This document shows positions 1-64,000 of a DNA stretch of 64,000 nucleotides, in pieces. The position numbers and the translations under genes are program-made. Location: NCBI RefSeq assembly GCF_022808695.1, contig NZ_JAKZKW010000001.1:310001-374000 (forward strand), read 5' to 3'. The DNA is from Fundidesulfovibrio soli. Lineage in GTDB: Bacteria > Desulfobacterota > Desulfovibrionia > Desulfovibrionales > Desulfovibrionaceae. The notes under the pieces were generated by a model. The model did not search any database, had not been told where the DNA came from, and saw nothing but the letters and a program-made list of their open reading frames with translations. How positions within the stretch are numbered: the first letter of the stretch is position 1; the number at the start of each line of letters is the position of its first letter.

Positions 1-1076
1 CCCTGGCCGTGGCCTTTTCCCCCTGGCCCGCGGCCATCCAGGCGGCGGGCGTGGTGGGCGCCTACGGGCTCTCCGGCCTGCTGGCCGCCTGCGGCGTCTG
101 GGCCGCGGGGCCTGGCGCGGCCCCCAGGGTGGCCGCCTGCGCGCTGGCCATGGCCGTGTTCGGCTACGGCTTATGGGCCCTGGAACGCCCCGTGTCCTCC
201 ACCAGCGCCGCCTCCGCGGTGTTGGTCCAGGGCAACATCGACCAGGCCGCCAAATGGAACGAGGAGCTGCTGCCCCGCGCGGTGCAGACCTATATTGACC
301 TGACCACGCCCTTGCTGGCCTCCCCTCCCGACATCGTCATCTGGCCGGAGACCTCCCTGACCTTCTTCGTGCAGGACCGCAGCCGCGAATCAGACATGGT
401 CCGGGCCTTCGTGCGCAAGGCCGGCGTACCGCTGCTGGCCGGGGCCCCGGGTTACGAGCGCACGTCGCGCGAGGCGGACATCTTCAACCGCGCCTACCTC
501 TTCGGCCCCGGCGGCGAGGAAAGCTATTACGAGAAACAGCACCTGGTGCCCTTCGGCGAATACGCTCCCTTCGGGCGCGACGTCCCTGTTCTGTCCTTCC
601 TGCTGCAAGGCGTCGGGGCCTTCACGCCCGGGGTCCGGGTCGGGCCGCTCAGGAGCGGCCGCCTTGCAATGGGAATGCTGATATGTTATGAGGTAATCTT
701 TCCAGAATTGGCCCAACAACGGGTCGAGGACGGGGCCAACATCCTGGTGAGCATCTCCAACGACGCCTGGTTCGGCCTCTCGGCCGCCCCGAGGCAGCAC
801 CTGGAGCTTGCAACCTTGCGCTGTGTGGAGCAGAATCGCTCCATGTTGCGGGCGACCAATACGGGCATTACGGCCCTGATCGATCCCAAGGGGCGCATCC
901 TCTCCGAAACGGCGTTGTTCACGCAGACGGCCACGGCCGTATCCGGCGTGCCCCTCGTATCGGAGACTTCCCCCTACCACCGCCTGCACGGCTGGATCGA
1001 GGCCGGGGCTGCATTGGCGGCTCTGGCGTTGTTCCTCCGTTCGGCGATCACGACCAAACGCGAGCGCGACACGTAA
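1..1076 (+). CDS. lnt: Apolipoprotein N-acyltransferase, C-terminal part (5' end outside window)
   Basis: The frame is already open at the window edge, so the N-terminal membrane helices are missing. About 357 residues remain. They contain the nitrilase-type domain of Lnt, which transfers the third acyl chain to lipoproteins at the inner membrane. The three family catalytic positions are visible: Glu in WPET (about 350), Lys in EKQH (about 530) and Cys in LICYE (684-686). A final hydrophobic helix follows (about 1000-1050), as in full-length Lnt. prfB begins 5 bp after the stop, so the two are probably co-transcribed. The family assignment is firm; only completeness is unknown. Confidence 0.93.
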   Translation, partial: LAVAFSPWPAAIQAAGVVGAYGLSGLLAACGVWAAGPGAAPRVAACALAMAVFGYGLWALERPVSSTSAASAVLVQGNIDQAAKWNEELLPRAVQTYIDLTTPLLASPPDIVIWPETSLTFFVQDRSRESDMVRAFVRKAGVPLLAGAPGYERTSREADIFNRAYLFGPGGEESYYEKQHLVPFGEYAPFGRDVPVLSFLLQGVGAFTPGVRVGPLRSGRLAMGMLICYEVIFPELAQQRVEDGANILVSISNDAWFGLSAAPRQHLELATLRCVEQNRSMLRATNTGITALIDPKGRILSETALFTQTATAVSGVPLVSETSPYHRLHGWIEAGAALAALALFLRSAITTKRERDT

Positions 1077-1081
1077 CACAT

Positions 1082-2198
1082 ATGGCACTGCTGCAGTATC
1101 CCGATCTCAAAGGCCAGGCCAAGGACCTTCAGGACCAGTTCGACTCCCTCTGGGGGCGGCTTTGACCTGGAAGGCAAGGCCAAGCGCCTCGAAGCTATTG
1201 AGGCCGAACTCTCCAAGCCCGAGGCTTGGCAGAACCCCGAGCGCCTCACCCCATTCCTGCGCGAAAAAAGCGACCTGACCGGCAAGATCGCCCAGTTCGA
1301 GACCCTGCGCACCTCCCGGGAAGACCTGGACGAATGGCTCTCCATGGCCCAGGACGACGCCAGCCAGGAGGTGCTCCTGGCCCTGCAGGACCAGCTTGGC
1401 GTGCTCGCCGGACAGGTGCGCGCGGCCGAGCTGGCCACGCTCCTTTCCGGCCCGGAGGACGCCTCCGGGGCCATCCTGGAGATCCACCCCGGCGCGGGCG
1501 GCACCGAGGCGCAGGACTGGGCCGAGATGCTCCTTCGGATGTACCGCCGCTGGTGCGAGCGCCACGAGTTCGGCGTGGACATGCTGGACTTCCTGCCCGG
1601 CGACGAGGCCGGCGTGAAGTCCGTGACGCTCCAGATCAACGGGGCCTACGCCTACGGCTTCCTCAAGGCGGAAAAGGGCATCCACAGGCTGATCCGCATC
1701 TCGCCCTTCGACTCCTCCGGGCGTCGCCACACGTCCTTTGCTTCGGTGGACGTCTATCCCGACGCGGGCGCCGACATCCAGATCGACATCCGCGAGGAGG
1801 ACGTTCGCGTCGACGTGTTCAGGGCCAGCGGACCCGGCGGGCAGCACGTCAACAAGACCAGCTCGGCCATCCGTCTGACGCACCTGCCCACAGGCATAGT
1901 TGTGCAGTGCCAGAACGAGAAATCCCAGCACCGCAACAAGGAATCTGCCTACAAGGTGCTCAAGGCGCGCCTGTACGACCTGGAGATCAAGAAACAGCAG
2001 GCCCTGCGGCAGGCTGAGTACGAATCCAAGGACGCCATCGGGTTCGGCAGCCAGATCCGCACCTACACGCTGCAGCCTTACCGGCTTGTGAAGGACCATC
2101 GAACCTACAGCGAGGCTGGAGACGTGGATGCGGTGCTCGACGGCGACATCGACACCTTCATCCGTGATTACCTCCTGCACTTCCATGCCGGGAAATAA
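1082..2198 (+). CDS. prfB: Peptide chain release factor 2, with programmed +1 frameshift
   Basis: RF2 reads UAA/UGA stops and triggers peptide release. A 27-codon first frame (ATG 1082) ends at an in-frame TGA (1163-1165) in the context CTT TGA C, preceded by a G-rich Shine-Dalgarno-like TGGGGG (1151-1156). A +1 slip moves translation to GAC at 1164 and gives a product of about 371 residues, normal for RF2. The shifted frame carries the SPF anticodon-mimic tripeptide (RISPFDSSG) and the GGQ catalytic motif (GPGGQHVNK). The slip site has the classical autoregulatory architecture: low RF2 gives pausing at UGA and more frameshifting. The gene's 3' end overlaps the next gene by 14 bp. Confidence 0.96.
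1151..1166 (+). promoter_or_regulatory. RF2 programmed frameshift site
   Basis: The site combines a G-rich internal Shine-Dalgarno-like stretch (TGGGGG, 1151-1156), the slippery codon CTT (1160-1162), the stop TGA (1163-1165) and a following C. Only a +1 slip here joins the short 5' frame to the rest of RF2. This matches the well-known E. coli prfB element in order and spacing. Confidence 0.93.
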
Positions 2199-3054
2199 GC
2201 CCCCGCAAACCAACCTCTCCCAGCGCAGCCGCGAGGTCCTCGAGGAACTCACTCGCCTGCGCGGAGTCCTTGAGCACCAGGGTCTGGCCTCCATCGCCGA
2301 CGGCGAGGACGGCTTGATCCTGGTGCGCCTGTGCATGGGGCTGAACCTTGACGAATGGGAGCACATCTGCCGGGAGGGCCAGTTCCAGCAGTGGCTCGCA
2401 CTGCCCGCGAAAGGCGACGCCACCAGGCACCTTTCGCGCATCCAGCGCACCCTGGAAGAGCTGACCCACCAGACCCGCCACGACCCCCTGACCGGGTTGG
2501 CCAACCGGCGGGCCTTCGAGAAGACCCTCAAGATGGAGCTGGAGCGCGCCCACCGGGCGGGCAACAACCTCTCCCTGGCCATCCTTGACCTGGACGACTT
2601 CAAGGCCGTCAACGACAATTACGGCCACATCTGCGGCGACCGCGTGCTGACCATGCTCGCGGGGATCATGCTGGGCGGCAAGCGCGGCTACGACCTGGCC
2701 GCGCGCATCGGCGGCGAGGAATTCGCCCTGGTGCTGCCCGGCTCGGGCCTGGTGCAGGCCGAGGCGTCCCTGGAGCGCATGTTCGACGCCCTGCGCGATC
2801 AATCTGTGCCCTGCGACGGGGCCGAACAACCCGTGCGGGTCACCTGCTCCGCCGGCGTGGTCTGCACCAAAGGCAAGCTGCCGCTCTCAGTGGATCAGTT
2901 CGTCGCTATGGCGGACAAGGCGCTCTACGAGGCCAAGGCCCAGGGCAAGAACCGTATCGTCAAGGCTCCTATCCCTGACCTCCTGCAGGCCCCCCAGGCC
3001 ACCCTGGTCCATGCGCAGGAAAAACAGTTTCTTTTCACGGGGCCAGATAAATGA
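2185..3054 (+). CDS. Diguanylate cyclase (GGDEF domain)
   Basis: A 289-residue protein starting at ATG 2185, inside the last codons of prfB (14-bp overlap), so translation is probably coupled. The N-terminal ~100 residues are helical and I do not recognise the domain. The C-terminal half is a GGDEF domain with DPLTGLANRR, the DLDDFKAVND substrate/metal segment and an intact active site GGEEF. RGYD lies five residues before GGEEF and fits the RxxD inhibitory site for c-di-GMP. No membrane segment is seen, so it is probably cytosolic. Its stop overlaps the next start as ATGA. Confidence 0.9.
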   Translation: MPGNKPPQTNLSQRSREVLEELTRLRGVLEHQGLASIADGEDGLILVRLCMGLNLDEWEHICREGQFQQWLALPAKGDATRHLSRIQRTLEELTHQTRHDPLTGLANRRAFEKTLKMELERAHRAGNNLSLAILDLDDFKAVNDNYGHICGDRVLTMLAGIMLGGKRGYDLAARIGGEEFALVLPGSGLVQAEASLERMFDALRDQSVPCDGAEQPVRVTCSAGVVCTKGKLPLSVDQFVAMADKALYEAKAQGKNRIVKAPIPDLLQAPQATLVHAQEKQFLFTGPDK

Positions 3055-3878
3055 GCAAACAATCCGCAAACCCACGCTGCACCATGAGCCTGTGCATCCT
3101 CTCCGGCAAGGGGGGGGTGGGCAAGAGCAACCTGGCGCTCAATCTTTCCTACGCCTTGTACCGGGCGAACTACCGTATGCTCATGATGGACTTCGACGTG
3201 GGCCTGGCCAACGTGGACGTGCTGCTGGGCATCTCGCCCGAAAAAAACCTGCAGGACCTGCTCCAACCCGGCGTCAGCCCGGCGGACGTGGTGGCCTGCG
3301 TGGAGCCGGAGGGGTTCGACTTCCTGCCGGCGGCCAGCGGTGTGCCCGAGTTGCTGGAACTCGACGACGACATGCGCGACTCCGTGTTCTCCAAGCTCAA
3401 CTCGGCGCTGGGCGAATACGACTACATCGTCTTCGACCTGGGCGCGGGCATCGGCAAGACCGTGCTCTCCCTGGCGGCCATGACGCGCATGCGCATCATG
3501 GTGGTCACCCCGGAGCCCACCTCCCTCACGGACAGCTACGCCGTCATCAAGGTGCTCAATTCACAGCACGGCATTTCGGACTTCCAGGTGGTGGTCAATC
3601 AGGTCAGCGATCCCAAGGAGGGCCAGTTGACCTTCGAACGCCTCGCCGGGGCCTGCAAACGCTTCCTTGATCTGGAAATCAGCTACATGGGCTGCGTGCA
3701 CAGCGACCCGAATGTGCCGGATGCCGTTCGCAGGCAGACCCCCCTGATAAAGCACGCCCCGAAGTGCAGAGCCTCGCAGGACATCCTCAGCCTGGCCATC
3801 AAGATCGCCCGATATAGGTCGGAGTGCAGACCAGAATTGGCGGAAAAAGAGATTTTGAAAAAAATAACGCATGGTTAA
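3051..3878 (+). CDS. MinD/FlhG-like P-loop ATPase
   Basis: A 275-residue ParA/MinD-superfamily ATPase with the deviant Walker A motif SGKGGVGKS near residue 20, followed by MMDFDVGLANVDVLLG and FDLGAGIGK. These motifs fit the MinD/FlhG branch, whose members position flagella, pili or the division site. There is no clear MinD-type C-terminal amphipathic helix, although the end (EKEILKKITHG) is basic. It overlaps the diguanylate cyclase by 4 bp (ATGA), suggesting a c-di-GMP/positioning module. No flagellar gene is adjacent, so an exact FlhG assignment is not justified. Confidence 0.82.
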   Translation: MSKQSANPRCTMSLCILSGKGGVGKSNLALNLSYALYRANYRMLMMDFDVGLANVDVLLGISPEKNLQDLLQPGVSPADVVACVEPEGFDFLPAASGVPELLELDDDMRDSVFSKLNSALGEYDYIVFDLGAGIGKTVLSLAAMTRMRIMVVTPEPTSLTDSYAVIKVLNSQHGISDFQVVVNQVSDPKEGQLTFERLAGACKRFLDLEISYMGCVHSDPNVPDAVRRQTPLIKHAPKCRASQDILSLAIKIARYRSECRPELAEKEILKKITHG

Positions 3879-3879
3879 C

Positions 3880-3908
3880 TTGACTGCTTGCGCTGTATCC
3901 GCGATAGA
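3880..3908 (+). promoter_or_regulatory. Possible sigma-70 promoter for the HU gene
   Basis: TTGACT (3880-3885) is followed after 17 bp by GATAGA (3903-3908), about 74 bp before the HU start codon. The -35 is good and the -10 is weak. It lies in the only intergenic gap ahead of this gene. Confidence 0.4.
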
Positions 3909-3981
3909 AACGAAAACGTCAATTTCCGTTTCAACCCTGGCCTCCCGGCTGTGTGCCGGATAAGCCGATACGGAGACAGCA

Positions 3982-4257
3982 ATGAACAAAAGCGAGCTTA
4001 TCAACACCCTGGCCGAAAGCCGCGACATTCACGCCGACGAGGCCTCCGCCGTGGTCAACTCGTTCATCGACTCCATCAAGCAGGCCCTCGTCGATGGGGA
4101 CCGCGTGGAGATTCGCGGCTTCGGCAGCTTCAAGGTGAAGGGCTACAAGGGCTACACCGGCCGCAACCCCAAGTCCGGGGAAGTGGTCAACGTCGCGCCC
4201 AAACGCCTGCCCTTCTTCAGGCCCGGCAAGGAACTCAAGGAATATCTCAACAAGTAG
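3982..4257 (+). CDS. HU/IHF-family nucleoid DNA-binding protein
   Basis: A 91-residue protein of typical HU length, beginning MNKSELINTLAES. The DNA-binding arm is recognisable (GFGSFKVKGYKGYTGRNPKSGE, then APKRLPFFRPGKELK). HU proteins bind and bend DNA with little sequence preference as dimers. A ribosome-binding site (GGAGACAG) precedes the ATG. HU versus IHF subunit cannot be decided by eye; the sequence is nearer HU. Confidence 0.93.
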   Translation: MNKSELINTLAESRDIHADEASAVVNSFIDSIKQALVDGDRVEIRGFGSFKVKGYKGYTGRNPKSGEVVNVAPKRLPFFRPGKELKEYLNK

Positions 4258-4267
4258 GTTCTGCCTC

Positions 4268-5173
4268 ATGCGCCATGTTTCGGCGTTTTTCGCCGCGATG
4301 CTTCTTTTTTCGCTTCTGGCCGGGGCCGCCTTGGCTGAACCGGTGCTCACAGTCGTCTTTTCGGGCAACAGCTGGGGCTATCTCAAGCCCTGCCCCACCT
4401 GAGGCAACCACACCATCGGTGGGCTGACCCGGAGGGCCAGCGCTTTCAAACAGTATCGCCCCGCCGCCGGTTCCGCACCGGCTGCGATCTTCATTGCGGG
4501 CGGGTATGAGTTCATCTCCGACGACGGTGCGGACCACGCCGTGGAGGAGGCCTACGGGCCGCTGGTGAAGGCTTACGACTCCCTGCGCTACGACGCGGGC
4601 GCGCTCACCCCGGCCGAGGCGGCGAAACTGGCCTCCAAGGGCATCGCCGCCCCCAAGGGCTGGGTGACGCTCGACCCCAAGGAGCCCAGGACCCAGCTGA
4701 TCGATACGCCCAAGGGCAAGATCGGCGTCGTGTTCTTCCCCATGAGCAAGAAGCCGGGCGACGGCCCCACCGAGGACCAGGCCTTGGCCATCAACCGCAA
4801 GATCAAGGAGCTGCGCTCCCAGTCCGTGATGGTCGTCGGCGTGAGTCCCTGGGGCGTGCAGGCCGAGTCCGACTATCTGGAGAAGACCCGGCCGGACCTC
4901 GACCTGCTGCTGGGCAGCGGCCCCGGCGTGGGCTTCTCCGCCAAGCCCTACGTGGGCGGACGCATCCTCTGGATGCACAGCTACAGCAAGGGCAAGGCCA
5001 TCTACACGCTTGATCTGCTCGCCATGCCCGGCGACAGGAACTTCAAGTGGGAGATGGGCAGCAACTATACGACCCAGGCCCTGGTGCTGGACGAGAAGAT
5101 CCAGCCTGACCAGGAGATGACGGAACTGCTGCAGGACGTACCCGACCCTGGCGACAAGACCGCGAAGCAGTAA
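4268..5173 (+). CDS. UshA-like secreted protein, candidate selenoprotein (in-frame UGA at codon 45)
   Basis: Reading from ATG 4268 gives a clear signal peptide (MRHVSAFFAAMLLFSLLAGAALA, cut after residue 23), then GYLKPCPT, an in-frame TGA at 4400-4402, and GNHTIGGLTRRA. The frame then stays open to 5173. Reading the TGA as selenocysteine gives a 301-residue protein with a CPTU (CxxU) motif. The segment resembles the start of 5'-nucleotidase (UshA)-type phosphoesterases (GYLEPC...GGLARR), and UshA-like (seleno)proteins are, from memory, a known family in these bacteria. A SECIS-like hairpin lies just downstream. Without recoding only a 44-residue peptide would form, although the downstream ~255 codons are clearly coding. 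Nearly all of the metallophosphatase core motifs are absent, so activity is unknown. Confidence 0.82.
4423..4441 (+). promoter_or_regulatory. SECIS-like hairpin downstream of the UGA codon
   Basis: GCTG (4423-4426) pairs with CAGC (4438-4441) and CCC (4428-4430) with GGG (4434-4436), separated by one A-C mismatch, with a GGA apical loop (4431-4433). The loop begins 29 nt after the UGA (4400-4402) and starts with G. This fits the general bacterial SECIS description: a stem-loop within the coding sequence about 16-37 nt downstream with a G in the apical loop. Confidence 0.6.
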
Positions 5174-5221
5174 CCCGGCCCTCGGGCCGACCCTGCGACA
5201 CCGAACCTTTTGGAGGGCAGA

Positions 5222-6106
5222 ATGCAGTTTTCAGGAGCCTTCACGGCGCTCGTGACCCCGTTCAAGAACGGCAAGGTCGACGAGGAAGCGTACCGTGCGC
5301 ACATCGAATGGCAGATCGAAGAGGGCATCGACGGCCTGGTTCCCTGCGGAACCACCGGAGAGTCCCCCACCCTCTCCCACGCTGAGCACGAGCAGGTCGT
5401 GCGCATCTGCGTGGACCAGGTGAAAGGGCGCGTTCCGGTGCTTGCCGGGGCCGGGTCCAACAACACCATCGAAGCCATCGACCTGACCCGTTGCGCCAAG
5501 GACGCCAAAGCCGACGGGGCACTGCTCATCACCCCCTACTACAACAAGCCCACACAGGCTGGGCTCATCGAGCACTTCAAGGCCATCGCCAAGGAAGTGC
5601 CCATGCCCATCATCGTCTACAACGTGCCCGGCCGCACCGCCGTGAACCTGCTGCCCCAGACCGTGGCGGCCCTGCGCAAGCAGGCCCCCGAGGTTGTGGG
5701 CATCAAGGAGGCCACCGGCAACCTCTGCCAGGTCTCCGACCTGATCGAGTACTGCGGCGAGGATTTCATCATCCTCTCCGGCGACGACTTCACCGTGCTG
5801 CCCACCCTGGCGGTCGGCGGCCACGGCGTCATCTCGGTGAGCTCCAACGTCGCCCCCGGCCTGATGCGCAAGCTCTGCAAGGCTTGGCGCAAGGGCGACG
5901 TCAAGAAGGCCAAGCGGCTGCACTACAAGCTGGCCCCCATCAACCGGGCCATGTTCCTTGAGACCAACCCCATTCCGGTCAAAGCCGCGCTGGGGCTCAT
6001 GGGCCGCATCACCCCTGAAATACGCCTGCCGCTGGTTGGCTTGTCCGCCGACAACGAGGCCAAGCTGGCCGACGTGTTGCGCAAGGCGGGGCTGATCGCC
6101 GCGTAG
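5222..6106 (+). CDS. dapA: 4-hydroxy-tetrahydrodipicolinate synthase
   Basis: A 294-residue enzyme of the lysine/meso-diaminopimelate pathway that condenses pyruvate with aspartate semialdehyde. The Schiff-base lysine is K162 in GIKEATG and the catalytic tyrosine Y133 in IVYNVPGRT. GTTGES (residues 43-48) is the substrate-binding loop. Length and start (ATG 5222, eight bases after GGAGGG) are standard. A strong terminator follows at 6215. Confidence 0.97.
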   Translation: MQFSGAFTALVTPFKNGKVDEEAYRAHIEWQIEEGIDGLVPCGTTGESPTLSHAEHEQVVRICVDQVKGRVPVLAGAGSNNTIEAIDLTRCAKDAKADGALLITPYYNKPTQAGLIEHFKAIAKEVPMPIIVYNVPGRTAVNLLPQTVAALRKQAPEVVGIKEATGNLCQVSDLIEYCGEDFIILSGDDFTVLPTLAVGGHGVISVSSNVAPGLMRKLCKAWRKGDVKKAKRLHYKLAPINRAMFLETNPIPVKAALGLMGRITPEIRLPLVGLSADNEAKLADVLRKAGLIAA

Positions 6107-6135
6107 AAGTGATCGGGAGGGAAAGCCTCCGGCGG

Positions 6136-6158
6136 CCAAAGGGAGTTCCTCCCTTTGG
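6136..6158. repeat. Dispersed-type intergenic hairpin
   Basis: Perfect 10-bp inverted repeat CCAAAGGGAG / CTCCCTTTGG with a 3-nt loop, just after dapA. The surrounding 'ggcggccaaaggg...ccctttggaatccc' text is, from memory, a common intergenic repeat in Desulfovibrio genomes. Function is unknown. Confidence 0.5.
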
Positions 6159-6214
6159 AATCCCATTCCGGCCCCTAATCTTCCCTGCCGCCTGGTCACA
6201 TGTTCGGTACAATA

Positions 6215-6248
6215 TTGAGGCCGCCCTTCGGGGCGGCCTCAACTTTTA
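6215..6248 (+). terminator. Rho-independent terminator after dapA
   Basis: A 12-bp perfect stem, TTGAGGCCGCCC / GGGCGGCCTCAA, closed by a TTCG tetraloop and followed by CTTTTA. Confidence 0.9.
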
Positions 6249-6300
6249 TCAGCATCCCCAGGCCGGGCGCACCTGAGAACGTTGCGAAGCCGTTGGGGGT

Positions 6301-6353
6301 GCAGGGGAGCCACTCCCCTGCCGGTGGGGTTTGGGGAGGCAGCGCCTCCCCAA
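6301..6353. repeat. Pair of intergenic hairpins, dispersed-repeat type
   Basis: Two adjacent perfect inverted repeats: GCAGGGGAG/CTCCCCTGC (6301-6321) and TTGGGGAGG/CCTCCCCAA (6331-6353). With the hairpin at 6136 they fill the 460-bp gap between dapA and the DUF2087 gene. No gene is seen in the gap. Confidence 0.5.
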
Positions 6354-6566
6354 GATACTCACCTCGGATCGACACATCGCACTGATTGCCAAATCTGCTG
6401 CCTTGCGCTACGAGGGCCTCGGTCGGCAGTTCACCCAGGCATCGCCGCCCCCTAGGGGGAGCTAAACCTGCCATTCTTCATTCCACCGACACCTTATCCC
6501 GTGCCGGTCCGGAAGTCGGCGATCACCGGAATCCTCTCCAGGACAGGCACGCTCAAAGGATAAGCG

Positions 6567-7127
6567 ATGTCTCGTATCCCCATGCCCTTCCACGCCGAGG
6601 ACATCGGCGCATGCGCGCGCTCCCTGCGCAGCCAGCTCCAGCAGGCCGAAACGACCCCGAGCCACCTGGAGCTTATGAACATGCTGGCCCGGGCCGCCGG
6701 GTTCCGCAACTTCCAGCACTACCGGGCCAATTGCGTGGCTCGCCTTCGGCTTGCCCAGCCCGTGTTCCAGCCGGAGGAACCGGCGGTCGACTACGTGCGC
6801 GTGCGGCGCATGAGCCGCTACTTCGACGCCCAGGGCCGTCTGATCCGCTGGCCGGGCAAGTTCAGCCACCGCGAGCCCTGCCTGTGGGTGATCTGGTCGC
6901 GCCTGACCCCTGGCGCCGTCCTCAATGAGGCGGGCATCAACGAAGCCCTGGCCGCCTTGCACCTCTTCGAGGACCACGCCCTGCTGCGGCGCCAGCTGTG
7001 CGACCTGCGCATGGTGGAGCGCAGCCGGGACTGCCGCGAATACCGCAGGATCGAACGGCGCCCTTCACCCGAAGCCCTTGAGCTCATCCGGCAGGTCCGT
7101 ACCGTCACGACCTCCACAGCCAGCTGA
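6567..7127 (+). CDS. DUF2087 domain-containing protein
   Basis: A 186-residue soluble protein. Residues about 95-175 (RLIRWPGKFSHRE...VLWVIWSRL...EAGINEALAALHLFEDHALLRRQLCDLRMVERSRDCREYRRI) match the DUF2087 pattern, a short winged-helix-like domain often attached to transcription regulators. The N-terminal part (SHLELMNMLARAAGFRNFQHYRA) looks like a helical module common in the same proteins. No catalytic motif is seen. It is transcribed alone and convergently with ppaC, sharing the terminator at 7150. Confidence 0.75.
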   Translation: MSRIPMPFHAEDIGACARSLRSQLQQAETTPSHLELMNMLARAAGFRNFQHYRANCVARLRLAQPVFQPEEPAVDYVRVRRMSRYFDAQGRLIRWPGKFSHREPCLWVIWSRLTPGAVLNEAGINEALAALHLFEDHALLRRQLCDLRMVERSRDCREYRRIERRPSPEALELIRQVRTVTTSTAS

Positions 7128-7149
7128 CCCCCCCGAACAAAACAAAAAA

Positions 7150-7177
7150 GGCCCGGAGCGGTTTCCCGCTCCGGGCC
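7150..7177. terminator. Terminator between convergent DUF2087 gene and ppaC
   Basis: A 12-bp stem, GGCCCGGAGCGG / CCGCTCCGGGCC, with a short loop. The A-run on its left (7143-7149) becomes a U-tract for the minus-strand transcript, so it mainly terminates ppaC. It may serve both directions. Confidence 0.85.
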
Positions 7178-7206
7178 GGACGGACTTTTGTCCGGTCAGG
7201 GGGCGA

Positions 7207-8130
7207 CTAGGCGCCGAACACCTTCTCGAACTTGGGGACCACATCCTTCTTGCGGCTCATAACGCCGGGCATCCACACGGAGGTGCCCTCGGGCTTCAGG
7301 CCGAAAGCCTTCTCGACCACGGAGGGGTCGTCGGAGGCGATCAGCATCTCGGAGCCTTCCTTCATGATGTCGGTGAGCAGCAGGAACACGGAGTGCAGGC
7401 CCTTCTCGGCCTTCACCTTGACGATGTCGGCCTGCAGTTCGGCCTTGTACTTGTCCAGGATGGACAGGTCCACGACTTCCAGCTGGCCGATGCCAACGCC
7501 GGTGCCGGACATGTTGAAGTCCTTGTAGTCGCGGTAGACCAGGTCACGGATGGGGGTGCCGTCCACGGCGGACTTCACCTTGAACATCTCCATGCCCAGG
7601 GCCATCATGTCGGTCACGCCCGCGATCTTGGCCAGCTTGTCACAGGCCTTCTTGTCTTCGGGGGTGCAGGTGGGGGACTTGAACATGACGGTGTCGGACA
7701 GGATGGCGCACAGCACGATGCCGGCAATGGCCTTGGGCATCTCGATGCCGTAGAAATCGTACATGCTGCTGATGATGGTGCCGGTGCAGCCCACGGGCCA
7801 GACCCACATTTCCAGCGGGTTGGGGGTGGTCACGTCGCCCAGCTTGTGGTGGTCCACGACGCCCAGGATCTCGCCCTTGGAGAGGTTCTCCAGGCTCTGA
7901 GCCAGGTCGGAGTGGTCGACCAGGATGATCTTCTTGTCGGTGGCGTCGGTGACGATCTCGGGGGCCTTCACGCCGAACTTGCCGAGAACGAAGTCGGTCT
8001 CAGGGTTGGTCTTGCCCTGGGCCGCGGCGACGGCTTCGATGCCGCGCTTGGTCATCAGGTCGGCGACGGCAATCGCCGCGGTGATGGAGTCGGTGTCCGG
8101 GTTTTTGTGTCCAACGACGTACGCTGCCAT
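7207..8130 (-). CDS. ppaC: Manganese-dependent inorganic pyrophosphatase
   Basis: A 307-residue family II pyrophosphatase of the DHH superfamily. Visible metal ligands are in GHKNPDTDS near the N-terminus, in LVDHSD and in VVDHHKLGD. It hydrolyses PPi, which is produced in quantity by sulfate activation in sulfate reducers. The start at 8130 is chosen because it follows a GGAGGGATT ribosome-binding site; the upstream in-frame codons look non-coding. No CBS or DRTGG regulatory insert is present. The gene is the last of the PTS/rpoN block. Confidence 0.95.
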   Translation of the reverse strand: MAAYVVGHKNPDTDSITAAIAVADLMTKRGIEAVAAAQGKTNPETDFVLGKFGVKAPEIVTDATDKKIILVDHSDLAQSLENLSKGEILGVVDHHKLGDVTTPNPLEMWVWPVGCTGTIISSMYDFYGIEMPKAIAGIVLCAILSDTVMFKSPTCTPEDKKACDKLAKIAGVTDMMALGMEMFKVKSAVDGTPIRDLVYRDYKDFNMSGTGVGIGQLEVVDLSILDKYKAELQADIVKVKAEKGLHSVFLLLTDIMKEGSEMLIASDDPSVVEKAFGLKPEGTSVWMPGVMSRKKDVVPKFEKVFGA

Positions 8131-8226
8131 GTTCGAATCCCTCCTGAGGTGATTATGCGAAATGAATTTGCGCCAAATATCACAAAGGTCGTCCCTTGCC
8201 AAGCACGATCCTCAGCAAGGTGCGCC

Positions 8227-8921
8227 TCAATGCACAAGCCGGGTGGCCAGGGCCAGGCCCACGCCCCCCAGAAGGATGGCGTAGGCGGGCCGGTGCCTGA
8301 GCGAAAGCACCACGCCGATGCTGGCGATGACCCACAGATGCGGCCACGTCATGGGGATGCGCCCCAGCAGGGGCGAGGCCATGGGCAGCAACACCGCGGT
8401 GAAGACCGTGAGCAGGATGAGGGACAGGGCGAAAACGGCCATGTTCAGGGGAGCCATCACCAGGATCGAGCCGCGTGTGAGTCTGACGGGCCCGGACGAT
8501 CTGGCGGGATAGCGCGCCCAGGCCAGCAGGCTGGAATGCGCGCGGTTCTCGTATTGTCGGTGGTAGCGCTCGAGCCGGGCGAACAGCAGGCCCAGCGGCA
8601 GGGACGCCACCATGACCAGGGCGGCGACGGAAGGCTGCGTTATGCCAAAGTGATGCGCCACAGCAAGGCTGGCCAGGGTCGGCGCGAGGGACTGCGGGGG
8701 TATGATTGTGCCGGCCGGGAAGAGATCAAGCCAGACGAGTTCGAAAAAGAGGCTGACGCCCAGGCTTACGGTGAAGTCGCCCGTTATCGCGCCCCAGAAG
8801 AAGCCCACGGCCAGGGGCCGGTCAAGCAGGGGCAGGTTGATCAGGAAGCGGAAGCAGGAAAAGAGGGCAAAAAAAAAGCGTTGGCGACAACGTAGGGAAA
8901 AAGGGCGGCGTGTATTTCCAT
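8227..8921 (-). CDS. PTS mannose/sorbose-type EIIC permease, frameshifted at a T9 run
   Basis: An integral-membrane sugar-PTS IIC component of about 231 residues if the frame is restored. From ATG 8921 the protein begins MEIHAALFPYVVANAFF, then meets nine Ts on the coding strand (8877-8869). In the unshifted frame it stops at 8841 after 26 residues. The -1 frame continues without a break as FALFSCFRFLINLPLLDRPLAVGFFWGAITGD and on to 8227, matching the family's N-terminal helices and FPAGTIIPP segment. A GTG at 8808 could give a truncated product. The cause may be transcriptional slippage, -1 ribosomal frameshifting, a real mutation or a sequencing error. Confidence 0.75.
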
Positions 8922-9028
8922 CGTTTCATCCCGGTCTTCAGGATTTCAAGAACACAAACCATACCCGCCACGCCCGGAAAAGAAAAGCCCGGGCCATAGC
9001 CGCCACGCCGCTCCGTCGCAAACGGCCG

Positions 9029-9484
9029 TCAGGCCAGCTCCGCGGGATCGCTGGGGATGCAGCGGTAGTCGATGCTCACCCCCTCCGCCTGGAGACCCTC
9101 CAGGCAGAGCTCGTCGTCCTTGCTCAGGGCGATATGCTGGCAGAGCTGTCTCTTGCCCGGCCCGTAGTGCAGGTTGCCCAGGTTCAGGCAGGAGTAGCCC
9201 AACCCGGCCTTGCGGCTCCTGGTGGCGTCCCGGCAGTCGGCGAAGAGCACCAGGACGTTCTTGTCGCGGAGCTTCTTGTCCTCAAGGTAGGCGCCAACCT
9301 GGGCGACCTCCAGAAAGACGATCTCCACCCCCAGGGGGATGGCGATGGACATGATCTGCTGGCGCAGTTCGTCCTTGGCCAGTTCGTCGTTGCCCACCAC
9401 CAGCGTCCTGGCGTCGGTATAGGGCAGCCAGGCCTCGATGATCTGGCCGTGCACCAGCCTGTTGTCGATGCGCACCCAGACCAC
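9029..9484 (-). CDS. PTS mannose-type EIIB component
   Basis: A 151-residue cytosolic phosphocarrier. The phosphorylated histidine lies in IDNRLVHGQ near residue 12, the hallmark of the mannose/sorbose IIB family. The start is GTG 9484, four bases beyond the EIIA stop, so the two are translationally linked. EIIC lies downstream; no EIID is found in the block. Confidence 0.9.
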   Translation of the reverse strand: MVWVRIDNRLVHGQIIEAWLPYTDARTLVVGNDELAKDELRQQIMSIAIPLGVEIVFLEVAQVGAYLEDKKLRDKNVLVLFADCRDATRSRKAGLGYSCLNLGNLHYGPGKRQLCQHIALSKDDELCLEGLQAEGVSIDYRCIPSDPAELA

Positions 9485-9487
9485 GCG

Positions 9488-9925
9488 TTATTCCCCGGCC
9501 ACCTTTTTCCGCAGGATCTCGCCGGCGACCACGATGCCTTGCACCCCAGCGGTTTTGGCCTCGGCGGCCAGCTGCGAGAGGGGTTTCGAGCGGGAGGAGA
9601 GAATCTTGATGAGCATGGGCAGGTTCACGCCCGTGACCACCTCGATGGTGTGTTGCGCCATGAGTGAGAGGGACAGGTTGGTGGGGGTGCCCCCGAACAT
9701 GTCCGTAAGGATCATCACGCCGCCGCCCTGCTCCACTTCTTTGATGGATGCGTCGAGGATCTGCACGGTCTGCGTGGTGTCCACGCCGACCTCCACGCTC
9801 ACGGTGCGCACGTGCTGCTGTTGCCCCAGGATCATTTCCGCCGCGGCCAGGAGTTTCTGCCCGTAGTCGGTGTGGGTCACGATGACCACGCCTACGGCGG
9901 CGGGGACGGTAGAAGTATCGCTCAT
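9488..9925 (-). CDS. PTS mannose-type EIIA component
   Basis: A 145-residue EIIA domain protein with the active-site histidine in VVIVTHTDYG and the family segment LTDMFGGTPTNLS. The start at 9925 (MSDTSTVPAAV) removes a non-conserved in-frame extension. It would accept phosphate from HPr and pass it to EIIB. It lies immediately downstream of rapZ (10-bp gap). Confidence 0.9.
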   Translation of the reverse strand: MSDTSTVPAAVGVVIVTHTDYGQKLLAAAEMILGQQQHVRTVSVEVGVDTTQTVQILDASIKEVEQGGGVMILTDMFGGTPTNLSLSLMAQHTIEVVTGVNLPMLIKILSSRSKPLSQLAAEAKTAGVQGIVVAGEILRKKVAGE

Positions 9926-9935
9926 CGTTGGTCTG

Positions 9936-10823
9936 TCAGCCTTTTTCGATATGCCGGTGTTCCAGGGAGACGGTGTATCCCTCCTTCCGCAATGTGTCAA
10001 AGAGGGCCTCGGCCGTGGCCACGGAGCGGTGCCTGCCGCCGGTGCAGCCCAGGGCGATGGTCAGCCGGTAGCGGCCTTCCTTGGCGTAGAGGGGGATCAA
10101 GCCGGAGAGGAAGTCGAGGAACTTGGGCAGGAAGAGGCTGCCCTCCTCGGATTTGAGCACGTAGTCGGCCACGGGGGCATCCTTGCCGGACATCTCCTTG
10201 AGCGAGGGCTCGAAATAGGGGTTGGGCAGGAAGCGCAGGTCGAAGAGCAGGTCGGATTCGGTTGGGAGGCCGTATTTAAACCCGAAGCTCATGATGTGCA
10301 CCTTCATGTCCGGCCCCTTGCCCTCCAGGAACATCCATTTTTCGTGGAGCTGGCGGCGCAGGTCGTGGATGGAGAAGTCGGTGGTGTCCATCACCAGGTC
10401 GGCTGCCTCCCGCAGGGTTGCCATGCGGCGGCGTTCCTCCTCCACGGCCTCGCCCAGCCCGTAGCCTTCGGACTCGAAGGGATGCGGGCGGCGGGTGGTG
10501 GCGTAGCGGCGCATGATCTCCCGAGTGGAGGCCTCGGTGAAGATGATCTGCGGCGGGTTGCCGGAAGCCTTGAGGGTTTCGAGGGCGTCCAGCCAGTCGG
10601 AGTCGAAATCCGCCTGGCGCACGTCCATGCCCAGGGCAAGGCCCCGGTAGCGGTGCGCGGACTGTTCATCGAAGAGGGTGACGAGCTTGGGTATGAGCAT
10701 GGCGGGCAGGCCGTCCACGCAGAAGTAGCCCATGTCTTCGAAAACGTTGATGGCGGTGGATTTTCCAGACCCGGACAGCCCGGTGATAACCACCACGGAA
10801 AGCCTGTTCGCGCCGGAGTCCAT
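9936..10823 (-). CDS. rapZ: RNase adapter protein RapZ (YvcJ family)
   Basis: A 295-residue P-loop protein with Walker A GLSGSGKST near residue 15 and the conserved C-terminal GCTGGRHRSV motif that ends the RapZ RNA-binding domain. In E. coli RapZ senses glucosamine-6-phosphate through small RNAs; in other bacteria its role is less clear. The start at 10823 follows AAGGAGCG. Neighbours ptsN and rpoN repeat the classical rpoN-hpf-ptsN-rapZ order. Confidence 0.95.
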   Translation of the reverse strand: MDSGANRLSVVVITGLSGSGKSTAINVFEDMGYFCVDGLPAMLIPKLVTLFDEQSAHRYRGLALGMDVRQADFDSDWLDALETLKASGNPPQIIFTEASTREIMRRYATTRRPHPFESEGYGLGEAVEEERRRMATLREAADLVMDTTDFSIHDLRRQLHEKWMFLEGKGPDMKVHIMSFGFKYGLPTESDLLFDLRFLPNPYFEPSLKEMSGKDAPVADYVLKSEEGSLFLPKFLDFLSGLIPLYAKEGRYRLTIALGCTGGRHRSVATAEALFDTLRKEGYTVSLEHRHIEKG

Positions 10824-10850
10824 AGCGGCACGCTCCTTGTGAATGTGGAA

Positions 10851-10881
10851 GTCCCCGCCGCGCTCGGGGCGCGGCGGGGAC
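10851..10881. promoter_or_regulatory. Strong hairpin between ptsN and rapZ
   Basis: A 13-bp perfect inverted repeat, GTCCCCGCCGCGC / GCGCGGCGGGGAC, with a 5-nt loop and no T-run. It lies in the 97-bp gap between ptsN and rapZ. It may be an RNA-processing or attenuation structure, or an incomplete terminator. Confidence 0.45.
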
Positions 10882-10920
10882 GGACAGTAGCAGATTACCG
10901 GCGCAAGTACATGACGCTTA

Positions 10921-11373
10921 TCAGGCGTGGCTGGTGAGCACCCGCCAGAGGCTCTCCCTGTCCGGGGCGTCGAGGAATGCCCCCCGGAAGCTCTCGTCCG
11001 AGAGCAGGCGCGAAATCTGCGCCAGGATGCGCAGATGCATTCCCGCAACGTGTTCGGGCGCCAGCACCAGGAAGAAGATGCGGCAGGGCTTGTGATCCAG
11101 GGCTTCGAAGTCGACCCCGCCGTTGCTGCGTCCGGCCACGATGACGATCTCCTTGAGGGAGTCCATCTTACCGTGGGGGATGGCCACAGCGTCGCCTATT
11201 CCGGTGGTGCCCAGGCTCTCGCGGTCCAGCAGGACCCGCAGGGCCTTCTGCGCGTCGATGTCCGGGAAGGCCTGCGCCACCGGGGCCACGAGCTCGGCGA
11301 GCACGTCGGGCTTGCTGTCGGCTGCGAGGCTGTCGAGCACGAAGTCCTTGCGGAGGTACTCGCCCAGGCGCAT
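10921..11373 (-). CDS. ptsN: PTS EIIA-Ntr/fructose-type regulatory protein
   Basis: A 150-residue EIIA-2 domain with the phosphoacceptor histidine in DAVAIPHGK (about residue 66) and the LLDRESLGTTGIGD signature. EIIA-Ntr proteins couple phosphate flux from PEP to nitrogen and potassium control. The start overlaps the hpf stop by one base. Confidence 0.93.
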   Translation of the reverse strand: MRLGEYLRKDFVLDSLAADSKPDVLAELVAPVAQAFPDIDAQKALRVLLDRESLGTTGIGDAVAIPHGKMDSLKEIVIVAGRSNGGVDFEALDHKPCRIFFLVLAPEHVAGMHLRILAQISRLLSDESFRGAFLDAPDRESLWRVLTSHA

Positions 11374-11912
11374 CAGTTGGATACTCCAGGGTCGATCAGG
11401 CCGAAGTCGCCGTTCTTGCGCTTGTAGATCACGTTGATGCGGTCCGTGTCGGCGTTCTGGAACACCAGGAACTCGAACTTCATGGCGGTGACCTGCTCGG
11501 CGGCCTCGTCAACGCTCATGGGCTTGGGGTTGTACTTATCGGACTCCTCGATGGCGTTGACCTTGCCCGCTTCGTCGAAGCTGACCACGCCCATGGTCAC
11601 GGGGGCCTCGGGCTGCTTGCGGCGGTCCTTCATCTTCTCGCGCATCTTGCGGATCTGCGCTTCGAGCTTGTCGGTGATGAGGTCCACGGTGGAGTACATG
11701 TCGTCGGAGCGCTCATGGGCGGAGATGTGCATGACGTCGGCGTCCAGCAACACGTCGATGATCTGGCGGGTCTTCTCGACCATCAGGGTGACGACCATCT
11801 CGGCGTTGTCGGCGTTGCTCATGTATTTGGAAAGCTTCTCGAAACGCTTGCTGGCGTATTCGCGCAGGCCGGGAGAAGGTTCAAAATTCTTGAAGTGGAA
11901 TGCGATGTTCAT
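11373..11912 (-). CDS. hpf: Ribosome hibernation promoting factor, long form
   Basis: A 179-residue protein. The N-terminal ~95 residues form the S30AE/YfiA domain that sits in the 30S decoding groove. The C-terminal domain (about 125-179, KYNPKPMSVDEAAEQVTAMKFEFLVFQNADTDRINVIYKRKNGDFGLID) is typical of long HPF and mediates 100S dimerisation. It lies directly after rpoN, as in many proteobacteria. Confidence 0.95.
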   Translation of the reverse strand: MNIAFHFKNFEPSPGLREYASKRFEKLSKYMSNADNAEMVVTLMVEKTRQIIDVLLDADVMHISAHERSDDMYSTVDLITDKLEAQIRKMREKMKDRRKQPEAPVTMGVVSFDEAGKVNAIEESDKYNPKPMSVDEAAEQVTAMKFEFLVFQNADTDRINVIYKRKNGDFGLIDPGVSN

Positions 11913-11950
11913 AGAGCCTCCAAGGTCTTACCGCATGGGGATGCGGGGTT

Positions 11951-13396
11951 TTAGAGAATTTCCTTGCGTTTGGACGACGATTCGATCCCCATGGCCATTC
12001 TGTACTTTGCCACAGTACGGCGTGCGATGTTGACTTGCAACTTCTGTTTGAGAATCTCGGCGATCTGCTCGTCGCTGATGGTCTTCTTGGAGTCCTCGGT
12101 GGCGATGAGCTGCTTGATGAGCGCCTTGACCGACTCGGAGCCGACGGAGGTGCCGTCGTCGAGTTCCAGTGAGGAGTTGAAGAAGAATTTGAGTTCGTAG
12201 ATCCCGTGCGGAGTGGCTACGTACTTGCTCGTGGTGATGCGGCTCACGGTGGACTCGTGCATGCCGATGTCGTCGGCCACGTCCTTGAGGATCAAGGGTT
12301 TGAGCTTGGTCACGCCGTGCTCGAAAAAGCCTCTCTGAAATTTAACGATACTCTCCAGCACCTTGAACAGGGTCCGCTGGCGTTGATAGAGGCTCTTCAT
12401 CAGCCACTGGGCGGAGCGCATCTTGTCCTGGAGGTAGTCCTTGTCGGAGCCCGAGGCGCCGCTGCCGCGGCTCATGTCCTCCATGTAGTAGGGAGACAGT
12501 TGGAGCTTGGGCAACCCATCTTCGTTGAGCACGATGATGAAGTCGTCCCCGTACTTGTACACGAAGGCGTCCGGGTTCACGTACACCGGCTCGGAAGAGC
12601 TGAAGTGCGAGCCGGGCATTGGGTCCAGCGATTGAATGATATCGAGGTATTGCCTGATATCCTCCAGGCTCAGCTTGAACTTCTTGGCCAGGGGCTTGTA
12701 GCGCTTCTTCTCCAGGTCTTCGAGGTGGTCGCTCACGATCTCGAGCAGGATGGGGTCCGTGTAGCCATAGACCTCCAGCTGCACCAGCAGGCACTCCTGC
12801 GGGGTGCGGGCAGCAACGCCCACGGGGTCGAAGCGCTGCAGCTTGTGGAGCACGGATTCCACCAGGGGCTCGTCCGCGCCGGTCTCCTGGGCGATCTCCT
12901 CAAGGGAGGAGCGGAAATAGCCCATATGATCCAGATTGCCGACGATGGCGTCGGCCACGGCCCGCTCCTGCTGGGTGAATTCGGAAAGATTGATCTGCCA
13001 GGAGAGGTGCCCCTCAAGGGAGGTCTTGGAGGTCAGCCTGGCCTCGAAGGAGAAGCCCTCTTCCGGGGCCTCGTACTCGCGCACCGTGGCCTGGCGGGAG
13101 GTGGAGGCGAAGTCGCCGATGTAGTCGTCCCACTCGGCGGTCTTGAGCAGCTCGCGCTGCATGGCGCCTTCATCGGTGGTGGCGTCGGGGGAATGGGAAT
13201 CCTCGGCTATGGTCGGGGCGGGACGCTCATCCTCGACAAGCACCTCTTCCAGCAGCGGGTTCTCGAGCAGCTCCTGCTGCACGGTCTCCATCAGTTCCAG
13301 TCGGGACAACTGCAACAGCTTGATAGCCTGCTGCAGCTGGGGGGTCATCACCAGCTGCTGAGAGAGTTTGAGTTGCTGTCTGAGCTCCAGGGCCAT
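11951..13396 (-). CDS. rpoN: RNA polymerase sigma-54 factor
   Basis: A 481-residue sigma-54. Region I is Gln/Leu-rich (LKLSQQLVMTPQLQQAIKLLQ), followed by the core-binding domain and the C-terminal RpoN box ARRTVAKYR near residue 463. It recognises -24/-12 promoters and needs AAA+ activators. The start at 13396 gives the canonical MALELRQQLKLSQQL; a longer in-frame start at 13438 is less likely. In related genomes lptB and other lpt genes usually precede it; here kdsC does. Confidence 0.97.
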   Translation of the reverse strand: MALELRQQLKLSQQLVMTPQLQQAIKLLQLSRLELMETVQQELLENPLLEEVLVEDERPAPTIAEDSHSPDATTDEGAMQRELLKTAEWDDYIGDFASTSRQATVREYEAPEEGFSFEARLTSKTSLEGHLSWQINLSEFTQQERAVADAIVGNLDHMGYFRSSLEEIAQETGADEPLVESVLHKLQRFDPVGVAARTPQECLLVQLEVYGYTDPILLEIVSDHLEDLEKKRYKPLAKKFKLSLEDIRQYLDIIQSLDPMPGSHFSSSEPVYVNPDAFVYKYGDDFIIVLNEDGLPKLQLSPYYMEDMSRGSGASGSDKDYLQDKMRSAQWLMKSLYQRQRTLFKVLESIVKFQRGFFEHGVTKLKPLILKDVADDIGMHESTVSRITTSKYVATPHGIYELKFFFNSSLELDDGTSVGSESVKALIKQLIATEDSKKTISDEQIAEILKQKLQVNIARRTVAKYRMAMGIESSSKRKEIL

Positions 13397-13511
13397 CGGC
13401 CGGGTTTCCTCCTCGGTACGGAATATGACGGCTAGCAAGAAAAATGCCGAATATCCGCCGCGAAGGCTGCTTATGCACTAATTCCTGGCTTCACGCAAGA
13501 TGTCCTGGGGA

Positions 13512-14053
13512 TCAATCCTCCTGCGGGGTCAGGTTCGCGCCCCTGGCGGTCAGCAGCAGGCGCACCGCCTCGCGCACCGCGCCGCCCCCGCCGGGCCTGC
13601 GCGATATCCAGGCCGCCCGGCGCAGGGCCTCGGGCTGGGCATCGGCCGGAGCCATGGGCAGGCCCACCTTGGCCATGACCGGCAGGTCCAGCAGGTCGTC
13701 GCCCATGTAGGCCACATGGCGGAACTCAAGTCCTCGGACGCGCAGCATATCCTCCAGGATGGGGAGCTTGCGCCTGTGGCCGCCGTTGAATTCGGCCACT
13801 CCGAGCTCCTTGAGGCGGCGGCGGGCCTGGGCGTTGTCCAGGCCGCTGATCACAGCAACTTCAACGCCCGCATGCTGCAAGAGCTTGATGCCCAGGCCGT
13901 CGAGCACGCTGAAGCGCTTCAGCACGAGGCCGTCCGCGTCGTAGAGCACCCCGTTGTCGGTGAGCACCCCGTCCACATCCAGGACCAGGATGCGCGCGTC
14001 CCTGGCAAGGCGGAGCGCCCGGCTCGTCAAGCCGGGCCGGGCGCGCCTCCTCA

Positions 14054-14054
<1 letters not shown>
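13512..14054 (-). CDS. kdsC: 3-deoxy-D-manno-octulosonate 8-phosphate phosphatase (KdsC-type HAD)
   Basis: A 180-residue C0-type HAD phosphatase. The nucleophile/acid-base aspartates are D26 and D28 in LDVDGVLTDNG, the serine motif is VISGLDN, and the metal motif is YMGDDLLDLPVM. Small cap-less HADs of this length make KDO for lipopolysaccharide as tetramers. The start overlaps the pyrG stop (TGATG). A kdsA gene, its usual partner, is not adjacent. Related HADs with other sugar-phosphate substrates are possible. Confidence 0.85.
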
Positions 14055-17464
<3,410 letters not shown>

Positions 17465-17527
17465 TATCAACTTCCACGCAAGTCCAACAAAGTCCATAAA
17501 CACCTGAAATTAAAATATAAGCCTGGG

Positions 17528-17542
17528 CTGAACAGTCCGGGC
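17528..17542 (+). repeat. Island-border direct repeat, left copy
   Basis: CTGAACAGTCCGGGC, identical to 23595-23609. With flanks, 21 of 24 bases match. The right copy forms an intact terminator; the left copy has lost part of that stem. Confidence 0.6.
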
Positions 17543-17644
17543 CGGTCCAGTATGGTCCGTTGACATCCGGGTAACAACCTGGGTGTCAATCCGGGCAACA
17601 GGTTTCGGCGCCTGGTAACTCTTTTCCGTACCACGGCTCGGAGG

Positions 17645-17932
17645 ATGCCATGCCGGGATCCCCCCCTGGCGGGTGTTGGCGTGAAGAACGCCAAGCCCGG
17701 ACCCAAGCCCTGCAAGCTCCCTGACGAGCGCGGCCTTGTCCTGGAGGTCCGCCCCAACGGCGGAAAGTGGTGGCGGCTGCGCTACTCATTCGAGGGCAAG
17801 GAAAAGATGCTCTCGCTTGGCGTCTACCCGGACGTGGGCTTGAAAGACGCCAGACAGCGCCACGAACGTGCTCCAGGGCAAGCGCCGTTCCCCGCTGGAT
17901 GCCCTTCGGGCGTTCTGCGTCTGGTTTTCTAG
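17645..17932 (+). pseudogene. Truncated P4-type tyrosine integrase (arm-binding domain only)
   Basis: About 60 residues match the N-terminal arm-DNA-binding domain of P4-like integrases (VKNAKPGPKPCKLPDERGLVLEVRPNGGKWWRLRYSFEGKEKMLSLGVYPDVGLKDARQR). The similarity then ends abruptly, and the core-binding and catalytic domains (RHRY residues) are absent. The usual N-terminal start is also degraded. Position and orientation just after tRNA-Ser fit an integrase gene of an island inserted there. It cannot be active. Confidence 0.85.
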
Positions 17933-18005
17933 CGGACCAACCCGTGAGGTGGCCATATGCGTCTCCGGACCAGACGAGCGACACCCCTGCGACCTCTGGC
18001 ACTAA
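17868..18005 (+). pseudogene. Fragment of a Cys-rich phage-type protein
   Basis: Frame 17868-18005 reads GKRRSPLDALRAFCVWFSSGPTREVAICV...HPCDLW. This resembles short Cys-rich proteins in Desulfovibrio prophages with the pattern AIRAxCxxCxxGxxxEVxxC...CPLW. It starts where the integrase similarity stops, so a deletion seems to have joined the two. A second fragment (LLLAIKALCRDCMPDGLTDC) follows at about 18035-18110. The assignment rests on pattern only. Confidence 0.4.
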
Positions 18006-18158
18006 AGCTTCGGAAAGATACCGCCCAACGTTTCCCGCTCCCTGCTCTTGGCCATCAAGGCACTCTGCCGGGACTGTATGCCGGACGGCCTCACGGACTG
18101 CGACGTGAACACGCCGTATGAGCTATCCTACCCTGCCCCCTCTGGCCGTATCGCCTGG

Positions 18159-18385
18159 GGCGCAATCCGAACATAGGCAACGGGTCCGCAGGGAGCGCAG
18201 CGAACAGGGCAAAAGGCAAATGAACTACATTGCTCCACAGCCCGATTCGGGCTCTAGGATGAATCCCAAGCTCTGAGGACGTATACATTCCCCTTCCGAG
18301 TGTATGAACGGCAAGCCAGTCGCGGAATGCCTATTTGTTGGATGGCGGGAGGTACGCCGATTAGTCGGGGTGCCTCCCTTAAGCT
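18159..18385 (+). repeat. Island repeat, copy A
   Basis: Starts GGCGCAATCCGAACAT, continues through AAATGAACTACATTGCTCCACAG and ends with the hairpin GGGAGGTACGCCGA / TCGGGGTGCCTCCC (18348-18379). It corresponds in order and spacing to copy B at 21173-21392. It lies downstream of the histidine kinase gene. About 90 bp of unassigned sequence separates it from that gene. Confidence 0.7.
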
Positions 18386-18476
18386 TATCGTGCTCTTGTA
18401 AAAATGAAAAATGCGCGCGCTCATGGACTGAGATAGCACCACCGGGCCTTGACAGGTTTGCCTGGCGGCATCGGAA

Positions 18477-20954
18477 TTATGAAGAAGCCTTTGAACAGGG
18501 CAGGATGACCGTCACGGTTGTCCCTTCCGTCTCCGAAGTGGTGAAATCAATGCGACCGCCGTGCGCCTTGGCGATGAGTTGAGCGCTATAGGTTCCCAGG
18601 CCGGTGCCCAATCGTTTGCCGCTGGTGACATACTTGTCGAAGAAGCGCTCCCTGATTTCAGGAGGAATTGCACCCTGGTTGTGTATGTCAATGTGGTCCC
18701 AGGGTGGCTCCTTCCGGCAAGTAACCATCACGCAGCCACCCTCAGGTGAGGCTTCCACTGCGTTCTTGACTAGATTCAGTAGCATGTCTTCGAGAAGGAA
18801 TTCCTCTCCGTAAAGATGCTGCTGTGTATGAACCAACTCAAGCCTGACGTTTTTTGCGGCTAGATGGTCGGCCAACGCCAGCCGGATGTCCTCGAAAAGA
18901 GCCCGGAGCGAACATCTGGAACTGATTGGAGCATACTCGCCCTGTTCCATCTTCATGATTTTGTCAGATGAGTCCACCAGCATGATGACTTGCCTGATGG
19001 AACGCCGGATTTTCGGAATGTGTGAGATGATCGACCCGTTGATCGAACCACGCTCAACCAATTCGGTTAGGGCGTGCAAACTCGTCAGGGGGGACTTGAT
19101 GTCGTGCCGGATGATGCCCTCAACATCGGCTTTGAACTTCTCCGCATTCTTGCGGTCAGTGATGTCCCGGGCAAAGCCTAGCCACAGTTTCTTTCCATTC
19201 TCCCTGATGGGGGTAGCCCTGACTTCCACAGGGTATATAAGGCCGCTTTTATTACGGTGTCTGGTCTCAAATGAAACCGTCGCATCATCGTTCACTGGAT
19301 CGATGAAAGCATTCATCTGTGGTGTGTCATTCACATCCAAGTCAACGACATGCATACCCAGCAATTCCTCTCTTGTGTAACCGGACTGGCGTTCCGCCTC
19401 ATGGTTCACGTCCAATAGCCTGCCAGATAAGTCCGCTAGATAGAGGGCATCCCCGGCACTTTGCACCAGCAGACTGAAGCGTTCATTGCTCTCCCGTAAC
19501 AATGCTTCAATCCGCTTGAGTTCGGTGATGTCGCGCCCAACAGCCTGGATTTCCTTAAGGGCATGGTCCTTGTCGAAGAAGGCGCGGTTGACAAACTGCA
19601 TCCAACGGACTTCACCTTTGGCGTCAAAGACGCGGTTCTCAATGACAACCACCGGGTTATCAGGGGAAAGGCTGCGAATGCGCTCCTCGACCATCGGCAC
19701 ATCCTCAGGAACTGCAAGAGGTTGCCAACCATGGTTGACAAACTCTGTCTCTGTCTTGCCGAAGAAGCGACAAAAGACTTCATTGACGAACGTGTATGTG
19801 CCATCGGGTTTGTACCGGGCGATAAGTTCTGTCTGGTCCTCAACAACAGTGCGAAAACGTGCTTCGCTCAAAATCAAGGCTACCTCACGCTGCCTGAGGA
19901 GGTCCGATGCTCCTTGAAGAGCATCTGCCACCACCTGGGTCTCAGTAAATCTTGACTTCTCCGCCTCTAACCTTTCACCCCTCCCCAGTGCCTCTGCGAG
20001 TTTAATGAGTCCGGTAATGGAAGAAGATATTTTGCGGCCCTGCCGCAAAGCGATGACGAACCCGAAAGCTCCAAGGAATGCCGTACCAAAAAGAGCCATG
20101 GCCACCCATCGCCACAAGCCCTGCATGACATGAGCCTTGGGCACGCTGATGACCAAGGTCCACCCTGAAACAGTCGAGTGGCTGAACCCTGCCAGAACCG
20201 GCCACCCGGACATGCCTAATCCCTCCAGTACCCCCTCATTTGCGACTTCCTTGTGCTTCGTCAGCGCGGGCAAGTTGGGTTTTGTGCCGACAAATTGTGC
20301 CTGATCCCGTGTACGGGCTACGACCATACCGGCGCTATCCAGAATCGTAACCGTCCATTCTTGAGGCAAGGCAGGCAGGGCGAGAGCCTGCAACAGCGTA
20401 TCTACAGGCAAGGTCAATGCAAGGTCATACGCCACGCGGCCGTCACGAAACACCGGAACATCAATGCTGATGAGGTAACGTCCAGTTACAGCCCCTTTGT
20501 ATATACTGCTCACGCCCCCCTTCCCTGTCTCAAAGATGCGCAGGACTCGTTCAGGAACATTGCGTTTGGGAAGAGGAGCCCCAGGGGGGAGATAGCTATT
20601 GATCAACTGCTGCCCTGTCTCGTCGGCCAGAATGATGTCAGCGCCGGGTCGGTTAACAAGAGCTATAAGGGTCTGGTCATACAAGCATTTAAAATCACCA
20701 GAAGAAAGCTCAGACGACTTGGCCAGCACCTGCAAGTCCGCCAGAGTTCCCTCTAGTTCCCGATCCATTGTCATGGAGAGTTTGCGGGTGGTATCCAGCA
20801 TGTCCTGGCAGATACTTTCACGCCTTTGCTGGAAGCTGCTGTATACTAGGGCGATTGCTGCGAATCCAACGGGCAGAACGCTGGCCAGGACAATAAAAGT
20901 AAGCCTGTAGCGAACAGACCTACGAAACGTGCCCCACTTCGCCTTTATGTTCAT
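18477..20954 (-). CDS. Membrane sensor histidine kinase with two PAS domains
   Basis: An 825-residue kinase. Order: TM1 (18-38), a periplasmic sensing domain of about 240 residues of probable Cache type, TM2 (283-303), a HAMP-like linker, PAS (365-478), PAS (488-600), then HisKA with the phosphoacceptor H617 in IIRHDIKSPLTSL and an HATPase domain (710-818: N box NLVKNAVEAS, G box GTGLGTYSAQLIAKAHGG). No receiver domain and no response regulator gene is nearby, so its partner is elsewhere. Start 20954 (MNIKAKWG) is chosen over a longer frame at 21020. It lies within the tRNA-Ser island between repeat copies A and B. Confidence 0.9.
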   Translation of the reverse strand: MNIKAKWGTFRRSVRYRLTFIVLASVLPVGFAAIALVYSSFQQRRESICQDMLDTTRKLSMTMDRELEGTLADLQVLAKSSELSSGDFKCLYDQTLIALVNRPGADIILADETGQQLINSYLPPGAPLPKRNVPERVLRIFETGKGGVSSIYKGAVTGRYLISIDVPVFRDGRVAYDLALTLPVDTLLQALALPALPQEWTVTILDSAGMVVARTRDQAQFVGTKPNLPALTKHKEVANEGVLEGLGMSGWPVLAGFSHSTVSGWTLVISVPKAHVMQGLWRWVAMALFGTAFLGAFGFVIALRQGRKISSSITGLIKLAEALGRGERLEAEKSRFTETQVVADALQGASDLLRQREVALILSEARFRTVVEDQTELIARYKPDGTYTFVNEVFCRFFGKTETEFVNHGWQPLAVPEDVPMVEERIRSLSPDNPVVVIENRVFDAKGEVRWMQFVNRAFFDKDHALKEIQAVGRDITELKRIEALLRESNERFSLLVQSAGDALYLADLSGRLLDVNHEAERQSGYTREELLGMHVVDLDVNDTPQMNAFIDPVNDDATVSFETRHRNKSGLIYPVEVRATPIRENGKKLWLGFARDITDRKNAEKFKADVEGIIRHDIKSPLTSLHALTELVERGSINGSIISHIPKIRRSIRQVIMLVDSSDKIMKMEQGEYAPISSRCSLRALFEDIRLALADHLAAKNVRLELVHTQQHLYGEEFLLEDMLLNLVKNAVEASPEGGCVMVTCRKEPPWDHIDIHNQGAIPPEIRERFFDKYVTSGKRLGTGLGTYSAQLIAKAHGGRIDFTTSETEGTTVTVILPCSKASS

Positions 20955-21172
20955 GCGGCGCGCTCCAGGTTTAGGCCCATCTAGGGCTAGAATTTCTGCT
21001 GCACGACACACTCGCTCCATTTAAATTAAACATTTCGTGCCATAATTTATACAGGGTCGCAAGTGATTGGCGTCGGCTGAGCAAGCATATCGGCTAGTTT
21101 AGCCTGCTATCCAACCCTCGGGTGAAACCACAAAAGTACAGGGAAATGGCGGGGAAGATGTGTACCCGGCCT

Positions 21173-21392
21173 GGGCACAATCCGGACATCGGACTGGAGC
21201 TGATAATAAATCGTTATTAGCAGGGCAAACGTCAGATGAACTTCACTGCTCCACAGCCGGATTTAGCCCCTAGAATCAATCCTGGCTCTGAGAGCGCTCC
21301 ACCTTCCGAACGATCGAACCGCAAACCAACGACGAAAAAGCCCACCTGTTGAACAGGGGAAGGTACGCCGATTTGTCGGAGTGCCTCCCTTA
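21173..21392 (+). repeat. Island repeat, copy B
   Basis: Aligned with copy A along its length, including the terminal hairpin AAGGTACGCCGA / TCGGAGTGCCTCC (21361-21388). It shares 26 identical bases (21224-21249) with copy C. It occupies most of the 542-bp gap upstream of the kinase gene. The remaining gap shows nothing else I can name. Confidence 0.7.
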
Positions 21393-21496
21393 CCAGCTTG
21401 TGGCCCATTGAGAACTGGTCCGACTCAACTTCGCCAACCAACAGTATTTGTCCAAGCAAGACACATCCTCATCTTGCTCGGCCTTGATTTCTGGAC

Positions 21497-21787
21497 CTAA
21501 CCTATGACCACCTCATAAAATTGAGGCGTTGGGCTCCCGTCGAATAGCGGTTTCACATGCTCTCCGGCAATGTCATGGGCAGAACTGCCATGCATTGCGT
21601 TGAAAGCATCTTTGCTTTCGAATTCTACGATGGCCGCATAGTTTCCCTCCCCGAAAGATTTTAAAAGCCGTCTTTTGATAAAGCCCTTAAACGTTGAAAA
21701 TTGTTTGTTTGTTAAACCAAACCATTCTATAAACTCAGCATCTTTGCCTGCCACTATAGGTGGAAACGAGATTATGACGACATACAT
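21497..21787 (-). CDS. Antibiotic biosynthesis monooxygenase (ABM) domain protein
   Basis: A 96-residue single-domain protein with the ferredoxin-like ABM pattern (MYVVIISFPPIVAGKDAEFIEWF...GFIKRRLLKS...NYAAIVEFESKDAFNAMHGS). Members include small cofactor-free monooxygenases and heme-degrading enzymes, and many have no known reaction. Base composition is AT-rich compared with the core genome. An inverted AATAC-N10-GTATT lies about 30 bp upstream of the start and could be an operator. Substrate is unknown. Confidence 0.75.
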   Translation of the reverse strand: MYVVIISFPPIVAGKDAEFIEWFGLTNKQFSTFKGFIKRRLLKSFGEGNYAAIVEFESKDAFNAMHGSSAHDIAGEHVKPLFDGSPTPQFYEVVIG

Positions 21788-21958
21788 GCTGACACCCCCA
21801 ATACGTGTTACAGTGTATTTCGGTTTAACTTAACCCAAATCTGTTACCAAAAGTAGCTCTTGCCTTTGTAAGGTTACCTACCAGCTTCACCTGACCCTAG
21901 ACGTAGAGGGCAACAGTCGGGGACCTTGTCGGGTGTGATCGCTCGGAATTCATTGATG

Positions 21959-22504
21959 CTAGTTTTGGGCGTCCTCTCGGGTACTCACGAGGTTTGTGTA
22001 TTTCTCGTGGATCATCTGTCGATCGAACTCATCAAACTCCTGGAGCATGGCATCCATTTCCTGGCGAGAAAAATAGCTCATGATTGGATGGAAAAAATGC
22101 TTGTCCTCTTTCGCAATGTGCAGCGGGTAGAAGTCGATCAACTGGCGCAAAAGTGAAACGAGGGTTTTTACCGAGACAGTGTTGTCGTGACGCCCGACAC
22201 CGAGGTTTGTTTCGGAGATGGCTCGCACTAAAAAGCGACCCTGAACATGCTCCTCCATAAGTTCAGCCAATTCCTTTTGCTCTCCCGGTGAAAGCGGCTT
22301 TTTCGCCAATTCGCGAAACAGGATCTCCTCCTCTTTGCCATGGTGGCAGCGATCGGCGTAGATCCTAAAAAAATCCACTGCCTGATCAATGAAATCGCTG
22401 TCGGGTTGCTGGCCTGATTCGATATGCTCCACTTCGTGCGCTACCAGTTTAAGTAGGCGTTCGATGAGCCGATGCTCATGCATGAGGGGGCCAATAGGTT
22501 GCAC
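21959..22504 (-). CDS. Hemerythrin-like HHE domain protein
   Basis: A 181-residue four-helix protein with the di-iron ligand pattern of bacterial hemerythrins: HEH near residues 9-11, a CHHGKEEEILF segment near 53-63, MEEHVQGR, and HIAKEDKHFFHP. It probably binds O2 or NO, or protects against them, in the cytoplasm, a common cargo in Desulfovibrio. It lies 172 bp upstream of the ABM gene in the same direction; both lie between repeats B and C. Confidence 0.88.
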   Translation of the reverse strand: MQPIGPLMHEHRLIERLLKLVAHEVEHIESGQQPDSDFIDQAVDFFRIYADRCHHGKEEEILFRELAKKPLSPGEQKELAELMEEHVQGRFLVRAISETNLGVGRHDNTVSVKTLVSLLRQLIDFYPLHIAKEDKHFFHPIMSYFSRQEMDAMLQEFDEFDRQMIHEKYTNLVSTREDAQN

Positions 22505-22934
22505 AGGGACGCTCCTTAGGTTCTTCTCAGACGGTTATACAAAGCCAATAGCCAGCGAGGTTAGTCTCCCGACAATGAACTCCCCCCTCTTATGCTGGCG
22601 ATGGGCTACCCCAAGCTGGGGCTCGAAAAATCCTGACCCGGTTTTCTCGTAAACTTTGGGACAGGAGTTAACGGGTTTGAAAATAACAGTAGTCTATTAC
22701 TGCCAATTGTTGCCAGTGTTTTATCCCTTCATTGCCCAAATAACCCCTCTAACTCACCAAGCCCAGTATTCCGCAACCTTACAAGTTGAGGAACCCTTGT
22801 TAAGCCGTCGTCCGCGTTTGAGACCTCACCTTGGGTTGGTCCATAAAGGGTGTTCCTGAATATTGTGGACTTGTGTGTGCTCGGCAGGGGGTAATTCAAT
22901 CATCGGGAAGGATGCTGGCTCCATGCGTCGTGAA

Positions 22935-23010
22935 CAAGGCAAACGTCAGATGAACTTCACTGCCCCACAAGCCAGATTCTGGCCCTAAGATGAATCATAA
23001 GCCTTTAGAC
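22935..23010 (+). repeat. Island repeat, copy C (partial)
   Basis: GGCAAACGTCAGATGAACTT and the next six bases (22938-22963) are identical to copy B. The match continues imperfectly to GATGAATCATAAGC. The terminal hairpin of copies A and B is absent. It lies in the gene-free stretch 22505-23701, which otherwise holds one terminator-like hairpin (23085) and the island border signals. Confidence 0.65.
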
Positions 23011-23084
23011 GGGGAATACATGCCAGGGACAAGCAAACGCCCCAATGGAGTTGAAAAGTCCCCTTCCTGAGCACCGATACAGCG

Positions 23085-23115
23085 AACGCCCCTGTAGAAA
23101 TACGGGGCGTTTTGC
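23085..23115. terminator. Terminator-like hairpin in gene-free island end
   Basis: Stem AACGCCCC (23085-23092) / GGGGCGTT (23104-23111), followed by TTGC. No clear gene ends here on either strand, so it is probably left over from a lost gene. Confidence 0.55.
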
Positions 23116-23584
23116 TTGGTTTGGGTTTGCAAAACATACGTATCCTGATGAGATATGTGAGCATGTCGTAGGCCCCTAGAATGCACAACTACGCGCGCGG
23201 GGCGGTAGGCAAAAGCAGGTCGCTGACGACCTGAGAACAGGACCGGGACAGAGCGGATAAGGGGCAGGCTAAATACTTGTAGTCTACGCGTTGTAAACCG
23301 GATGCGCTCTCATTTTTCACTCGTGCAAAATGGAAATTGGGGAGGGGAGGCAGATGTCTGGGCATCTCCAAACCTGGACCGGTGAAGGAAAACCACTCGC
23401 AGTTTCTGCCTAATTTGGGGGTAGTTTTCTGGCCCCCAAAATGGGCGGAAGAAATTTCAAACCCTGGTAACTTTCCGGGTAACTCAAAAAATCACATTCA
23501 AAACATACAACCAATACAAATTGAAAGACTATTGATCTGACGGACACCCCCTCGAGCAGCAACAGGCCGCCTGAAATCGCAACG

Positions 23585-23615
23585 AAAGCCCGAACTGAAC
23601 AGTCCGGGCTTTTTT
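23585..23615 (+). terminator. Terminator at right island border
   Basis: AAAGCCCG / CGGGCTTT with inner ACTG/CAGT pairing, followed by T5. It includes the right copy of the 15-bp border repeat. It may be the original terminator of the tRNA-Ser transcript, moved 6 kb away by the insertion. Confidence 0.7.
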
Positions 23616-23701
23616 ATGCTCCACTCGCGTCCGGGCAACGGTCTGGATCAAATCCAGCTACCGAATAACTCTGCTTGATTGAACGTTCTGAACCAGGGCG
23701 A

Positions 23702-25216
23702 TCAGATTGACGTCTGTGCGGTCACCCCGAGTGCGTCCCAGTATATGGGGAAGGTGCGCCCGTTGACTTCGTCGATGTGCGTGCTCCGCAGATCAAACGC
23801 CTCTTCGAACGTTTTGCGCCTGCCGGAACAGGTCTTGAGTTCCTGGTACATTGCCTGCCAGTCCCCGGGCGAGCGCAGCCCTCTGCCGTATGCCCGCGAA
23901 TACGTGTATTCAACCTCCCACGCAGGCCGGGAGGCACCGATGTCGAGGTAGTGAACTGCCGTGTCGAGCAGTTCAAAGCTCTGCCTGTCGTAGGAATAGA
24001 CCTGATAGCCCGGGTTGTTGCCCGTGACGGGCGAAATGGACGGCCCCAGGCGCAGGGAAGCGGCGGGAAGCTCCCGCCCTTTGGGGTACACGAGCCGGAA
24101 TTCATCCCGGTGAACATGCCCGCAAAAGGACGCCCTGACGGTCTGCGAATGAGCCACGAGGAGGTTGGCCAGAGCGTCGTTCCAGGCATCGGCGAGCAAG
24201 GGAGCGTATACGTTCTTCCCCGTCTTGAGATATTTGGCGGCGCTCGATTTGGAGTTGTCGCCAGGGGGAACGTGCGCCATCAGCCAGACTTTCTCGCCTC
24301 GGCGGCCAGCGGTGGCCAGCTCCTGGGTGAGAAAGTCCAGCACCGGCTTTCCGACACCTTGATTGGGGTACCTTTTGGCCCAATAAATGTTGTTGAAGAC
24401 AACGATCCTGCCGCCGTGGCCTGGCAGGGGCAAGGAGTAGCATCCGTATCGGGGGTAGGACTCCAGGAAGGCCGCCCTGTCGGCCTCGGATTTCAACGCG
24501 CGCTGCGCAATGCTGGAGGCGGTGACCGAAAGGTAGGGGCTGTCCGGGACGATCCGAAAATCCCCTTCGAAACTGTCGTTGTTGCCCAGGGCGAGGTACA
24601 GAGGGGCCTCGGGAAAACGGCGGGTCACCTCGGCCAGGAAATACTCGGCGGTCTTTCCGATGAAGCCCAGGAGCCCACCGCTCGAGGAGTCTCCGGTCAA
24701 TCGCGGATACAGGGTCCAGAAACCGTGGCACAGCAGGTCGCCGGGGAACAGCAGGAAATCCGGCCTGGGCGCGCGGCTTGCCATATCATCAAGGAAGGAC
24801 TGGAAAAGTGCGTTGTTGGAATCCTGCCCGTAAGGGCTGTACACCGGGGCGGCATCGGCGAGAATGGCCCCCCATTCGGCCGCCGGGGCGGCCGCGAGGG
24901 CTTTTACCTTGCCTGGGTCGGCGAATGGGTTGAAATGAACGTCGGAGAAGAGCAGGAACATTCCGGCCCGGTCAGCGGAAGCGGCCGTAAAGGAAGCGGG
25001 ATCTCCGCCCGTGCAGACATCGGCGGGGACTGCCCCAACAACGGGGTTGGCGGGCCGGCTTTGATTTTTCGCGGCCCAGGCAGGGCTGAAACCGCCGCAA
25101 ATGGCTGGCGCGGCCAAGAGGGCTGCCCCGGAGAGGGCAACGCGCAGGAAGTCCCTCCGCCTTACACGGCACGAAAGCTCAAGCACGTTCGTCTGCGAAG
25201 AATCGAGTAGGTCCAT
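23702..25216 (-). CDS. Tat-exported metallophosphoesterase (acid sphingomyelinase-like)
   Basis: A 504-residue calcineurin-like phosphoesterase. A twin-arginine signal (RRRDFLRVALSGAALLAAP) lies at about residues 19-37. Metal-binding motifs run in order: SDVHFNP, PGDLLCHG, LGNNDS, MAHVPPGD and CGHVHRDEF. The spacing suits the acid sphingomyelinase-like branch. Substrate in bacteria is uncertain. The first 18 residues are poorly conserved in appearance, so a start nearer the RR motif is possible. It is monocistronic and just outside the island. Confidence 0.85.
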   Translation of the reverse strand: MDLLDSSQTNVLELSCRVRRRDFLRVALSGAALLAAPAICGGFSPAWAAKNQSRPANPVVGAVPADVCTGGDPASFTAASADRAGMFLLFSDVHFNPFADPGKVKALAAAPAAEWGAILADAAPVYSPYGQDSNNALFQSFLDDMASRAPRPDFLLFPGDLLCHGFWTLYPRLTGDSSSGGLLGFIGKTAEYFLAEVTRRFPEAPLYLALGNNDSFEGDFRIVPDSPYLSVTASSIAQRALKSEADRAAFLESYPRYGCYSLPLPGHGGRIVVFNNIYWAKRYPNQGVGKPVLDFLTQELATAGRRGEKVWLMAHVPPGDNSKSSAAKYLKTGKNVYAPLLADAWNDALANLLVAHSQTVRASFCGHVHRDEFRLVYPKGRELPAASLRLGPSISPVTGNNPGYQVYSYDRQSFELLDTAVHYLDIGASRPAWEVEYTYSRAYGRGLRSPGDWQAMYQELKTCSGRRKTFEEAFDLRSTHIDEVNGRTFPIYWDALGVTAQTSI

Positions 25217-25514
25217 GGCTGTTCCGATATGGCTCGTTGCCGGTGCTGAATCGTCACGAGGGAGTATGCCCGTACGGAAGTGTTCCTAATACAAATAGTT
25301 TTCGGCCCTGCTTGTCAAGTCCGCGGCCTCGACTGCAAGGATAGGCGAGCGGTGGTTATCCCCCTGGAATTTCGGCATCGACTCACGGGGTGTTCACGCG
25401 CGGATGACGCCAAACAATTGGCGGGTCACACCGCATCCAGCTGTGCTCCCCGCCGCTGTTCGAATGCGATCCCCGGCCGCGATCACTGAGGCCGCGGCCG
25501 GGACAGCACCGCCC

Positions 25515-26162
25515 CTACTTGCCCTTGGCCCGGCTGGCGGGCGCTCCATGCACCATGGTGTAGGCGTACTCCACGCCCTGGCCGTAGGCGCCCGCGTGCT
25601 CCTTCACCACGGCCAGCAAGGCGTCGTAGGTATCCTTGCGCGCCCAGTCGCGCTGGTATTCGAGCAGCACCTGCAGCGACGTGACCGGCACGGCCCCGGC
25701 CTGCTCCATTCGGCGCATGGCGGCGTTGTGGGCGGTGAGGCTCGTCCCGCCCGAGGCATCCTCCACCGCATAGACTTCGTAGCCCGCGCCGAGGGCCTCC
25801 AGCGCCGGGAACGCCAGACAGACTTCGGTCCAGAGGGCGGCGATGACCAGCTTTTTACGGCCGGTGGCGGCCACGGCCTCCACGAAGCTCTTGCTCTCCC
25901 AGGAGTTCATGCTGGTGCGCTCGATGGGTTCTTGTCCCGGGAAGATGTCCAGCAGTTGAGGCCACATGTTCCCTGAAAAGCTCTTGGTTTCCACTGTAGT
26001 GAGGATGGTGGGCACCTTGAAGATGCTGGCCGCCTTGGCCAGCATCAGGACGTTGTTGAAAAGCGTCTGGCGGTCGATGCTTTCCACGCCGAAGGTCATC
26101 TGCGGCTGGTGGTCGATGAAGATCACCGCACTGTTTTGAGGATTCAGAAGTTCCGTTTTCAT
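25515..26162 (-). CDS. Isochorismatase-family cysteine hydrolase (YcaC-like)
   Basis: A 215-residue alpha/beta hydrolase of the isochorismatase-like family. The catalytic Asp lies in VIFIDHQPQM and the nucleophile Cys in IAALWTEVCLAFPALEAL. TTVETKSFSGNMWPQL resembles YcaC-type proteins of unknown substrate. A ribosome-binding site (AAGGAGAAAATC) precedes the ATG. A GC-rich inverted repeat (about 25473-25502) follows the stop. It is alone, with no pathway context. Confidence 0.85.
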   Translation of the reverse strand: MKTELLNPQNSAVIFIDHQPQMTFGVESIDRQTLFNNVLMLAKAASIFKVPTILTTVETKSFSGNMWPQLLDIFPGQEPIERTSMNSWESKSFVEAVAATGRKKLVIAALWTEVCLAFPALEALGAGYEVYAVEDASGGTSLTAHNAAMRRMEQAGAVPVTSLQVLLEYQRDWARKDTYDALLAVVKEHAGAYGQGVEYAYTMVHGAPASRAKGK

Positions 26163-26444
26163 GATTTTCTCCTTTCAGGCCATTGGAATACGTTTCATCT
26201 CGCATGGCCCTTTCGAGCGGATGTTGGCGGGGTTTCGGAACAGATCACAATTGTATGCAATCTAGGACAGCCGAAACACCCGTTCAAGCGGTTTCTCGAA
26301 CTGACCCGCCTCCGCTCTCCTCCCGGTTCTTGCTCCTGTACGATTGACCAGATCTGAAGGGATTCTGCCGCCAGAATAGGGCGCGGACATTTCGCCTGGG
26401 AAAATTCATCCGCGCGCTGGAACCTTCAAAGTGCCCAATAAAAA

Positions 26445-26471
26445 GGGGACGACCCACGAGCGGTCGTCCCC
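26445..26471 (-). terminator. Terminator for the Met-rich protein gene
   Basis: Stem GGGGACGACC / GGTCGTCCCC, 7-nt loop, with A5 on its left that becomes U5 on the minus strand. It lies 125 bp past the stop of the Met-rich gene. The rest of the 433-bp gap 26163-26595 shows no gene. Confidence 0.75.
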
Positions 26472-26595
26472 AACAATCTCTGACATCAGCACTGTCACCA
26501 GAAGCCATTCAAACAAAACGGATGCGATCCGCCGTAATTTGGGGAACAACTTCCGCTAGACGTACAGCGCAAATCAGCAAACTCGGGAGAACGTC

Positions 26596-27069
26596 CTATT
26601 TTAGACCATCCATCAGCATCCCCTTCCCTTGAAGAAGCATATAAACACCGTCCTTCATCATGGTCTCGCCCTGCTTCATGTCCGACTCGACGTTCCCCAT
26701 CATAAGCTCTGAGGCCTTCAACATCATATCCGCGCCGCTCAACATTTTCATGCCCGCCTTATCCTTCGGCGCTGAGGATTTGATCATTTTCTGCCCTTTG
26801 ACAATCAGCTTCTGCCCATCAGACATCGCCTGCTTGTCCTTTTTGAGCATCATATCAGAGCCCTCAACCATCGTATCAACGCCCTTATTGACGGAGTCAT
26901 ACTTCATTTTCTCTTCAGCCATCGCCTTTGCATCTCTTTTGGAAGTGTCTCCGATGCGAGGAACTCCGGATGTCATATCCATACCCGAGGACACGGATGC
27001 AAATAGCGGAATGACACAAAGACACATTGCAAAAAAAGTCGAAGTGACAAATTTGGACGCCTTGGACAT
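26596..27069 (-). CDS. Secreted Met/Lys-rich protein of unknown function
   Basis: A 157-residue protein with an N-terminal signal sequence (to about SVSSG, residue 29). The mature part is very rich in Met, Lys and Asp/Gly and carries loosely repeated units such as GSDMML, GADMML, GETMMKDG and GKGMLMDG in predicted helices. No cysteine is left after signal removal. I do not recognise the family. Met-rich repeats in exported proteins sometimes bind copper or silver, but that is only an inference here. The start at 27069 follows AAGGAGATTGC. Confidence 0.75.
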   Translation of the reverse strand: MSKASKFVTSTFFAMCLCVIPLFASVSSGMDMTSGVPRIGDTSKRDAKAMAEEKMKYDSVNKGVDTMVEGSDMMLKKDKQAMSDGQKLIVKGQKMIKSSAPKDKAGMKMLSGADMMLKASELMMGNVESDMKQGETMMKDGVYMLLQGKGMLMDGLK

Positions 27070-27380
27070 TGCAATCTCCTTTTTTCAATATCGACAGAAG
27101 GAAAAACAGCCTGACTGACCAGACATGACGTACGGCTCCCGGCATCGAATAGGCTGAGGTTGGGACGCATTCTATTGAAGGCGCGCACCGAAGCTGCCGC
27201 TTATACTAAACGAAGCCAGACCTCACAAGGCATGGCGGCAGGGGCGCCCTCCCCTGTTCCCGACCGCCATTGGCAACCCATCGGGATGGCGCTATATGAT
27301 GAGTATCGAGCTGGGAGCACCGGGTCGCCCTGCCCAGCGCCAAAGTACCTTTCGTCTCGCAAGGGGACTTGGAGGCTACC

Positions 27381-28637
27381 GTGAAGATTTTTCGGCTCAT
27401 GATGTTCGCCGCTGCGCTCTCCGTAGCCTGGGTCATACCCGGCACTGCCGAGGCCCAGCATGGACCGGGCTCCTTTTCCCGGGCGGAACTGGCCCAGCTT
27501 CTCGCGCCCATCGCCCTCTACCCGGACCCGCTGCTCTCGCAGATCCTCATGGCCTCCACCTATCCGGGCGAGCTTCGGGAGGCCGACGCCTGGCTGAGGC
27601 AGTATCCTAGCCTCGACGCCGACCGCCTCAACGCCGCCCTGCTGGACCAGCCCTGGGACGCCAGCGTCAAATCCCTTTGCCATTATCCCGCGGTGTTGTC
27701 CGAAATGGCCCGCAATCTGGACAACACCGCCAGGCTTGGGGACGCATTCCTGTCGGAGGAGGCCGAGGTGACGGACGTCATCCAGGAACTGCGCCGCAGC
27801 GCACGGAATGCCGGGACACTGGTCTCGGATTCCCGGCAGAGCGTGACCTACCAAGACGAAGACATCCTGGTGCAGCCGGCGGCGGCCGGAGTGGTGTACG
27901 TCCCCTACTACGACCCGCTGACGGTCTATGGCTCCTGGCGGTATCCGTCGTATCAGCCCGTGGCCTGGTTCCCGGGATACTATCCCCGCTACGGGGTCGT
28001 ATTCGCGGCCGGAGTGACCGTGGGCATCGCCGTGACCGACTGGTGCCGCTTCGATTACCGCAGGCGCAGCGTCGTCGTGAACCCCTACCGCGTGGCCTCG
28101 TTCAACCGGGTGGTGGTCACGGGCGCTCCCGCCTACAGGCCCTGGGTGTACGAACCCTCGCGCCGGCAGGGCTACGGGCACACCTCCGGCACCCCTGGGC
28201 ATCGTTACGGCCAGCCCGGGACCGTGGCCTCCCCGATCCAGCGAGGGCCCGCCTATGGAGCGCCGCCTGTGGCAGCGCCTCCGGCACGCGTTCTCCCTCC
28301 CCCGCAGACGGTTCCGCCGCGCCATGCGGAGCCTCCATCCGTGGCCGCGCCTCCGCCGGGCTTCAAGGGGCAAGCTGGCGGTCAGACCCCGCCCGCCGTG
28401 GCTGCTCCCCCGCCCGCCCATCAGCCCCACCCCGAAGGGACGCCGCACGGATGGGGCGGCCGTGAAGGCTCGCTCCCGGCGGCCAATCCCGGGCGTCAGG
28501 TTGGGCCTCCTCCGGCTCCCCCCCAGGGCGGACGCTTCCAGAATCCGTATATCGGACCAGGGCCGTCCGCTCCAGGTGGCTACGGAGGCCCGAGTGGAGG
28601 ACATGGCGGAGGAGGCAGAGGCGGCGGGCACCGCTGA
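27381..28637 (+). CDS. DUF3300 domain-containing exported protein
   Basis: A 418-residue protein with a signal peptide (cleaved after PGTAEA). Residues about 20-260 match DUF3300 (ELAQLLAPIALYPDPLLSQILMASTYPGELREADAWL...YVPYYDPLTVYGSW). A ~150-residue Pro/Gly/Ala-rich tail ends in a Gly-His-rich stretch. The GTG start at 27381, with GGAGG six bases upstream, is preferred; an in-frame TTG at 27369 is possible. Function of the family is unknown; the domain is usually periplasmic or outer-membrane linked. Confidence 0.85.
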   Translation: MKIFRLMMFAAALSVAWVIPGTAEAQHGPGSFSRAELAQLLAPIALYPDPLLSQILMASTYPGELREADAWLRQYPSLDADRLNAALLDQPWDASVKSLCHYPAVLSEMARNLDNTARLGDAFLSEEAEVTDVIQELRRSARNAGTLVSDSRQSVTYQDEDILVQPAAAGVVYVPYYDPLTVYGSWRYPSYQPVAWFPGYYPRYGVVFAAGVTVGIAVTDWCRFDYRRRSVVVNPYRVASFNRVVVTGAPAYRPWVYEPSRRQGYGHTSGTPGHRYGQPGTVASPIQRGPAYGAPPVAAPPARVLPPPQTVPPRHAEPPSVAAPPPGFKGQAGGQTPPAVAAPPPAHQPHPEGTPHGWGGREGSLPAANPGRQVGPPPAPPQGGRFQNPYIGPGPSAPGGYGGPSGGHGGGGRGGGHR

Positions 28638-28765
28638 CCATCGCCCAGCCTTCCGGGTACATTTATGTTTGGACATCACGCTCCCGCTCGGTCATTGGAG
28701 GGCGCGAACGAGCCGGGCGGCGGGCATCCCCCTCCCCGGCGAATCCGAACATCGAAGAGCAAAGC

Positions 28766-29131
28766 ATGAGCCAACGCGACAGGAACAACTCCGGCCCGGT
28801 CTACTCAACCGAACACGGCAGCATGTGCCCGGCCTGCGGGAAGCCCGCGGCGGGGTGCGACTGCGCCAAGCGCAAGGCCTCCGCAGCCGGAGACGGCATC
28901 GTCAGGATCATGCGCCAGACCAAAGGGCGCAAAGGCAAGGGCGTCAGCCTCATCACCGGTTTGCCCCTCCGAGGCGAGGCCCTGGAGAAGCTGGCGAAAC
29001 AGCTGAAACAACGCTGCGGGGCGGGGGGAGCGATCAAGGACGGCGTGATCGAAATACAGGGCGACCACAGGGAAGCCTTGGCCCAGGAGTTGAAGAAGCT
29101 GGGCTACACGGTCAAGCTGGCAGGGGGTTGA
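28766..29131 (+). CDS. yciH: SUI1/eIF1-like translation factor (YciH family)
   Basis: A 121-residue protein. The N-terminus has a small zinc-ribbon-like part (CPACGKPAAGCDCAK). The C-terminal SUI1 fold is clear (RQTKGRKGKGVSLITGLPL...LAKQLKQRCGAGGAIKDGVIEIQGDHREALAQELKKLGYTVKLAGG). Bacterial YciH can bind the 30S subunit and affect initiation fidelity. It ends 15 bp before the convergent murI stop. Confidence 0.92.
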   Translation: MSQRDRNNSGPVYSTEHGSMCPACGKPAAGCDCAKRKASAAGDGIVRIMRQTKGRKGKGVSLITGLPLRGEALEKLAKQLKQRCGAGGAIKDGVIEIQGDHREALAQELKKLGYTVKLAGG

Positions 29132-29146
29132 GGGCGCCGGGCCGGG

Positions 29147-29956
29147 CTACAGGCTCACCAGTTCCACCTGGTCGAGCGGCCTGCCCAGAAAACGCTCCCC
29201 TACCTCCTGAAAGCGGTGTGGCACGTCCGTCACGTGGAACACGTGGCGCGGCGGCTCGCCGGATGCGTTTTCAAGGTCCATCTCGCGCAGCAGGGCCTCG
29301 GCGCGCAAGGAGATCGCCTCGGCCGAGTCCACCAACTGCACCCCCGGCCCCATCACGGACTGGAGCATGGGCTTGAGCAGCGGGTAATGCGTGCACCCCA
29401 GGACCAGAGTGTCGATGTTCTGCGCCAGCAGCGGGGTAAGATACTCGAACGCCGTGAGCCGGGTTACGGGGTGGTCGGTCCAGCCTTCCTCCACCAGTGG
29501 GACGAAAAGCGGGCAGGCCTGGGTGGTGATGAACATGCCGTCGTGCTCGTAACGCTGGATCGCCTGGAGGTAGGCCCCGCTGGACGTGGTGGAAGGCGTG
29601 GCGATTATGCCGATGCGATGGTTGCGGGTGTGGGCCACGGCGGTGCGCGCCCCCGCGTCTATGACCTCCAGCACGGGCACGCCGGAGAGGGCGCGGACGG
29701 CGTCGTAGGCCACGGCGGCCATGGTGTTGCAGGCGATGATGAGCATCTTCACCCGCTTCTCCAGCAGGAATTTGGCGATCTCCACGGCGTAACGAGAAAT
29801 GATGTCCTGGGATTTCACTCCATAGGGCACACGGGCGGTATCTCCGAAATAGAGCACGCTCTCGCGCGGCAGGCGCTCCATGACGGCGCGGGCCACGGTG
29901 AGGCCGCCCACTCCGGAGTCGAAAATGCCGATGGGGGAGGATGAATTATTATTCAT
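29147..29956 (-). CDS. murI: Glutamate racemase
   Basis: A 269-residue cofactor-independent racemase making D-glutamate for peptidoglycan. The two catalytic cysteines lie in IACNTMAAVAYD and LGCTHYPLL. The N-terminal IGIFDSGVGGLTV signature and length are standard. No ribosome-binding site stands out ahead of ATG 29956, but the start fits the family. Confidence 0.97.
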   Translation of the reverse strand: MNNNSSSPIGIFDSGVGGLTVARAVMERLPRESVLYFGDTARVPYGVKSQDIISRYAVEIAKFLLEKRVKMLIIACNTMAAVAYDAVRALSGVPVLEVIDAGARTAVAHTRNHRIGIIATPSTTSSGAYLQAIQRYEHDGMFITTQACPLFVPLVEEGWTDHPVTRLTAFEYLTPLLAQNIDTLVLGCTHYPLLKPMLQSVMGPGVQLVDSAEAISLRAEALLREMDLENASGEPPRHVFHVTDVPHRFQEVGERFLGRPLDQVELVSL

Positions 29957-30141
29957 GCGCTGGTTTTATCCGAAAAAATAGGGCAGAGTCATGTGCAACC
30001 GCGTTCCGAAGCCAGGGCGATACACACTATCCCCCTGGCTGACAAGGAGCACCTGGCGGAGGGGGAGTCAGATTGACAATTCACTGCCGGGGCATTAACT
30101 TTTGTAAGCTTCCAACAACCATGATTTCATAGAGGTCCGCC

Positions 30142-31752
30142 ATGCCGATACGCACGGACATCCGTCACCGCCTGACCCGCATCGTCCGGGCCAGCGCATA
30201 CGCCTTGCCGGTTCTGTTGTCGATCTGCCTCGCCGCGCCCGCGCCGTCCTCGGCGCAGGACGCCTCATCAGCCGTGATCGCCGCCACCGACGTGAACGCC
30301 CTGCTGGCCATAGCGAGAGAAAGCCTGATCAGCGGGCAGTACTCCAACTCCCTTATCGCCAGCAACAAGGCCTTGCGCCTGAGCAACAACGAAAACCCCG
30401 ACGCTTATCTGCTGCGCTCCATGGCCGAATTCTACCTCGGCTCATACAGCCAGGCCAGGTCGGATGCACGCCGCGCGGGTGAGCTTTACCGCAATTCCAC
30501 CCTCTGCGACCAATATCTCCTCAACAACACCCTGCAGGACGCCCTGGGCACCACAAACAACTATTATTACGACGCTGGCTACACGCCATACCTCTACTCC
30601 GCCCTGACCCTCGGCTCTTCGTACCTCTATCCGGGGACGACAACGGCCACCAGCACCAACGGCACCACCACCGGCACAACTGGCACCACCACGACCCAGT
30701 CCTCCCTGAGCCGGACAGGAACGACCTATTCCACTGGCACCACCGGAACCACTGGCACCACCGGGACTAACGGCACCACCGGCACCACCTCGACCTCATC
30801 CTCGGGCACCATTTCCGCTATGGGCTCCTCCGGCAGCTCCATCAAGCTGCCTGTCTCGGAAAACCTGGACCAGAAGGAAGCCGCGGAGGACGCCGCCCAA
30901 CAGCAGCAGAACCAGATGATCGCCCAGACCATTCTGCCACTGGCCACCTGCACCGCAGTGCAGAAGGGCAACAAGAGCAAGATCGTCCCCTCCTGGCTGG
31001 AGCAGGGCCTCGCCAACCTCCGCACGGCCCAGTTCACGGCGGCCGACGCCACGTTCTCCCAGGCCCTCTCCCTGGACGCCCAGAACGTTGTCGCCCAGGC
31101 AGGCCTCGGGCTGGCCTATGCGGGCCAGGCCGGCTCCACGCTGGCTCTTTCGCAGCTCAACCAGACCGTGGCCCAGTCCCCGGGCTCCGACTTCGCCCTC
31201 ACGGCGCGCGGCATCTACTGGCTGCAGACCCTCAACTATCAGAACGCCCTGAACGACCTGAACCAGGCGCTCAGCATCGCCCCCAACAACGCCGACATCG
31301 TGGGCGACATCTCGCTTACCTATTACGCCCAGTGGAAGATCCAGACAGGCACGGCCTCCCCTTCCAACCCCGGCAACCAGGTGCTGCTGCAGAACGCCTT
31401 GACCCAAGCCACCAAGGCCATCAACCTCTCGCCTGAATACGCCGGGCTCTACACCCTTCGCGCCGCCATCGAATCGGATATGGCCGCCTCCACCTCTGAC
31501 ACGGGGCTCCAGAGCAGCCTGAACACTGACGCCGCCAACGACCGCAGCAAGGCCGCCAGCCTCCAGGCGGTGGCGGGCAACGCCGTGGTAAACTCCACGA
31601 CCCTGCCGACAACAACGACAACCACCACGACCACCACCGGGCAGACGACCACCACGGTCTCCCCCACTATTGGCTTCGCCCCGGTGCAGACGGCGCTCGG
31701 GTCGCAGTGGCCCTTCTTCCTGAGCCTGCCATTGAGTTACGCACCCCTGTGA
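30142..31752 (+). CDS. Exported TPR-repeat protein with Thr/Gly-rich linker
   Basis: A 536-residue protein with an N-terminal signal peptide (ending near APSSAQ). TPR-like helices span residues about 45-130 and about 295-470. Between them lies a low-complexity Thr/Gly/Ser linker (about 172-235, repeated TGTT units) encoded by tandem GGCACCACC-type repeats. A second Thr run (TTTTTTTTTT) is near residue 495. It is followed by a TPR lipoprotein and a type II secretion cluster, so it may be an accessory or secreted part of that system. No catalytic motif is seen. Confidence 0.75.
   Translation: MPIRTDIRHRLTRIVRASAYALPVLLSICLAAPAPSSAQDASSAVIAATDVNALLAIARESLISGQYSNSLIASNKALRLSNNENPDAYLLRSMAEFYLGSYSQARSDARRAGELYRNSTLCDQYLLNNTLQDALGTTNNYYYDAGYTPYLYSALTLGSSYLYPGTTTATSTNGTTTGTTGTTTTQSSLSRTGTTYSTGTTGTTGTTGTNGTTGTTSTSSSGTISAMGSSGSSIKLPVSENLDQKEAAEDAAQQQQNQMIAQTILPLATCTAVQKGNKSKIVPSWLEQGLANLRTAQFTAADATFSQALSLDAQNVVAQAGLGLAYAGQAGSTLALSQLNQTVAQSPGSDFALTARGIYWLQTLNYQNALNDLNQALSIAPNNADIVGDISLTYYAQWKIQTGTASPSNPGNQVLLQNALTQATKAINLSPEYAGLYTLRAAIESDMAASTSDTGLQSSLNTDAANDRSKAASLQAVAGNAVVNSTTLPTTTTTTTTTTGQTTTTVSPTIGFAPVQTALGSQWPFFLSLPLSYAPL
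30646..30795 (+). repeat. Tandem ACC/GGC-rich microsatellite-like coding repeat
   Basis: Imperfect tandem copies of ACCGGCACC-type units encode the Thr/Gly linker of the TPR protein. Such repeats can change length by slipped-strand mispairing while staying in frame. Confidence 0.7.
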
Positions 31753-31854
31753 GCCAGGCGATCGCGGCGGCGACCCCGAATCAGGGTATTTCCACCCGAC
31801 TGCGTCCTGAAACGGTGCACTTGGGGTGGAACGCACGTTGACATCGCAGCGCCC

Positions 31855-32883
31855 GTGAGACAAAACATATCAAAAAAGGTCCACGTGTTGCATACCAATA
31901 ATTACAAGCTCCCCGAGGCCGCCATTTCCGAAGCCGTTCTACGTCCTTCCGCCCGGAGACCTCTGCGGCTCCTGCTGATGGGACTCGTCGTCCTCGCGCT
32001 GCTGGGGGGGTGCAATCAGGCGGGCAAGCAACCGCCGGCCACCCGCGAGGCCGACTCCATGCGCGTCGACGATCCGGAAAAGATCGTCCAGCAGACCACC
32101 ATGCACCTGAGCGGTTCGCAACAGTCCGCCGCCGATTATCAGTTGCGAGGGCAGGCCTATTTCCAGCTCTACCAGTACGACCTGGCCTACAAGGATTTCG
32201 AGCAGGTGACCCAGAGGAATTCCCGTTCCGCCACAGCCTGGTTCAACCTGGGCACGGCCGCCTTCAAGCTCAACAAGGAAGACCGCGCCGTGGACTACTT
32301 CACCCAGGCCATCTCCCTGGACGGGTCCATGCTCAAGGCCTACAACAACAGGGGGCTCGCATATCTCAGCCTTGGCCAGAACGAAAAGGCCCTCAACGAT
32401 TTCAACATGGCCCTGCGCCTGAGCGAAAACCGCAACTTCGAGGCCCTCTTCAACAGGGCCATCGCCTACCAGCGCACCAAGGATTTCGACAGGGCCCTGG
32501 CCGACTACGACAAGCTGCTCTCCATGCAGATGGATTTCGCCCCGGCTTTGGCCAACAAGGCGGAAATCTACTGGACCATCAAACGTTTTCCTGAAGCCCG
32601 CAAAGCGCTCGATCTGGCCGTGAAATCATCCCCGCGCGATCCCGACCTCTATTTCAACCGGGCCATCATCCTCGAGCAGCTCAACGACGTACAGGGCGCC
32701 CTGCAGGACTACGGGCAGGCTCTGTCCCTCAAATCCAATTTTGCCGCGGCATACTACAATCGCGGCCTGCTGCTCATGCGCACCAACAACCCGAACAAGG
32801 GCTGCGAGGACTTGAGCGTCGCCTGTATGCTCGGACTGTGCGAACGCTATGACGAAACCAAGAAACTGGGTCTCTGCAATTGA
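31855..32883 (+). CDS. TPR-repeat lipoprotein
   Basis: Up to 342 residues from GTG 31855; the true start may lie further in. A hydrophobic stretch ending in the lipobox LLGGC marks a lipoprotein with the modified Cys near residue 53. About six TPR units follow (for example SATAWFNLGTAAFKLNKEDRAVDYFTQAISLDGS). Lying just upstream of gspC, it might serve as a pilotin or assembly lipoprotein for the secretion system, which is inference. The unusually long N-region before the hydrophobic stretch supports a later start. Confidence 0.75.
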   Translation: MRQNISKKVHVLHTNNYKLPEAAISEAVLRPSARRPLRLLLMGLVVLALLGGCNQAGKQPPATREADSMRVDDPEKIVQQTTMHLSGSQQSAADYQLRGQAYFQLYQYDLAYKDFEQVTQRNSRSATAWFNLGTAAFKLNKEDRAVDYFTQAISLDGSMLKAYNNRGLAYLSLGQNEKALNDFNMALRLSENRNFEALFNRAIAYQRTKDFDRALADYDKLLSMQMDFAPALANKAEIYWTIKRFPEARKALDLAVKSSPRDPDLYFNRAIILEQLNDVQGALQDYGQALSLKSNFAAAYYNRGLLLMRTNNPNKGCEDLSVACMLGLCERYDETKKLGLCN

Positions 32884-32973
32884 GGCGGCCTGGCATCACG
32901 GCGATCATATCTGGAGCCAGGCCATGAGGCACCGCCGGGCTGAAACCGGGCGGGCCGCCCGCTGGAGGCCATA

Positions 32974-33462
32974 ATGTCGGAATTCTCCCTCAAGGCCTTG
33001 AGCTACGCGCTCACCGCGCTGCTGTGCGTGATATCCGCCATGGTCGTCGCCAAGGGGCTCTTCACATCGCCTGCTCCCTTGCCCGGCAAGGCGGGTATCG
33101 AAGCTTCGGCTCCGGCCGCACAAGGGGGCGCGGGAGCCCCGAAGGGCGACCTCTCCATTGGCGGCGACGTGGATGCCATAGTCAGCCGGAATCTCTTCAG
33201 CGCCACCCGCAAGGAAGCCGCGGAAGCCCCGCGCGAAGAGGCCGCCCTGCCCGACTCCTCCGTCGCCTACGACCTCATCGGCACCGCGGTGCATACCGAT
33301 CCCCAGTGGAGCATGGCCTTTCTGGTGGACAAGTCCAACAGGGCGCCGAAGAGCGTCTCAGTGGGGCAGGCCCTTGGTGAGGCGGTGGTGCTTTCCATCG
33401 AGGAGGACCACATGGTGCTGCTGCGGCAGGGCCAGCAGGAAATCCTCAAGAAAAAACCGTAA
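32974..33462 (+). CDS. gspC: Type II secretion protein GspC-like (no PDZ domain)
   Basis: A 162-residue bitopic inner-membrane protein: TM about 7-27, a Pro/Ala-rich linker, then an HR-like domain (VSRNLF...AYDLIGTAVHTDPQWSMAFLVDKSNRAPKSVSVGQALGEAVVLSIEEDHMVLLRQGQQEIL). It lacks the C-terminal PDZ or coiled-coil of many GspC proteins. GspC links the inner-membrane platform to the secretin. A strong GGAGG precedes ATG 32974; it is first of the gsp cluster. Confidence 0.82.
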   Translation: MSEFSLKALSYALTALLCVISAMVVAKGLFTSPAPLPGKAGIEASAPAAQGGAGAPKGDLSIGGDVDAIVSRNLFSATRKEAAEAPREEAALPDSSVAYDLIGTAVHTDPQWSMAFLVDKSNRAPKSVSVGQALGEAVVLSIEEDHMVLLRQGQQEILKKKP

Positions 33463-33473
33463 ACGGCGACACC

Positions 33474-34709
33474 ATGCCAGTTTTCGAATACGTGGCCATC
33501 GACGCCCTGGGCAAGAACTGCAAGGGCATCCTCGCGGCGGATAGCGCCGCTTCCGCGCGGCACGCCCTGCTGCAGCGCAAACTCTTCGTCAAAAGCCTCC
33601 GCGCCGCCCAAGCGGACGCCGTGGCGGATAAGACCCCGGCCAAAGCCGGGTGGCAGATGCCCGTGCTCTTCTCCGGGGTGACGCGCCAACAGCTCACGGG
33701 CGCCACACAGGTTCTGGCCACCCTGCTGGAGGCGGGCCTGCCCCTGGACAAGGCCCTTTCCGGTCTTATCGAACACATGCCGACGGCGCCTGCGCAGCGG
33801 GTCTTCTCGCATATTCTGGAGCGCGTGAAGGAGGGCTGGGAGCTCTCCGCAGCCCTGGCCGAGCATCCGCGCGTCTTCCCGGACACGTACATCCACATGG
33901 TCCGGGCGGGCGAATCCTCAGGCACGCTGCAGATCGTCATGTCCAACCTCTCCACCTACCTGGAGAGGCAGTACGCCCTGAAGCGCAAGCTCCAGGCGGC
34001 CATGATCTACCCGTGCTTCATCCTGGTCTTCGGCGCGCTGGTCATCTCCATCCTGCTGCTCTACGTGATCCCGGAGGTGACGCGCATTTTCGTCGACCTG
34101 AAGCGGGATCTCCCGGTGCCCACGGTGATCCTGATCGCGGTCACCGATTTCATGCGCTCCTACTGGCCATTGATGCTCGGCGGCATGGTGGGGCTGTTCC
34201 TGACGATGCTCAGGGTGGCCCGCATCCCGGCGGTGCGCCGCGTGCTGGACAGAATCCTGCTGTACGTGCCGGTGATCGGCCCCATCGTGCACGAGGCGGC
34301 CATGGCCCGCTTGACGCGCTCGCTCGGCACCTGCCTCAAGCAGGGCGTGACGCTGCTGGACGCAGTGGACATCGGCGCGGCAGTGGCGGGCAACACCGTG
34401 TTCGCCGAAGCCATGGCCGCGGTGCGCGAGAAAGCCCAGCAGGGCGCGGGCATTACCGAGCCCATGCGGGCCACGGGTGTGTTCTCGCCCATCGTACTCC
34501 AGCTGGCGGCGGCGGGCGAACAGAGCGGCCAGCTGGACTCCATGCTGCTCACCGTGGCCAGGATGCTGGAGGCCGAGGTGGAGAACCGGGTCACGGCGGC
34601 CAGTTCCGTGGTGGAGCCCGCCCTGATCCTGGCCATGGGCGCGGTGGTCGCCTTCATGGTGGTGGCCGTCATGCTTCCGATTTTCGAAATGAGCAGCCTC
34701 ATAGGCTGA
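33474..34709 (+). CDS. gspF: Type II secretion inner-membrane platform protein GspF
   Basis: A 411-residue T2SSF protein with two repeats of the family domain, each followed by membrane helices (about 185-210, 225-245 and 380-402). The N-terminus MPVFEYVAIDALGKNCKGILAADS is typical. GspF is the membrane core that contacts the GspE ATPase. The cluster otherwise lacks gspE. Confidence 0.93.
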   Translation: MPVFEYVAIDALGKNCKGILAADSAASARHALLQRKLFVKSLRAAQADAVADKTPAKAGWQMPVLFSGVTRQQLTGATQVLATLLEAGLPLDKALSGLIEHMPTAPAQRVFSHILERVKEGWELSAALAEHPRVFPDTYIHMVRAGESSGTLQIVMSNLSTYLERQYALKRKLQAAMIYPCFILVFGALVISILLLYVIPEVTRIFVDLKRDLPVPTVILIAVTDFMRSYWPLMLGGMVGLFLTMLRVARIPAVRRVLDRILLYVPVIGPIVHEAAMARLTRSLGTCLKQGVTLLDAVDIGAAVAGNTVFAEAMAAVREKAQQGAGITEPMRATGVFSPIVLQLAAAGEQSGQLDSMLLTVARMLEAEVENRVTAASSVVEPALILAMGAVVAFMVVAVMLPIFEMSSLIG

Positions 34710-34736
34710 GCTTCCCAATTCGCCAAAGGAGTATCC

Positions 34737-35207
34737 ATGCATTCCAACCCGACCAACAATCGCATTCCGGCGCTTTTCCGCCGTTCGCAGTCAGGCTTCA
34801 CGCTTATCGAAATGATGGTCGTCATCGTCATTCTCGGAGTTCTCGCCGGGCTTGTGGTGCCGCGCTTCATCGACCAGCCTGACAAGGCCAAGGTGGTCAA
34901 GGCCAAGGCGCAGATCGAGAGCCTCTCCATGGCCATCAAGCAGTACAAGCTGGACAACGGGGTCTACCCCACCACCGAGCAGGGCCTGAAGTCGCTCAAG
35001 GAGAAGCCCACCATGGGCCGCGTGCCCCAGAACTACCCGCCTCGCGGCTACCTGGACGGCCCCCTGCCCAAGGACCCCTGGAACAACGAGTTCATTTACA
35101 TCTCGCCCGGCGAGCACAACGACTTCGAGATCGTCAGCCTCGGAGCGGACGCCCAGCCCGGCGGCGAAGGCCCCAACGCGGACATCAAGAGCTGGGAAAT
35201 CAACTAG
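34737..35207 (+). CDS. gspG: Type II secretion major pseudopilin GspG
   Basis: A 156-residue prepilin with cleavage motif QSGFTLIEMMVVIVILGVLAG; the leader is about 20 residues and Glu+5 is present. The C-terminal domain has LDNGVYPTTEQGLKSL and DPWNNEFIYISPGEHNDFEIVSLGAD, which are the conserved GspG features including the calcium-site region. It would form the pseudopilus after peptidase processing. Confidence 0.95.
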   Translation: MHSNPTNNRIPALFRRSQSGFTLIEMMVVIVILGVLAGLVVPRFIDQPDKAKVVKAKAQIESLSMAIKQYKLDNGVYPTTEQGLKSLKEKPTMGRVPQNYPPRGYLDGPLPKDPWNNEFIYISPGEHNDFEIVSLGADAQPGGEGPNADIKSWEIN

Positions 35208-35221
35208 CCCCGGACGCACAC

Positions 35222-35866
35222 ATGCGCCTCACCCCGCCTCCCGGCAGGACCGGCCACCAGCCCCCGGGCGCGCTCCGAAAGGCGCGGCCGGGAGGCCAGG
35301 CAGGGTTCACCCTGCTGGAGCTTGCCTTCGTGATGATGATCATGGGCCTTGCCGTGGGCTTGGCCCTGCCCACCATCAACGCGGTCATGGGCAGCGAGAG
35401 CGACCGGGCCACGCTTCGGCGCATCACCGGGCTGGTCCACAGGGGCATGACCGACGCCATCATCTCCGGCGAGGTATGGGAACTCTCCATCGACCCGGCA
35501 AAGTCCATGGCCGTGATGGTCCGCAAGGGCGCTCCCATCCAACGCAGCATCAAGGCCGAGCGTCTTCCCCTGCCCGAGGCGTTCCGCCCAGAGGCTTGGC
35601 TTACGCCCTCCGGACAGTCCAAGGAGGAGGGCAAGCCCGTACGGATCGCCGTGTATCCCGTGGGGCTTGTCGAGCCTTTCCTCCTCGTGTTCCCGGAGAA
35701 GTCAGCCGCTGGCGGCAAGAAGGTCGCCGTAATGGAGGCCGTTGGCTCCTCCCTGCGCTTCGGCACACGCAGCGAATCGCAGGAGATCGAGGCCTTCCGC
35801 AAACGCTACCGCCCGCTTCTTACCCCTTGGGCCAGCGTCACCACCTCCGAAACCAAGGACCAATAG
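35222..35866 (+). CDS. gspH: Type II secretion minor pseudopilin GspH
   Basis: A 214-residue prepilin with cleavage motif QAGFTLLELAFVMMIMGLAVG after a ~29-residue basic leader. The rest is divergent, as usual for GspH. It lies between gspG and gspI in canonical order. Confidence 0.85.
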   Translation: MRLTPPPGRTGHQPPGALRKARPGGQAGFTLLELAFVMMIMGLAVGLALPTINAVMGSESDRATLRRITGLVHRGMTDAIISGEVWELSIDPAKSMAVMVRKGAPIQRSIKAERLPLPEAFRPEAWLTPSGQSKEEGKPVRIAVYPVGLVEPFLLVFPEKSAAGGKKVAVMEAVGSSLRFGTRSESQEIEAFRKRYRPLLTPWASVTTSETKDQ

Positions 35867-35870
35867 GCCA

Positions 35871-36248
35871 ATGGACGCCCGCTCCGGTTCCCGCCAGTCC
35901 GGCCTGACCATCCTCGAATCCCTGGTGGCGGTTGCCATCGTCTCCATCGTCATGGTCAGCCTCCTGGCGTCGCTGGCCAAACTGCAGGACCAGCGCATCC
36001 GCGCGTCCCAGATCGAGCGTGCCTCGGTGCTGGCCGCGCGCATCGTCGCCGAAGCGGAGCTCAAGGGCCCCGACAACCTGCCCGGGGGCACGGGCCAGTT
36101 CCCCGAGCCAGACCAGGACATGCAGTGGTCGCTGGAGGTCAAGAACGGCCCTGCCGACCCGGACCTTCCGCTGCTCACCGTGAAGGTCACCTGGGGGACG
36201 AAGGAGATCAACCAGGTCACCCTCAGCAGGCTTCTGGTGCGCCCATGA
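35871..36248 (+). CDS. gspI: Type II secretion minor pseudopilin GspI
   Basis: A 125-residue prepilin with short leader and motif QSGLTILESLVAVAIVSIV, then the short GspI core (RASQIERASVLAARIVAEAEL). Its stop overlaps the gspJ start (ATGA). The length and place between H and J fit GspI. Confidence 0.87.
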   Translation: MDARSGSRQSGLTILESLVAVAIVSIVMVSLLASLAKLQDQRIRASQIERASVLAARIVAEAELKGPDNLPGGTGQFPEPDQDMQWSLEVKNGPADPDLPLLTVKVTWGTKEINQVTLSRLLVRP

Positions 36249-36970
36249 CCACCCGCGCCACCGAACAGGGCTTCACCCTGGTGGAGGTCATGATCGCCCT
36301 GCTGATAACAGGCATGATCTTCATGGGCAGCTACGCCGTGCTCTCCCGCGTCACGGAGACAGCCGCCGACGTGGAGGAGAGGCTCCAGATGGGCCAGCAG
36401 CTGCGGATCAGCTCCTGGTTCTTCAAGAACGACCTCGGCTCCGTGCTCTACTCCGACTCCAACCGCAACGCGGCCACCACCTTCCTCTCCTTCGTGGGCG
36501 GGCGCGGCAGGCCCAGGGATATCGACACGCCTTCCGACGAGGATGTGATCTTGGCCTTCGCCGCCGCCTCCGGCCTTGATTTTCGCGGCACCTTCCCCTC
36601 GATGAGCATCGTCAGAGTGGAGTATCTTCTTCGCGACGACCCCGAAAACCCAGGCGAATTCACCCTGTGCAGGCGGGAATGGCCCTACGCCGAGATGCCT
36701 TGGCGCGCCGGCAAGGACCGCCCGGTGACTGACGTGGAGATCGTGCGGCGCGTCACCGAACCCTCGATCATGTTCTTCTCCAGCACGGGCGAGGCCACCA
36801 ACTCCTGGGAGAACCGCTCCCGGATGCTCTCGGGCGAGTGGCAGATACCGGTGCAGGTGCGGCTGACCGCGCGGGTGCGCGGCAAGGAAAAAAGGGTCTT
36901 CCCCCTGGAGCTGGTGGCCAACCTGCCGGTGCGCGCCGTCCCCCCCGGACCGCAGGGAGCGCTGAGATGA
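36245..36970 (+). CDS. gspJ: Type II secretion minor pseudopilin GspJ
   Basis: A 241-residue prepilin with leader MTTRATEQG and motif FTLVEVMIALLITGMIF. The globular part fits GspJ (QLRISSWFFKNDLGSVLYSDS). It overlaps gspI and gspK by 4 bp each. With GspI and GspK it should form the pseudopilus tip. Confidence 0.87.
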   Translation: MTTRATEQGFTLVEVMIALLITGMIFMGSYAVLSRVTETAADVEERLQMGQQLRISSWFFKNDLGSVLYSDSNRNAATTFLSFVGGRGRPRDIDTPSDEDVILAFAAASGLDFRGTFPSMSIVRVEYLLRDDPENPGEFTLCRREWPYAEMPWRAGKDRPVTDVEIVRRVTEPSIMFFSSTGEATNSWENRSRMLSGEWQIPVQVRLTARVRGKEKRVFPLELVANLPVRAVPPGPQGALR

Positions 36971-37989
36971 CGCCCGCGACCGGCAAGGCCGGATCAGGAC
37001 AGGGCGGCGCGGCCCTTATCTACGTGCTCATCCTCACGGGCCTTCTGGCGTCGCTGGCCGTGCGCATCATCTCCAGCGCGGAGGCCGAGGTGTTCGGAGC
37101 CCAGGCCGCGCTCAGCCGCGTGCAGGCGCGGCTCATGGCGGAGTCGGCCGTTCTGAGCGCGGCCAAGGTCATCATGCGCGACGCAGCCCTGACCACATCG
37201 GACTATCCCGGCGAAAGCTGGGACATATTTCCCGCCGGAGAGAACGTCCCGGGCGGGTGGTTTTTCGGGGACAAGCTCAAGGGCCGGATTGTGGACGAAA
37301 CGGGCAAGCTGCCCATCAACTCCATCCACCCGGACATGAAGGGGCACCAGACCTATCGTGAAGCCTTCCTGCGCCTGCTGCGCGGGCGCCCCTTCCTGGT
37401 GGATTCCGCCCGGGCGGAGGCCATCGCCTCGGCGCTGGAGTCATGGATGACCTCGCCGGCCAAGACAGCCGACCTGGTCCAGGCGGACGAGCCTTACCTG
37501 AACGCGGGGCTGCCCTACCGGGTGAAGGGCGGCGCGCTGGACACCGTGGCGGAGCTGAGGCTGGTGCAGGGCGTAAGCGACGAGCTGTATTTCGGCCGCC
37601 CCGGGGAAGTGGGCCTGAAAGACCTGGTGACCATCTGGTCCAGCGGCCTGGTCAACGTGAACACCGCCCCCCTGCCCGTGCTGGCGGCCATGGCCGTTGG
37701 GCTGGACCAGGCCAAATCGGAGGATTTCGCCAGATCGGTGGACACCTTCCGGCGGACGCCCTCCAACCGCCCCCGGCTCGAAGGCACGGACTGGCTCGCG
37801 ACCCTTGCTCAGGAACAGGGCAAGGAGGCGCTGCCCCTGGGCATGTTCACCACCCGCAGCCTTTATTTCTCCGCGGATCTCGAATGTTCGTCCGGTTCCG
37901 TCACCGCCAGGGCGCACGCCGTCTTCAAACGGCAGCTCAACATGAACAAACTTCAGCCCATCGCGGTGTTGTACCTGCAGGTACAGTAG
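36967..37989 (+). CDS. gspK: Type II secretion minor pseudopilin GspK
   Basis: A 340-residue protein with an N-terminal helix GGAALIYVLILTGLLASLAVRI and the large GspK-type insert (GRIVDETGKLPINS...SGLVNVNTAPLPVLAAM). Like other GspK proteins it lacks Glu+5, which fits a tip position. Confidence 0.9.
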   Translation: MTPATGKAGSGQGGAALIYVLILTGLLASLAVRIISSAEAEVFGAQAALSRVQARLMAESAVLSAAKVIMRDAALTTSDYPGESWDIFPAGENVPGGWFFGDKLKGRIVDETGKLPINSIHPDMKGHQTYREAFLRLLRGRPFLVDSARAEAIASALESWMTSPAKTADLVQADEPYLNAGLPYRVKGGALDTVAELRLVQGVSDELYFGRPGEVGLKDLVTIWSSGLVNVNTAPLPVLAAMAVGLDQAKSEDFARSVDTFRRTPSNRPRLEGTDWLATLAQEQGKEALPLGMFTTRSLYFSADLECSSGSVTARAHAVFKRQLNMNKLQPIAVLYLQVQ

Positions 37990-38005
37990 GATAGAGATAC
38001 TTCCT

Positions 38006-39481
38006 ATGCACGTCACCGCCCTCGTCGCCCTCGTGGCCCCGGATCACGTCGCCCTGCTGCGGCTCTCCCGCCATCCGCGCGGCCTGGAGTTCGGGGGCTA
38101 CGCTCAGGCCGAGCTGCCCGACGACGCCGGCCCGGCTGAGATAGCCCGGGCCATTCACCAATTGGCGCAGACCAACGGCATGTTGCAGGAAACGCTGGCC
38201 CTGGCGTTGGATGCCTCTAGGGCGGTGTTCCGCAGACTCTATCTGCCATTCACGCAGCGGGCCAAGATCGGCTCTGTGCTTGGGCACCTGATGGAGTCCG
38301 GGCTGCCCGACCCAGCCGACACCCAGCTCACCACCTTCACCGAGACCCCCCTGCACGGCCCCGGAAAGACCGTGATCGCTGCCGCCATCGACCGCGATTT
38401 CGTCGAGGATCTGGTGGCCTCCCTCCTGGAGGAAGGCTTCGAGACCACCCTGGTCAGCCTGGACATCGCCGGGGAGGACGCCGCCCTGTCGGAGGACGCC
38501 CCGCAGGCCCACCCCCCCGGGCTGACGCTGCTGCCGTTCGGCAGGTACGTGGACATCCTCCTGCGCTGCGATGGCCAGCCCCTTTTCTGGCGGCGCGTGC
38601 CCGTGGAGGACTGCTCCCCCGAGGACACCGCCCGCACCCTGGCCGAAGAGATCAGGCTCGGCGCCCTGACCGTGGTTGCCTCCGGCTATGACGCCGTTGA
38701 GACGGCCTCGGTGGGCCGCCCGCACGGCGAGGAGCCCCCCGAGTGCTGTCTGCGTGCGGTCAGGCTGGCGCTCGATGGGCTGGAGCCCCACAGGATCACC
38801 TTCCCCAAGGCTTTCCACGAAAATCCGGCGCTCAGGGAACTCGGCTGCAAGGCCCTTGGCCTCTACGGCGTGGGGCGCATGGCCCTGGGGCTGTGCCCCG
38901 GCATGGATTTCCTGCACCCGGGATCGCGCCCGGCCATAGGGCGCAAGAGCCTCAAGCGGATGCTCACCCTCGTAGGGGGGGCGGCGGCCCTGCTGGCTTT
39001 CAGCGCCATCCTGACCGCCGTGCTGGGACAGTCGCGCAAGGCGGACGCCCTGAATGACCTGCGGGCCCAGACCAACTCCATCATCTCGTCCGCCCTGCCC
39101 GAAGCGCCTGCCAACCTGGGCGTCGACCAGAAGCTCTCCATCATGCGCCGCATGGCCAACGAGCGCGAACAGGAGGAGCTGAATTTTGCCGCCGGAAAGG
39201 CCTCCGTGGCCCTGCCGGTGCTCGCGGCCCTGCACAGGAACATACCGGCCAACCTGGGCGTCAAGCTGATGCGCCTGTCGTTCGACGACGGCCACATCTC
39301 CATCGACGCCCAGGCCAAGGACTTCAACGCCGTCGAGGAGATCAAGCGCAAGCTCATCGCCTCCAAGGTGTTCAAGGAAGTGGACATCAAGGGCGTCAAA
39401 CCCACGCAGGACAAGACAGGCGTCGAATTCCGCATGGATATGAACGTGGCCCAGCGGCCCGGCGCGGCAGGTGCGCAATGA
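38006..39481 (+). CDS. gspL: Type II secretion protein GspL/PilN-like
   Basis: A 491-residue bitopic protein. The cytosolic N-terminal ~310 residues look like the actin-like GspL/PilM domain but are divergent. One TM segment (about 322-342: MLTLVGGAAALLAFSAILTAVLG) is followed by a periplasmic PilN-type ferredoxin-like domain. It would bind GspE and GspM. The last bases overlap gspM (ATGA). Confidence 0.78.
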   Translation: MHVTALVALVAPDHVALLRLSRHPRGLEFGGYAQAELPDDAGPAEIARAIHQLAQTNGMLQETLALALDASRAVFRRLYLPFTQRAKIGSVLGHLMESGLPDPADTQLTTFTETPLHGPGKTVIAAAIDRDFVEDLVASLLEEGFETTLVSLDIAGEDAALSEDAPQAHPPGLTLLPFGRYVDILLRCDGQPLFWRRVPVEDCSPEDTARTLAEEIRLGALTVVASGYDAVETASVGRPHGEEPPECCLRAVRLALDGLEPHRITFPKAFHENPALRELGCKALGLYGVGRMALGLCPGMDFLHPGSRPAIGRKSLKRMLTLVGGAAALLAFSAILTAVLGQSRKADALNDLRAQTNSIISSALPEAPANLGVDQKLSIMRRMANEREQEELNFAAGKASVALPVLAALHRNIPANLGVKLMRLSFDDGHISIDAQAKDFNAVEEIKRKLIASKVFKEVDIKGVKPTQDKTGVEFRMDMNVAQRPGAAGAQ

Positions 39482-39972
39482 ACTTCACAAGACAGCACGC
39501 ACTCTACGCCGGGGGAGGGTTGGCCGTTGTCGTCGCGCTCTGGGCTTGGGTGATTCAACCCTATTCGGAGCGTTCCTCCCGGCTGGACAGGCAGCTTGCC
39601 GAGGCCACGCAACAGCTCGCCCAGGCGCGTGCGCTCCAGAACAGACTCGGCAATGCTTCGGAATTTCAGCAGAAGCCTGCCCAGCCTGCGGATTTCTCCC
39701 TCTTCGGGCGCGTGGACGCCCTGGCCACCACCCATGAGCTCAAGGCCAACATCACGTCCATGCAGCCCACCACCAAGCAGCTGCCCGGCAACAAGAAGGA
39801 ATCGCAACTGGACGTGAAGATGAACGCGGTGGATCTCAAGAACCTGCTGGCCTTCCTCAAGGACATCGAGGACGACCCCGCGGGCGTGCGGGTGCGCAGC
39901 CTGATCCTGACCAAGACGGGTGACGGCGGGCTCAACGCCGAGCTGAGCCTGGCAGTGGGCATCAGCGAGTAG
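39478..39972 (+). CDS. gspM: Type II secretion protein GspM-like
   Basis: A 164-residue protein with one N-terminal TM (about 8-27), a coiled-coil (SSRLDRQLAEATQQLAQARALQNRL) and a small periplasmic domain. It is last in the gsp cluster. The size and layout match GspM/PilO. Confidence 0.8.
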   Translation: MNFTRQHALYAGGGLAVVVALWAWVIQPYSERSSRLDRQLAEATQQLAQARALQNRLGNASEFQQKPAQPADFSLFGRVDALATTHELKANITSMQPTTKQLPGNKKESQLDVKMNAVDLKNLLAFLKDIEDDPAGVRVRSLILTKTGDGGLNAELSLAVGISE

Positions 39973-39991
39973 ACCAAGCCCGGCGCGCCCG

Positions 39992-41707
39992 CTATTTGAT
40001 GTAGCCGCCCTGTTCGAGGAACAGGAGCACCTCGTGAGCGGTCTCCGTCGAGCTCATGCTGGTGGTGTCGAACCGCAGTTCGGGCGTTACAGGCGTTTCA
40101 TAGGGGTCGTCTATGCCGGTGACGCCCTTGATCAATCCCGCCCTGGCCTTGGCGTAGATGCCCTTTCGATCGCGCTGGATGCACACTTCGATGGGTGTGC
40201 ACAGGTGTACCTCGATGAAGCCGCCGTACTTCTCGACCATGGTCCGGGCGTCGCAGCGGGCCTCAGCGTAGGGAGCGATGGGCGAACAGATCGCCACGCC
40301 CCTGTTCTTGGTGATCTCGCTGGCCACATAGCCCATGCGCCTGATGTTGAGCATCCTGTGCTCGCGGGAGAAACCGAGTTCGCTGGAGAGCATCTTGCGC
40401 ACGATGTCGCCGTCCAGCAAGGTCACCGGCCTCTGGCGCATCTCCATGAGCTTCACGTAGAGGATTTTGGCCAGGGTGGACTTGCCCGCCCCGGAATACC
40501 CCGTGATGAAGATGGTGAAACCCTGCTCGCTCCTGGGCGGAAAGGCCTGGCGAAGCTCCTGCACGACACCCGGCGGGCAGCACCAGGGCGGTATCTCCAG
40601 CCCGAACTCCAGCCTGCGCCGAAGCTCGACGGGATCGACGGATCGTACTCCGGGATCGCCAGAGAGCACCGAATCGATCGGAACGAACTGCGCGCGGCTC
40701 TCCAGATAGACCATTTCCTCAGGAATCACGCACTGAACCCCGGTATCACCGGCGTGCAACGCCACCAGCCGTTGTGCCTCCCCGCCTGGATAGAACGGAG
40801 CCTGCCCGGCGGGGGCCGGGTCCGCGTGGGTATTGCGCACCAGCATGTGCGTGCAGCCGAAGTTGCCGAACACGCAGGCCTCCAGCAGGGCCTGCCTTGG
40901 GCCTGCCGGGCGTTCGCACATGGGGGTGAGGCCGAGGCGCAACATGTTGCGGGGGAAGGTGTCGGCAAAGGCGCTCATGCAGCGCACCGTGGTGAAGTGG
41001 TCGTCCCAGCCCAGCACGTCGCGGTTGACGCTGGAAAGCGCCAGGATGCTGCCCCCTATGCGCCGGGCGGCGAGCATCAGACTCTCCCGCCAGCCTCCGT
41101 GCAGGTCGCAGTCCAGCGTCACCCCCAGCACCCGCACCCAGCCTGAAGCGCCGGCCGCGCGCAACACGTCCGCGGGCTGGTGGCGCAGATCGGCGAAATC
41201 AACGTGATGGGGGAGGTGCAGCCCCTCGAGGCGGCCCGAGAGGTAGGTCACGTCAGGCCGCTCCAACAGTCTGCGCACGCCCGGGTGCAGGGCCGGATCG
41301 TCCGTTCCGAAGACCGCGCGCGCTTCGCGGGCCAGGTCCGGCTTCCAGGCCTCCTCCAGGTGCATCACGGCCAGCATGAACCCCTCTCCGTCCCGCAGGG
41401 CCAGGCTGTCGCCGGGCTTGAGTCCGGCCCCCTGCCCGCTCTCAACTTCCAGGCAGACGGGCATGGGCCAGAAGCGCCCGTCGGACAGCCGCATTTCCTC
41501 AAGCACACCCTCGTAGTCGGCCCTGGAGAGAAAGCCCTTGAGAGGGGCGTAAGCCCCGCTCAGGATCATCTCCAGGTCGCCGAGGGCCTGGACGGAAAGA
41601 GAAACGGACGGGAAGCCCACGGAATGGGCCTTCAGTTCGCTGGCCCGCTCTGGCGAGGCCATGGGGCACGGCAGGTTCATCTTGTCACGCCTTCGGTCGA
41701 TTTTCAT
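39992..41707 (-). CDS. ATP-sulfurylase-like / APS kinase fusion, sulfurylase half degenerate
   Basis: A 571-residue fusion. Residues 1-390 have the fold signature of ATP sulfurylase (YAPLKGFLSRADYEGVL, GPRQALLEACVFGNFGCTHMLV). The QxRNPxHxxH motif is replaced by LDCDLHGG (198-205) and GRDHAG by RNTHAD (291-296), so this half is probably inactive. Residues 395-571 form an intact APS kinase: Walker A GYSGAGKST (403-411), DGDIVRKMLSSELGFS and the ICSPIAPY segment. It should make PAPS from APS. Dissimilatory Sat is normally a separate gene. The start may be at 41680 instead. Confidence 0.85.
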   Translation of the reverse strand: MKIDRRRDKMNLPCPMASPERASELKAHSVGFPSVSLSVQALGDLEMILSGAYAPLKGFLSRADYEGVLEEMRLSDGRFWPMPVCLEVESGQGAGLKPGDSLALRDGEGFMLAVMHLEEAWKPDLAREARAVFGTDDPALHPGVRRLLERPDVTYLSGRLEGLHLPHHVDFADLRHQPADVLRAAGASGWVRVLGVTLDCDLHGGWRESLMLAARRIGGSILALSSVNRDVLGWDDHFTTVRCMSAFADTFPRNMLRLGLTPMCERPAGPRQALLEACVFGNFGCTHMLVRNTHADPAPAGQAPFYPGGEAQRLVALHAGDTGVQCVIPEEMVYLESRAQFVPIDSVLSGDPGVRSVDPVELRRRLEFGLEIPPWCCPPGVVQELRQAFPPRSEQGFTIFITGYSGAGKSTLAKILYVKLMEMRQRPVTLLDGDIVRKMLSSELGFSREHRMLNIRRMGYVASEITKNRGVAICSPIAPYAEARCDARTMVEKYGGFIEVHLCTPIEVCIQRDRKGIYAKARAGLIKGVTGIDDPYETPVTPELRFDTTSMSSTETAHEVLLFLEQGGYIK

Positions 41708-41755
41708 GCCTTGTCGGTTCCGGAAATGGGTTTGGTGGGGCTCATGCGGTCCTGC

Positions 41756-43939
41756 TCACTCCTGGAGGCTCCCGGCCCTGTCCTCCACCGTACGCTTGAC
41801 CTCGACCACTTCGTGCAGCCTGCGCAGCAGGTCGATGGTGCGGTAGAGGTGCGAAGAATCCTTGACTTCCACGGTCAAGGCTATTTCCGTGCGGCCGTCC
41901 ACCATGGAGGTGAAGGAGCCGGCGTCGATGTTCACGCCCTGGTCGGTGAGGATGGCCGTGATCTTGGCCAGCACGCCCTTCTTGTTGTGGGCCAGGATGA
42001 CGATCTTGGCCGGATAGGGCTTGTCCTCGTGCCCCTCCCAGGAGACCTGCATGAGCCGCTCCGGCTCCAGGCGCATCAGGTTCGGGCAGTCGTGGGTGTG
42101 CACGATGACGCCCCTGCCCCGGCTGATGTAGCCCACCACCGGATCTCCAGGAAGCGGGTTGCAGCAGCCCGCGAAGTTCACCAGCAGGTTGTCCACGCCC
42201 TTGATCTTGATGGATTCGCCGCCGCCTTTGGCCTTGGCCGCCTCCTGGGCGGCTGCATGCTCCTCGGCCGCGTCGGGCTTGGCCGAAACGTCGGGCTTGG
42301 GCAGGAAGGCGCGCAGCACCTTGCGGGGCGTGAGCTTGGCGTAGCCGATGGCCACGAACAGCTCTTCCACGCTGGGGAAGTTGTATTCCGCGCAGACGGG
42401 GGCGAAACCGTTCTCCTTGAGGACCTTCTGCACGTTGACGCCCATCTTGCGCCCGTCCTTCTCCAACAGTTCGCGGCCCAGGGAGATGGCCTCGGAGCGC
42501 TCCTGGGTCTTGACCCAGTGTTTGATGCGGGTGCGGGCCTTGGCGGTCTTGACGAACTTGAGCCAGTCCTTGCTGGGGTGGCGGTGCTTGTCGGTGATGA
42601 TCTCCACGGTGTCGCCGTTGTGCAGCGTGGAGGAAAGGGGCACCAGCTTGCCGTTGACCTTGGCCCCGGTGCAGTGGCTGCCCACCTCGGTGTGGATGGC
42701 GTAGGCGAAGTCCACGGGGGTGGCGCCCTCGGGCATCTCCTTGACCTCGCCCTTGGGCGTGAAGACGTAGACCTCCTCCTGGAAGAGGTCGTAGCGCAAG
42801 GAATGCATGAACTCCTTGGAGTCCGTGGCCTCGCGCTGCCAGTCCATGATCTGGCGCAGCCAGGTGAAGCGCTCGGCGTCCTTGGCGGCCATCTTGCCTG
42901 CCTTGCTGCGCTCCTTGTAGGCCCAGTGGGCAGCCACGCCGTATTCGGCCAGCTGGTTCATCTCCTCGGTGCGGATCTGTATCTCGATGCGCTCGCCGTC
43001 CGGCCCGATCACGGTGGTGTGCAGGCTCTGGTACATGTTGGCCTTGGGCATGGAGATGTAGTCCTTGAACCTGCCGTGCACCGGCTTCCAGAGGGAGTGC
43101 ACCAGACCGAGGGCGGCGTAGCAGTCCTTGAGGCTCGAAACGATGATGCGGAAGGCCACGATGTCGTGCACCTGCTCCAGGTCGAGTCCCTGGGCCTTCA
43201 TCTTGTTGTGGATGGACCAGAGGTGCTTCTTGCGGCCGTGCACGCGGACCTTGATGGCGTTCTCATCCATGAGCTTGCGGATGATGTCGATGACCTTGGC
43301 GATGTAGTCGTCGTTGAGCACTTCGTGCTGGAAGACGCCCTGGTAGAGCTGGTCGTAGACGTCGGGCTTGAGGTACTTGAACGAGAGATCCTCAAGCTCC
43401 ACTTTAAGTCTGTGCAGGCCCAGCCTGTTGGCCAGCGGGGCGTAGATGTCCATGGTCTCCTGGCTGATGAGCTGCTGCTTCATGAGCTTCTGGAAGCCCA
43501 GGGTGCGCATGTTGTGCAGCCTGTCCGCCAGTTTGACCAGTATGACCCGGATATCCTCGGCCATGGCCAGGACCATCTTGCGGATGTTCTCGGCCTGGGC
43601 TTCCTCCTTGCTCTCGAAGGTCATCAGGCTGATCTTGGTCACGCCGTCCACGATGTCGGCCACTTCCTCGCCGAACTGCTCCTCGATCTCGTCGATGGTG
43701 GCGATCGTGTCCTCCACGGTGTCGTGGAGCAGCCCCGCGGCCACGCTGGGGGCGTCCAGGCGCATCTCGGCCAGGATGTTGGCCACCTCCAGCGGATGCG
43801 AGAGGTAGGGCTCGCCAGAAAGGCGCACCTGCCCGGCGTGGGCAGTGGCCGAATAGACATAGGCCTTGGTAATGAGGTCCTGGTCGGCCTGGGACATGTA
43901 CGGCGCGACCTTATCCATGATTTCATTGATGCGGATCAT
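41756..43939 (-). CDS. relA/spoT: Bifunctional (p)ppGpp synthetase/hydrolase
   Basis: A 727-residue long RSH enzyme. The N-terminal HD hydrolase is intact (HPLEVA, LLHDTVEDT, KLADRLHNMRTL). The synthetase domain has GRKKHLWSIHNKM and the RFKDYISMPKANMYQSLHTTV segment; RFKD matches the RxKD form of bifunctional enzymes. TGS, a conserved Cys segment and a C-terminal ACT domain follow. The start at 43939 overlaps the upstream gene's stop (ATGA). Confidence 0.96.
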   Translation of the reverse strand: MIRINEIMDKVAPYMSQADQDLITKAYVYSATAHAGQVRLSGEPYLSHPLEVANILAEMRLDAPSVAAGLLHDTVEDTIATIDEIEEQFGEEVADIVDGVTKISLMTFESKEEAQAENIRKMVLAMAEDIRVILVKLADRLHNMRTLGFQKLMKQQLISQETMDIYAPLANRLGLHRLKVELEDLSFKYLKPDVYDQLYQGVFQHEVLNDDYIAKVIDIIRKLMDENAIKVRVHGRKKHLWSIHNKMKAQGLDLEQVHDIVAFRIIVSSLKDCYAALGLVHSLWKPVHGRFKDYISMPKANMYQSLHTTVIGPDGERIEIQIRTEEMNQLAEYGVAAHWAYKERSKAGKMAAKDAERFTWLRQIMDWQREATDSKEFMHSLRYDLFQEEVYVFTPKGEVKEMPEGATPVDFAYAIHTEVGSHCTGAKVNGKLVPLSSTLHNGDTVEIITDKHRHPSKDWLKFVKTAKARTRIKHWVKTQERSEAISLGRELLEKDGRKMGVNVQKVLKENGFAPVCAEYNFPSVEELFVAIGYAKLTPRKVLRAFLPKPDVSAKPDAAEEHAAAQEAAKAKGGGESIKIKGVDNLLVNFAGCCNPLPGDPVVGYISRGRGVIVHTHDCPNLMRLEPERLMQVSWEGHEDKPYPAKIVILAHNKKGVLAKITAILTDQGVNIDAGSFTSMVDGRTEIALTVEVKDSSHLYRTIDLLRRLHEVVEVKRTVEDRAGSLQE

Positions 43940-45615
43940 TGAGAGTATGCCACGCCTTGTTGTGCGGTGGGTATCCACCAGCGGATGAAGTTCCAGGAAA
44001 TGCCCGCCGGGGCGGGCTCCACGCCGTGCACCCGCGCGGAGATGATGGGCAGGGCGTAGGGAGTGTACAGGAAACAGTAGGGCTGGTCCTCGTGGAGGAT
44101 CTCCTGAAAGCGATCGTACACGGGCTTGCGCAGGGCCGGATCGATCATGTTTCGGCCCTCCTCCAGCAGGGAGTCGGCCTCCGGGTTGGCGTAGCCCACG
44201 AAATTGAGCCCGGGCTTCGTGGTCTTTGAGGAGTGCCAGACGTCGAAGGCGTCCGGGTCCTGCGGGATGGACCAGCCCAGGAGCACCGCCTCGAAGCGGC
44301 GCTGGTCAACGAATTCCTTGATGAACGTGGCCCACTCGATGGTGCGCACCTTCACCTGGATGCCGATGCGCGCCAGCTGGTTCTGGATGATGGCGCTGGC
44401 CTTGATGCGCTGCTCGTTGCCCTGGTTGGTGAAGATGGCGAAGGCGAAGGGGCGGCCGTCCTTCATGAGCGGCCCTGTGGGGCTCTCGCGCTTCCAGCCC
44501 AGCTGGGCCAGCATCATGAGCGCCTGGCCCTGGTCGTAGGGATAATCCTTGATGTCGTGGTCATAGGCCCAGGAGTCGGGCTTGAAATGCCCGATGGTTG
44601 GTTCACCCAGTCCCATGAGCGCGCCTTTGATGATCTCGCGCTTGTCGATGGCGTGGGCCAGGGCCTGGCGTACCGCCTTGTCGCGGAACAAGGGGTGGGA
44701 GAGGTTGTACCCCAGGTAGGTGTAGGCCGAGGCCAGGTAGCGGTACTTGCGCCAGCCGGCCTCCCACTTGGGCCCGCCCGTCTGGAACAGGTACTGGGGC
44801 GGGGTCAGGTCGATGGTGTCCAGGTTGCCGGCCTTGAGTTCCAGGAACTGGGTGGTCTGGTCAGGCACGGAGCGGTAGACCACTTCCTTGATGAAGGGCG
44901 GACCCTCGAAGTAGTCGGGGTTGGCCTCAAGCACCACTCGCTGGTTCTCGACCCACTGCTTGAGGATGTACGGCCCGGCTCCCACGGGGGTGCGGGCGAA
45001 CCTGGTGTTCGTGAGGTCCTCGCCAGCCAGGAGGTGCTTGGGCAGGATGTCCGAGGCCCATGTGGAGACGGCCCTGGCGAAGGGCTTCTCGTAGAAGACC
45101 TCGAAGGTGAAGCGGCCGGTGAGCCTGAACTCCTTGATGGCCAGGAAGTCGCCCGCGTAGGCCGTGGGGGTTTTGGGGTCCACCATGAGCTTGTAGGTGA
45201 ACTCCACGTCCTCAGCGGTCAGGGGCTGGCCGTCGGTCCAGCGGATGTTCTCGCGCAGCTTGAAGCGGAAGTGCCTGCCCCCGTCGAGCACTTCGAAGGA
45301 TTCGGCAGCGTAGGGCTCGATGCGGATGTTCTTGTCGTAGCGAAGCGGCGAAACGTAGAGTAGTGAAGAGACCGCATGGGAGGACGAGTCCGTGGCCAGG
45401 GGCGGTATCAGGTTGGTGGGCTCGCCGATGGTGGCCATGACGATGCGCCCTCCCGGTGTCGGGACCTCGCCCGACAGCCCTTTTCCCTCGATCTGGGCCC
45501 ATGCCGGGGCCGCCAGGGCGACCAGAAAGGCCAACACAAGCGAGTGGATGCGCGGGAGGAGGCCCAAAAACCCCGCCGAGGGGGAGAAAGGCTTGATTTG
45601 CGAGAAAAAATCCAT
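43936..45615 (-). CDS. ABC transporter substrate-binding protein, family 5 (peptide/nickel type)
   Basis: A 559-residue extracytoplasmic solute-binding protein with a signal sequence (ends near AAPAWA) and the SBP_bac_5 layout: GGRIVMATIGEPTNLIPPLATDS, a long two-lobe body and PDAFDVWHSS near residue 450. Substrate could be peptide or another small molecule. Permease and ATPase genes are not adjacent; the next gene downstream is relA/spoT, overlapping by 4 bp. The pairing is unusual but the overlap suggests co-transcription. Confidence 0.9.
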   Translation of the reverse strand: MDFFSQIKPFSPSAGFLGLLPRIHSLVLAFLVALAAPAWAQIEGKGLSGEVPTPGGRIVMATIGEPTNLIPPLATDSSSHAVSSLLYVSPLRYDKNIRIEPYAAESFEVLDGGRHFRFKLRENIRWTDGQPLTAEDVEFTYKLMVDPKTPTAYAGDFLAIKEFRLTGRFTFEVFYEKPFARAVSTWASDILPKHLLAGEDLTNTRFARTPVGAGPYILKQWVENQRVVLEANPDYFEGPPFIKEVVYRSVPDQTTQFLELKAGNLDTIDLTPPQYLFQTGGPKWEAGWRKYRYLASAYTYLGYNLSHPLFRDKAVRQALAHAIDKREIIKGALMGLGEPTIGHFKPDSWAYDHDIKDYPYDQGQALMMLAQLGWKRESPTGPLMKDGRPFAFAIFTNQGNEQRIKASAIIQNQLARIGIQVKVRTIEWATFIKEFVDQRRFEAVLLGWSIPQDPDAFDVWHSSKTTKPGLNFVGYANPEADSLLEEGRNMIDPALRKPVYDRFQEILHEDQPYCFLYTPYALPIISARVHGVEPAPAGISWNFIRWWIPTAQQGVAYSQ

Positions 45616-45689
45616 AGAGTATCGTGTTAGGCAATGGCACTCAGGTTGAGATGAATCACGCAATAGTCTGAAACGGAGTAACGCGCGAC

Positions 45690-48600
45690 ATGGCCCTTAC
45701 CAGCGAGGAGAGCAAAGCCAAGCGGCTCCTCCAGGAGTTTGTCCGGGAGACGATTCCCGAATATATCATCGACGGTTCGCATTCAATCGTCGCGCAGGAC
45801 GGCGTCCAAAAAATCGACGTCAAGAAAAGAGAGCAATACTGGGATGTGGAGGGGCAAGTCCAGGGGGAAGATTTCCAGGTCTACACTTCGGAACTTGGCC
45901 TCAACCTCGAAGACGAGACTGTCACATTCTTCTGCAATTGTCCCGACTCCTTCTCGGGCGTCTGCCGCCACGTTGGCGCCACTGCCCTCAAATACATAAA
46001 GTCGCTCGAAACCAGCAAACACCAGGTCGCCGCTGGGGACTCCAAGCCCAAGACCGAATGGCGCCAGAGCTTCCGCAGCTTCTTCGCCACAGCCTTCGAG
46101 CCGGAGCCGGGTAAGCACTATATCATCTATCGCTTCTACCCCGAGCTGGGCCGCCTGCAGGTGGCGTTCTTCCGGGGCCGCCAGAACAAGTCCGGCCTCT
46201 CCCAGGTGCACACCGAAATCACCCTGGAACAGATCATCCAGAACCCGGACTGGTGCGAAACCGCTCCCAGCCTGCCCCTGGTGGCGGAGCAGATCGGCCA
46301 CTACCTCGACTACCGCGGCCACCGCGTGGACATTCCGCCGGGCCTGATCTCCTGGTTCCTGTGGGCCATCAGCAAGGAATACTATCTTTACTGGCAGGAC
46401 ACCGACCAGCCCGTGCGCATCGAGTCTTCCACCATGCGCCTGCAATTGCGCCCCATCCTCGACGAGGAAGAAGGCCTGCACTTCGATATCTACCTGGCCC
46501 GGCCTGGCAAGGCGCCCTTCGCCATCCAAGGTCAGGAGGCCCTCTTCTACGGGCAGCTTCCCCTCTGGGTATGCTGGAACAAGGGATTCTTCCCGGTGCA
46601 GACCGGCCTGCCCCCCCAGTTCATTCGCGACATGGTGGAGAACCAGCCCACTATCCCCAACGTCGACGTTTCCGAATTTCTCGACCGTGTCTGGACCAAG
46701 TTCCCCGCCTCAGACCTGCACGGCCAGAAGGAATTCCTGGAGCGGATGCAGCCCAGCTTCCTGCCCGCCAATTACAGCCCCAAGCTGTTTCTGGACGAGG
46801 AAGGCAGCCTGCTCACCCTCCAGGTGCAGAACGTCTACGAGACCGAACACGGCGAGATTTTCCAGGAAGGACCCAACCCCGAGTTGCAGACGGGCTCCTA
46901 CACTTTCGAGGGCAAGAGCTACCTCATGGCCCGCGACCAGGACGCCGAGGCGGCCCTGATCACGCAGTTGCAGGAGATGAACTTCCAGCCGCGCAACAAC
47001 GCCAACTGGTTCCTGGAGCCGGAAGAGGCCATCGTCTTCCTCCTGGACGCCTACCCCAGGCTGGTGGAAAAATATCGCGTCTTCGGCGAGAAGAACCTCA
47101 CCCGCTACAAGGTGCGCCTCACGCAGCCGGTGATCGTGGCCGAGGTGGAGTCCGACGAGAAGGAGAAGTGGTTCGACCTGGATCTGGCCGTCCAGTACGA
47201 CGACCAGCGCGTGCCCATCGACAAGATCTGGAAGGCCTGGACCCAGGGCAAGCGCTACGTCCAGCTCAAGGACGGCTCCTACACCAGCCTGCCCGAAAGC
47301 TGGCTCAAGCGCATCGGGCACAAGCTGAGGGCCCTGGGCTACGATCCGGACAAGCCGCCCCAGACGCGCTTCAAGCAGTTCGAAGCCCCTGTGCTGGACA
47401 AGATCCTTGAGGATCTGCCCGAGGCCCACACGGACTCCTTCTGGAATTCCCTGCGCGAGAAGATCCACAGCTTCGAGGAGATCGCGGCCGTCAATGTGCC
47501 CAAGGGCCTCAACGCACAGCTGCGCCCCTACCAGGTTCAGGGCCTCTCCTACCTCAACTTCCTGCGCGACTACGGTTTCGGCGGCATCCTGGCGGACGAA
47601 ATGGGCCTGGGCAAGACCGTGCAGACCCTCACCTTCATCCTGCACATGGCCACCCGCGGTCATCAGGCGCCCAACCTGATCGTGGTGCCCACCTCGGTGC
47701 TCCCCAACTGGGACCGCGAGGCCGAGAAGTTCGTGCCGCAGCTCAAGCGGCTCATCGTCTACGGAGCCAAACGCGAGGGCATGTTCAAGAAGATCGCCGA
47801 GTCGGACCTGGTGATAACCACCTACGCCCTGCTGCGCCGCGACCTGGACGAGCTGCTCAACTTCGAGTTCAACTCCATCATCCTGGACGAAGCCCAGAAC
47901 ATCAAGAACCCCAACACCATCACCGCCCGCTCCGTGCGCCGGCTCAACGGCAAGATGCGCCTGTGCCTCTCGGGCACGCCCATCGAGAACAACCTCTTCG
48001 AGCTCTGGAGCCTCTTCGAGTTCCTGATGCCGGGCTTCCTGGGCAGCCAGAACTCCTTCCAGCGCGGCATCGTCAAACCCATCAAGGACGGCGACGAGGA
48101 GACCCTGGATTACCTGCGCGGCCGAGTGAAGCCTTTCATCCTGCGCAGGACCAAGTCCGAGGTGGCCAAGGACCTGCCGCCCAAGGTGGAGAACGTCCAG
48201 TACTGCGCCCTCATCGAGGAGCAGGCCGAACTCTACTCCGCCCTGGCCAAGAAGCTGCGCGACCAGGTGCTCAGGGACGTGGACGAGAAGGGCATGGCCA
48301 AGTCCCAGATGTCCATCCTGGACGCCCTGCTCAAGCTGCGCCAGATCTGCTGCCACCCCAGGCTCCTCAAGCTGGACATGCCCGGCGTGAACACCAACCT
48401 GCCCTCCGGCAAGTTCGACACCTTCAAGGACCTGGTCACCGATATCGTGGAGGAAGGCCACAAGGTCCTGGTGTTCTCGCAGTTCGTGCAGATGCTGCAC
48501 ATCATCCGCAGCTGGCTGCAGATCAACCAGACGCCTTTCGCCTACCTGGACGGCTCCAGCAAGGACCGCTTCGAGCAGGTGGACCGCTTCAACAACACGC

Positions 48601-48911
48601 CGGAGATCCCCATCTTCCTCATCTCGCTCAAGGCGGGCGGCACCGGCCTGAACCTGACCAGCGCGGACTACGTGATCCACTACGACCCCTGGTGGAACCC
48701 CGCCGTGGAGAACCAGGCCACCGACCGTACCCACCGCATCGGCCAGAAGCGGCAGGTGTTCGCCTACAAGCTCATCTGCTCCAACACGGTGGAAGAGAAG
48801 ATATTGAAGCTCCAGGAGATGAAGAAGGGGGTGGCCGAGGCCATCATCCCCGGTCAGGACGCCTGGAAGAGCCTGACCAGAAACGACCTGGAGATGCTCT
48901 TCGAGGTCTAG
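45690..48911 (+). CDS. SNF2-family helicase with SWIM zinc finger
   Basis: A 1073-residue protein. A SWIM zinc motif lies at residues 82-94 (CNC...CRH). A long bacterial SNF2-associated region follows, then the SNF2 ATPase (LADEMGLGKTVQ near 636-647, DEAQNIKN, LSGTPIEN) and helicase C (FSQFVQML, SLKAGGTGLNL, ATDRTHRIGQ). It is a DNA translocase likely acting on protein-DNA or RNA polymerase complexes; the precise role is unknown. The start ATG 45690 is preceded by GGAGTAACG. Confidence 0.94.
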   Translation: MALTSEESKAKRLLQEFVRETIPEYIIDGSHSIVAQDGVQKIDVKKREQYWDVEGQVQGEDFQVYTSELGLNLEDETVTFFCNCPDSFSGVCRHVGATALKYIKSLETSKHQVAAGDSKPKTEWRQSFRSFFATAFEPEPGKHYIIYRFYPELGRLQVAFFRGRQNKSGLSQVHTEITLEQIIQNPDWCETAPSLPLVAEQIGHYLDYRGHRVDIPPGLISWFLWAISKEYYLYWQDTDQPVRIESSTMRLQLRPILDEEEGLHFDIYLARPGKAPFAIQGQEALFYGQLPLWVCWNKGFFPVQTGLPPQFIRDMVENQPTIPNVDVSEFLDRVWTKFPASDLHGQKEFLERMQPSFLPANYSPKLFLDEEGSLLTLQVQNVYETEHGEIFQEGPNPELQTGSYTFEGKSYLMARDQDAEAALITQLQEMNFQPRNNANWFLEPEEAIVFLLDAYPRLVEKYRVFGEKNLTRYKVRLTQPVIVAEVESDEKEKWFDLDLAVQYDDQRVPIDKIWKAWTQGKRYVQLKDGSYTSLPESWLKRIGHKLRALGYDPDKPPQTRFKQFEAPVLDKILEDLPEAHTDSFWNSLREKIHSFEEIAAVNVPKGLNAQLRPYQVQGLSYLNFLRDYGFGGILADEMGLGKTVQTLTFILHMATRGHQAPNLIVVPTSVLPNWDREAEKFVPQLKRLIVYGAKREGMFKKIAESDLVITTYALLRRDLDELLNFEFNSIILDEAQNIKNPNTITARSVRRLNGKMRLCLSGTPIENNLFELWSLFEFLMPGFLGSQNSFQRGIVKPIKDGDEETLDYLRGRVKPFILRRTKSEVAKDLPPKVENVQYCALIEEQAELYSALAKKLRDQVLRDVDEKGMAKSQMSILDALLKLRQICCHPRLLKLDMPGVNTNLPSGKFDTFKDLVTDIVEEGHKVLVFSQFVQMLHIIRSWLQINQTPFAYLDGSSKDRFEQVDRFNNTPEIPIFLISLKAGGTGLNLTSADYVIHYDPWWNPAVENQATDRTHRIGQKRQVFAYKLICSNTVEEKILKLQEMKKGVAEAIIPGQDAWKSLTRNDLEMLFEV

Positions 48912-48967
48912 AGAATCATCCGTCTGGCCGGGTAATCCGGCGCATAATCCTCATTGTGAAACTACAG

Positions 48968-49002
48968 GACCGGCAGGATCAAACCTGCCGGTCTTTTTGT
49001 TT
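48968..49002 (+). terminator. Terminator after the SNF2 gene
   Basis: Stem GACCGGCAGG / CCTGCCGGTC, 6-nt loop, followed by TTTTTGTTT. The following 300 bp to the next start show no gene or riboswitch I can name. Confidence 0.92.
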
Positions 49003-49300
49003 CGCACCCTACGTACAAAACCCCATGCACCGCCCAGGCCGAGGAGATCAGATAACGACTTACAGCATGTGACCTATCCACTTTGCACTCTAAAAAAACC
49101 AGCACACGACAATGGAAACACTACGAAGCATCAAGCATTTTCCCACCCACATCACCACGGCATTCTCTTGAAGGGGATCATCCCGGTGAATCGAACCCAG
49201 TGAATTATTTCACTTGTTTTCATCTCCGACCCTCGATAGGAGATGCGGACGGCCTGGGGGGGCTGCTTCTAACTGTAGGGTTTTGCCGAATGGGGGGGAT

Positions 49301-51355
49301 ATGAATCTATTCCGTGACCTGAGCATTTTCTTCAAACTCGCAATGGGCTTTCTCAGCCTCGTGGCTCTTACTCTCGTCATCGTGGTCAGCAGCCACTTCG
49401 TGCTCTCGGGAATCAGCGCGGATTCAGGCGAGGTGGCGGCCGTGTGGTCTCCGGCCATGGCGGTGAGCGCCGACATGAACAAAGCCGCCAACGATTTCAG
49501 GCGCGCCGAATTCCGCTACATCCTCTCCGACAGCGAGGCCGAACGTTCCAAGGCCATGGGCAGGATCACCAAGGCCCGGCAGGCCCTGGAGGCCGCGGAG
49601 GCCAAGCTCGGCAAACTGGCCCTCACGAAGGACTGCACGGACATGCTGCGCCAGTTCTCCACCAAGTGGAGGGAGTTCCTTCCCGTAAGCGAAAAGGTGG
49701 TCCAGCTTGCGACCTCCGGCAAGAAGGAGGAGGCATCGCTGCTGATGGCAGGCGATTCCTCCAAGCGCTTCAACGAAGCCATGGACAACCTGGACAAGCT
49801 CACGGAGTTGACCCAGACCCACGGGCTGCAGAACAGTTCCAAGGTGGTGGCTGACGCCGAAAAGGGTGAACTCAAGGTGCTCGTCCTCTCCGGCATTGTC
49901 ATCTTCCTGGGCCTGGGTGCGGCCCTGCTGCTGCCCCGGCGCATCACCAGGAGGTTGCGCGCCACCCAGGAGCTGGCCGAAAGCGTAGCGGCGGGCAACC
50001 TCGACGCCTGTGTGGAAGTCGACAGCCAGGACGAGCTCGGCAAGCTGCAGAAATCCATCATGGACATGCTGTGCAAGATCAAGGAGGAGATGTCCTTCGC
50101 CAAAGGCGTGCTCAAGGGCTTCACGGTGCCCTGCTCCGTCTTCTCCAAGGAGGACACCACGCTCTTCACCAACCAGCTCATGGTGGACCTGATCGAACGC
50201 GGGGGCAAACCGGAGGACTACACCGGGCAGACTTCCGGCGGCTACATCTGGGGCGACCCCAAGCGCGAGACCCTCTCCACCAAGGCCCTGCGCGAAGGGC
50301 GCACCCTCTCCACCGAGATGGAGTTCACCACACACAAGGGGTCGAAGCGATTCGCCCGCATCTCCTCCGCTCCTTTCTCCGACGACCAGGGCAACACCCT
50401 GGGGACCATCTCCGTCTGGATGGACCTCACCGCCATCAAGGAGCAGGAGCAGCTGATCGCCAGCCAGCAGGAGCAGCTCCTCAAGACGGCCTCCGACGCG
50501 GAGCTGGTGGCCGAGGCCGTCTCCTCCGCCAGCGAGGAGCTCTCCGCCCAGGTGGAGCAGGCCTCGCGCGGTGCGGACTTGCAGCGCGGCCGGGCAGCCG
50601 AGACGGCTACCGCCATGGAGGAGATGAACGCCACCGTGACCGAGGTGGCCCGCAACGCCCAGGCCGCGGCCCAGCGCTCCGACGCGGCCAGGACAAAGGC
50701 CCAGGAGGGCATGGGCGTGGTCAAGGAGGTAATCACCTCCATGGAGCAGGTGCGCTCTCAGGCCCTCACCCTCAAGGACCGCATGTCCTCCCTGGAGGAG
50801 CGGGCCCTGAGCATCGGGCGCATCCTGAACGTGATCACCGACATCGCCGACCAGACCAACCTGCTGGCCTTGAACGCCGCCATCGAGGCTGCCCGCGCGG
50901 GCGAGGCCGGGCGCGGCTTCGCTGTGGTGGCTGACGAGGTCCGCAAACTGGCCGAGAAGACCATGGCGGCAACCCACGAAGTGGAGTCCTCCATCTCCGG
51001 CATTCAGAACGAAGCCAAGGAGAACATGGCCAGCGTGGACACAACCGCCCAGTTCATCGAAAAGGTGACCAGGCTGGCGGAGACCTCCGGAGACTCCCTG
51101 GAAGAGATCGTGCATTTGGCGGACTCCACGTCGCTCGAAGTCCACAACATCGCGACGGCAGCGGAGCAGCAGTCCGCCGCCAGCGGCGAGATCAACACGT
51201 CCGTGGCGGACATAAACCGCATCTCCGAAGAAACGGCCCAGACCATGTCGCATTCGGCCGATGCGGTGGCCGATCTGGCGAACCAGGCCGGCAAGCTGCA
51301 GCGTGTCATCGCGGGCATGCGAAATGGCGGGTCTCCCGCCGCCATCGGCATGTAG
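49301..51355 (+). CDS. Methyl-accepting chemotaxis protein (4HB-HAMP-PAS)
   Basis: A 684-residue chemoreceptor. TM1 about 12-33, a four-helix-bundle periplasmic sensor (about 35-190), TM2 192-212, HAMP, then a cytosolic PAS (about 265-380) with a conserved Pro-Cys (FTVPCSVF). The signalling tip is [41 protein letters not shown]. It is a paralogue of the reverse-strand chemoreceptor 0.5 kb away: the HAMP-PAS-signal parts are alike and the sensor domains differ. ATG 49301 has GGGGGGAT upstream. Confidence 0.93.
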
Positions 51356-51382
51356 CCTCTACAACCGCTTCAGAACACAGCC

Positions 51383-51407
51383 AAGGCCCGGGCAACCGGG
51401 CCTTTTT
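51383..51407 (+). terminator. Terminator after chemoreceptor
   Basis: AAGGCCCGG / CCGGGCCTT with a GCAA loop, followed by TTT. Confidence 0.88.
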
Positions 51408-51450
51408 CATTTCTCCCGCCAAGCAGTTGAATGCATGAATTTTTATATAC

Positions 51451-51479
51451 TTGACGAATATAGTATTAAATATTATAGC
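51451..51479 (+). promoter_or_regulatory. AT-rich promoter-like segment
   Basis: TTGACG (51451-51456) with TATAGC (51474-51479) at a 17-bp spacing, or TATTAT (51471-51476) at 14 bp, inside a marked AT-rich island between GC-rich genes. It precedes the small hypothetical gene. Confidence 0.4.
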
Positions 51480-51492
51480 CTCCCATAGGGCG

Positions 51493-51792
51493 ATGCACAG
51501 AAGCATTGCACATATGGCAGGGTTGGACATGATCACGGACAAGGACATCTCATATCTGGGCAAGCTCGCGCCCGTCGCCCAGTTGCTCGAACTGCTGGGC
51601 CAACAGGAACAACCGGCGGTCCGTTCGCCAGAGGTGTTCCTGTCCATGGCCAGGGATGTGTGGGAGGTCTATGGACTGCTTGTGAGCAGGCTGAACGACG
51701 AACTCACCTGCCGGGACGACTCGATCAACAGCGCCCACTATTACGACAGGCTTGAAGGGCGCGTTCGCGCCGCATTGAAAGAGTTGGCCTGA
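51493..51792 (+). CDS. Small hypothetical protein
   Basis: At most 99 residues from ATG 51493; starts at 51514 or 51529 (MITDKDISYLG) are also possible, and the last has an AGGG upstream. The protein is helical and soluble (LAPVAQLLELLGQQ...VFLSMARDVWEVYGLLVSRLNDELTCRDDSINSAHYYDRLEGRVRAALKELA). I do not recognise the family. It lies between the two chemoreceptor genes and may be related to their regulation. Confidence 0.6.
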   Translation: MHRSIAHMAGLDMITDKDISYLGKLAPVAQLLELLGQQEQPAVRSPEVFLSMARDVWEVYGLLVSRLNDELTCRDDSINSAHYYDRLEGRVRAALKELA

Positions 51793-51887
51793 CAAGCCTC
51801 AGAACCCCTCTCAAACGGCGGGGCCGCCCCCATGTCCGGCGGACGGTCCTTGAAAGGGGCTTGCCAGCGTCCGGCGGAGGGGCAAGC

Positions 51888-53903
51888 TCAGCCTTGCATC
51901 TCGCGGATCACCGATTCGATGGATCTTGCCAGCTCCGCCACGTCCTCCGTGGCCCGGGCCAGTTGGCGCATGATGGAGCTGTTTTCGTCCGCGATGCGGT
52001 TCACGTCGTCCACCGAGCGGGTGATCTCCTCAGAGGCGGATGACTGCTGCTCCGCCGCTGTGGCTATGGAGCGGATCATGTCGGCGGTGCTCACGGATAC
52101 AGCCACAATGCTCGCCAGGGCTTCACCCGCCTTGTTGACCATATCCGCGCCGGTTTCGATTTCGCGGCCCGCCGCCTCCATCATGTCGATGTTCAGGCGG
52201 GTGGCGTCCTGAATGCCCACGATGGCGGCGTTGACCTCGCCCGTGGCGTGCATGGTCTTTTCCGCCAGCTTGCGCACCTCGTCGGCCACCACGGCGAATC
52301 CGCGCCCGGCCTCGCCCGCGCGGGCCGCCTCGATGGCGGCGTTCAAGGCCAGCAGGTTGGTCTGGTCGGCGATATCGTTGATGATGTTCATCACGCTGCC
52401 CACACTGCTCACCTGATCGCCCAGGGCATGAAGGCTGTGACGAATGGCGTCGGCCTGCTCCCGGACGCCCATGATCGAATTAATGGACGCCTTGGCGATG
52501 GCCTGGCCTTCCTCGGCTTTCTGCCTCGCGCTGTCGGCGCTGCCGGAGGCGTCCCCGGAGTTGCGCGCCACCTCCAGGATCGAGGCGTTCATCTCCTCCA
52601 CGGCCGTGGCCGTTTCCTGGATGCGCTCGCGCTGCATGCCGGAACCGACGCTGGCCTCCTCGATCTGTTCCGAGAGCAGCCGCGCGGACGACGTCAGCCC
52701 GATGGCGATCTGGTCTGCGCGCAGCGCGGCGTGGGCCAGGGTTTCGTGCTGTTGCTTGATGCGCTCCTGCTGCAGGTGCAACTCTGTGATGTCCTCCCAG
52801 AACATGATGGAGCCGAGGATCTCGCCGTCCATATCGAAGAACGGGGTGGTCACCACGTTGGCGTGGACCACCTTGCCCGACGGGCAGACCCGCTCCCGCT
52901 TGCCGCGGAATTCCCGGCGCTCCTCGATGGCCTGGTCAGCGATGGTAAAGCGGTTCTCGTCGTTCCAGAAGAAGACGCCGGGCCTCTGCCCGATGTAGGT
53001 TTCGGGTGTGCCTTCCTTTTCGAGCAGGTCGCAGATCAGGGTGTTTAGCCACAGGACCTTGTGGTCCGGGCCCACCAGCACGCACGGGGTCGGGATGGCT
53101 TTGAGCACGCCGCCCGAAAAGCCGAGCTTGTTTTTGAGGTCCGCAACCATTTTGGCCAGGCTCTGGCCGAGGGTAGCCAGTTCGTCCTGCCCGGTGACCG
53201 AAAAATTCACTGAGAAATCGCCATCGGCCACCCGCGAGCAGCCTTGCGCGATGGCGGTCACCTTGGAGACCAGCAGCCTCCTGATGGCATAGATGCAGGT
53301 GCCTACCAGCAGCACCAGGCCGGCCAAGCCCACCAGGGCAGTCGTCATGATGTGGGAGTCGGCCTCCTTCCAATCGTCAGAAACATCGTTGAGCAGCACG
53401 ATCTGGCCCAGTATGGGCTGGCTCGCCCCATGGCAGTGGTGGCAGCGTTCGGCGTTGGGGATGCTGATGATCCTGGCGCTCCTGCGTTTGCCGCCTTCGT
53501 CCGCCATGAGCGAGGTTTTGACCGGGGAAGCGAGGGCGCGCTTGACCTCCGCGAGCAGCTCAGCGTCCGTGAGCACGGTCCCGATATCCTTGCGGACGGC
53601 GGAGCTGTCGGTGGCGTAGGTCACGTTGCCCTGGAAGTTGGTCATGTAGGCCGCGATCCGGGGAAATTTCTCGCGTATCTCGGTGAACTCCCCCGTGGTG
53701 GCGGCATTGTCGCCCACGACCATGGGCTTGGCGATATCCATATAGACAAGATCAGCCAGTTCCTCGGAGGCGGACTCGATGGATTGCCGCAGCATGCTCT
53801 TTTGCGAGGCCGCGTTGAAGACGATGATGACGCCGAACACGGCCAGCGATATGGAGGCCACGAGAATTGCGATCTTGGCGTTAATCGATTTCATGATAAA
53901 CAT
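51888..53903 (-). CDS. Heme-c-containing methyl-accepting chemotaxis protein, DcrA-like
   Basis: A 671-residue chemoreceptor. TM1 about 10-30, a periplasmic sensor of ~155 residues with one c-type heme motif CHHCH (154-158), TM2 about 187-207, HAMP, PAS (about 285-400) and an MCP signalling domain with the same tip sequence as its neighbour. DcrA of Desulfovibrio vulgaris is a known heme-c oxygen/redox chemoreceptor with this architecture. Start 53903 is chosen for its GGAG ribosome-binding site; 53894 is possible. A cytochrome gene lies 123 bp upstream in the same direction. Confidence 0.92.
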
Positions 53904-54025
53904 AGGGACTCCGCATGGGACACTGCACAACTGGCTGCCCCGGCCCATGATCTGGATGTGGAACAAGCGCCCCCGGTACGATCCGCCCGTGCGGTAATGG
54001 CCGTCACCCGGGCGTCCGTGGTCGG

Positions 54026-54475
54026 CTAATGCGCCCCGGACGCTACGAGAGGCTTGAACTTGAAGTCAGCCACGCGCTGCGGGTTATGGCAGACTACGCA
54101 GTCGGACAGCTTGGGCTTGGCTTGAATCAGCTTGGGGTCGCCGTTTGCGGCATGCGCGGAGCCGGGGCCGTGGCAGGTCTCGCAGCCCACGTACGACAGG
54201 TCGGGGGTCTTGTCCTTGCTCACGAAGCCGCCAGGCTTCTTGTAGCCCGTGGTGTGGCACTCATAGCAGCCGTTGATCTCCTCCTGCGTTAGCTTGGGGA
54301 TCATGACGGCAATGGAGTTCCAGGAATGAGACTTCTTGGAATACTTCGAGAAACTCTCGAACTGTGTGGTATGACACTGCCCGCAGGCCTTACTGCCAAC
54401 ATATACAGCCTGAGCATCGGCCAAGGAAGGGAAAAAGAAAAGAGACACGAACAAAACAACAACCAGTCGATTCAT
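54026..54475 (-). CDS. Periplasmic tetraheme cytochrome c
   Basis: A 149-residue protein with a signal peptide (cut near ADA, residues 19-21) and four CxxCH sites: CGQCH (31), CYECH (70), CETCH (98) and CVVCH (126). Spacing and the [11 protein letters not shown] segment are like cytochrome c554-type proteins, not the classical tetraheme c3. Further His residues could be distal ligands. It is upstream of, and parallel to, the heme-c chemoreceptor, so the pair may share expression. Confidence 0.92.
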
Positions 54476-54631
54476 AAACACCTCGACAAGGTAGAGTCTA
54501 TACCAACTTCTACACTGCAATGGAACAACTATACATGCAGACACATCGGTTGAGAGCAGACACAAACCGGGTGGTTGTTGCGATACACAGCAAACGCATA
54601 GGAGCATATGCGTCAATTGCGACAACGGCGA

Positions 54632-54645
54632 TCCGATATATCGGA
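54632..54645. promoter_or_regulatory. Perfect 14-bp palindrome upstream of cytochrome gene
   Basis: TCCGATATATCGGA lies 157 bp upstream of the cytochrome start. A second, weaker inverted repeat, CGCATA/TATGCG, is at about 54595-54612. Together they occupy the 340-bp gene-free gap 54476-54815 and could be an operator. Confidence 0.35.
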
Positions 54646-54815
54646 GTGGCCAGAGTCATATCCAAACGGAGATGGCCCTATGACATCTTGTGAAAATTAT
54701 AGCAAGGCAAAAATGTATGAAATCACAAGGGGGATGAGGTCATTCCCAAACAGAGGAGGCGGAGGAACAGGCTGGACCCTGCCCCCCGTGACTAAGCTGG
54801 CAGGCGGCTATTGCT

Positions 54816-56027
54816 TCAGGCCATGTCCCGGTCGCGGAAGCCGAGCAGATACAGCACAGCGTCAAGCCCAAGGGTGGTGATGGCGTGCCCGGCGCCCTCC
54901 TTGACCACGGGCTTGGCCCTGAAGGCGATACCCAGGCCCGCCAGGTTGAGCATGGGCAGGTCGTTGGCGCCGTCGCCCACGGCAATGGTCTGCAAGAGGG
55001 AGATGTTCTCCTTGGCGACGATCTCGCGCAGGCAGGACGCCTTGCGCTGGGCGTCCACGATCTCGCCCTCCACGTTGCCAGTGAGCAGGCCGTCGATGAT
55101 CTCCAGCTTGTTGGCGTGGACGTAGTCGATGCCAAGGCGCGACTGCAGCAGTTCTCCGAAATAGGTGAAGCCGCCGGAAATGATCGCGGTTTTGTAGCCG
55201 AAGCGCTTGAGGTTCTTCACCAGTTTCTCGGCCCCGTCGTTGAGGGGGATGCCCGCGGCCACGGACTCCAGCATGGAGGCGGGCATGCCCTTGAGCAGGC
55301 TGAGCCGTCTGCGCAGGCTCTGCTTGAAGTCCAGCTCGCCGCGCATGGCCGATTCGGTGATGGCCGCCACCTGCTCGCCCACTCCCCAGGCCTTGGCCAG
55401 CTCGTCGATGACCTCCACGCGGATGAGCGTGGAATCCATATCGAAGGCCACCAGCCGTCTGTTGCGGCGGAAGGCGTTGTCCTCCTGCAGGGCGATGTCC
55501 ACCCCAAGCCGGGCCGCGATGGCCAGGAAGGCCTTGCGCATGGCGGGCACATCCACTGGTTCGCCGCGAACGGAGAACTCGATGCAGGCCGGGCGCTGGG
55601 GGTCCGTCTCCGTAAGGGTGGGACGCCCGGTGAGCCGGTTGATGGACTGGATGTTCAAACCGTTCAGGGAGATCACGCTGGTCACGGCCGCCACCTGCTC
55701 CGCGCTGATGGTGCGCCCCAGCAGGGAGACGATCCAGCGCGGCTTGCCCGCCGAGTCCACCCAGTTGCTGTAATCCTCGGCGCTTACCGGGGTGAACTTG
55801 CAGCTGATGCCCATCTCGTGGGCGGCGTAGAGCAGATCCTTGACCACGGCGGCGGACTGGGCGTCCTCCGGGATGCGGATGAGCATGCCCAGGGACAGGT
55901 CGTCGTGGATGACGGCCTGGCCCACGTCGAGGATGTCCACCCCGTATTCCGCCAGGAGGCTTGAGAAGCTGGAGAGGATGCCTGTTTTGTCCGCGCCGAA
56001 TATATGTACCAGGAGGATGTCTTTCAT
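54816..56027 (-). CDS. serB: Phosphoserine phosphatase with N-terminal ACT domains
   Basis: A 403-residue protein. The N-terminal ~180 residues have two ACT-like regulatory domains (MKDILLVHIFGADKTGILSSF...; RWIVSLLGRTISAEQ). The C-terminal HAD domain has DMDSTLIRVEVIDELA, the serine motif IISGGFTYF and GDGANDLPML. It makes serine from phosphoserine and may be feedback-regulated through ACT. Confidence 0.95.
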   Translation of the reverse strand: MKDILLVHIFGADKTGILSSFSSLLAEYGVDILDVGQAVIHDDLSLGMLIRIPEDAQSAAVVKDLLYAAHEMGISCKFTPVSAEDYSNWVDSAGKPRWIVSLLGRTISAEQVAAVTSVISLNGLNIQSINRLTGRPTLTETDPQRPACIEFSVRGEPVDVPAMRKAFLAIAARLGVDIALQEDNAFRRNRRLVAFDMDSTLIRVEVIDELAKAWGVGEQVAAITESAMRGELDFKQSLRRRLSLLKGMPASMLESVAAGIPLNDGAEKLVKNLKRFGYKTAIISGGFTYFGELLQSRLGIDYVHANKLEIIDGLLTGNVEGEIVDAQRKASCLREIVAKENISLLQTIAVGDGANDLPMLNLAGLGIAFRAKPVVKEGAGHAITTLGLDAVLYLLGFRDRDMA

Positions 56028-56167
56028 GAGGGATTCCTTGTGCGTCCGAGGCGCTCTTTTTTCATAAATCGGGCGTGGCGTAAATGCGCCGGTCGACGCG
56101 GCGGCCAGGGAGCTTGGCCTTGACCTCGCTATGGGCTATCATGGGAAGAAAACGGAGGTTCAAAGCC

Positions 56168-56554
56168 ATGAGCGAGAAGCGAGCCGTCTGCACGGACAAG
56201 GCCCCCGCCGCCATCGGCCCTTATTCCCAGGCCGTCTGGGCGGGCGATCTGCTGTTCTGTTCCGGCCAGATACCCATAGACCCGGCCACCGGCCAGATCG
56301 TGGTCGGCAGCGCGGCCGACCAGGCCCGACAGGTGCTCGACAACATCTGCGCCGTGCTGGAAGCCGCGGGGCTGGGCCTTGACTCGGTGGTCAAGGCCAC
56401 GGTGTTCTTCAAGAACATGGAGGACTTCCAGGCCGTGAACGAAGTCTACGCCAGTTATTTCAAACCGCCCTACCCCGCCCGCTCCGGCGTGGAGGTGGCC
56501 AGGCTGCCCAGGGACGTGCTTGTTGAGATCGAGGTGATCGCCCGCAAGCCCTGA
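56168..56554 (+). CDS. ridA: Reactive intermediate/imine deaminase RidA
   Basis: A 128-residue YjgF/YER057c/UK114 protein with AIGPYSQAV, FCSGQIPIDPATG, and ARSGVEVARLPRDVLVEIEVIA; the Arg that binds the substrate carboxylate is present. It hydrolyses enamine/imine intermediates from PLP enzymes, which fits next to serB. A strong terminator follows. Confidence 0.96.
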   Translation: MSEKRAVCTDKAPAAIGPYSQAVWAGDLLFCSGQIPIDPATGQIVVGSAADQARQVLDNICAVLEAAGLGLDSVVKATVFFKNMEDFQAVNEVYASYFKPPYPARSGVEVARLPRDVLVEIEVIARKP

Positions 56555-56580
56555 CCGGATCGAGATTGGACTGCAGCGAA

Positions 56581-56614
56581 AAGGGCCGCCGCTCCCGAGG
56601 GAGCGGCGGCCCTT
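56581..56614. terminator. Terminator between ridA and the convergent rhodanese gene
   Basis: A long perfect stem, AAGGGCCGCCGCTCC / GGAGCGGCGGCCCTT, with a short loop and weak T-tract. It can serve both convergent genes. Confidence 0.8.
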
Positions 56615-56638
56615 GCCTTGCGGGTATGACTGACGGGA

Positions 56639-57214
56639 CTACTTCGACCAGACCAGCTCGGGATTGAGCGCGTTGGTCCAGGGCAGGCCGTAGTTCTTCC
56701 AGCCGTTGCGCATGCGCTTGCCGTTGAAGACGCTCTCGGGGTCGTTCACTGCGTCGCCTTCGAAGCCGTCCACCACGTTGTACACGTTGGTGAAACCGGC
56801 CTGGGCCAGCAGGTTGACGGCCACGGCCGCGCGCTGCCCGCTGCGGCACAACACCAGGATGGTGTCGTTCTTGCCGTAGCGCTTGGAGACCTGGGCAACG
56901 AATTCAGGGTTGTCGGCCAGGGTGTAGTGCTTCTTTTCGGCGTCGAACTTGGTGGTGCAGAGCTTCACGGGGATGTTCACGGCCATCTCGGCGTGGCCCA
57001 CGAAATCATACTCCTCGGGGGTGCGCACGTCCAGGATGGCTACCTCTTTGGGCTTGCCCCTGTACATGATGTAGGCTTCCATGGCGTTGCAGTACTTGCC
57101 GAGGGTGGTGTGCTTGCGGGTGTCCGCCGGGGCCGAGCCCTGGGCGGAGGCGTTGGCGGCGGCGAATCCGGCCAACAGGAACACTGCGACGAGAACTGAA
57201 GCAATCTTGCGCAT
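56639..57214 (-). CDS. Exported rhodanese-domain protein
   Basis: A 191-residue protein with a signal peptide (ending NASAQ). The single rhodanese domain has AILDVRTPEEYDFVGH and the catalytic loop LCRSGQRA. It probably handles periplasmic sulfane sulfur, or binds without transferring. The C-terminal tail GWKNYGLPWTNAL is common in periplasmic rhodaneses. It is monocistronic. Confidence 0.92.
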   Translation of the reverse strand: MRKIASVLVAVFLLAGFAAANASAQGSAPADTRKHTTLGKYCNAMEAYIMYRGKPKEVAILDVRTPEEYDFVGHAEMAVNIPVKLCTTKFDAEKKHYTLADNPEFVAQVSKRYGKNDTILVLCRSGQRAAVAVNLLAQAGFTNVYNVVDGFEGDAVNDPESVFNGKRMRNGWKNYGLPWTNALNPELVWSK

Positions 57215-57269
57215 AATTCTCCCTTGCAGAGGCTTATTTGTTGAGGACGATGCCATTATTTTGCACGCT

Positions 57270-57773
57270 TCAAGAGTTTCTGTCCAATGGATCCAATGGG
57301 GTATAATTTCGCCCGCCCCGCCCCGGGGCCAGGACGGCGCCCGCTCGGTCAGCCCGCTTGATGTGGACGTCCAGCGCTGGGCGCCCGCTGTCGGCAGGTG
57401 CGAAGCGCACCGTGGACCCAGCATCAGAGAGGGCGGCAGATTCCAGCATGACGGCGGAACCGGCGAGCTCGGCGCGTGCCGCTCCTCCCTGGGCTTGCAC
57501 GCTCCGCCTGGCTCCGCCCGCCCTCCGCACATAACGGAGGATGCCGGCGAGAACGCCGGTCTGGAGGTCGTCATCGACTTCGGCGAAGTTTCTGCCAAGC
57601 TGTTGCGCGCTCTTCGCCTGCACCGGCCTGTGGCTTGGGGCGATCTCAGACCCGGACGAGATTCCGGCCTTCGGGGCGGCGACCCGGCCGTTCATGGCGG
57701 TGTCACGGACGCAGCCCGGCCCGGCGACGGCCAGGGCGGCAGCTACCAGCAGCAACGTGCACTTGGGAATCAT
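57270..57773 (-). CDS. Putative small lipoprotein or exported protein, unknown
   Basis: A possible 167-residue protein. An N-terminal hydrophobic stretch ends in AGPGC (Cys 21), a weak lipobox. The rest is low in recognisable motifs. GGGGGAG lies two bases from the ATG, which is rather close. Codon use is typical of the genome. I do not recognise the family. The 634 bp beyond it (57774-58407) shows no gene I can support. Confidence 0.45.
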   Translation of the reverse strand: MIPKCTLLLVAAALAVAGPGCVRDTAMNGRVAAPKAGISSGSEIAPSHRPVQAKSAQQLGRNFAEVDDDLQTGVLAGILRYVRRAGGARRSVQAQGGAARAELAGSAVMLESAALSDAGSTVRFAPADSGRPALDVHIKRADRAGAVLAPGRGGRNYTPLDPLDRNS

Positions 57774-58407
57774 AACTCCCCCTCATCGTGATTTTTCCAT
57801 GCGGACGGACGCGACAGCAACGCGGCTGGACTCCCTCCGTTCCGGCGGGATGAGGCGGCGATGGATTGGGCTGGCTTGCGGAGCTGATAGGTCCGCAGGC
57901 GACTGCGACGGTATGGTGAAGGGGAACGGTCCCGCCGGGGAGCGTTTGCCGACATCTTGCAAATGCCGTGCAATGCCCAGTGGATAATCAGGTCAAGACA
58001 GCTTCGACCGGCGCTTGCGTTTCGCACCTCGGCCCAGCTGGATTCGGTAGCAATCAGGAATCGTTAGTATTTGCCAAAGAGACTTCGATTGATGTGGGTT
58101 GAAAACTATTTTCCTTAACTCTCGGGGAAATGGGGTTTGCCAACTCCGCTCGGACAGCCACGAGCCCGGACGAGCGTCATGCGGGCAAAAATATCCACCC
58201 TATACGGTTCCTCAGAACTGCGAATGGCCTTTCGCTCCAGGATCGTCAGAACTTCGGCACTTTGGGGTCCTTCCCCGTGGTTCGCTGGGTTTGCAGCCTG
58301 GAGATCGAATCTTCATGACGCTTCCGGCGCAAACTTCTTCCAAATGTCATGCAAGCTGTGGCAGGATGGGCTAGCTCTGAGAACATTACGTCGCACAGGA
58401 GGACATC

Positions 58408-58641
58408 ATGTCTGAAAAGACCGTTTTCTTGAACATCGAGGATACAATGCTGCGCTACGACGCCGCCGTGCTGATGCGCCAGATGGCCGACGCCCTGGCT
58501 CAGGGCGGGTTCCCCGCCGAGGGCGGCTGCGTGGCTGTGGGCAACGAAGTCAAGGTGGAGTGCAAGGGCAAGCTCAAGACCAAGGAAGGCGGCTGCAAAG
58601 GCTCTCTGAAGGTCGAGATCGCCTGGGCCGCCCAGCCCTGA
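58408..58641 (+). CDS. Amphi-Trp domain-type small protein
   Basis: A 77-residue protein. The N-terminus is amphipathic helical (EDTMLRYDAAVLMRQMADALAQGG), followed by beta-strands and the C-terminal KVEIAWAAQP with a conserved-position Trp. This layout matches the amphi-Trp domain family, whose function is unknown. GGAGGACATC precedes the start. Three Cys residues are present. Confidence 0.65.
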   Translation: MSEKTVFLNIEDTMLRYDAAVLMRQMADALAQGGFPAEGGCVAVGNEVKVECKGKLKTKEGGCKGSLKVEIAWAAQP

Positions 58642-58715
58642 CCTCGCGGCGGTTTGCCGCCCTTGAAGCTGATTCCGGGCTGGGTTCACCCGGCATGGTG
58701 CGGCGGATGCCCTGT

Positions 58716-59855
58716 TCAGGGGGCTTCCGCCGCCATTTTTTCTGCTATGCGCCAGTAATCCAAGGCCATGCGCTCAGTCGTGAAGTGGCGCAACGCCTTG
58801 GCGCGGGCCTCCCGGCCCATGCCCCGGGCAAGGTTCGGGTCGCTGAGCAGCCGCGCGCACACACCGGCCAGAGCGGGCTCGTCACCCGGCCGGATCACGA
58901 ATCCCTCCACGCCGTCCGCCAGCTGCTCGGGCAAGCCCCCCACTCCATATGCGGCCACGGGCACGCCATGGGCCATGGCCTCAAGAACCACCAGCGGGTG
59001 GTTGTCCGCCAGCGTGGGGTACACCAGCACGTCCGCGGCGCGCATGAGCGAGCGCAGCCTGTCACCCTCAAGATAAGGGATTACCGCAAGTCCCTCGGCC
59101 ATGCGGCTCTCGTCTCCGCCGGCGACGATGCCCAGGGTGCCGGGAGCCAGTTCCCTGACCATTGAAATAATGGTCTCGATGCGCCCCCCGCCCTTGTAGG
59201 CCGCGCGAAAGCCGCCGTGAGCCAGGAAGAGCGCCGTCCTGGCCTGGGGCGCGATGCCGAAGGCCGCCCGCGCGGCGCGTCTATCCTCCAATTCCAGGGG
59301 CACGCGCACGCCGTTGGGCACCACCTTGACCCGGCAATCCGGCCACACCTGCCGCAGCTGCCGCGCAAGCCAGGCGGATGGGGAGACCAGCACCGGGTTG
59401 AGCCTGCGCACCAGCTCCAGTTTCACCGCCCGCGTCATGCCGGAATCGGCGAAGCCCCTGGGGCAGGGGTCGGGGCAGCCCTGTTCCAGCAGGGGGCAAT
59501 CCAACGGATAGACGCATCCGCCCGTGAACAGCGAACAGTCATGCACGGTGAGCAGGGGCCTTCTGCCTGCGGCCAGGAACCCTTCCAGCAAGGCCGCCCA
59601 GTCAGTGGTGGCATGCACATGCACCAATGCCCCCGCCGGAACATCGAAGCCCACCCTGCCTGGCTCGGTCACGACCGCAGCGGGCAGGCTGTCCCGGGGA
59701 GCGATCCCCTCGCAGGCCGGCTCCTGGGCTTCGCAACTCAGGCTAACCTCCCAGGAGGAGTCGCGCTGGGCCTTCGCCAGAGAGCGGGCCACGGCGGCCG
59801 CGCCTCCGCGCCGCTCCAGAAGCATGTGGTGGTGTACGGCAGGATTGTCAGCCAC
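58716..59855 (-). CDS. Glycosyltransferase family 4
   Basis: A 379-residue GT-B enzyme. The donor half has VVPNGVRVPLE, a middle region LFLAHGGFRAAYKGGGR, and YPTLADNHPLVVLEAMAHGVPVAAYGVGGLPEQL, the E-x7-E type signature of GT4. The acceptor half begins after a GTG start (59855) that overlaps the upstream gene by 8 bp. TVHDCSLFTGGCVYPLDCP and other Cys residues are typical of wcaC/wlbH-like sugar transferases. Sugar specificity is unknown. Confidence 0.85.
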   Translation of the reverse strand: MADNPAVHHHMLLERRGGAAAVARSLAKAQRDSSWEVSLSCEAQEPACEGIAPRDSLPAAVVTEPGRVGFDVPAGALVHVHATTDWAALLEGFLAAGRRPLLTVHDCSLFTGGCVYPLDCPLLEQGCPDPCPRGFADSGMTRAVKLELVRRLNPVLVSPSAWLARQLRQVWPDCRVKVVPNGVRVPLELEDRRAARAAFGIAPQARTALFLAHGGFRAAYKGGGRIETIISMVRELAPGTLGIVAGGDESRMAEGLAVIPYLEGDRLRSLMRAADVLVYPTLADNHPLVVLEAMAHGVPVAAYGVGGLPEQLADGVEGFVIRPGDEPALAGVCARLLSDPNLARGMGREARAKALRHFTTERMALDYWRIAEKMAAEAP

Positions 59856-61527
59856 GGCTGCGCTCCAGAAGATCGTGCTTGAGGCACCAGAGCACCAGGG
59901 CCCGGGCCTGCTCCTCACGGACCAGCGGGTCCGCCGCGCACAGCCGTTCGCAGAGCGCGAGCGCGGGCTGAGGCTTGCGGGCCAGCACCAGAAGAGGACG
60001 CAGGGACTCCATGGGCAGCACGCCCTCAAGCCCTTCGTACACCACAGGGAAATCCTGCCCCCTGTACACGGCGTTGCCCAAACGGCTGAGCACCAGCGGC
60101 GGCGAAGTCTCCAGGCTGTGCGAGGGATAGCTCCCGAACACCGCTGCATACGGCACGGCCACGGGGTGCGCGGGAGCACCCCGCCTGGGCGCGGGCTGCT
60201 CCCGAAGCCTTTCCCAGAGCTCCACATGGCGCGCGGCGATGGACTCCCAGGAGTATCCAGCCATTCCGGCTCTGGCCCGCAGGCCCATTTCCCGCCTGAG
60301 ACCGGCGTCGCCGGCCAGGCGGGCGATGGCCTCGGCCAGGGTGGGAACGTCCACCGCCAGACGCTGGGCCAGCAGCAGGTGCGTGTGGTTGTCGAAGCTG
60401 AGCGGGGCCAGCAGGTCCACCTCGCTGGTGACGCCCAGACCCGTTGTGGGCACCAGAAGGCCGGTAGCCTCATGGCGCACCAGGTCGCGGTAGCCGTCGA
60501 AATCGGAGGCGATCACCGGCAGGCCCATGGCCTGGGCCTCCAAGAGCGTCAGCCCGAAGGTCTCCTGCAGATTGTCCGAGGGCGACAGGAAGACGTCGGC
60601 GGCCGCGTAAAGCAGCAACTTCCGCTCATGGCTGGGCCGCTCCTCCACGGTGAAGGGCAGGCCGATGTTGCGGGCCATGTCCTCCAGGGCGCGCCGCCCC
60701 CAGTCCTCCTCATCGGTCCACCCGGCCAGCACCAGGCGCACGCCCTCCCGGGGCGCGCCGTCCCTGAGCACGCGCTGGAAGGCCCGTAGAATGGGCAGGA
60801 AATCCATCTTGGAGCTGTGACAGAGCCTGGCAAGCACCAGAAACACCGTCTCCCCGCCGTAGCCCGCCCCGACACGGGCGGCCTGGCGGGCCGCGTCGTC
60901 CGGCGGGGAATAGCCGCCCAGGTCAACGCCGAGAGGTATGTGTTCCACCCGCGGCTCGGGGAAGCGATCCGGGTCCAGCCCGTAGCCGTCGCGCAGGCTG
61001 CGGTAGTAGCCGCGCACCACCTCGGCCCCGGCCCTGGAGGTGGCCACCACCGCGTCGCGGGGGCTGGTGCATGGGCTCAAGTGCTTGAGGAAATCCTGGC
61101 CGTAGCGGGCGTAGCTCAGGGAATGCGTGACCGAGGTGATGGGAAAAATTTGCCCGGAGCGGGCGTTGCGCAGCGCGGCCAGAAAACCCGGCGTCATGAT
61201 GCAGTCAGAGAGGTGGAACACGTGGTGATCGTCGGCGGCAAGTGCGGCAGGCAGGCTCCGGCGGGTGGCAACCTCGACGCGGCCCCCCTCGACAAGCGAG
61301 GGGTGCCGCCGCATCAGCTCCGCCCTCAGAGCCTCGCAGGCCGCCCGGGAGGGCAGATAGAAGCGGTAGGCGTCATAGGGGTCCAGGCGCAGCAAGCCGT
61401 CGAGAAAGGCGGCGTTGGCCTGCGTCCTGCCCATGACCGGCCCCTGTTCGAAGAAGGGGTCCAGGCTGGCCCATATGCGCTTTGTTCCCATGCCGCCAAT
61501 GAAGCACAAGGCGTGCCGATATGCCAT
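59848..61527 (-). CDS. Glycosyltransferase family 4, long form
   Basis: A 559-residue GT4 enzyme. The GT-B domain has VEHIPLGVDL, LARLCHSSKMDFLPILRAF, SPSDNLQETFGLTLLEAQAMGLPVIASDFDGYRDLV. A ~130-residue C-terminal extension of unclear role (EGLEGVLPMESLRPLLVLARKPQPALALC) follows. It is probably co-translated with the next GT4. Start 61527 or 61491 (MGTKRIW). Confidence 0.82.
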   Translation of the reverse strand: MAYRHALCFIGGMGTKRIWASLDPFFEQGPVMGRTQANAAFLDGLLRLDPYDAYRFYLPSRAACEALRAELMRRHPSLVEGGRVEVATRRSLPAALAADDHHVFHLSDCIMTPGFLAALRNARSGQIFPITSVTHSLSYARYGQDFLKHLSPCTSPRDAVVATSRAGAEVVRGYYRSLRDGYGLDPDRFPEPRVEHIPLGVDLGGYSPPDDAARQAARVGAGYGGETVFLVLARLCHSSKMDFLPILRAFQRVLRDGAPREGVRLVLAGWTDEEDWGRRALEDMARNIGLPFTVEERPSHERKLLLYAAADVFLSPSDNLQETFGLTLLEAQAMGLPVIASDFDGYRDLVRHEATGLLVPTTGLGVTSEVDLLAPLSFDNHTHLLLAQRLAVDVPTLAEAIARLAGDAGLRREMGLRARAGMAGYSWESIAARHVELWERLREQPAPRRGAPAHPVAVPYAAVFGSYPSHSLETSPPLVLSRLGNAVYRGQDFPVVYEGLEGVLPMESLRPLLVLARKPQPALALCERLCAADPLVREEQARALVLWCLKHDLLERSRG

Positions 61528-61619
61528 GCTTCGTCCGGAAAGGGTGAATTTTTCAGCGCTGGCCCGTGAGTTGCATGTTGTTTGGCGAAATGGAGCCACG
61601 CACCAACCGGAGGAAAGAC

Positions 61620-63107
61620 ATGCGACGCGGCAACCGTACCGAGCTCATCTGGGGCCTTGGCCTGAGCGAAGAATTCATGAAGGAACTGGAGCAGGCGCTC
61701 GGCTCCGGTTACCAGATGCGCAACTGGCCCCTGAACGCGCTGCCCTCCAAGCGCGACATGGACAAGACCAGCCCCTTGACGGTCTGGATTCCCTTGTCCG
61801 TGTGGAACGCCCTGCCGCCCTCCTCCCGCAGGCACCTGCGCGACTGGGAGCTCACCCAGCGAGTGCTGATCCTCGACGGCCCCCACGAAGGCCCAGACGT
61901 GGAAGAGATCCTGGAGCTGGGCTTCCTCACCGCGCTCACGCCGCCCGTCTCGGCCAACAAGATCCGCGACGCGGTGTTCAGGGCCAAGGAAGTTCGCGGC
62001 CTCTACGACGACATCTTCAGCATGACCCGCGAGATCATGCTCGAGCGCGAGCTTCTGGCACGCAAGACGGACCAGATCATCTTTCTGAACACCGTGCTCA
62101 CCAGGGCCTCCCAGTCCCTGGAACCGAGCGTCATCCTGGCCAACGCCCGGGAGGACCTGAGCCTGCTCTTCCCCGTGCACGGCCTGCAGGGCGCTTTCTG
62201 GCAGCCCGGCGACGACGGCAGGCTTGTGGCTGAGCTGTTCCTGGCCCCCTGCCATGACCAGCAGAGCAGACAGACCTGGATCGACTACCTTCTGGCCAGC
62301 TCCACCAAGCTGGCCGGAGGCCCGGTGGACGGCTTCACGGTGGAAAACCTGAACCAGGCCCTTCCGGAGGACTGCCTCACCCTGCCCTCCCCGCAGACCA
62401 CGGTGCTTTTGCCCCTCAAGGTGGCGGGGAGCGCCTTCGGCTGCCTGGCCATCAGCAAGGACAAGGACCTGCGCCTCGGCAAGGACCATGTCACCTCGCT
62501 CAGCGCGGCCGCCAACCATCTGGCCCTGGCCCTGCGCAACGCCATGCTCTTCCGCGAGGTCAAGACCAAGGCGGACCACGACGGGCTCACCCTCATCCAT
62601 AATCGTCAATCCTTTGACGACAAGATCGCCGAAGAACTCAAGCGTCACCAGCGCTACCGGCAGAGCCTGAGCCTGCTGCTGGTCGACCTGGATCACTTCA
62701 AGTCCATCAACGACACCCTGGGCCACCAGGCGGGCGACATGGTGCTCAAGGACATTGGAGCCATCCTGGAGGAATCCTGCCGGGAGACCGACTTCGCGGC
62801 CCGCTACGGCGGCGAGGAGTTCGTGGTCATCATGCCGCAGACCAACGAGGACCAGGCCTGGGTGCTGGCAGAGCGCCTGCGCCGCAAGATCGAGCACAAG
62901 AGCTTCCTGTACGCCGACAAGCAGTTCCAGGTGACCTGCTCCATCGGCGTGGCCACGCTCACGCCGGGCGCGCTCTCCCGCAAGGACGAGCTGATCCGCA
63001 GGGCGGACGAGGCGCTCTACCTCGCCAAGTCCAACGGTCGCAATATGGTCTGCGTCTCCAACGTGCAGGACCAGAAAAAGGTGGTCGGACTCGTCCGTCA
63101 AGGTTGA
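61620..63107 (+). CDS. GAF-GGDEF diguanylate cyclase
   Basis: A 495-residue protein. The N-terminal ~125 residues look like a degenerate receiver-type domain; a coiled-coil and a GAF-like domain follow (about 160-310). The GGDEF domain (about 330-480) has DHDGLTLIHNRQSFD, LVDLDHFKSINDTLGH, and active site GGEEF with RETD five residues ahead as a likely inhibitory site. It makes c-di-GMP in response to an unknown signal. Start 61620 has GGAGGAAAG upstream. It is divergent from the GT4 pair. Confidence 0.92.
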   Translation: MRRGNRTELIWGLGLSEEFMKELEQALGSGYQMRNWPLNALPSKRDMDKTSPLTVWIPLSVWNALPPSSRRHLRDWELTQRVLILDGPHEGPDVEEILELGFLTALTPPVSANKIRDAVFRAKEVRGLYDDIFSMTREIMLERELLARKTDQIIFLNTVLTRASQSLEPSVILANAREDLSLLFPVHGLQGAFWQPGDDGRLVAELFLAPCHDQQSRQTWIDYLLASSTKLAGGPVDGFTVENLNQALPEDCLTLPSPQTTVLLPLKVAGSAFGCLAISKDKDLRLGKDHVTSLSAAANHLALALRNAMLFREVKTKADHDGLTLIHNRQSFDDKIAEELKRHQRYRQSLSLLLVDLDHFKSINDTLGHQAGDMVLKDIGAILEESCRETDFAARYGGEEFVVIMPQTNEDQAWVLAERLRRKIEHKSFLYADKQFQVTCSIGVATLTPGALSRKDELIRRADEALYLAKSNGRNMVCVSNVQDQKKVVGLVRQG

Positions 63108-63144
63108 CTTTCACTCAGGCTGGGCATAGTTGAATCTGCTCTTC

Positions 63145-63221
<77 letters not shown>

Positions 63222-63228
63222 AGAATTT

Positions 63229-63262
63229 AAGGGGTTTAGGTGACACACCTAAACCCCTTTTT
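63229..63262 (+). terminator. Terminator after tRNA-Arg
   Basis: Stem AAGGGGTTTAGGTG / CACCTAAACCCCTT, 3-nt loop, followed by TTT. Confidence 0.92.
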
Positions 63263-63276
63263 CGTTGAAGAGCAAG

Positions 63277-63811
63277 TTATGAGCAAGCAGCTTGAAGGGT
63301 CGCCAGTCTACGCCATTGAGGCATCGGCACGACAGCAGTCCTAACGGTCTGGTCCACCTTGAAACTCACTGGCTGCTGTTTAGGACGCGTTAAGGGAACA
63401 TCTCCATGAAATATACCCACCCTGGTTGCCGTTTGCGCATATGAACTTGTACAATTCTTACATGTCCCATTCATGCTGTAACTTTTCATATACACTTTCT
63501 GAAATTGCAAGGGATTCGTAAAGGACGCCACCGCTCGCAATCACAGCGCCAACCAATTTTAAACTAACTTACTCCCGTCCAGCGCAGTCTGGTGACGTAT
63601 ATACAAATTTCCATTCTGCAATATCGTCCGTCAAATTGTGAATGACAAAAAACTTTCCGACTGCTTGATTATAGAATGATAACGGCGCCAAACCGATCGT
63701 CAACACACCAAGAAATTTGTTGTTTGCATCATAAACATTCAACTGCGCCATGGAAACATTCGGAACAGGCAGAACAAGCCAAGTCAATAGCGCAACAAAA
63801 CAAGCCTGCAT
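63277..63811 (-). pseudogene. Broken secreted-protein gene
   Basis: The 5' part (63811-63569, 80 codons) starts with a signal peptide and reads YDANNKFLGVLTIGL...EWKFVYTSPDCAGRE, then stops. The same frame continues VSLKLVGAVIASGGVLYES, and another frame gives YMKSYSMNGTCKN...PVSFKVDQ. Together they look like one Cys-containing secreted protein interrupted by a stop and a later frameshift. The AT content is much higher than the core genome. The family is unnamed to me. Confidence 0.55.
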
Positions 63812-64000
63812 ATCGTCTCCGCATATGGATACTTGATCAAATAATAATATTGTCTACAAAACAATCGCTGAATTCAAGATGTGAACACATAACAACGCCC
63901 TACATCAGCTTGCTCTTCGCCATTTCTCCAGCAACCCCCATACATTCTAACTCTTTAAAATAAAGACAGTTCTGCGGATTTGGCCACAAATATGATGTTG
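63812..64000. other. AT-rich sequence with no recognised feature
   Basis: No coding region, RNA or repeat is supported. The composition contrasts with the GC-rich chromosome before tRNA-Arg and may be the start of a second transferred region. Confidence 0.5.

Follow-up and report, generated by a model that had tools for sequence, protein, structure and literature searches.

A putative selenoprotein of UshA-like family 2 in Fundidesulfovibrio soli and the hairpin downstream of its in-frame UGA

Introduction

UshA-like proteins with selenocysteine (Sec) have been noted before. Two earlier papers (PMC2398784, PMC9312934) contain a COG0737 UshA-like group with a CxU motif, and a 2026 review (PMC13188914) lists the NCBIfam family NF049981, 'UshA-like (seleno)protein family 2', with a CxxU motif and marks it as GenBank-annotated. 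Bacterial selenocysteine insertion hairpins (bSECIS) are modeled with an upper stem of 4-16 bp and an apical loop of 3-9 nt that has a G within its first two positions and lies 16-37 nt from the UGA (PMC13188914). In the literature searched, NF049981 is mentioned in a single paper, and a functional study of the family was not found.

Here we analyse a locus in a 64,000-nucleotide stretch of the Fundidesulfovibrio soli genome (contig NZ_JAKZKW010000001.1, positions 310,001 to 374,000), which we call the window and in which all coordinates without a genome or locus prefix are given. An initial annotation made from the letters alone had proposed a selenoprotein here and had pointed to earlier UshA-like (seleno)proteins, which the sources above and the existence of a dedicated NCBIfam model bear out. 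The gene, labelled ushA2 in this analysis, is a further member of this catalogued family, which is itself not new.

Results

The reading frame and its in-frame UGA

The features used below are as follows.

3982..4257, plus strand: HU-like DNA-binding protein gene, the conserved upstream neighbour (from the ORF list, named from its signature)
4268..5173, plus strand: ushA2, UshA-like (seleno)protein family 2, 301 codons with Sec at codon 45 (NF049981 match)
4268..4336, plus strand: codons 1-23, an N-terminus that looks signal-like to the eye and ends ALA
4391..4402, plus strand: CxxU motif C42-P-T-U45 (from the translation and homologue alignment)
4400..4402, plus strand: putative Sec-UGA codon (53 TGA and 6 Cys at the aligned codon of 59 homologous genes)
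4423..4441, plus strand: candidate bSECIS hairpin, stem 4423-4430 with 4434-4441, loop 4431-4433 (GGA), A4427 and C4437 unpaired
5222..6106, plus strand: dapA-like gene, the conserved downstream neighbour (ORF from TTG 5210, ATG at 5222; named from its signature)

The sole internal stop of the frame 4268-5173 is the TGA at 4400-4402 (codon 45, context PCPT-U-GN), beyond which the frame stays open through to the TAA at 5171-5173. Three statements in the initial annotation agree with the window: an in-frame TGA at codon 45 with an open frame after it, a putative N-terminal signal peptide (to the eye, residues 1-23 are signal-like), and a truncation by gene callers to near 4541, since the mechanical ORF list indeed assigns GTG 4541 as the start. 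The segment lost to a caller starting there includes codons 46-91, and it is informative when compared with the nearest named locus, that of Fundidesulfovibrio agrisoli SG106, whose protein is 93% identical to the ushA2 product. Codons 46-91 differ between the two by nine synonymous and no nonsynonymous changes, and codons 92-301 by 28 synonymous and 15 nonsynonymous changes. Codons 46-91 are therefore under strong selection at the protein level.

Sec or Cys at one aligned codon

The read-through protein was matched in 53 of 79 genomes, the genome of the window being one of the 79. All 60 match rows from these 53 genomes were read and counted as 59 genes, two rows on one contig (G015:C2) being merged as a single gene that we assume to be split by a frame change. 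At the position of codon 45 there is a TGA in 53 of the 59 genes and Cys in the other six, with no third residue, which is what the initial annotation would have predicted of a true Sec site. The site lies six codons ahead of the GG of a GG[LMVF]xR motif in 58 genes and eight codons ahead in L110. The possibility of a sequencing error, raised at the outset, is untenable because the TGA recurs in independent genomes.

The N-terminal piece of the split gene (L115) is counted among the Sec genes yet stands outside the protein alignment, which holds 58 sequences. There, counting solely the alignment columns that the window protein occupies, just two Cys, His or Met positions are widely conserved: Sec or Cys at codon 45 (58/58) and C42 (54/58). 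Two Sec members have lost the first Cys of CxxU and retained Sec (L034, PIKAU; L112, PEAGU); C42 is thus not essential, and Sec seems from the alignment to be the more essential residue. Elsewhere in the family, a tandem pair (L049, G030:C1:2736741-2738497) places a Cys copy with a perfect hairpin beside a Sec copy, an arrangement suggestive of a recent Sec-to-Cys change.

Sec machinery

Genes for the four components selA, selB, selC and selD, whose presence had been named as a check on the proposal, are all found in the genome of the window, each over its cut-off. The tRNA-Sec (selC) scored 79.1 bits and has the anticodon TCA; because a tRNA-Ser in the same genome and 5 of 14 controls also exceed the RF01852 cut-off, the selC call rests also on the TCA anticodon reported by ARAGORN. 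The match to selB scored 373 bits, that to selA, ~1.6 kb upstream of it, 603.9 bits, and selD 336.2 bits. The selD match itself (L127, G000:C2:32828-33736) contains one in-frame TGA, and SelD of this genome is probably also a selenoprotein, judging by its sequence.

Across the set, selB is over the cut-off in 71 of 79 genomes and in 49 of the 51 with a Sec form of ushA2 (the genome of the window included). The remaining two are G019 (430 contigs, 95% complete), in which selB is not over the cut-off, and G027 (67% complete), in which the selB match is partial only. Just two genomes have Cys forms only. In one of these, G014 (95% complete, 3 contigs), no selB match exceeds the cut-off; selB is present in the other, G033, so the Cys forms do not simply follow loss of the machinery.

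A hairpin maintained beyond the protein sequence

The hairpin at 4423-4441 folds as GCUG-a-CCC-GGA-GGG-c-CAGC, with three pairs next to the loop, then a single A-C mismatch, which falls within the five-pair core, and four outer pairs. The initial annotation had described a hairpin with a G-rich apical loop and had proposed scanning it with a bSECIS model. Such a hairpin is present, its GGA loop (3 nt, G first) beginning 28 nt past the UGA, and both loop and distance fall within the published bounds; the stem is broken in the window by the one mismatch, although relatives keep the hairpin. The mismatch arises from a Thr in place of Ala before the RR of the protein, a substitution that the window protein shares with two close relatives (52 of 58 members have Ala). 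Three stretches of 51-81 nt, taken from the UGA onward, are not unusually stable relative to dinucleotide shuffles (z of -0.71, +0.91 and +0.96), and an Rfam scan at E up to 10 returned just three unrelated weak families. By itself the window hairpin is therefore unremarkable, and it is the comparison of sequences across genes that raises it above chance.

Most Sec genes carry GGCCC-GG(C/A)-GGGCC at 26-38 nt beyond the U of the UGA, overlying the conserved codons L-A-R-R-A. To remove the protein constraint, synonymous codons were reshuffled with the codon usage of each gene (for L110, which has an insertion, with the reference frame shifted by 6 nt). All five core pairs are present in 44 of 53 Sec genes, where the shuffles predict 7.0, and in one of six Cys genes, where they predict 0.3. 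The one Cys gene with a full core, L017, lies directly upstream of a Sec copy in genome G030. At the two Arg positions of the hairpin, CGG or AGG is used in 97 of 104 cases, versus 217 of 548 Arg codons further downstream in the same 52 genes. In a DNA alignment of 52 of the 53 Sec genes (L110 lies outside both this alignment and the Arg count), 93.3% of pair cells hold standard pairs, a value that none of 500 shuffles reached, and slid controls gave 51.6% at most. Two pairs have changed on both sides, and as many did so in 40 of 500 shuffles, such that compensatory double changes alone offer modest support; paired changes also occur at third codon positions, for example in L020, L110 and L111. 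Taken over the family, these sequence comparisons indicate that the hairpin is maintained at the RNA level through the choice of synonymous codons.

The full core is missing from 9 of the 53 Sec genes. Two loci of genus g50 (L055:1423-1482 and L114:1985-2044) keep the TGA with none of the five core pairs, and may use a different form of SECIS. The Cys form of G033 (L022), found in a genome with selB, is without the family core and has another stable hairpin at that place, which only 0.6% of its synonymous shuffles equal.

Family assignment and more distant relatives

The window protein matches NF049981 with 290.8 bits (cut-off 140, E 8.8e-87), its residues 27-289 covering positions 1-262 of the 262-position profile, and C42-P-T-U45 supplies the CxxU motif of the family. 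With a whole-profile match, CxxU and one Sec in common, we found no feature that separates the protein from NF049981; the Thr-for-Ala change described above is shared by its two close relatives. No Pfam family exceeds its cut-off on this protein, and AhpC-TSA was rejected at 12.5 bits, with 26 required.

The nearest other family is NF041198 (UshA-like PCGU), the counterpart of the COG0737 CxU group in PMC2398784, which has a similar N-terminal motif and, in its PCGU loci (L084-L086, L107), a gap of five residues from Sec to GG. It is distinguished by CxU rather than CxxU and by a profile of 519 positions as compared with a protein of 301 aa, and membership of the window protein was rejected at 38.6 bits, well short of the required 275. 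Searched against the whole genome, NF041198 gave ten matches, none over the cut-off and none with an internal stop: one N-terminal match, which is the ordinary UshA, and nine that cover solely profile positions from 399 on. Within the window, a 209-aa frame at 54053-54415 on the minus strand matches NF041198 positions 401-519 only (E 1.2e-24, below the cut-off). These positions are C-terminal in the PCGU family and are possibly a common cell-envelope domain.

Among 395 genomes drawn from the phylum, the family is matched in 153 at E 1e-3 and reaches the cut-off in six. Remote relatives are at times multiple, with six matches in G374 and three or four in several genomes. Thirty loci from this search, some of them the same genes as in the main set, were fetched and read; 23 have PCPxU or PCGU at the site and in 7 the motif is absent by pattern. 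The gap from Sec to GG is five residues in most PCPxU members, as it is in the PCGU members seen, and six residues in L087, L091 and L095. From these sequences, NF049981 and NF041198 probably share one ancestral Sec site, with one residue's difference in the spacing between Cys and Sec. PCPxU at the same site was seen in remote relatives across the phylum that fall below the NF049981 cut-off (L074, L076-L079, L082, L083, L087-L089, L091, L093, L095, L096).

Predicted fold and the UshA metal site

A structure model built from 10 sequences has a mean pLDDT of 83.5 and a pTM of 0.83. Of the 50 neighbours listed by VIA-align (Z from 22.6 to 18.0), the thiosulfohydrolase SoxB (2wdc) has the top score (Z 22.6, rmsd 2.9, 241 aligned, 13% identity), just over 1 above the best 5'-nucleotidases (2z1a, Z 21.4), and E. 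coli UshA (1ush) has Z 20.8. Foldseek gives a different order by E-value, with human CD73 in its first rows (E 3.0e-11) and SoxB, behind CD73 and UshA, from rank 33. A profile search of the PDB with the sequence recovered 2z1a alone (E 0.033) and did not find SoxB, and profile comparison with the UshA of the same genome (hhalign) gave E 3e-4 and probability 40. The chain is thus predicted to adopt the fold of the 5'-nucleotidase/SoxB superfamily, specifically that of its N-terminal domain. Sharing a fold does not establish a function, and a sulfur role drawn from the modeled likeness to SoxB is only a lead.

The UshA of this genome (L120, 545 aa) has the fold and a weak profile similarity in common with the window protein and differs from it in having metal ligands and a C-terminal domain and in lacking Sec. 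The ligands lie in the UshA motifs NDxH, GD, GNHE, TH and GGHxH. When the window protein is aligned to this UshA, its residues at the eight ligand positions are N, W, Y, P, A, P, G and G, all different from the ligands, in an alignment of low identity that is least certain around GNHE; the earlier statement that most phosphoesterase motifs are lacking thus holds. At no position is the ligand residue retained in more than 8 of 58 members (the maximum, reached by the Asp of the first position), and Gly replaces both histidines of GGHSH, in 58 and 55 of 58. In the columns that the window protein occupies, no His is widely conserved among the members. The UshA of this genome has a 5_nucleotid_C domain, which is not among the Pfam matches of the window protein at E up to 1.

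Gene order

An HU signature lies upstream of 40 of 53 Sec genes and two of six Cys genes, and a dapF or dapA signature downstream of 40 of 53 Sec genes (dapF 21, dapA 31, both 12) and none of the six Cys genes; the dapF and dapA signatures are simple patterns and some flanks are too short to tell. From the sequences, the order HU - ushA2 - (dapF) - dapA points to vertical inheritance and not by itself to a function. We considered a tie to diaminopimelate (DAP) synthesis on the basis of this order and rejected it, finding support for no mechanism; DapA and DapF are cytosolic enzymes.

Discussion

Several lines of sequence evidence make it very probable that ushA2 encodes a selenoprotein in which the UGA at 4400-4402 is read as selenocysteine. 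Decoding would proceed via the short hairpin with its G-loop starting 28 nt downstream, with SelA, SelB, SelC and SelD of the same genome supplying the insertion machinery. If instead the UGA were a true stop, or the gene a decaying pseudogene, the ORF from GTG 4541 would be a separate or dead gene, and mechanical ORF calling does begin there. This reading is extremely unlikely: such a stop would not be expected at a single aligned codon in 53 genes with Cys in the remaining six, nor would codons 46-91 differ from F. agrisoli by nine synonymous changes and none that alter the protein, nor a hairpin be preserved through synonymous choice; the genome also has the complete Sec machinery. A subtler objection is that conservation of the GGLARRA protein motif produces the hairpin incidentally and that some other, unseen element directs Sec insertion. 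The stem does lie over the most conserved protein segment, with several paired bases set by the amino acids; L055 and L114 have the TGA without the hairpin, and a stable one persists in two of the Cys genes, L017 and (in a different register) L022. The excess of full cores over that expected from protein-preserving shuffles (44 observed, 7.0 expected, of 53), the absence of the core from five of six Cys genes and the paired changes at third codon positions in L020, L110 and L111 nevertheless leave this objection with little chance of being correct.

What the protein does is a separate matter from Sec insertion. With its putative signal-like N-terminus it would be exported to the periplasm, where Sec, placed in the loop that follows strand 1, may act as a redox or nucleophilic selenol, with C42 as the resolving partner (through a selenenyl-sulfide) in most members. 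Its substrate would most likely belong to the thiols/disulfides, reactive sulfur species or oxidants of the periplasm. It could be argued that metal-dependent phosphoesterase or thiosulfohydrolase activity, as in UshA or SoxB, persists in this protein, with Sec and C42 serving as replacement ligands; the predicted fold matches SoxB and the 5'-nucleotidases, and C42 and U45 fall in the loop after strand 1, the site of the first metal ligands of UshA. We regard this as improbable, given residues N, W, Y, P, A, P, G and G at the ligand positions, Gly at the GGHSH histidines (58 and 55 of 58) and a protein in which 5_nucleotid_C was not found; metal binding by Sec and Cys is ranked lower because no His position is widely conserved. 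Since the ligands are replaced, the C-terminal domain is absent, and C42 and Sec are the sole widely conserved Cys, His or Met positions, we favour, on the model and alignments, a non-hydrolytic redox role for a metal-free selenol/thiol protein that is probably not a phosphoesterase.

A broader scenario can be offered tentatively, and we hold it to be somewhat less likely than not: across a bacterial order, an exported protein of 5'-nucleotidase/SoxB fold may have swapped its two-metal hydrolase site for Sec, mostly within an HU - ushA2 - (dapF) - dapA cluster, to become a metal-free selenol enzyme, perhaps one that acts on thiols or reactive sulfur in the periplasm of sulfate reducers.

The hairpin comparisons provide independent evidence at the RNA level for a catalogued selenoprotein family that is without a functional description in the literature searched. 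The locus also bears on annotation, in that gene calling without Sec rules drops both the signal-like N-terminus and the key residue. Finally, the family would be an example of a hydrolase fold apparently turned to selenol chemistry.
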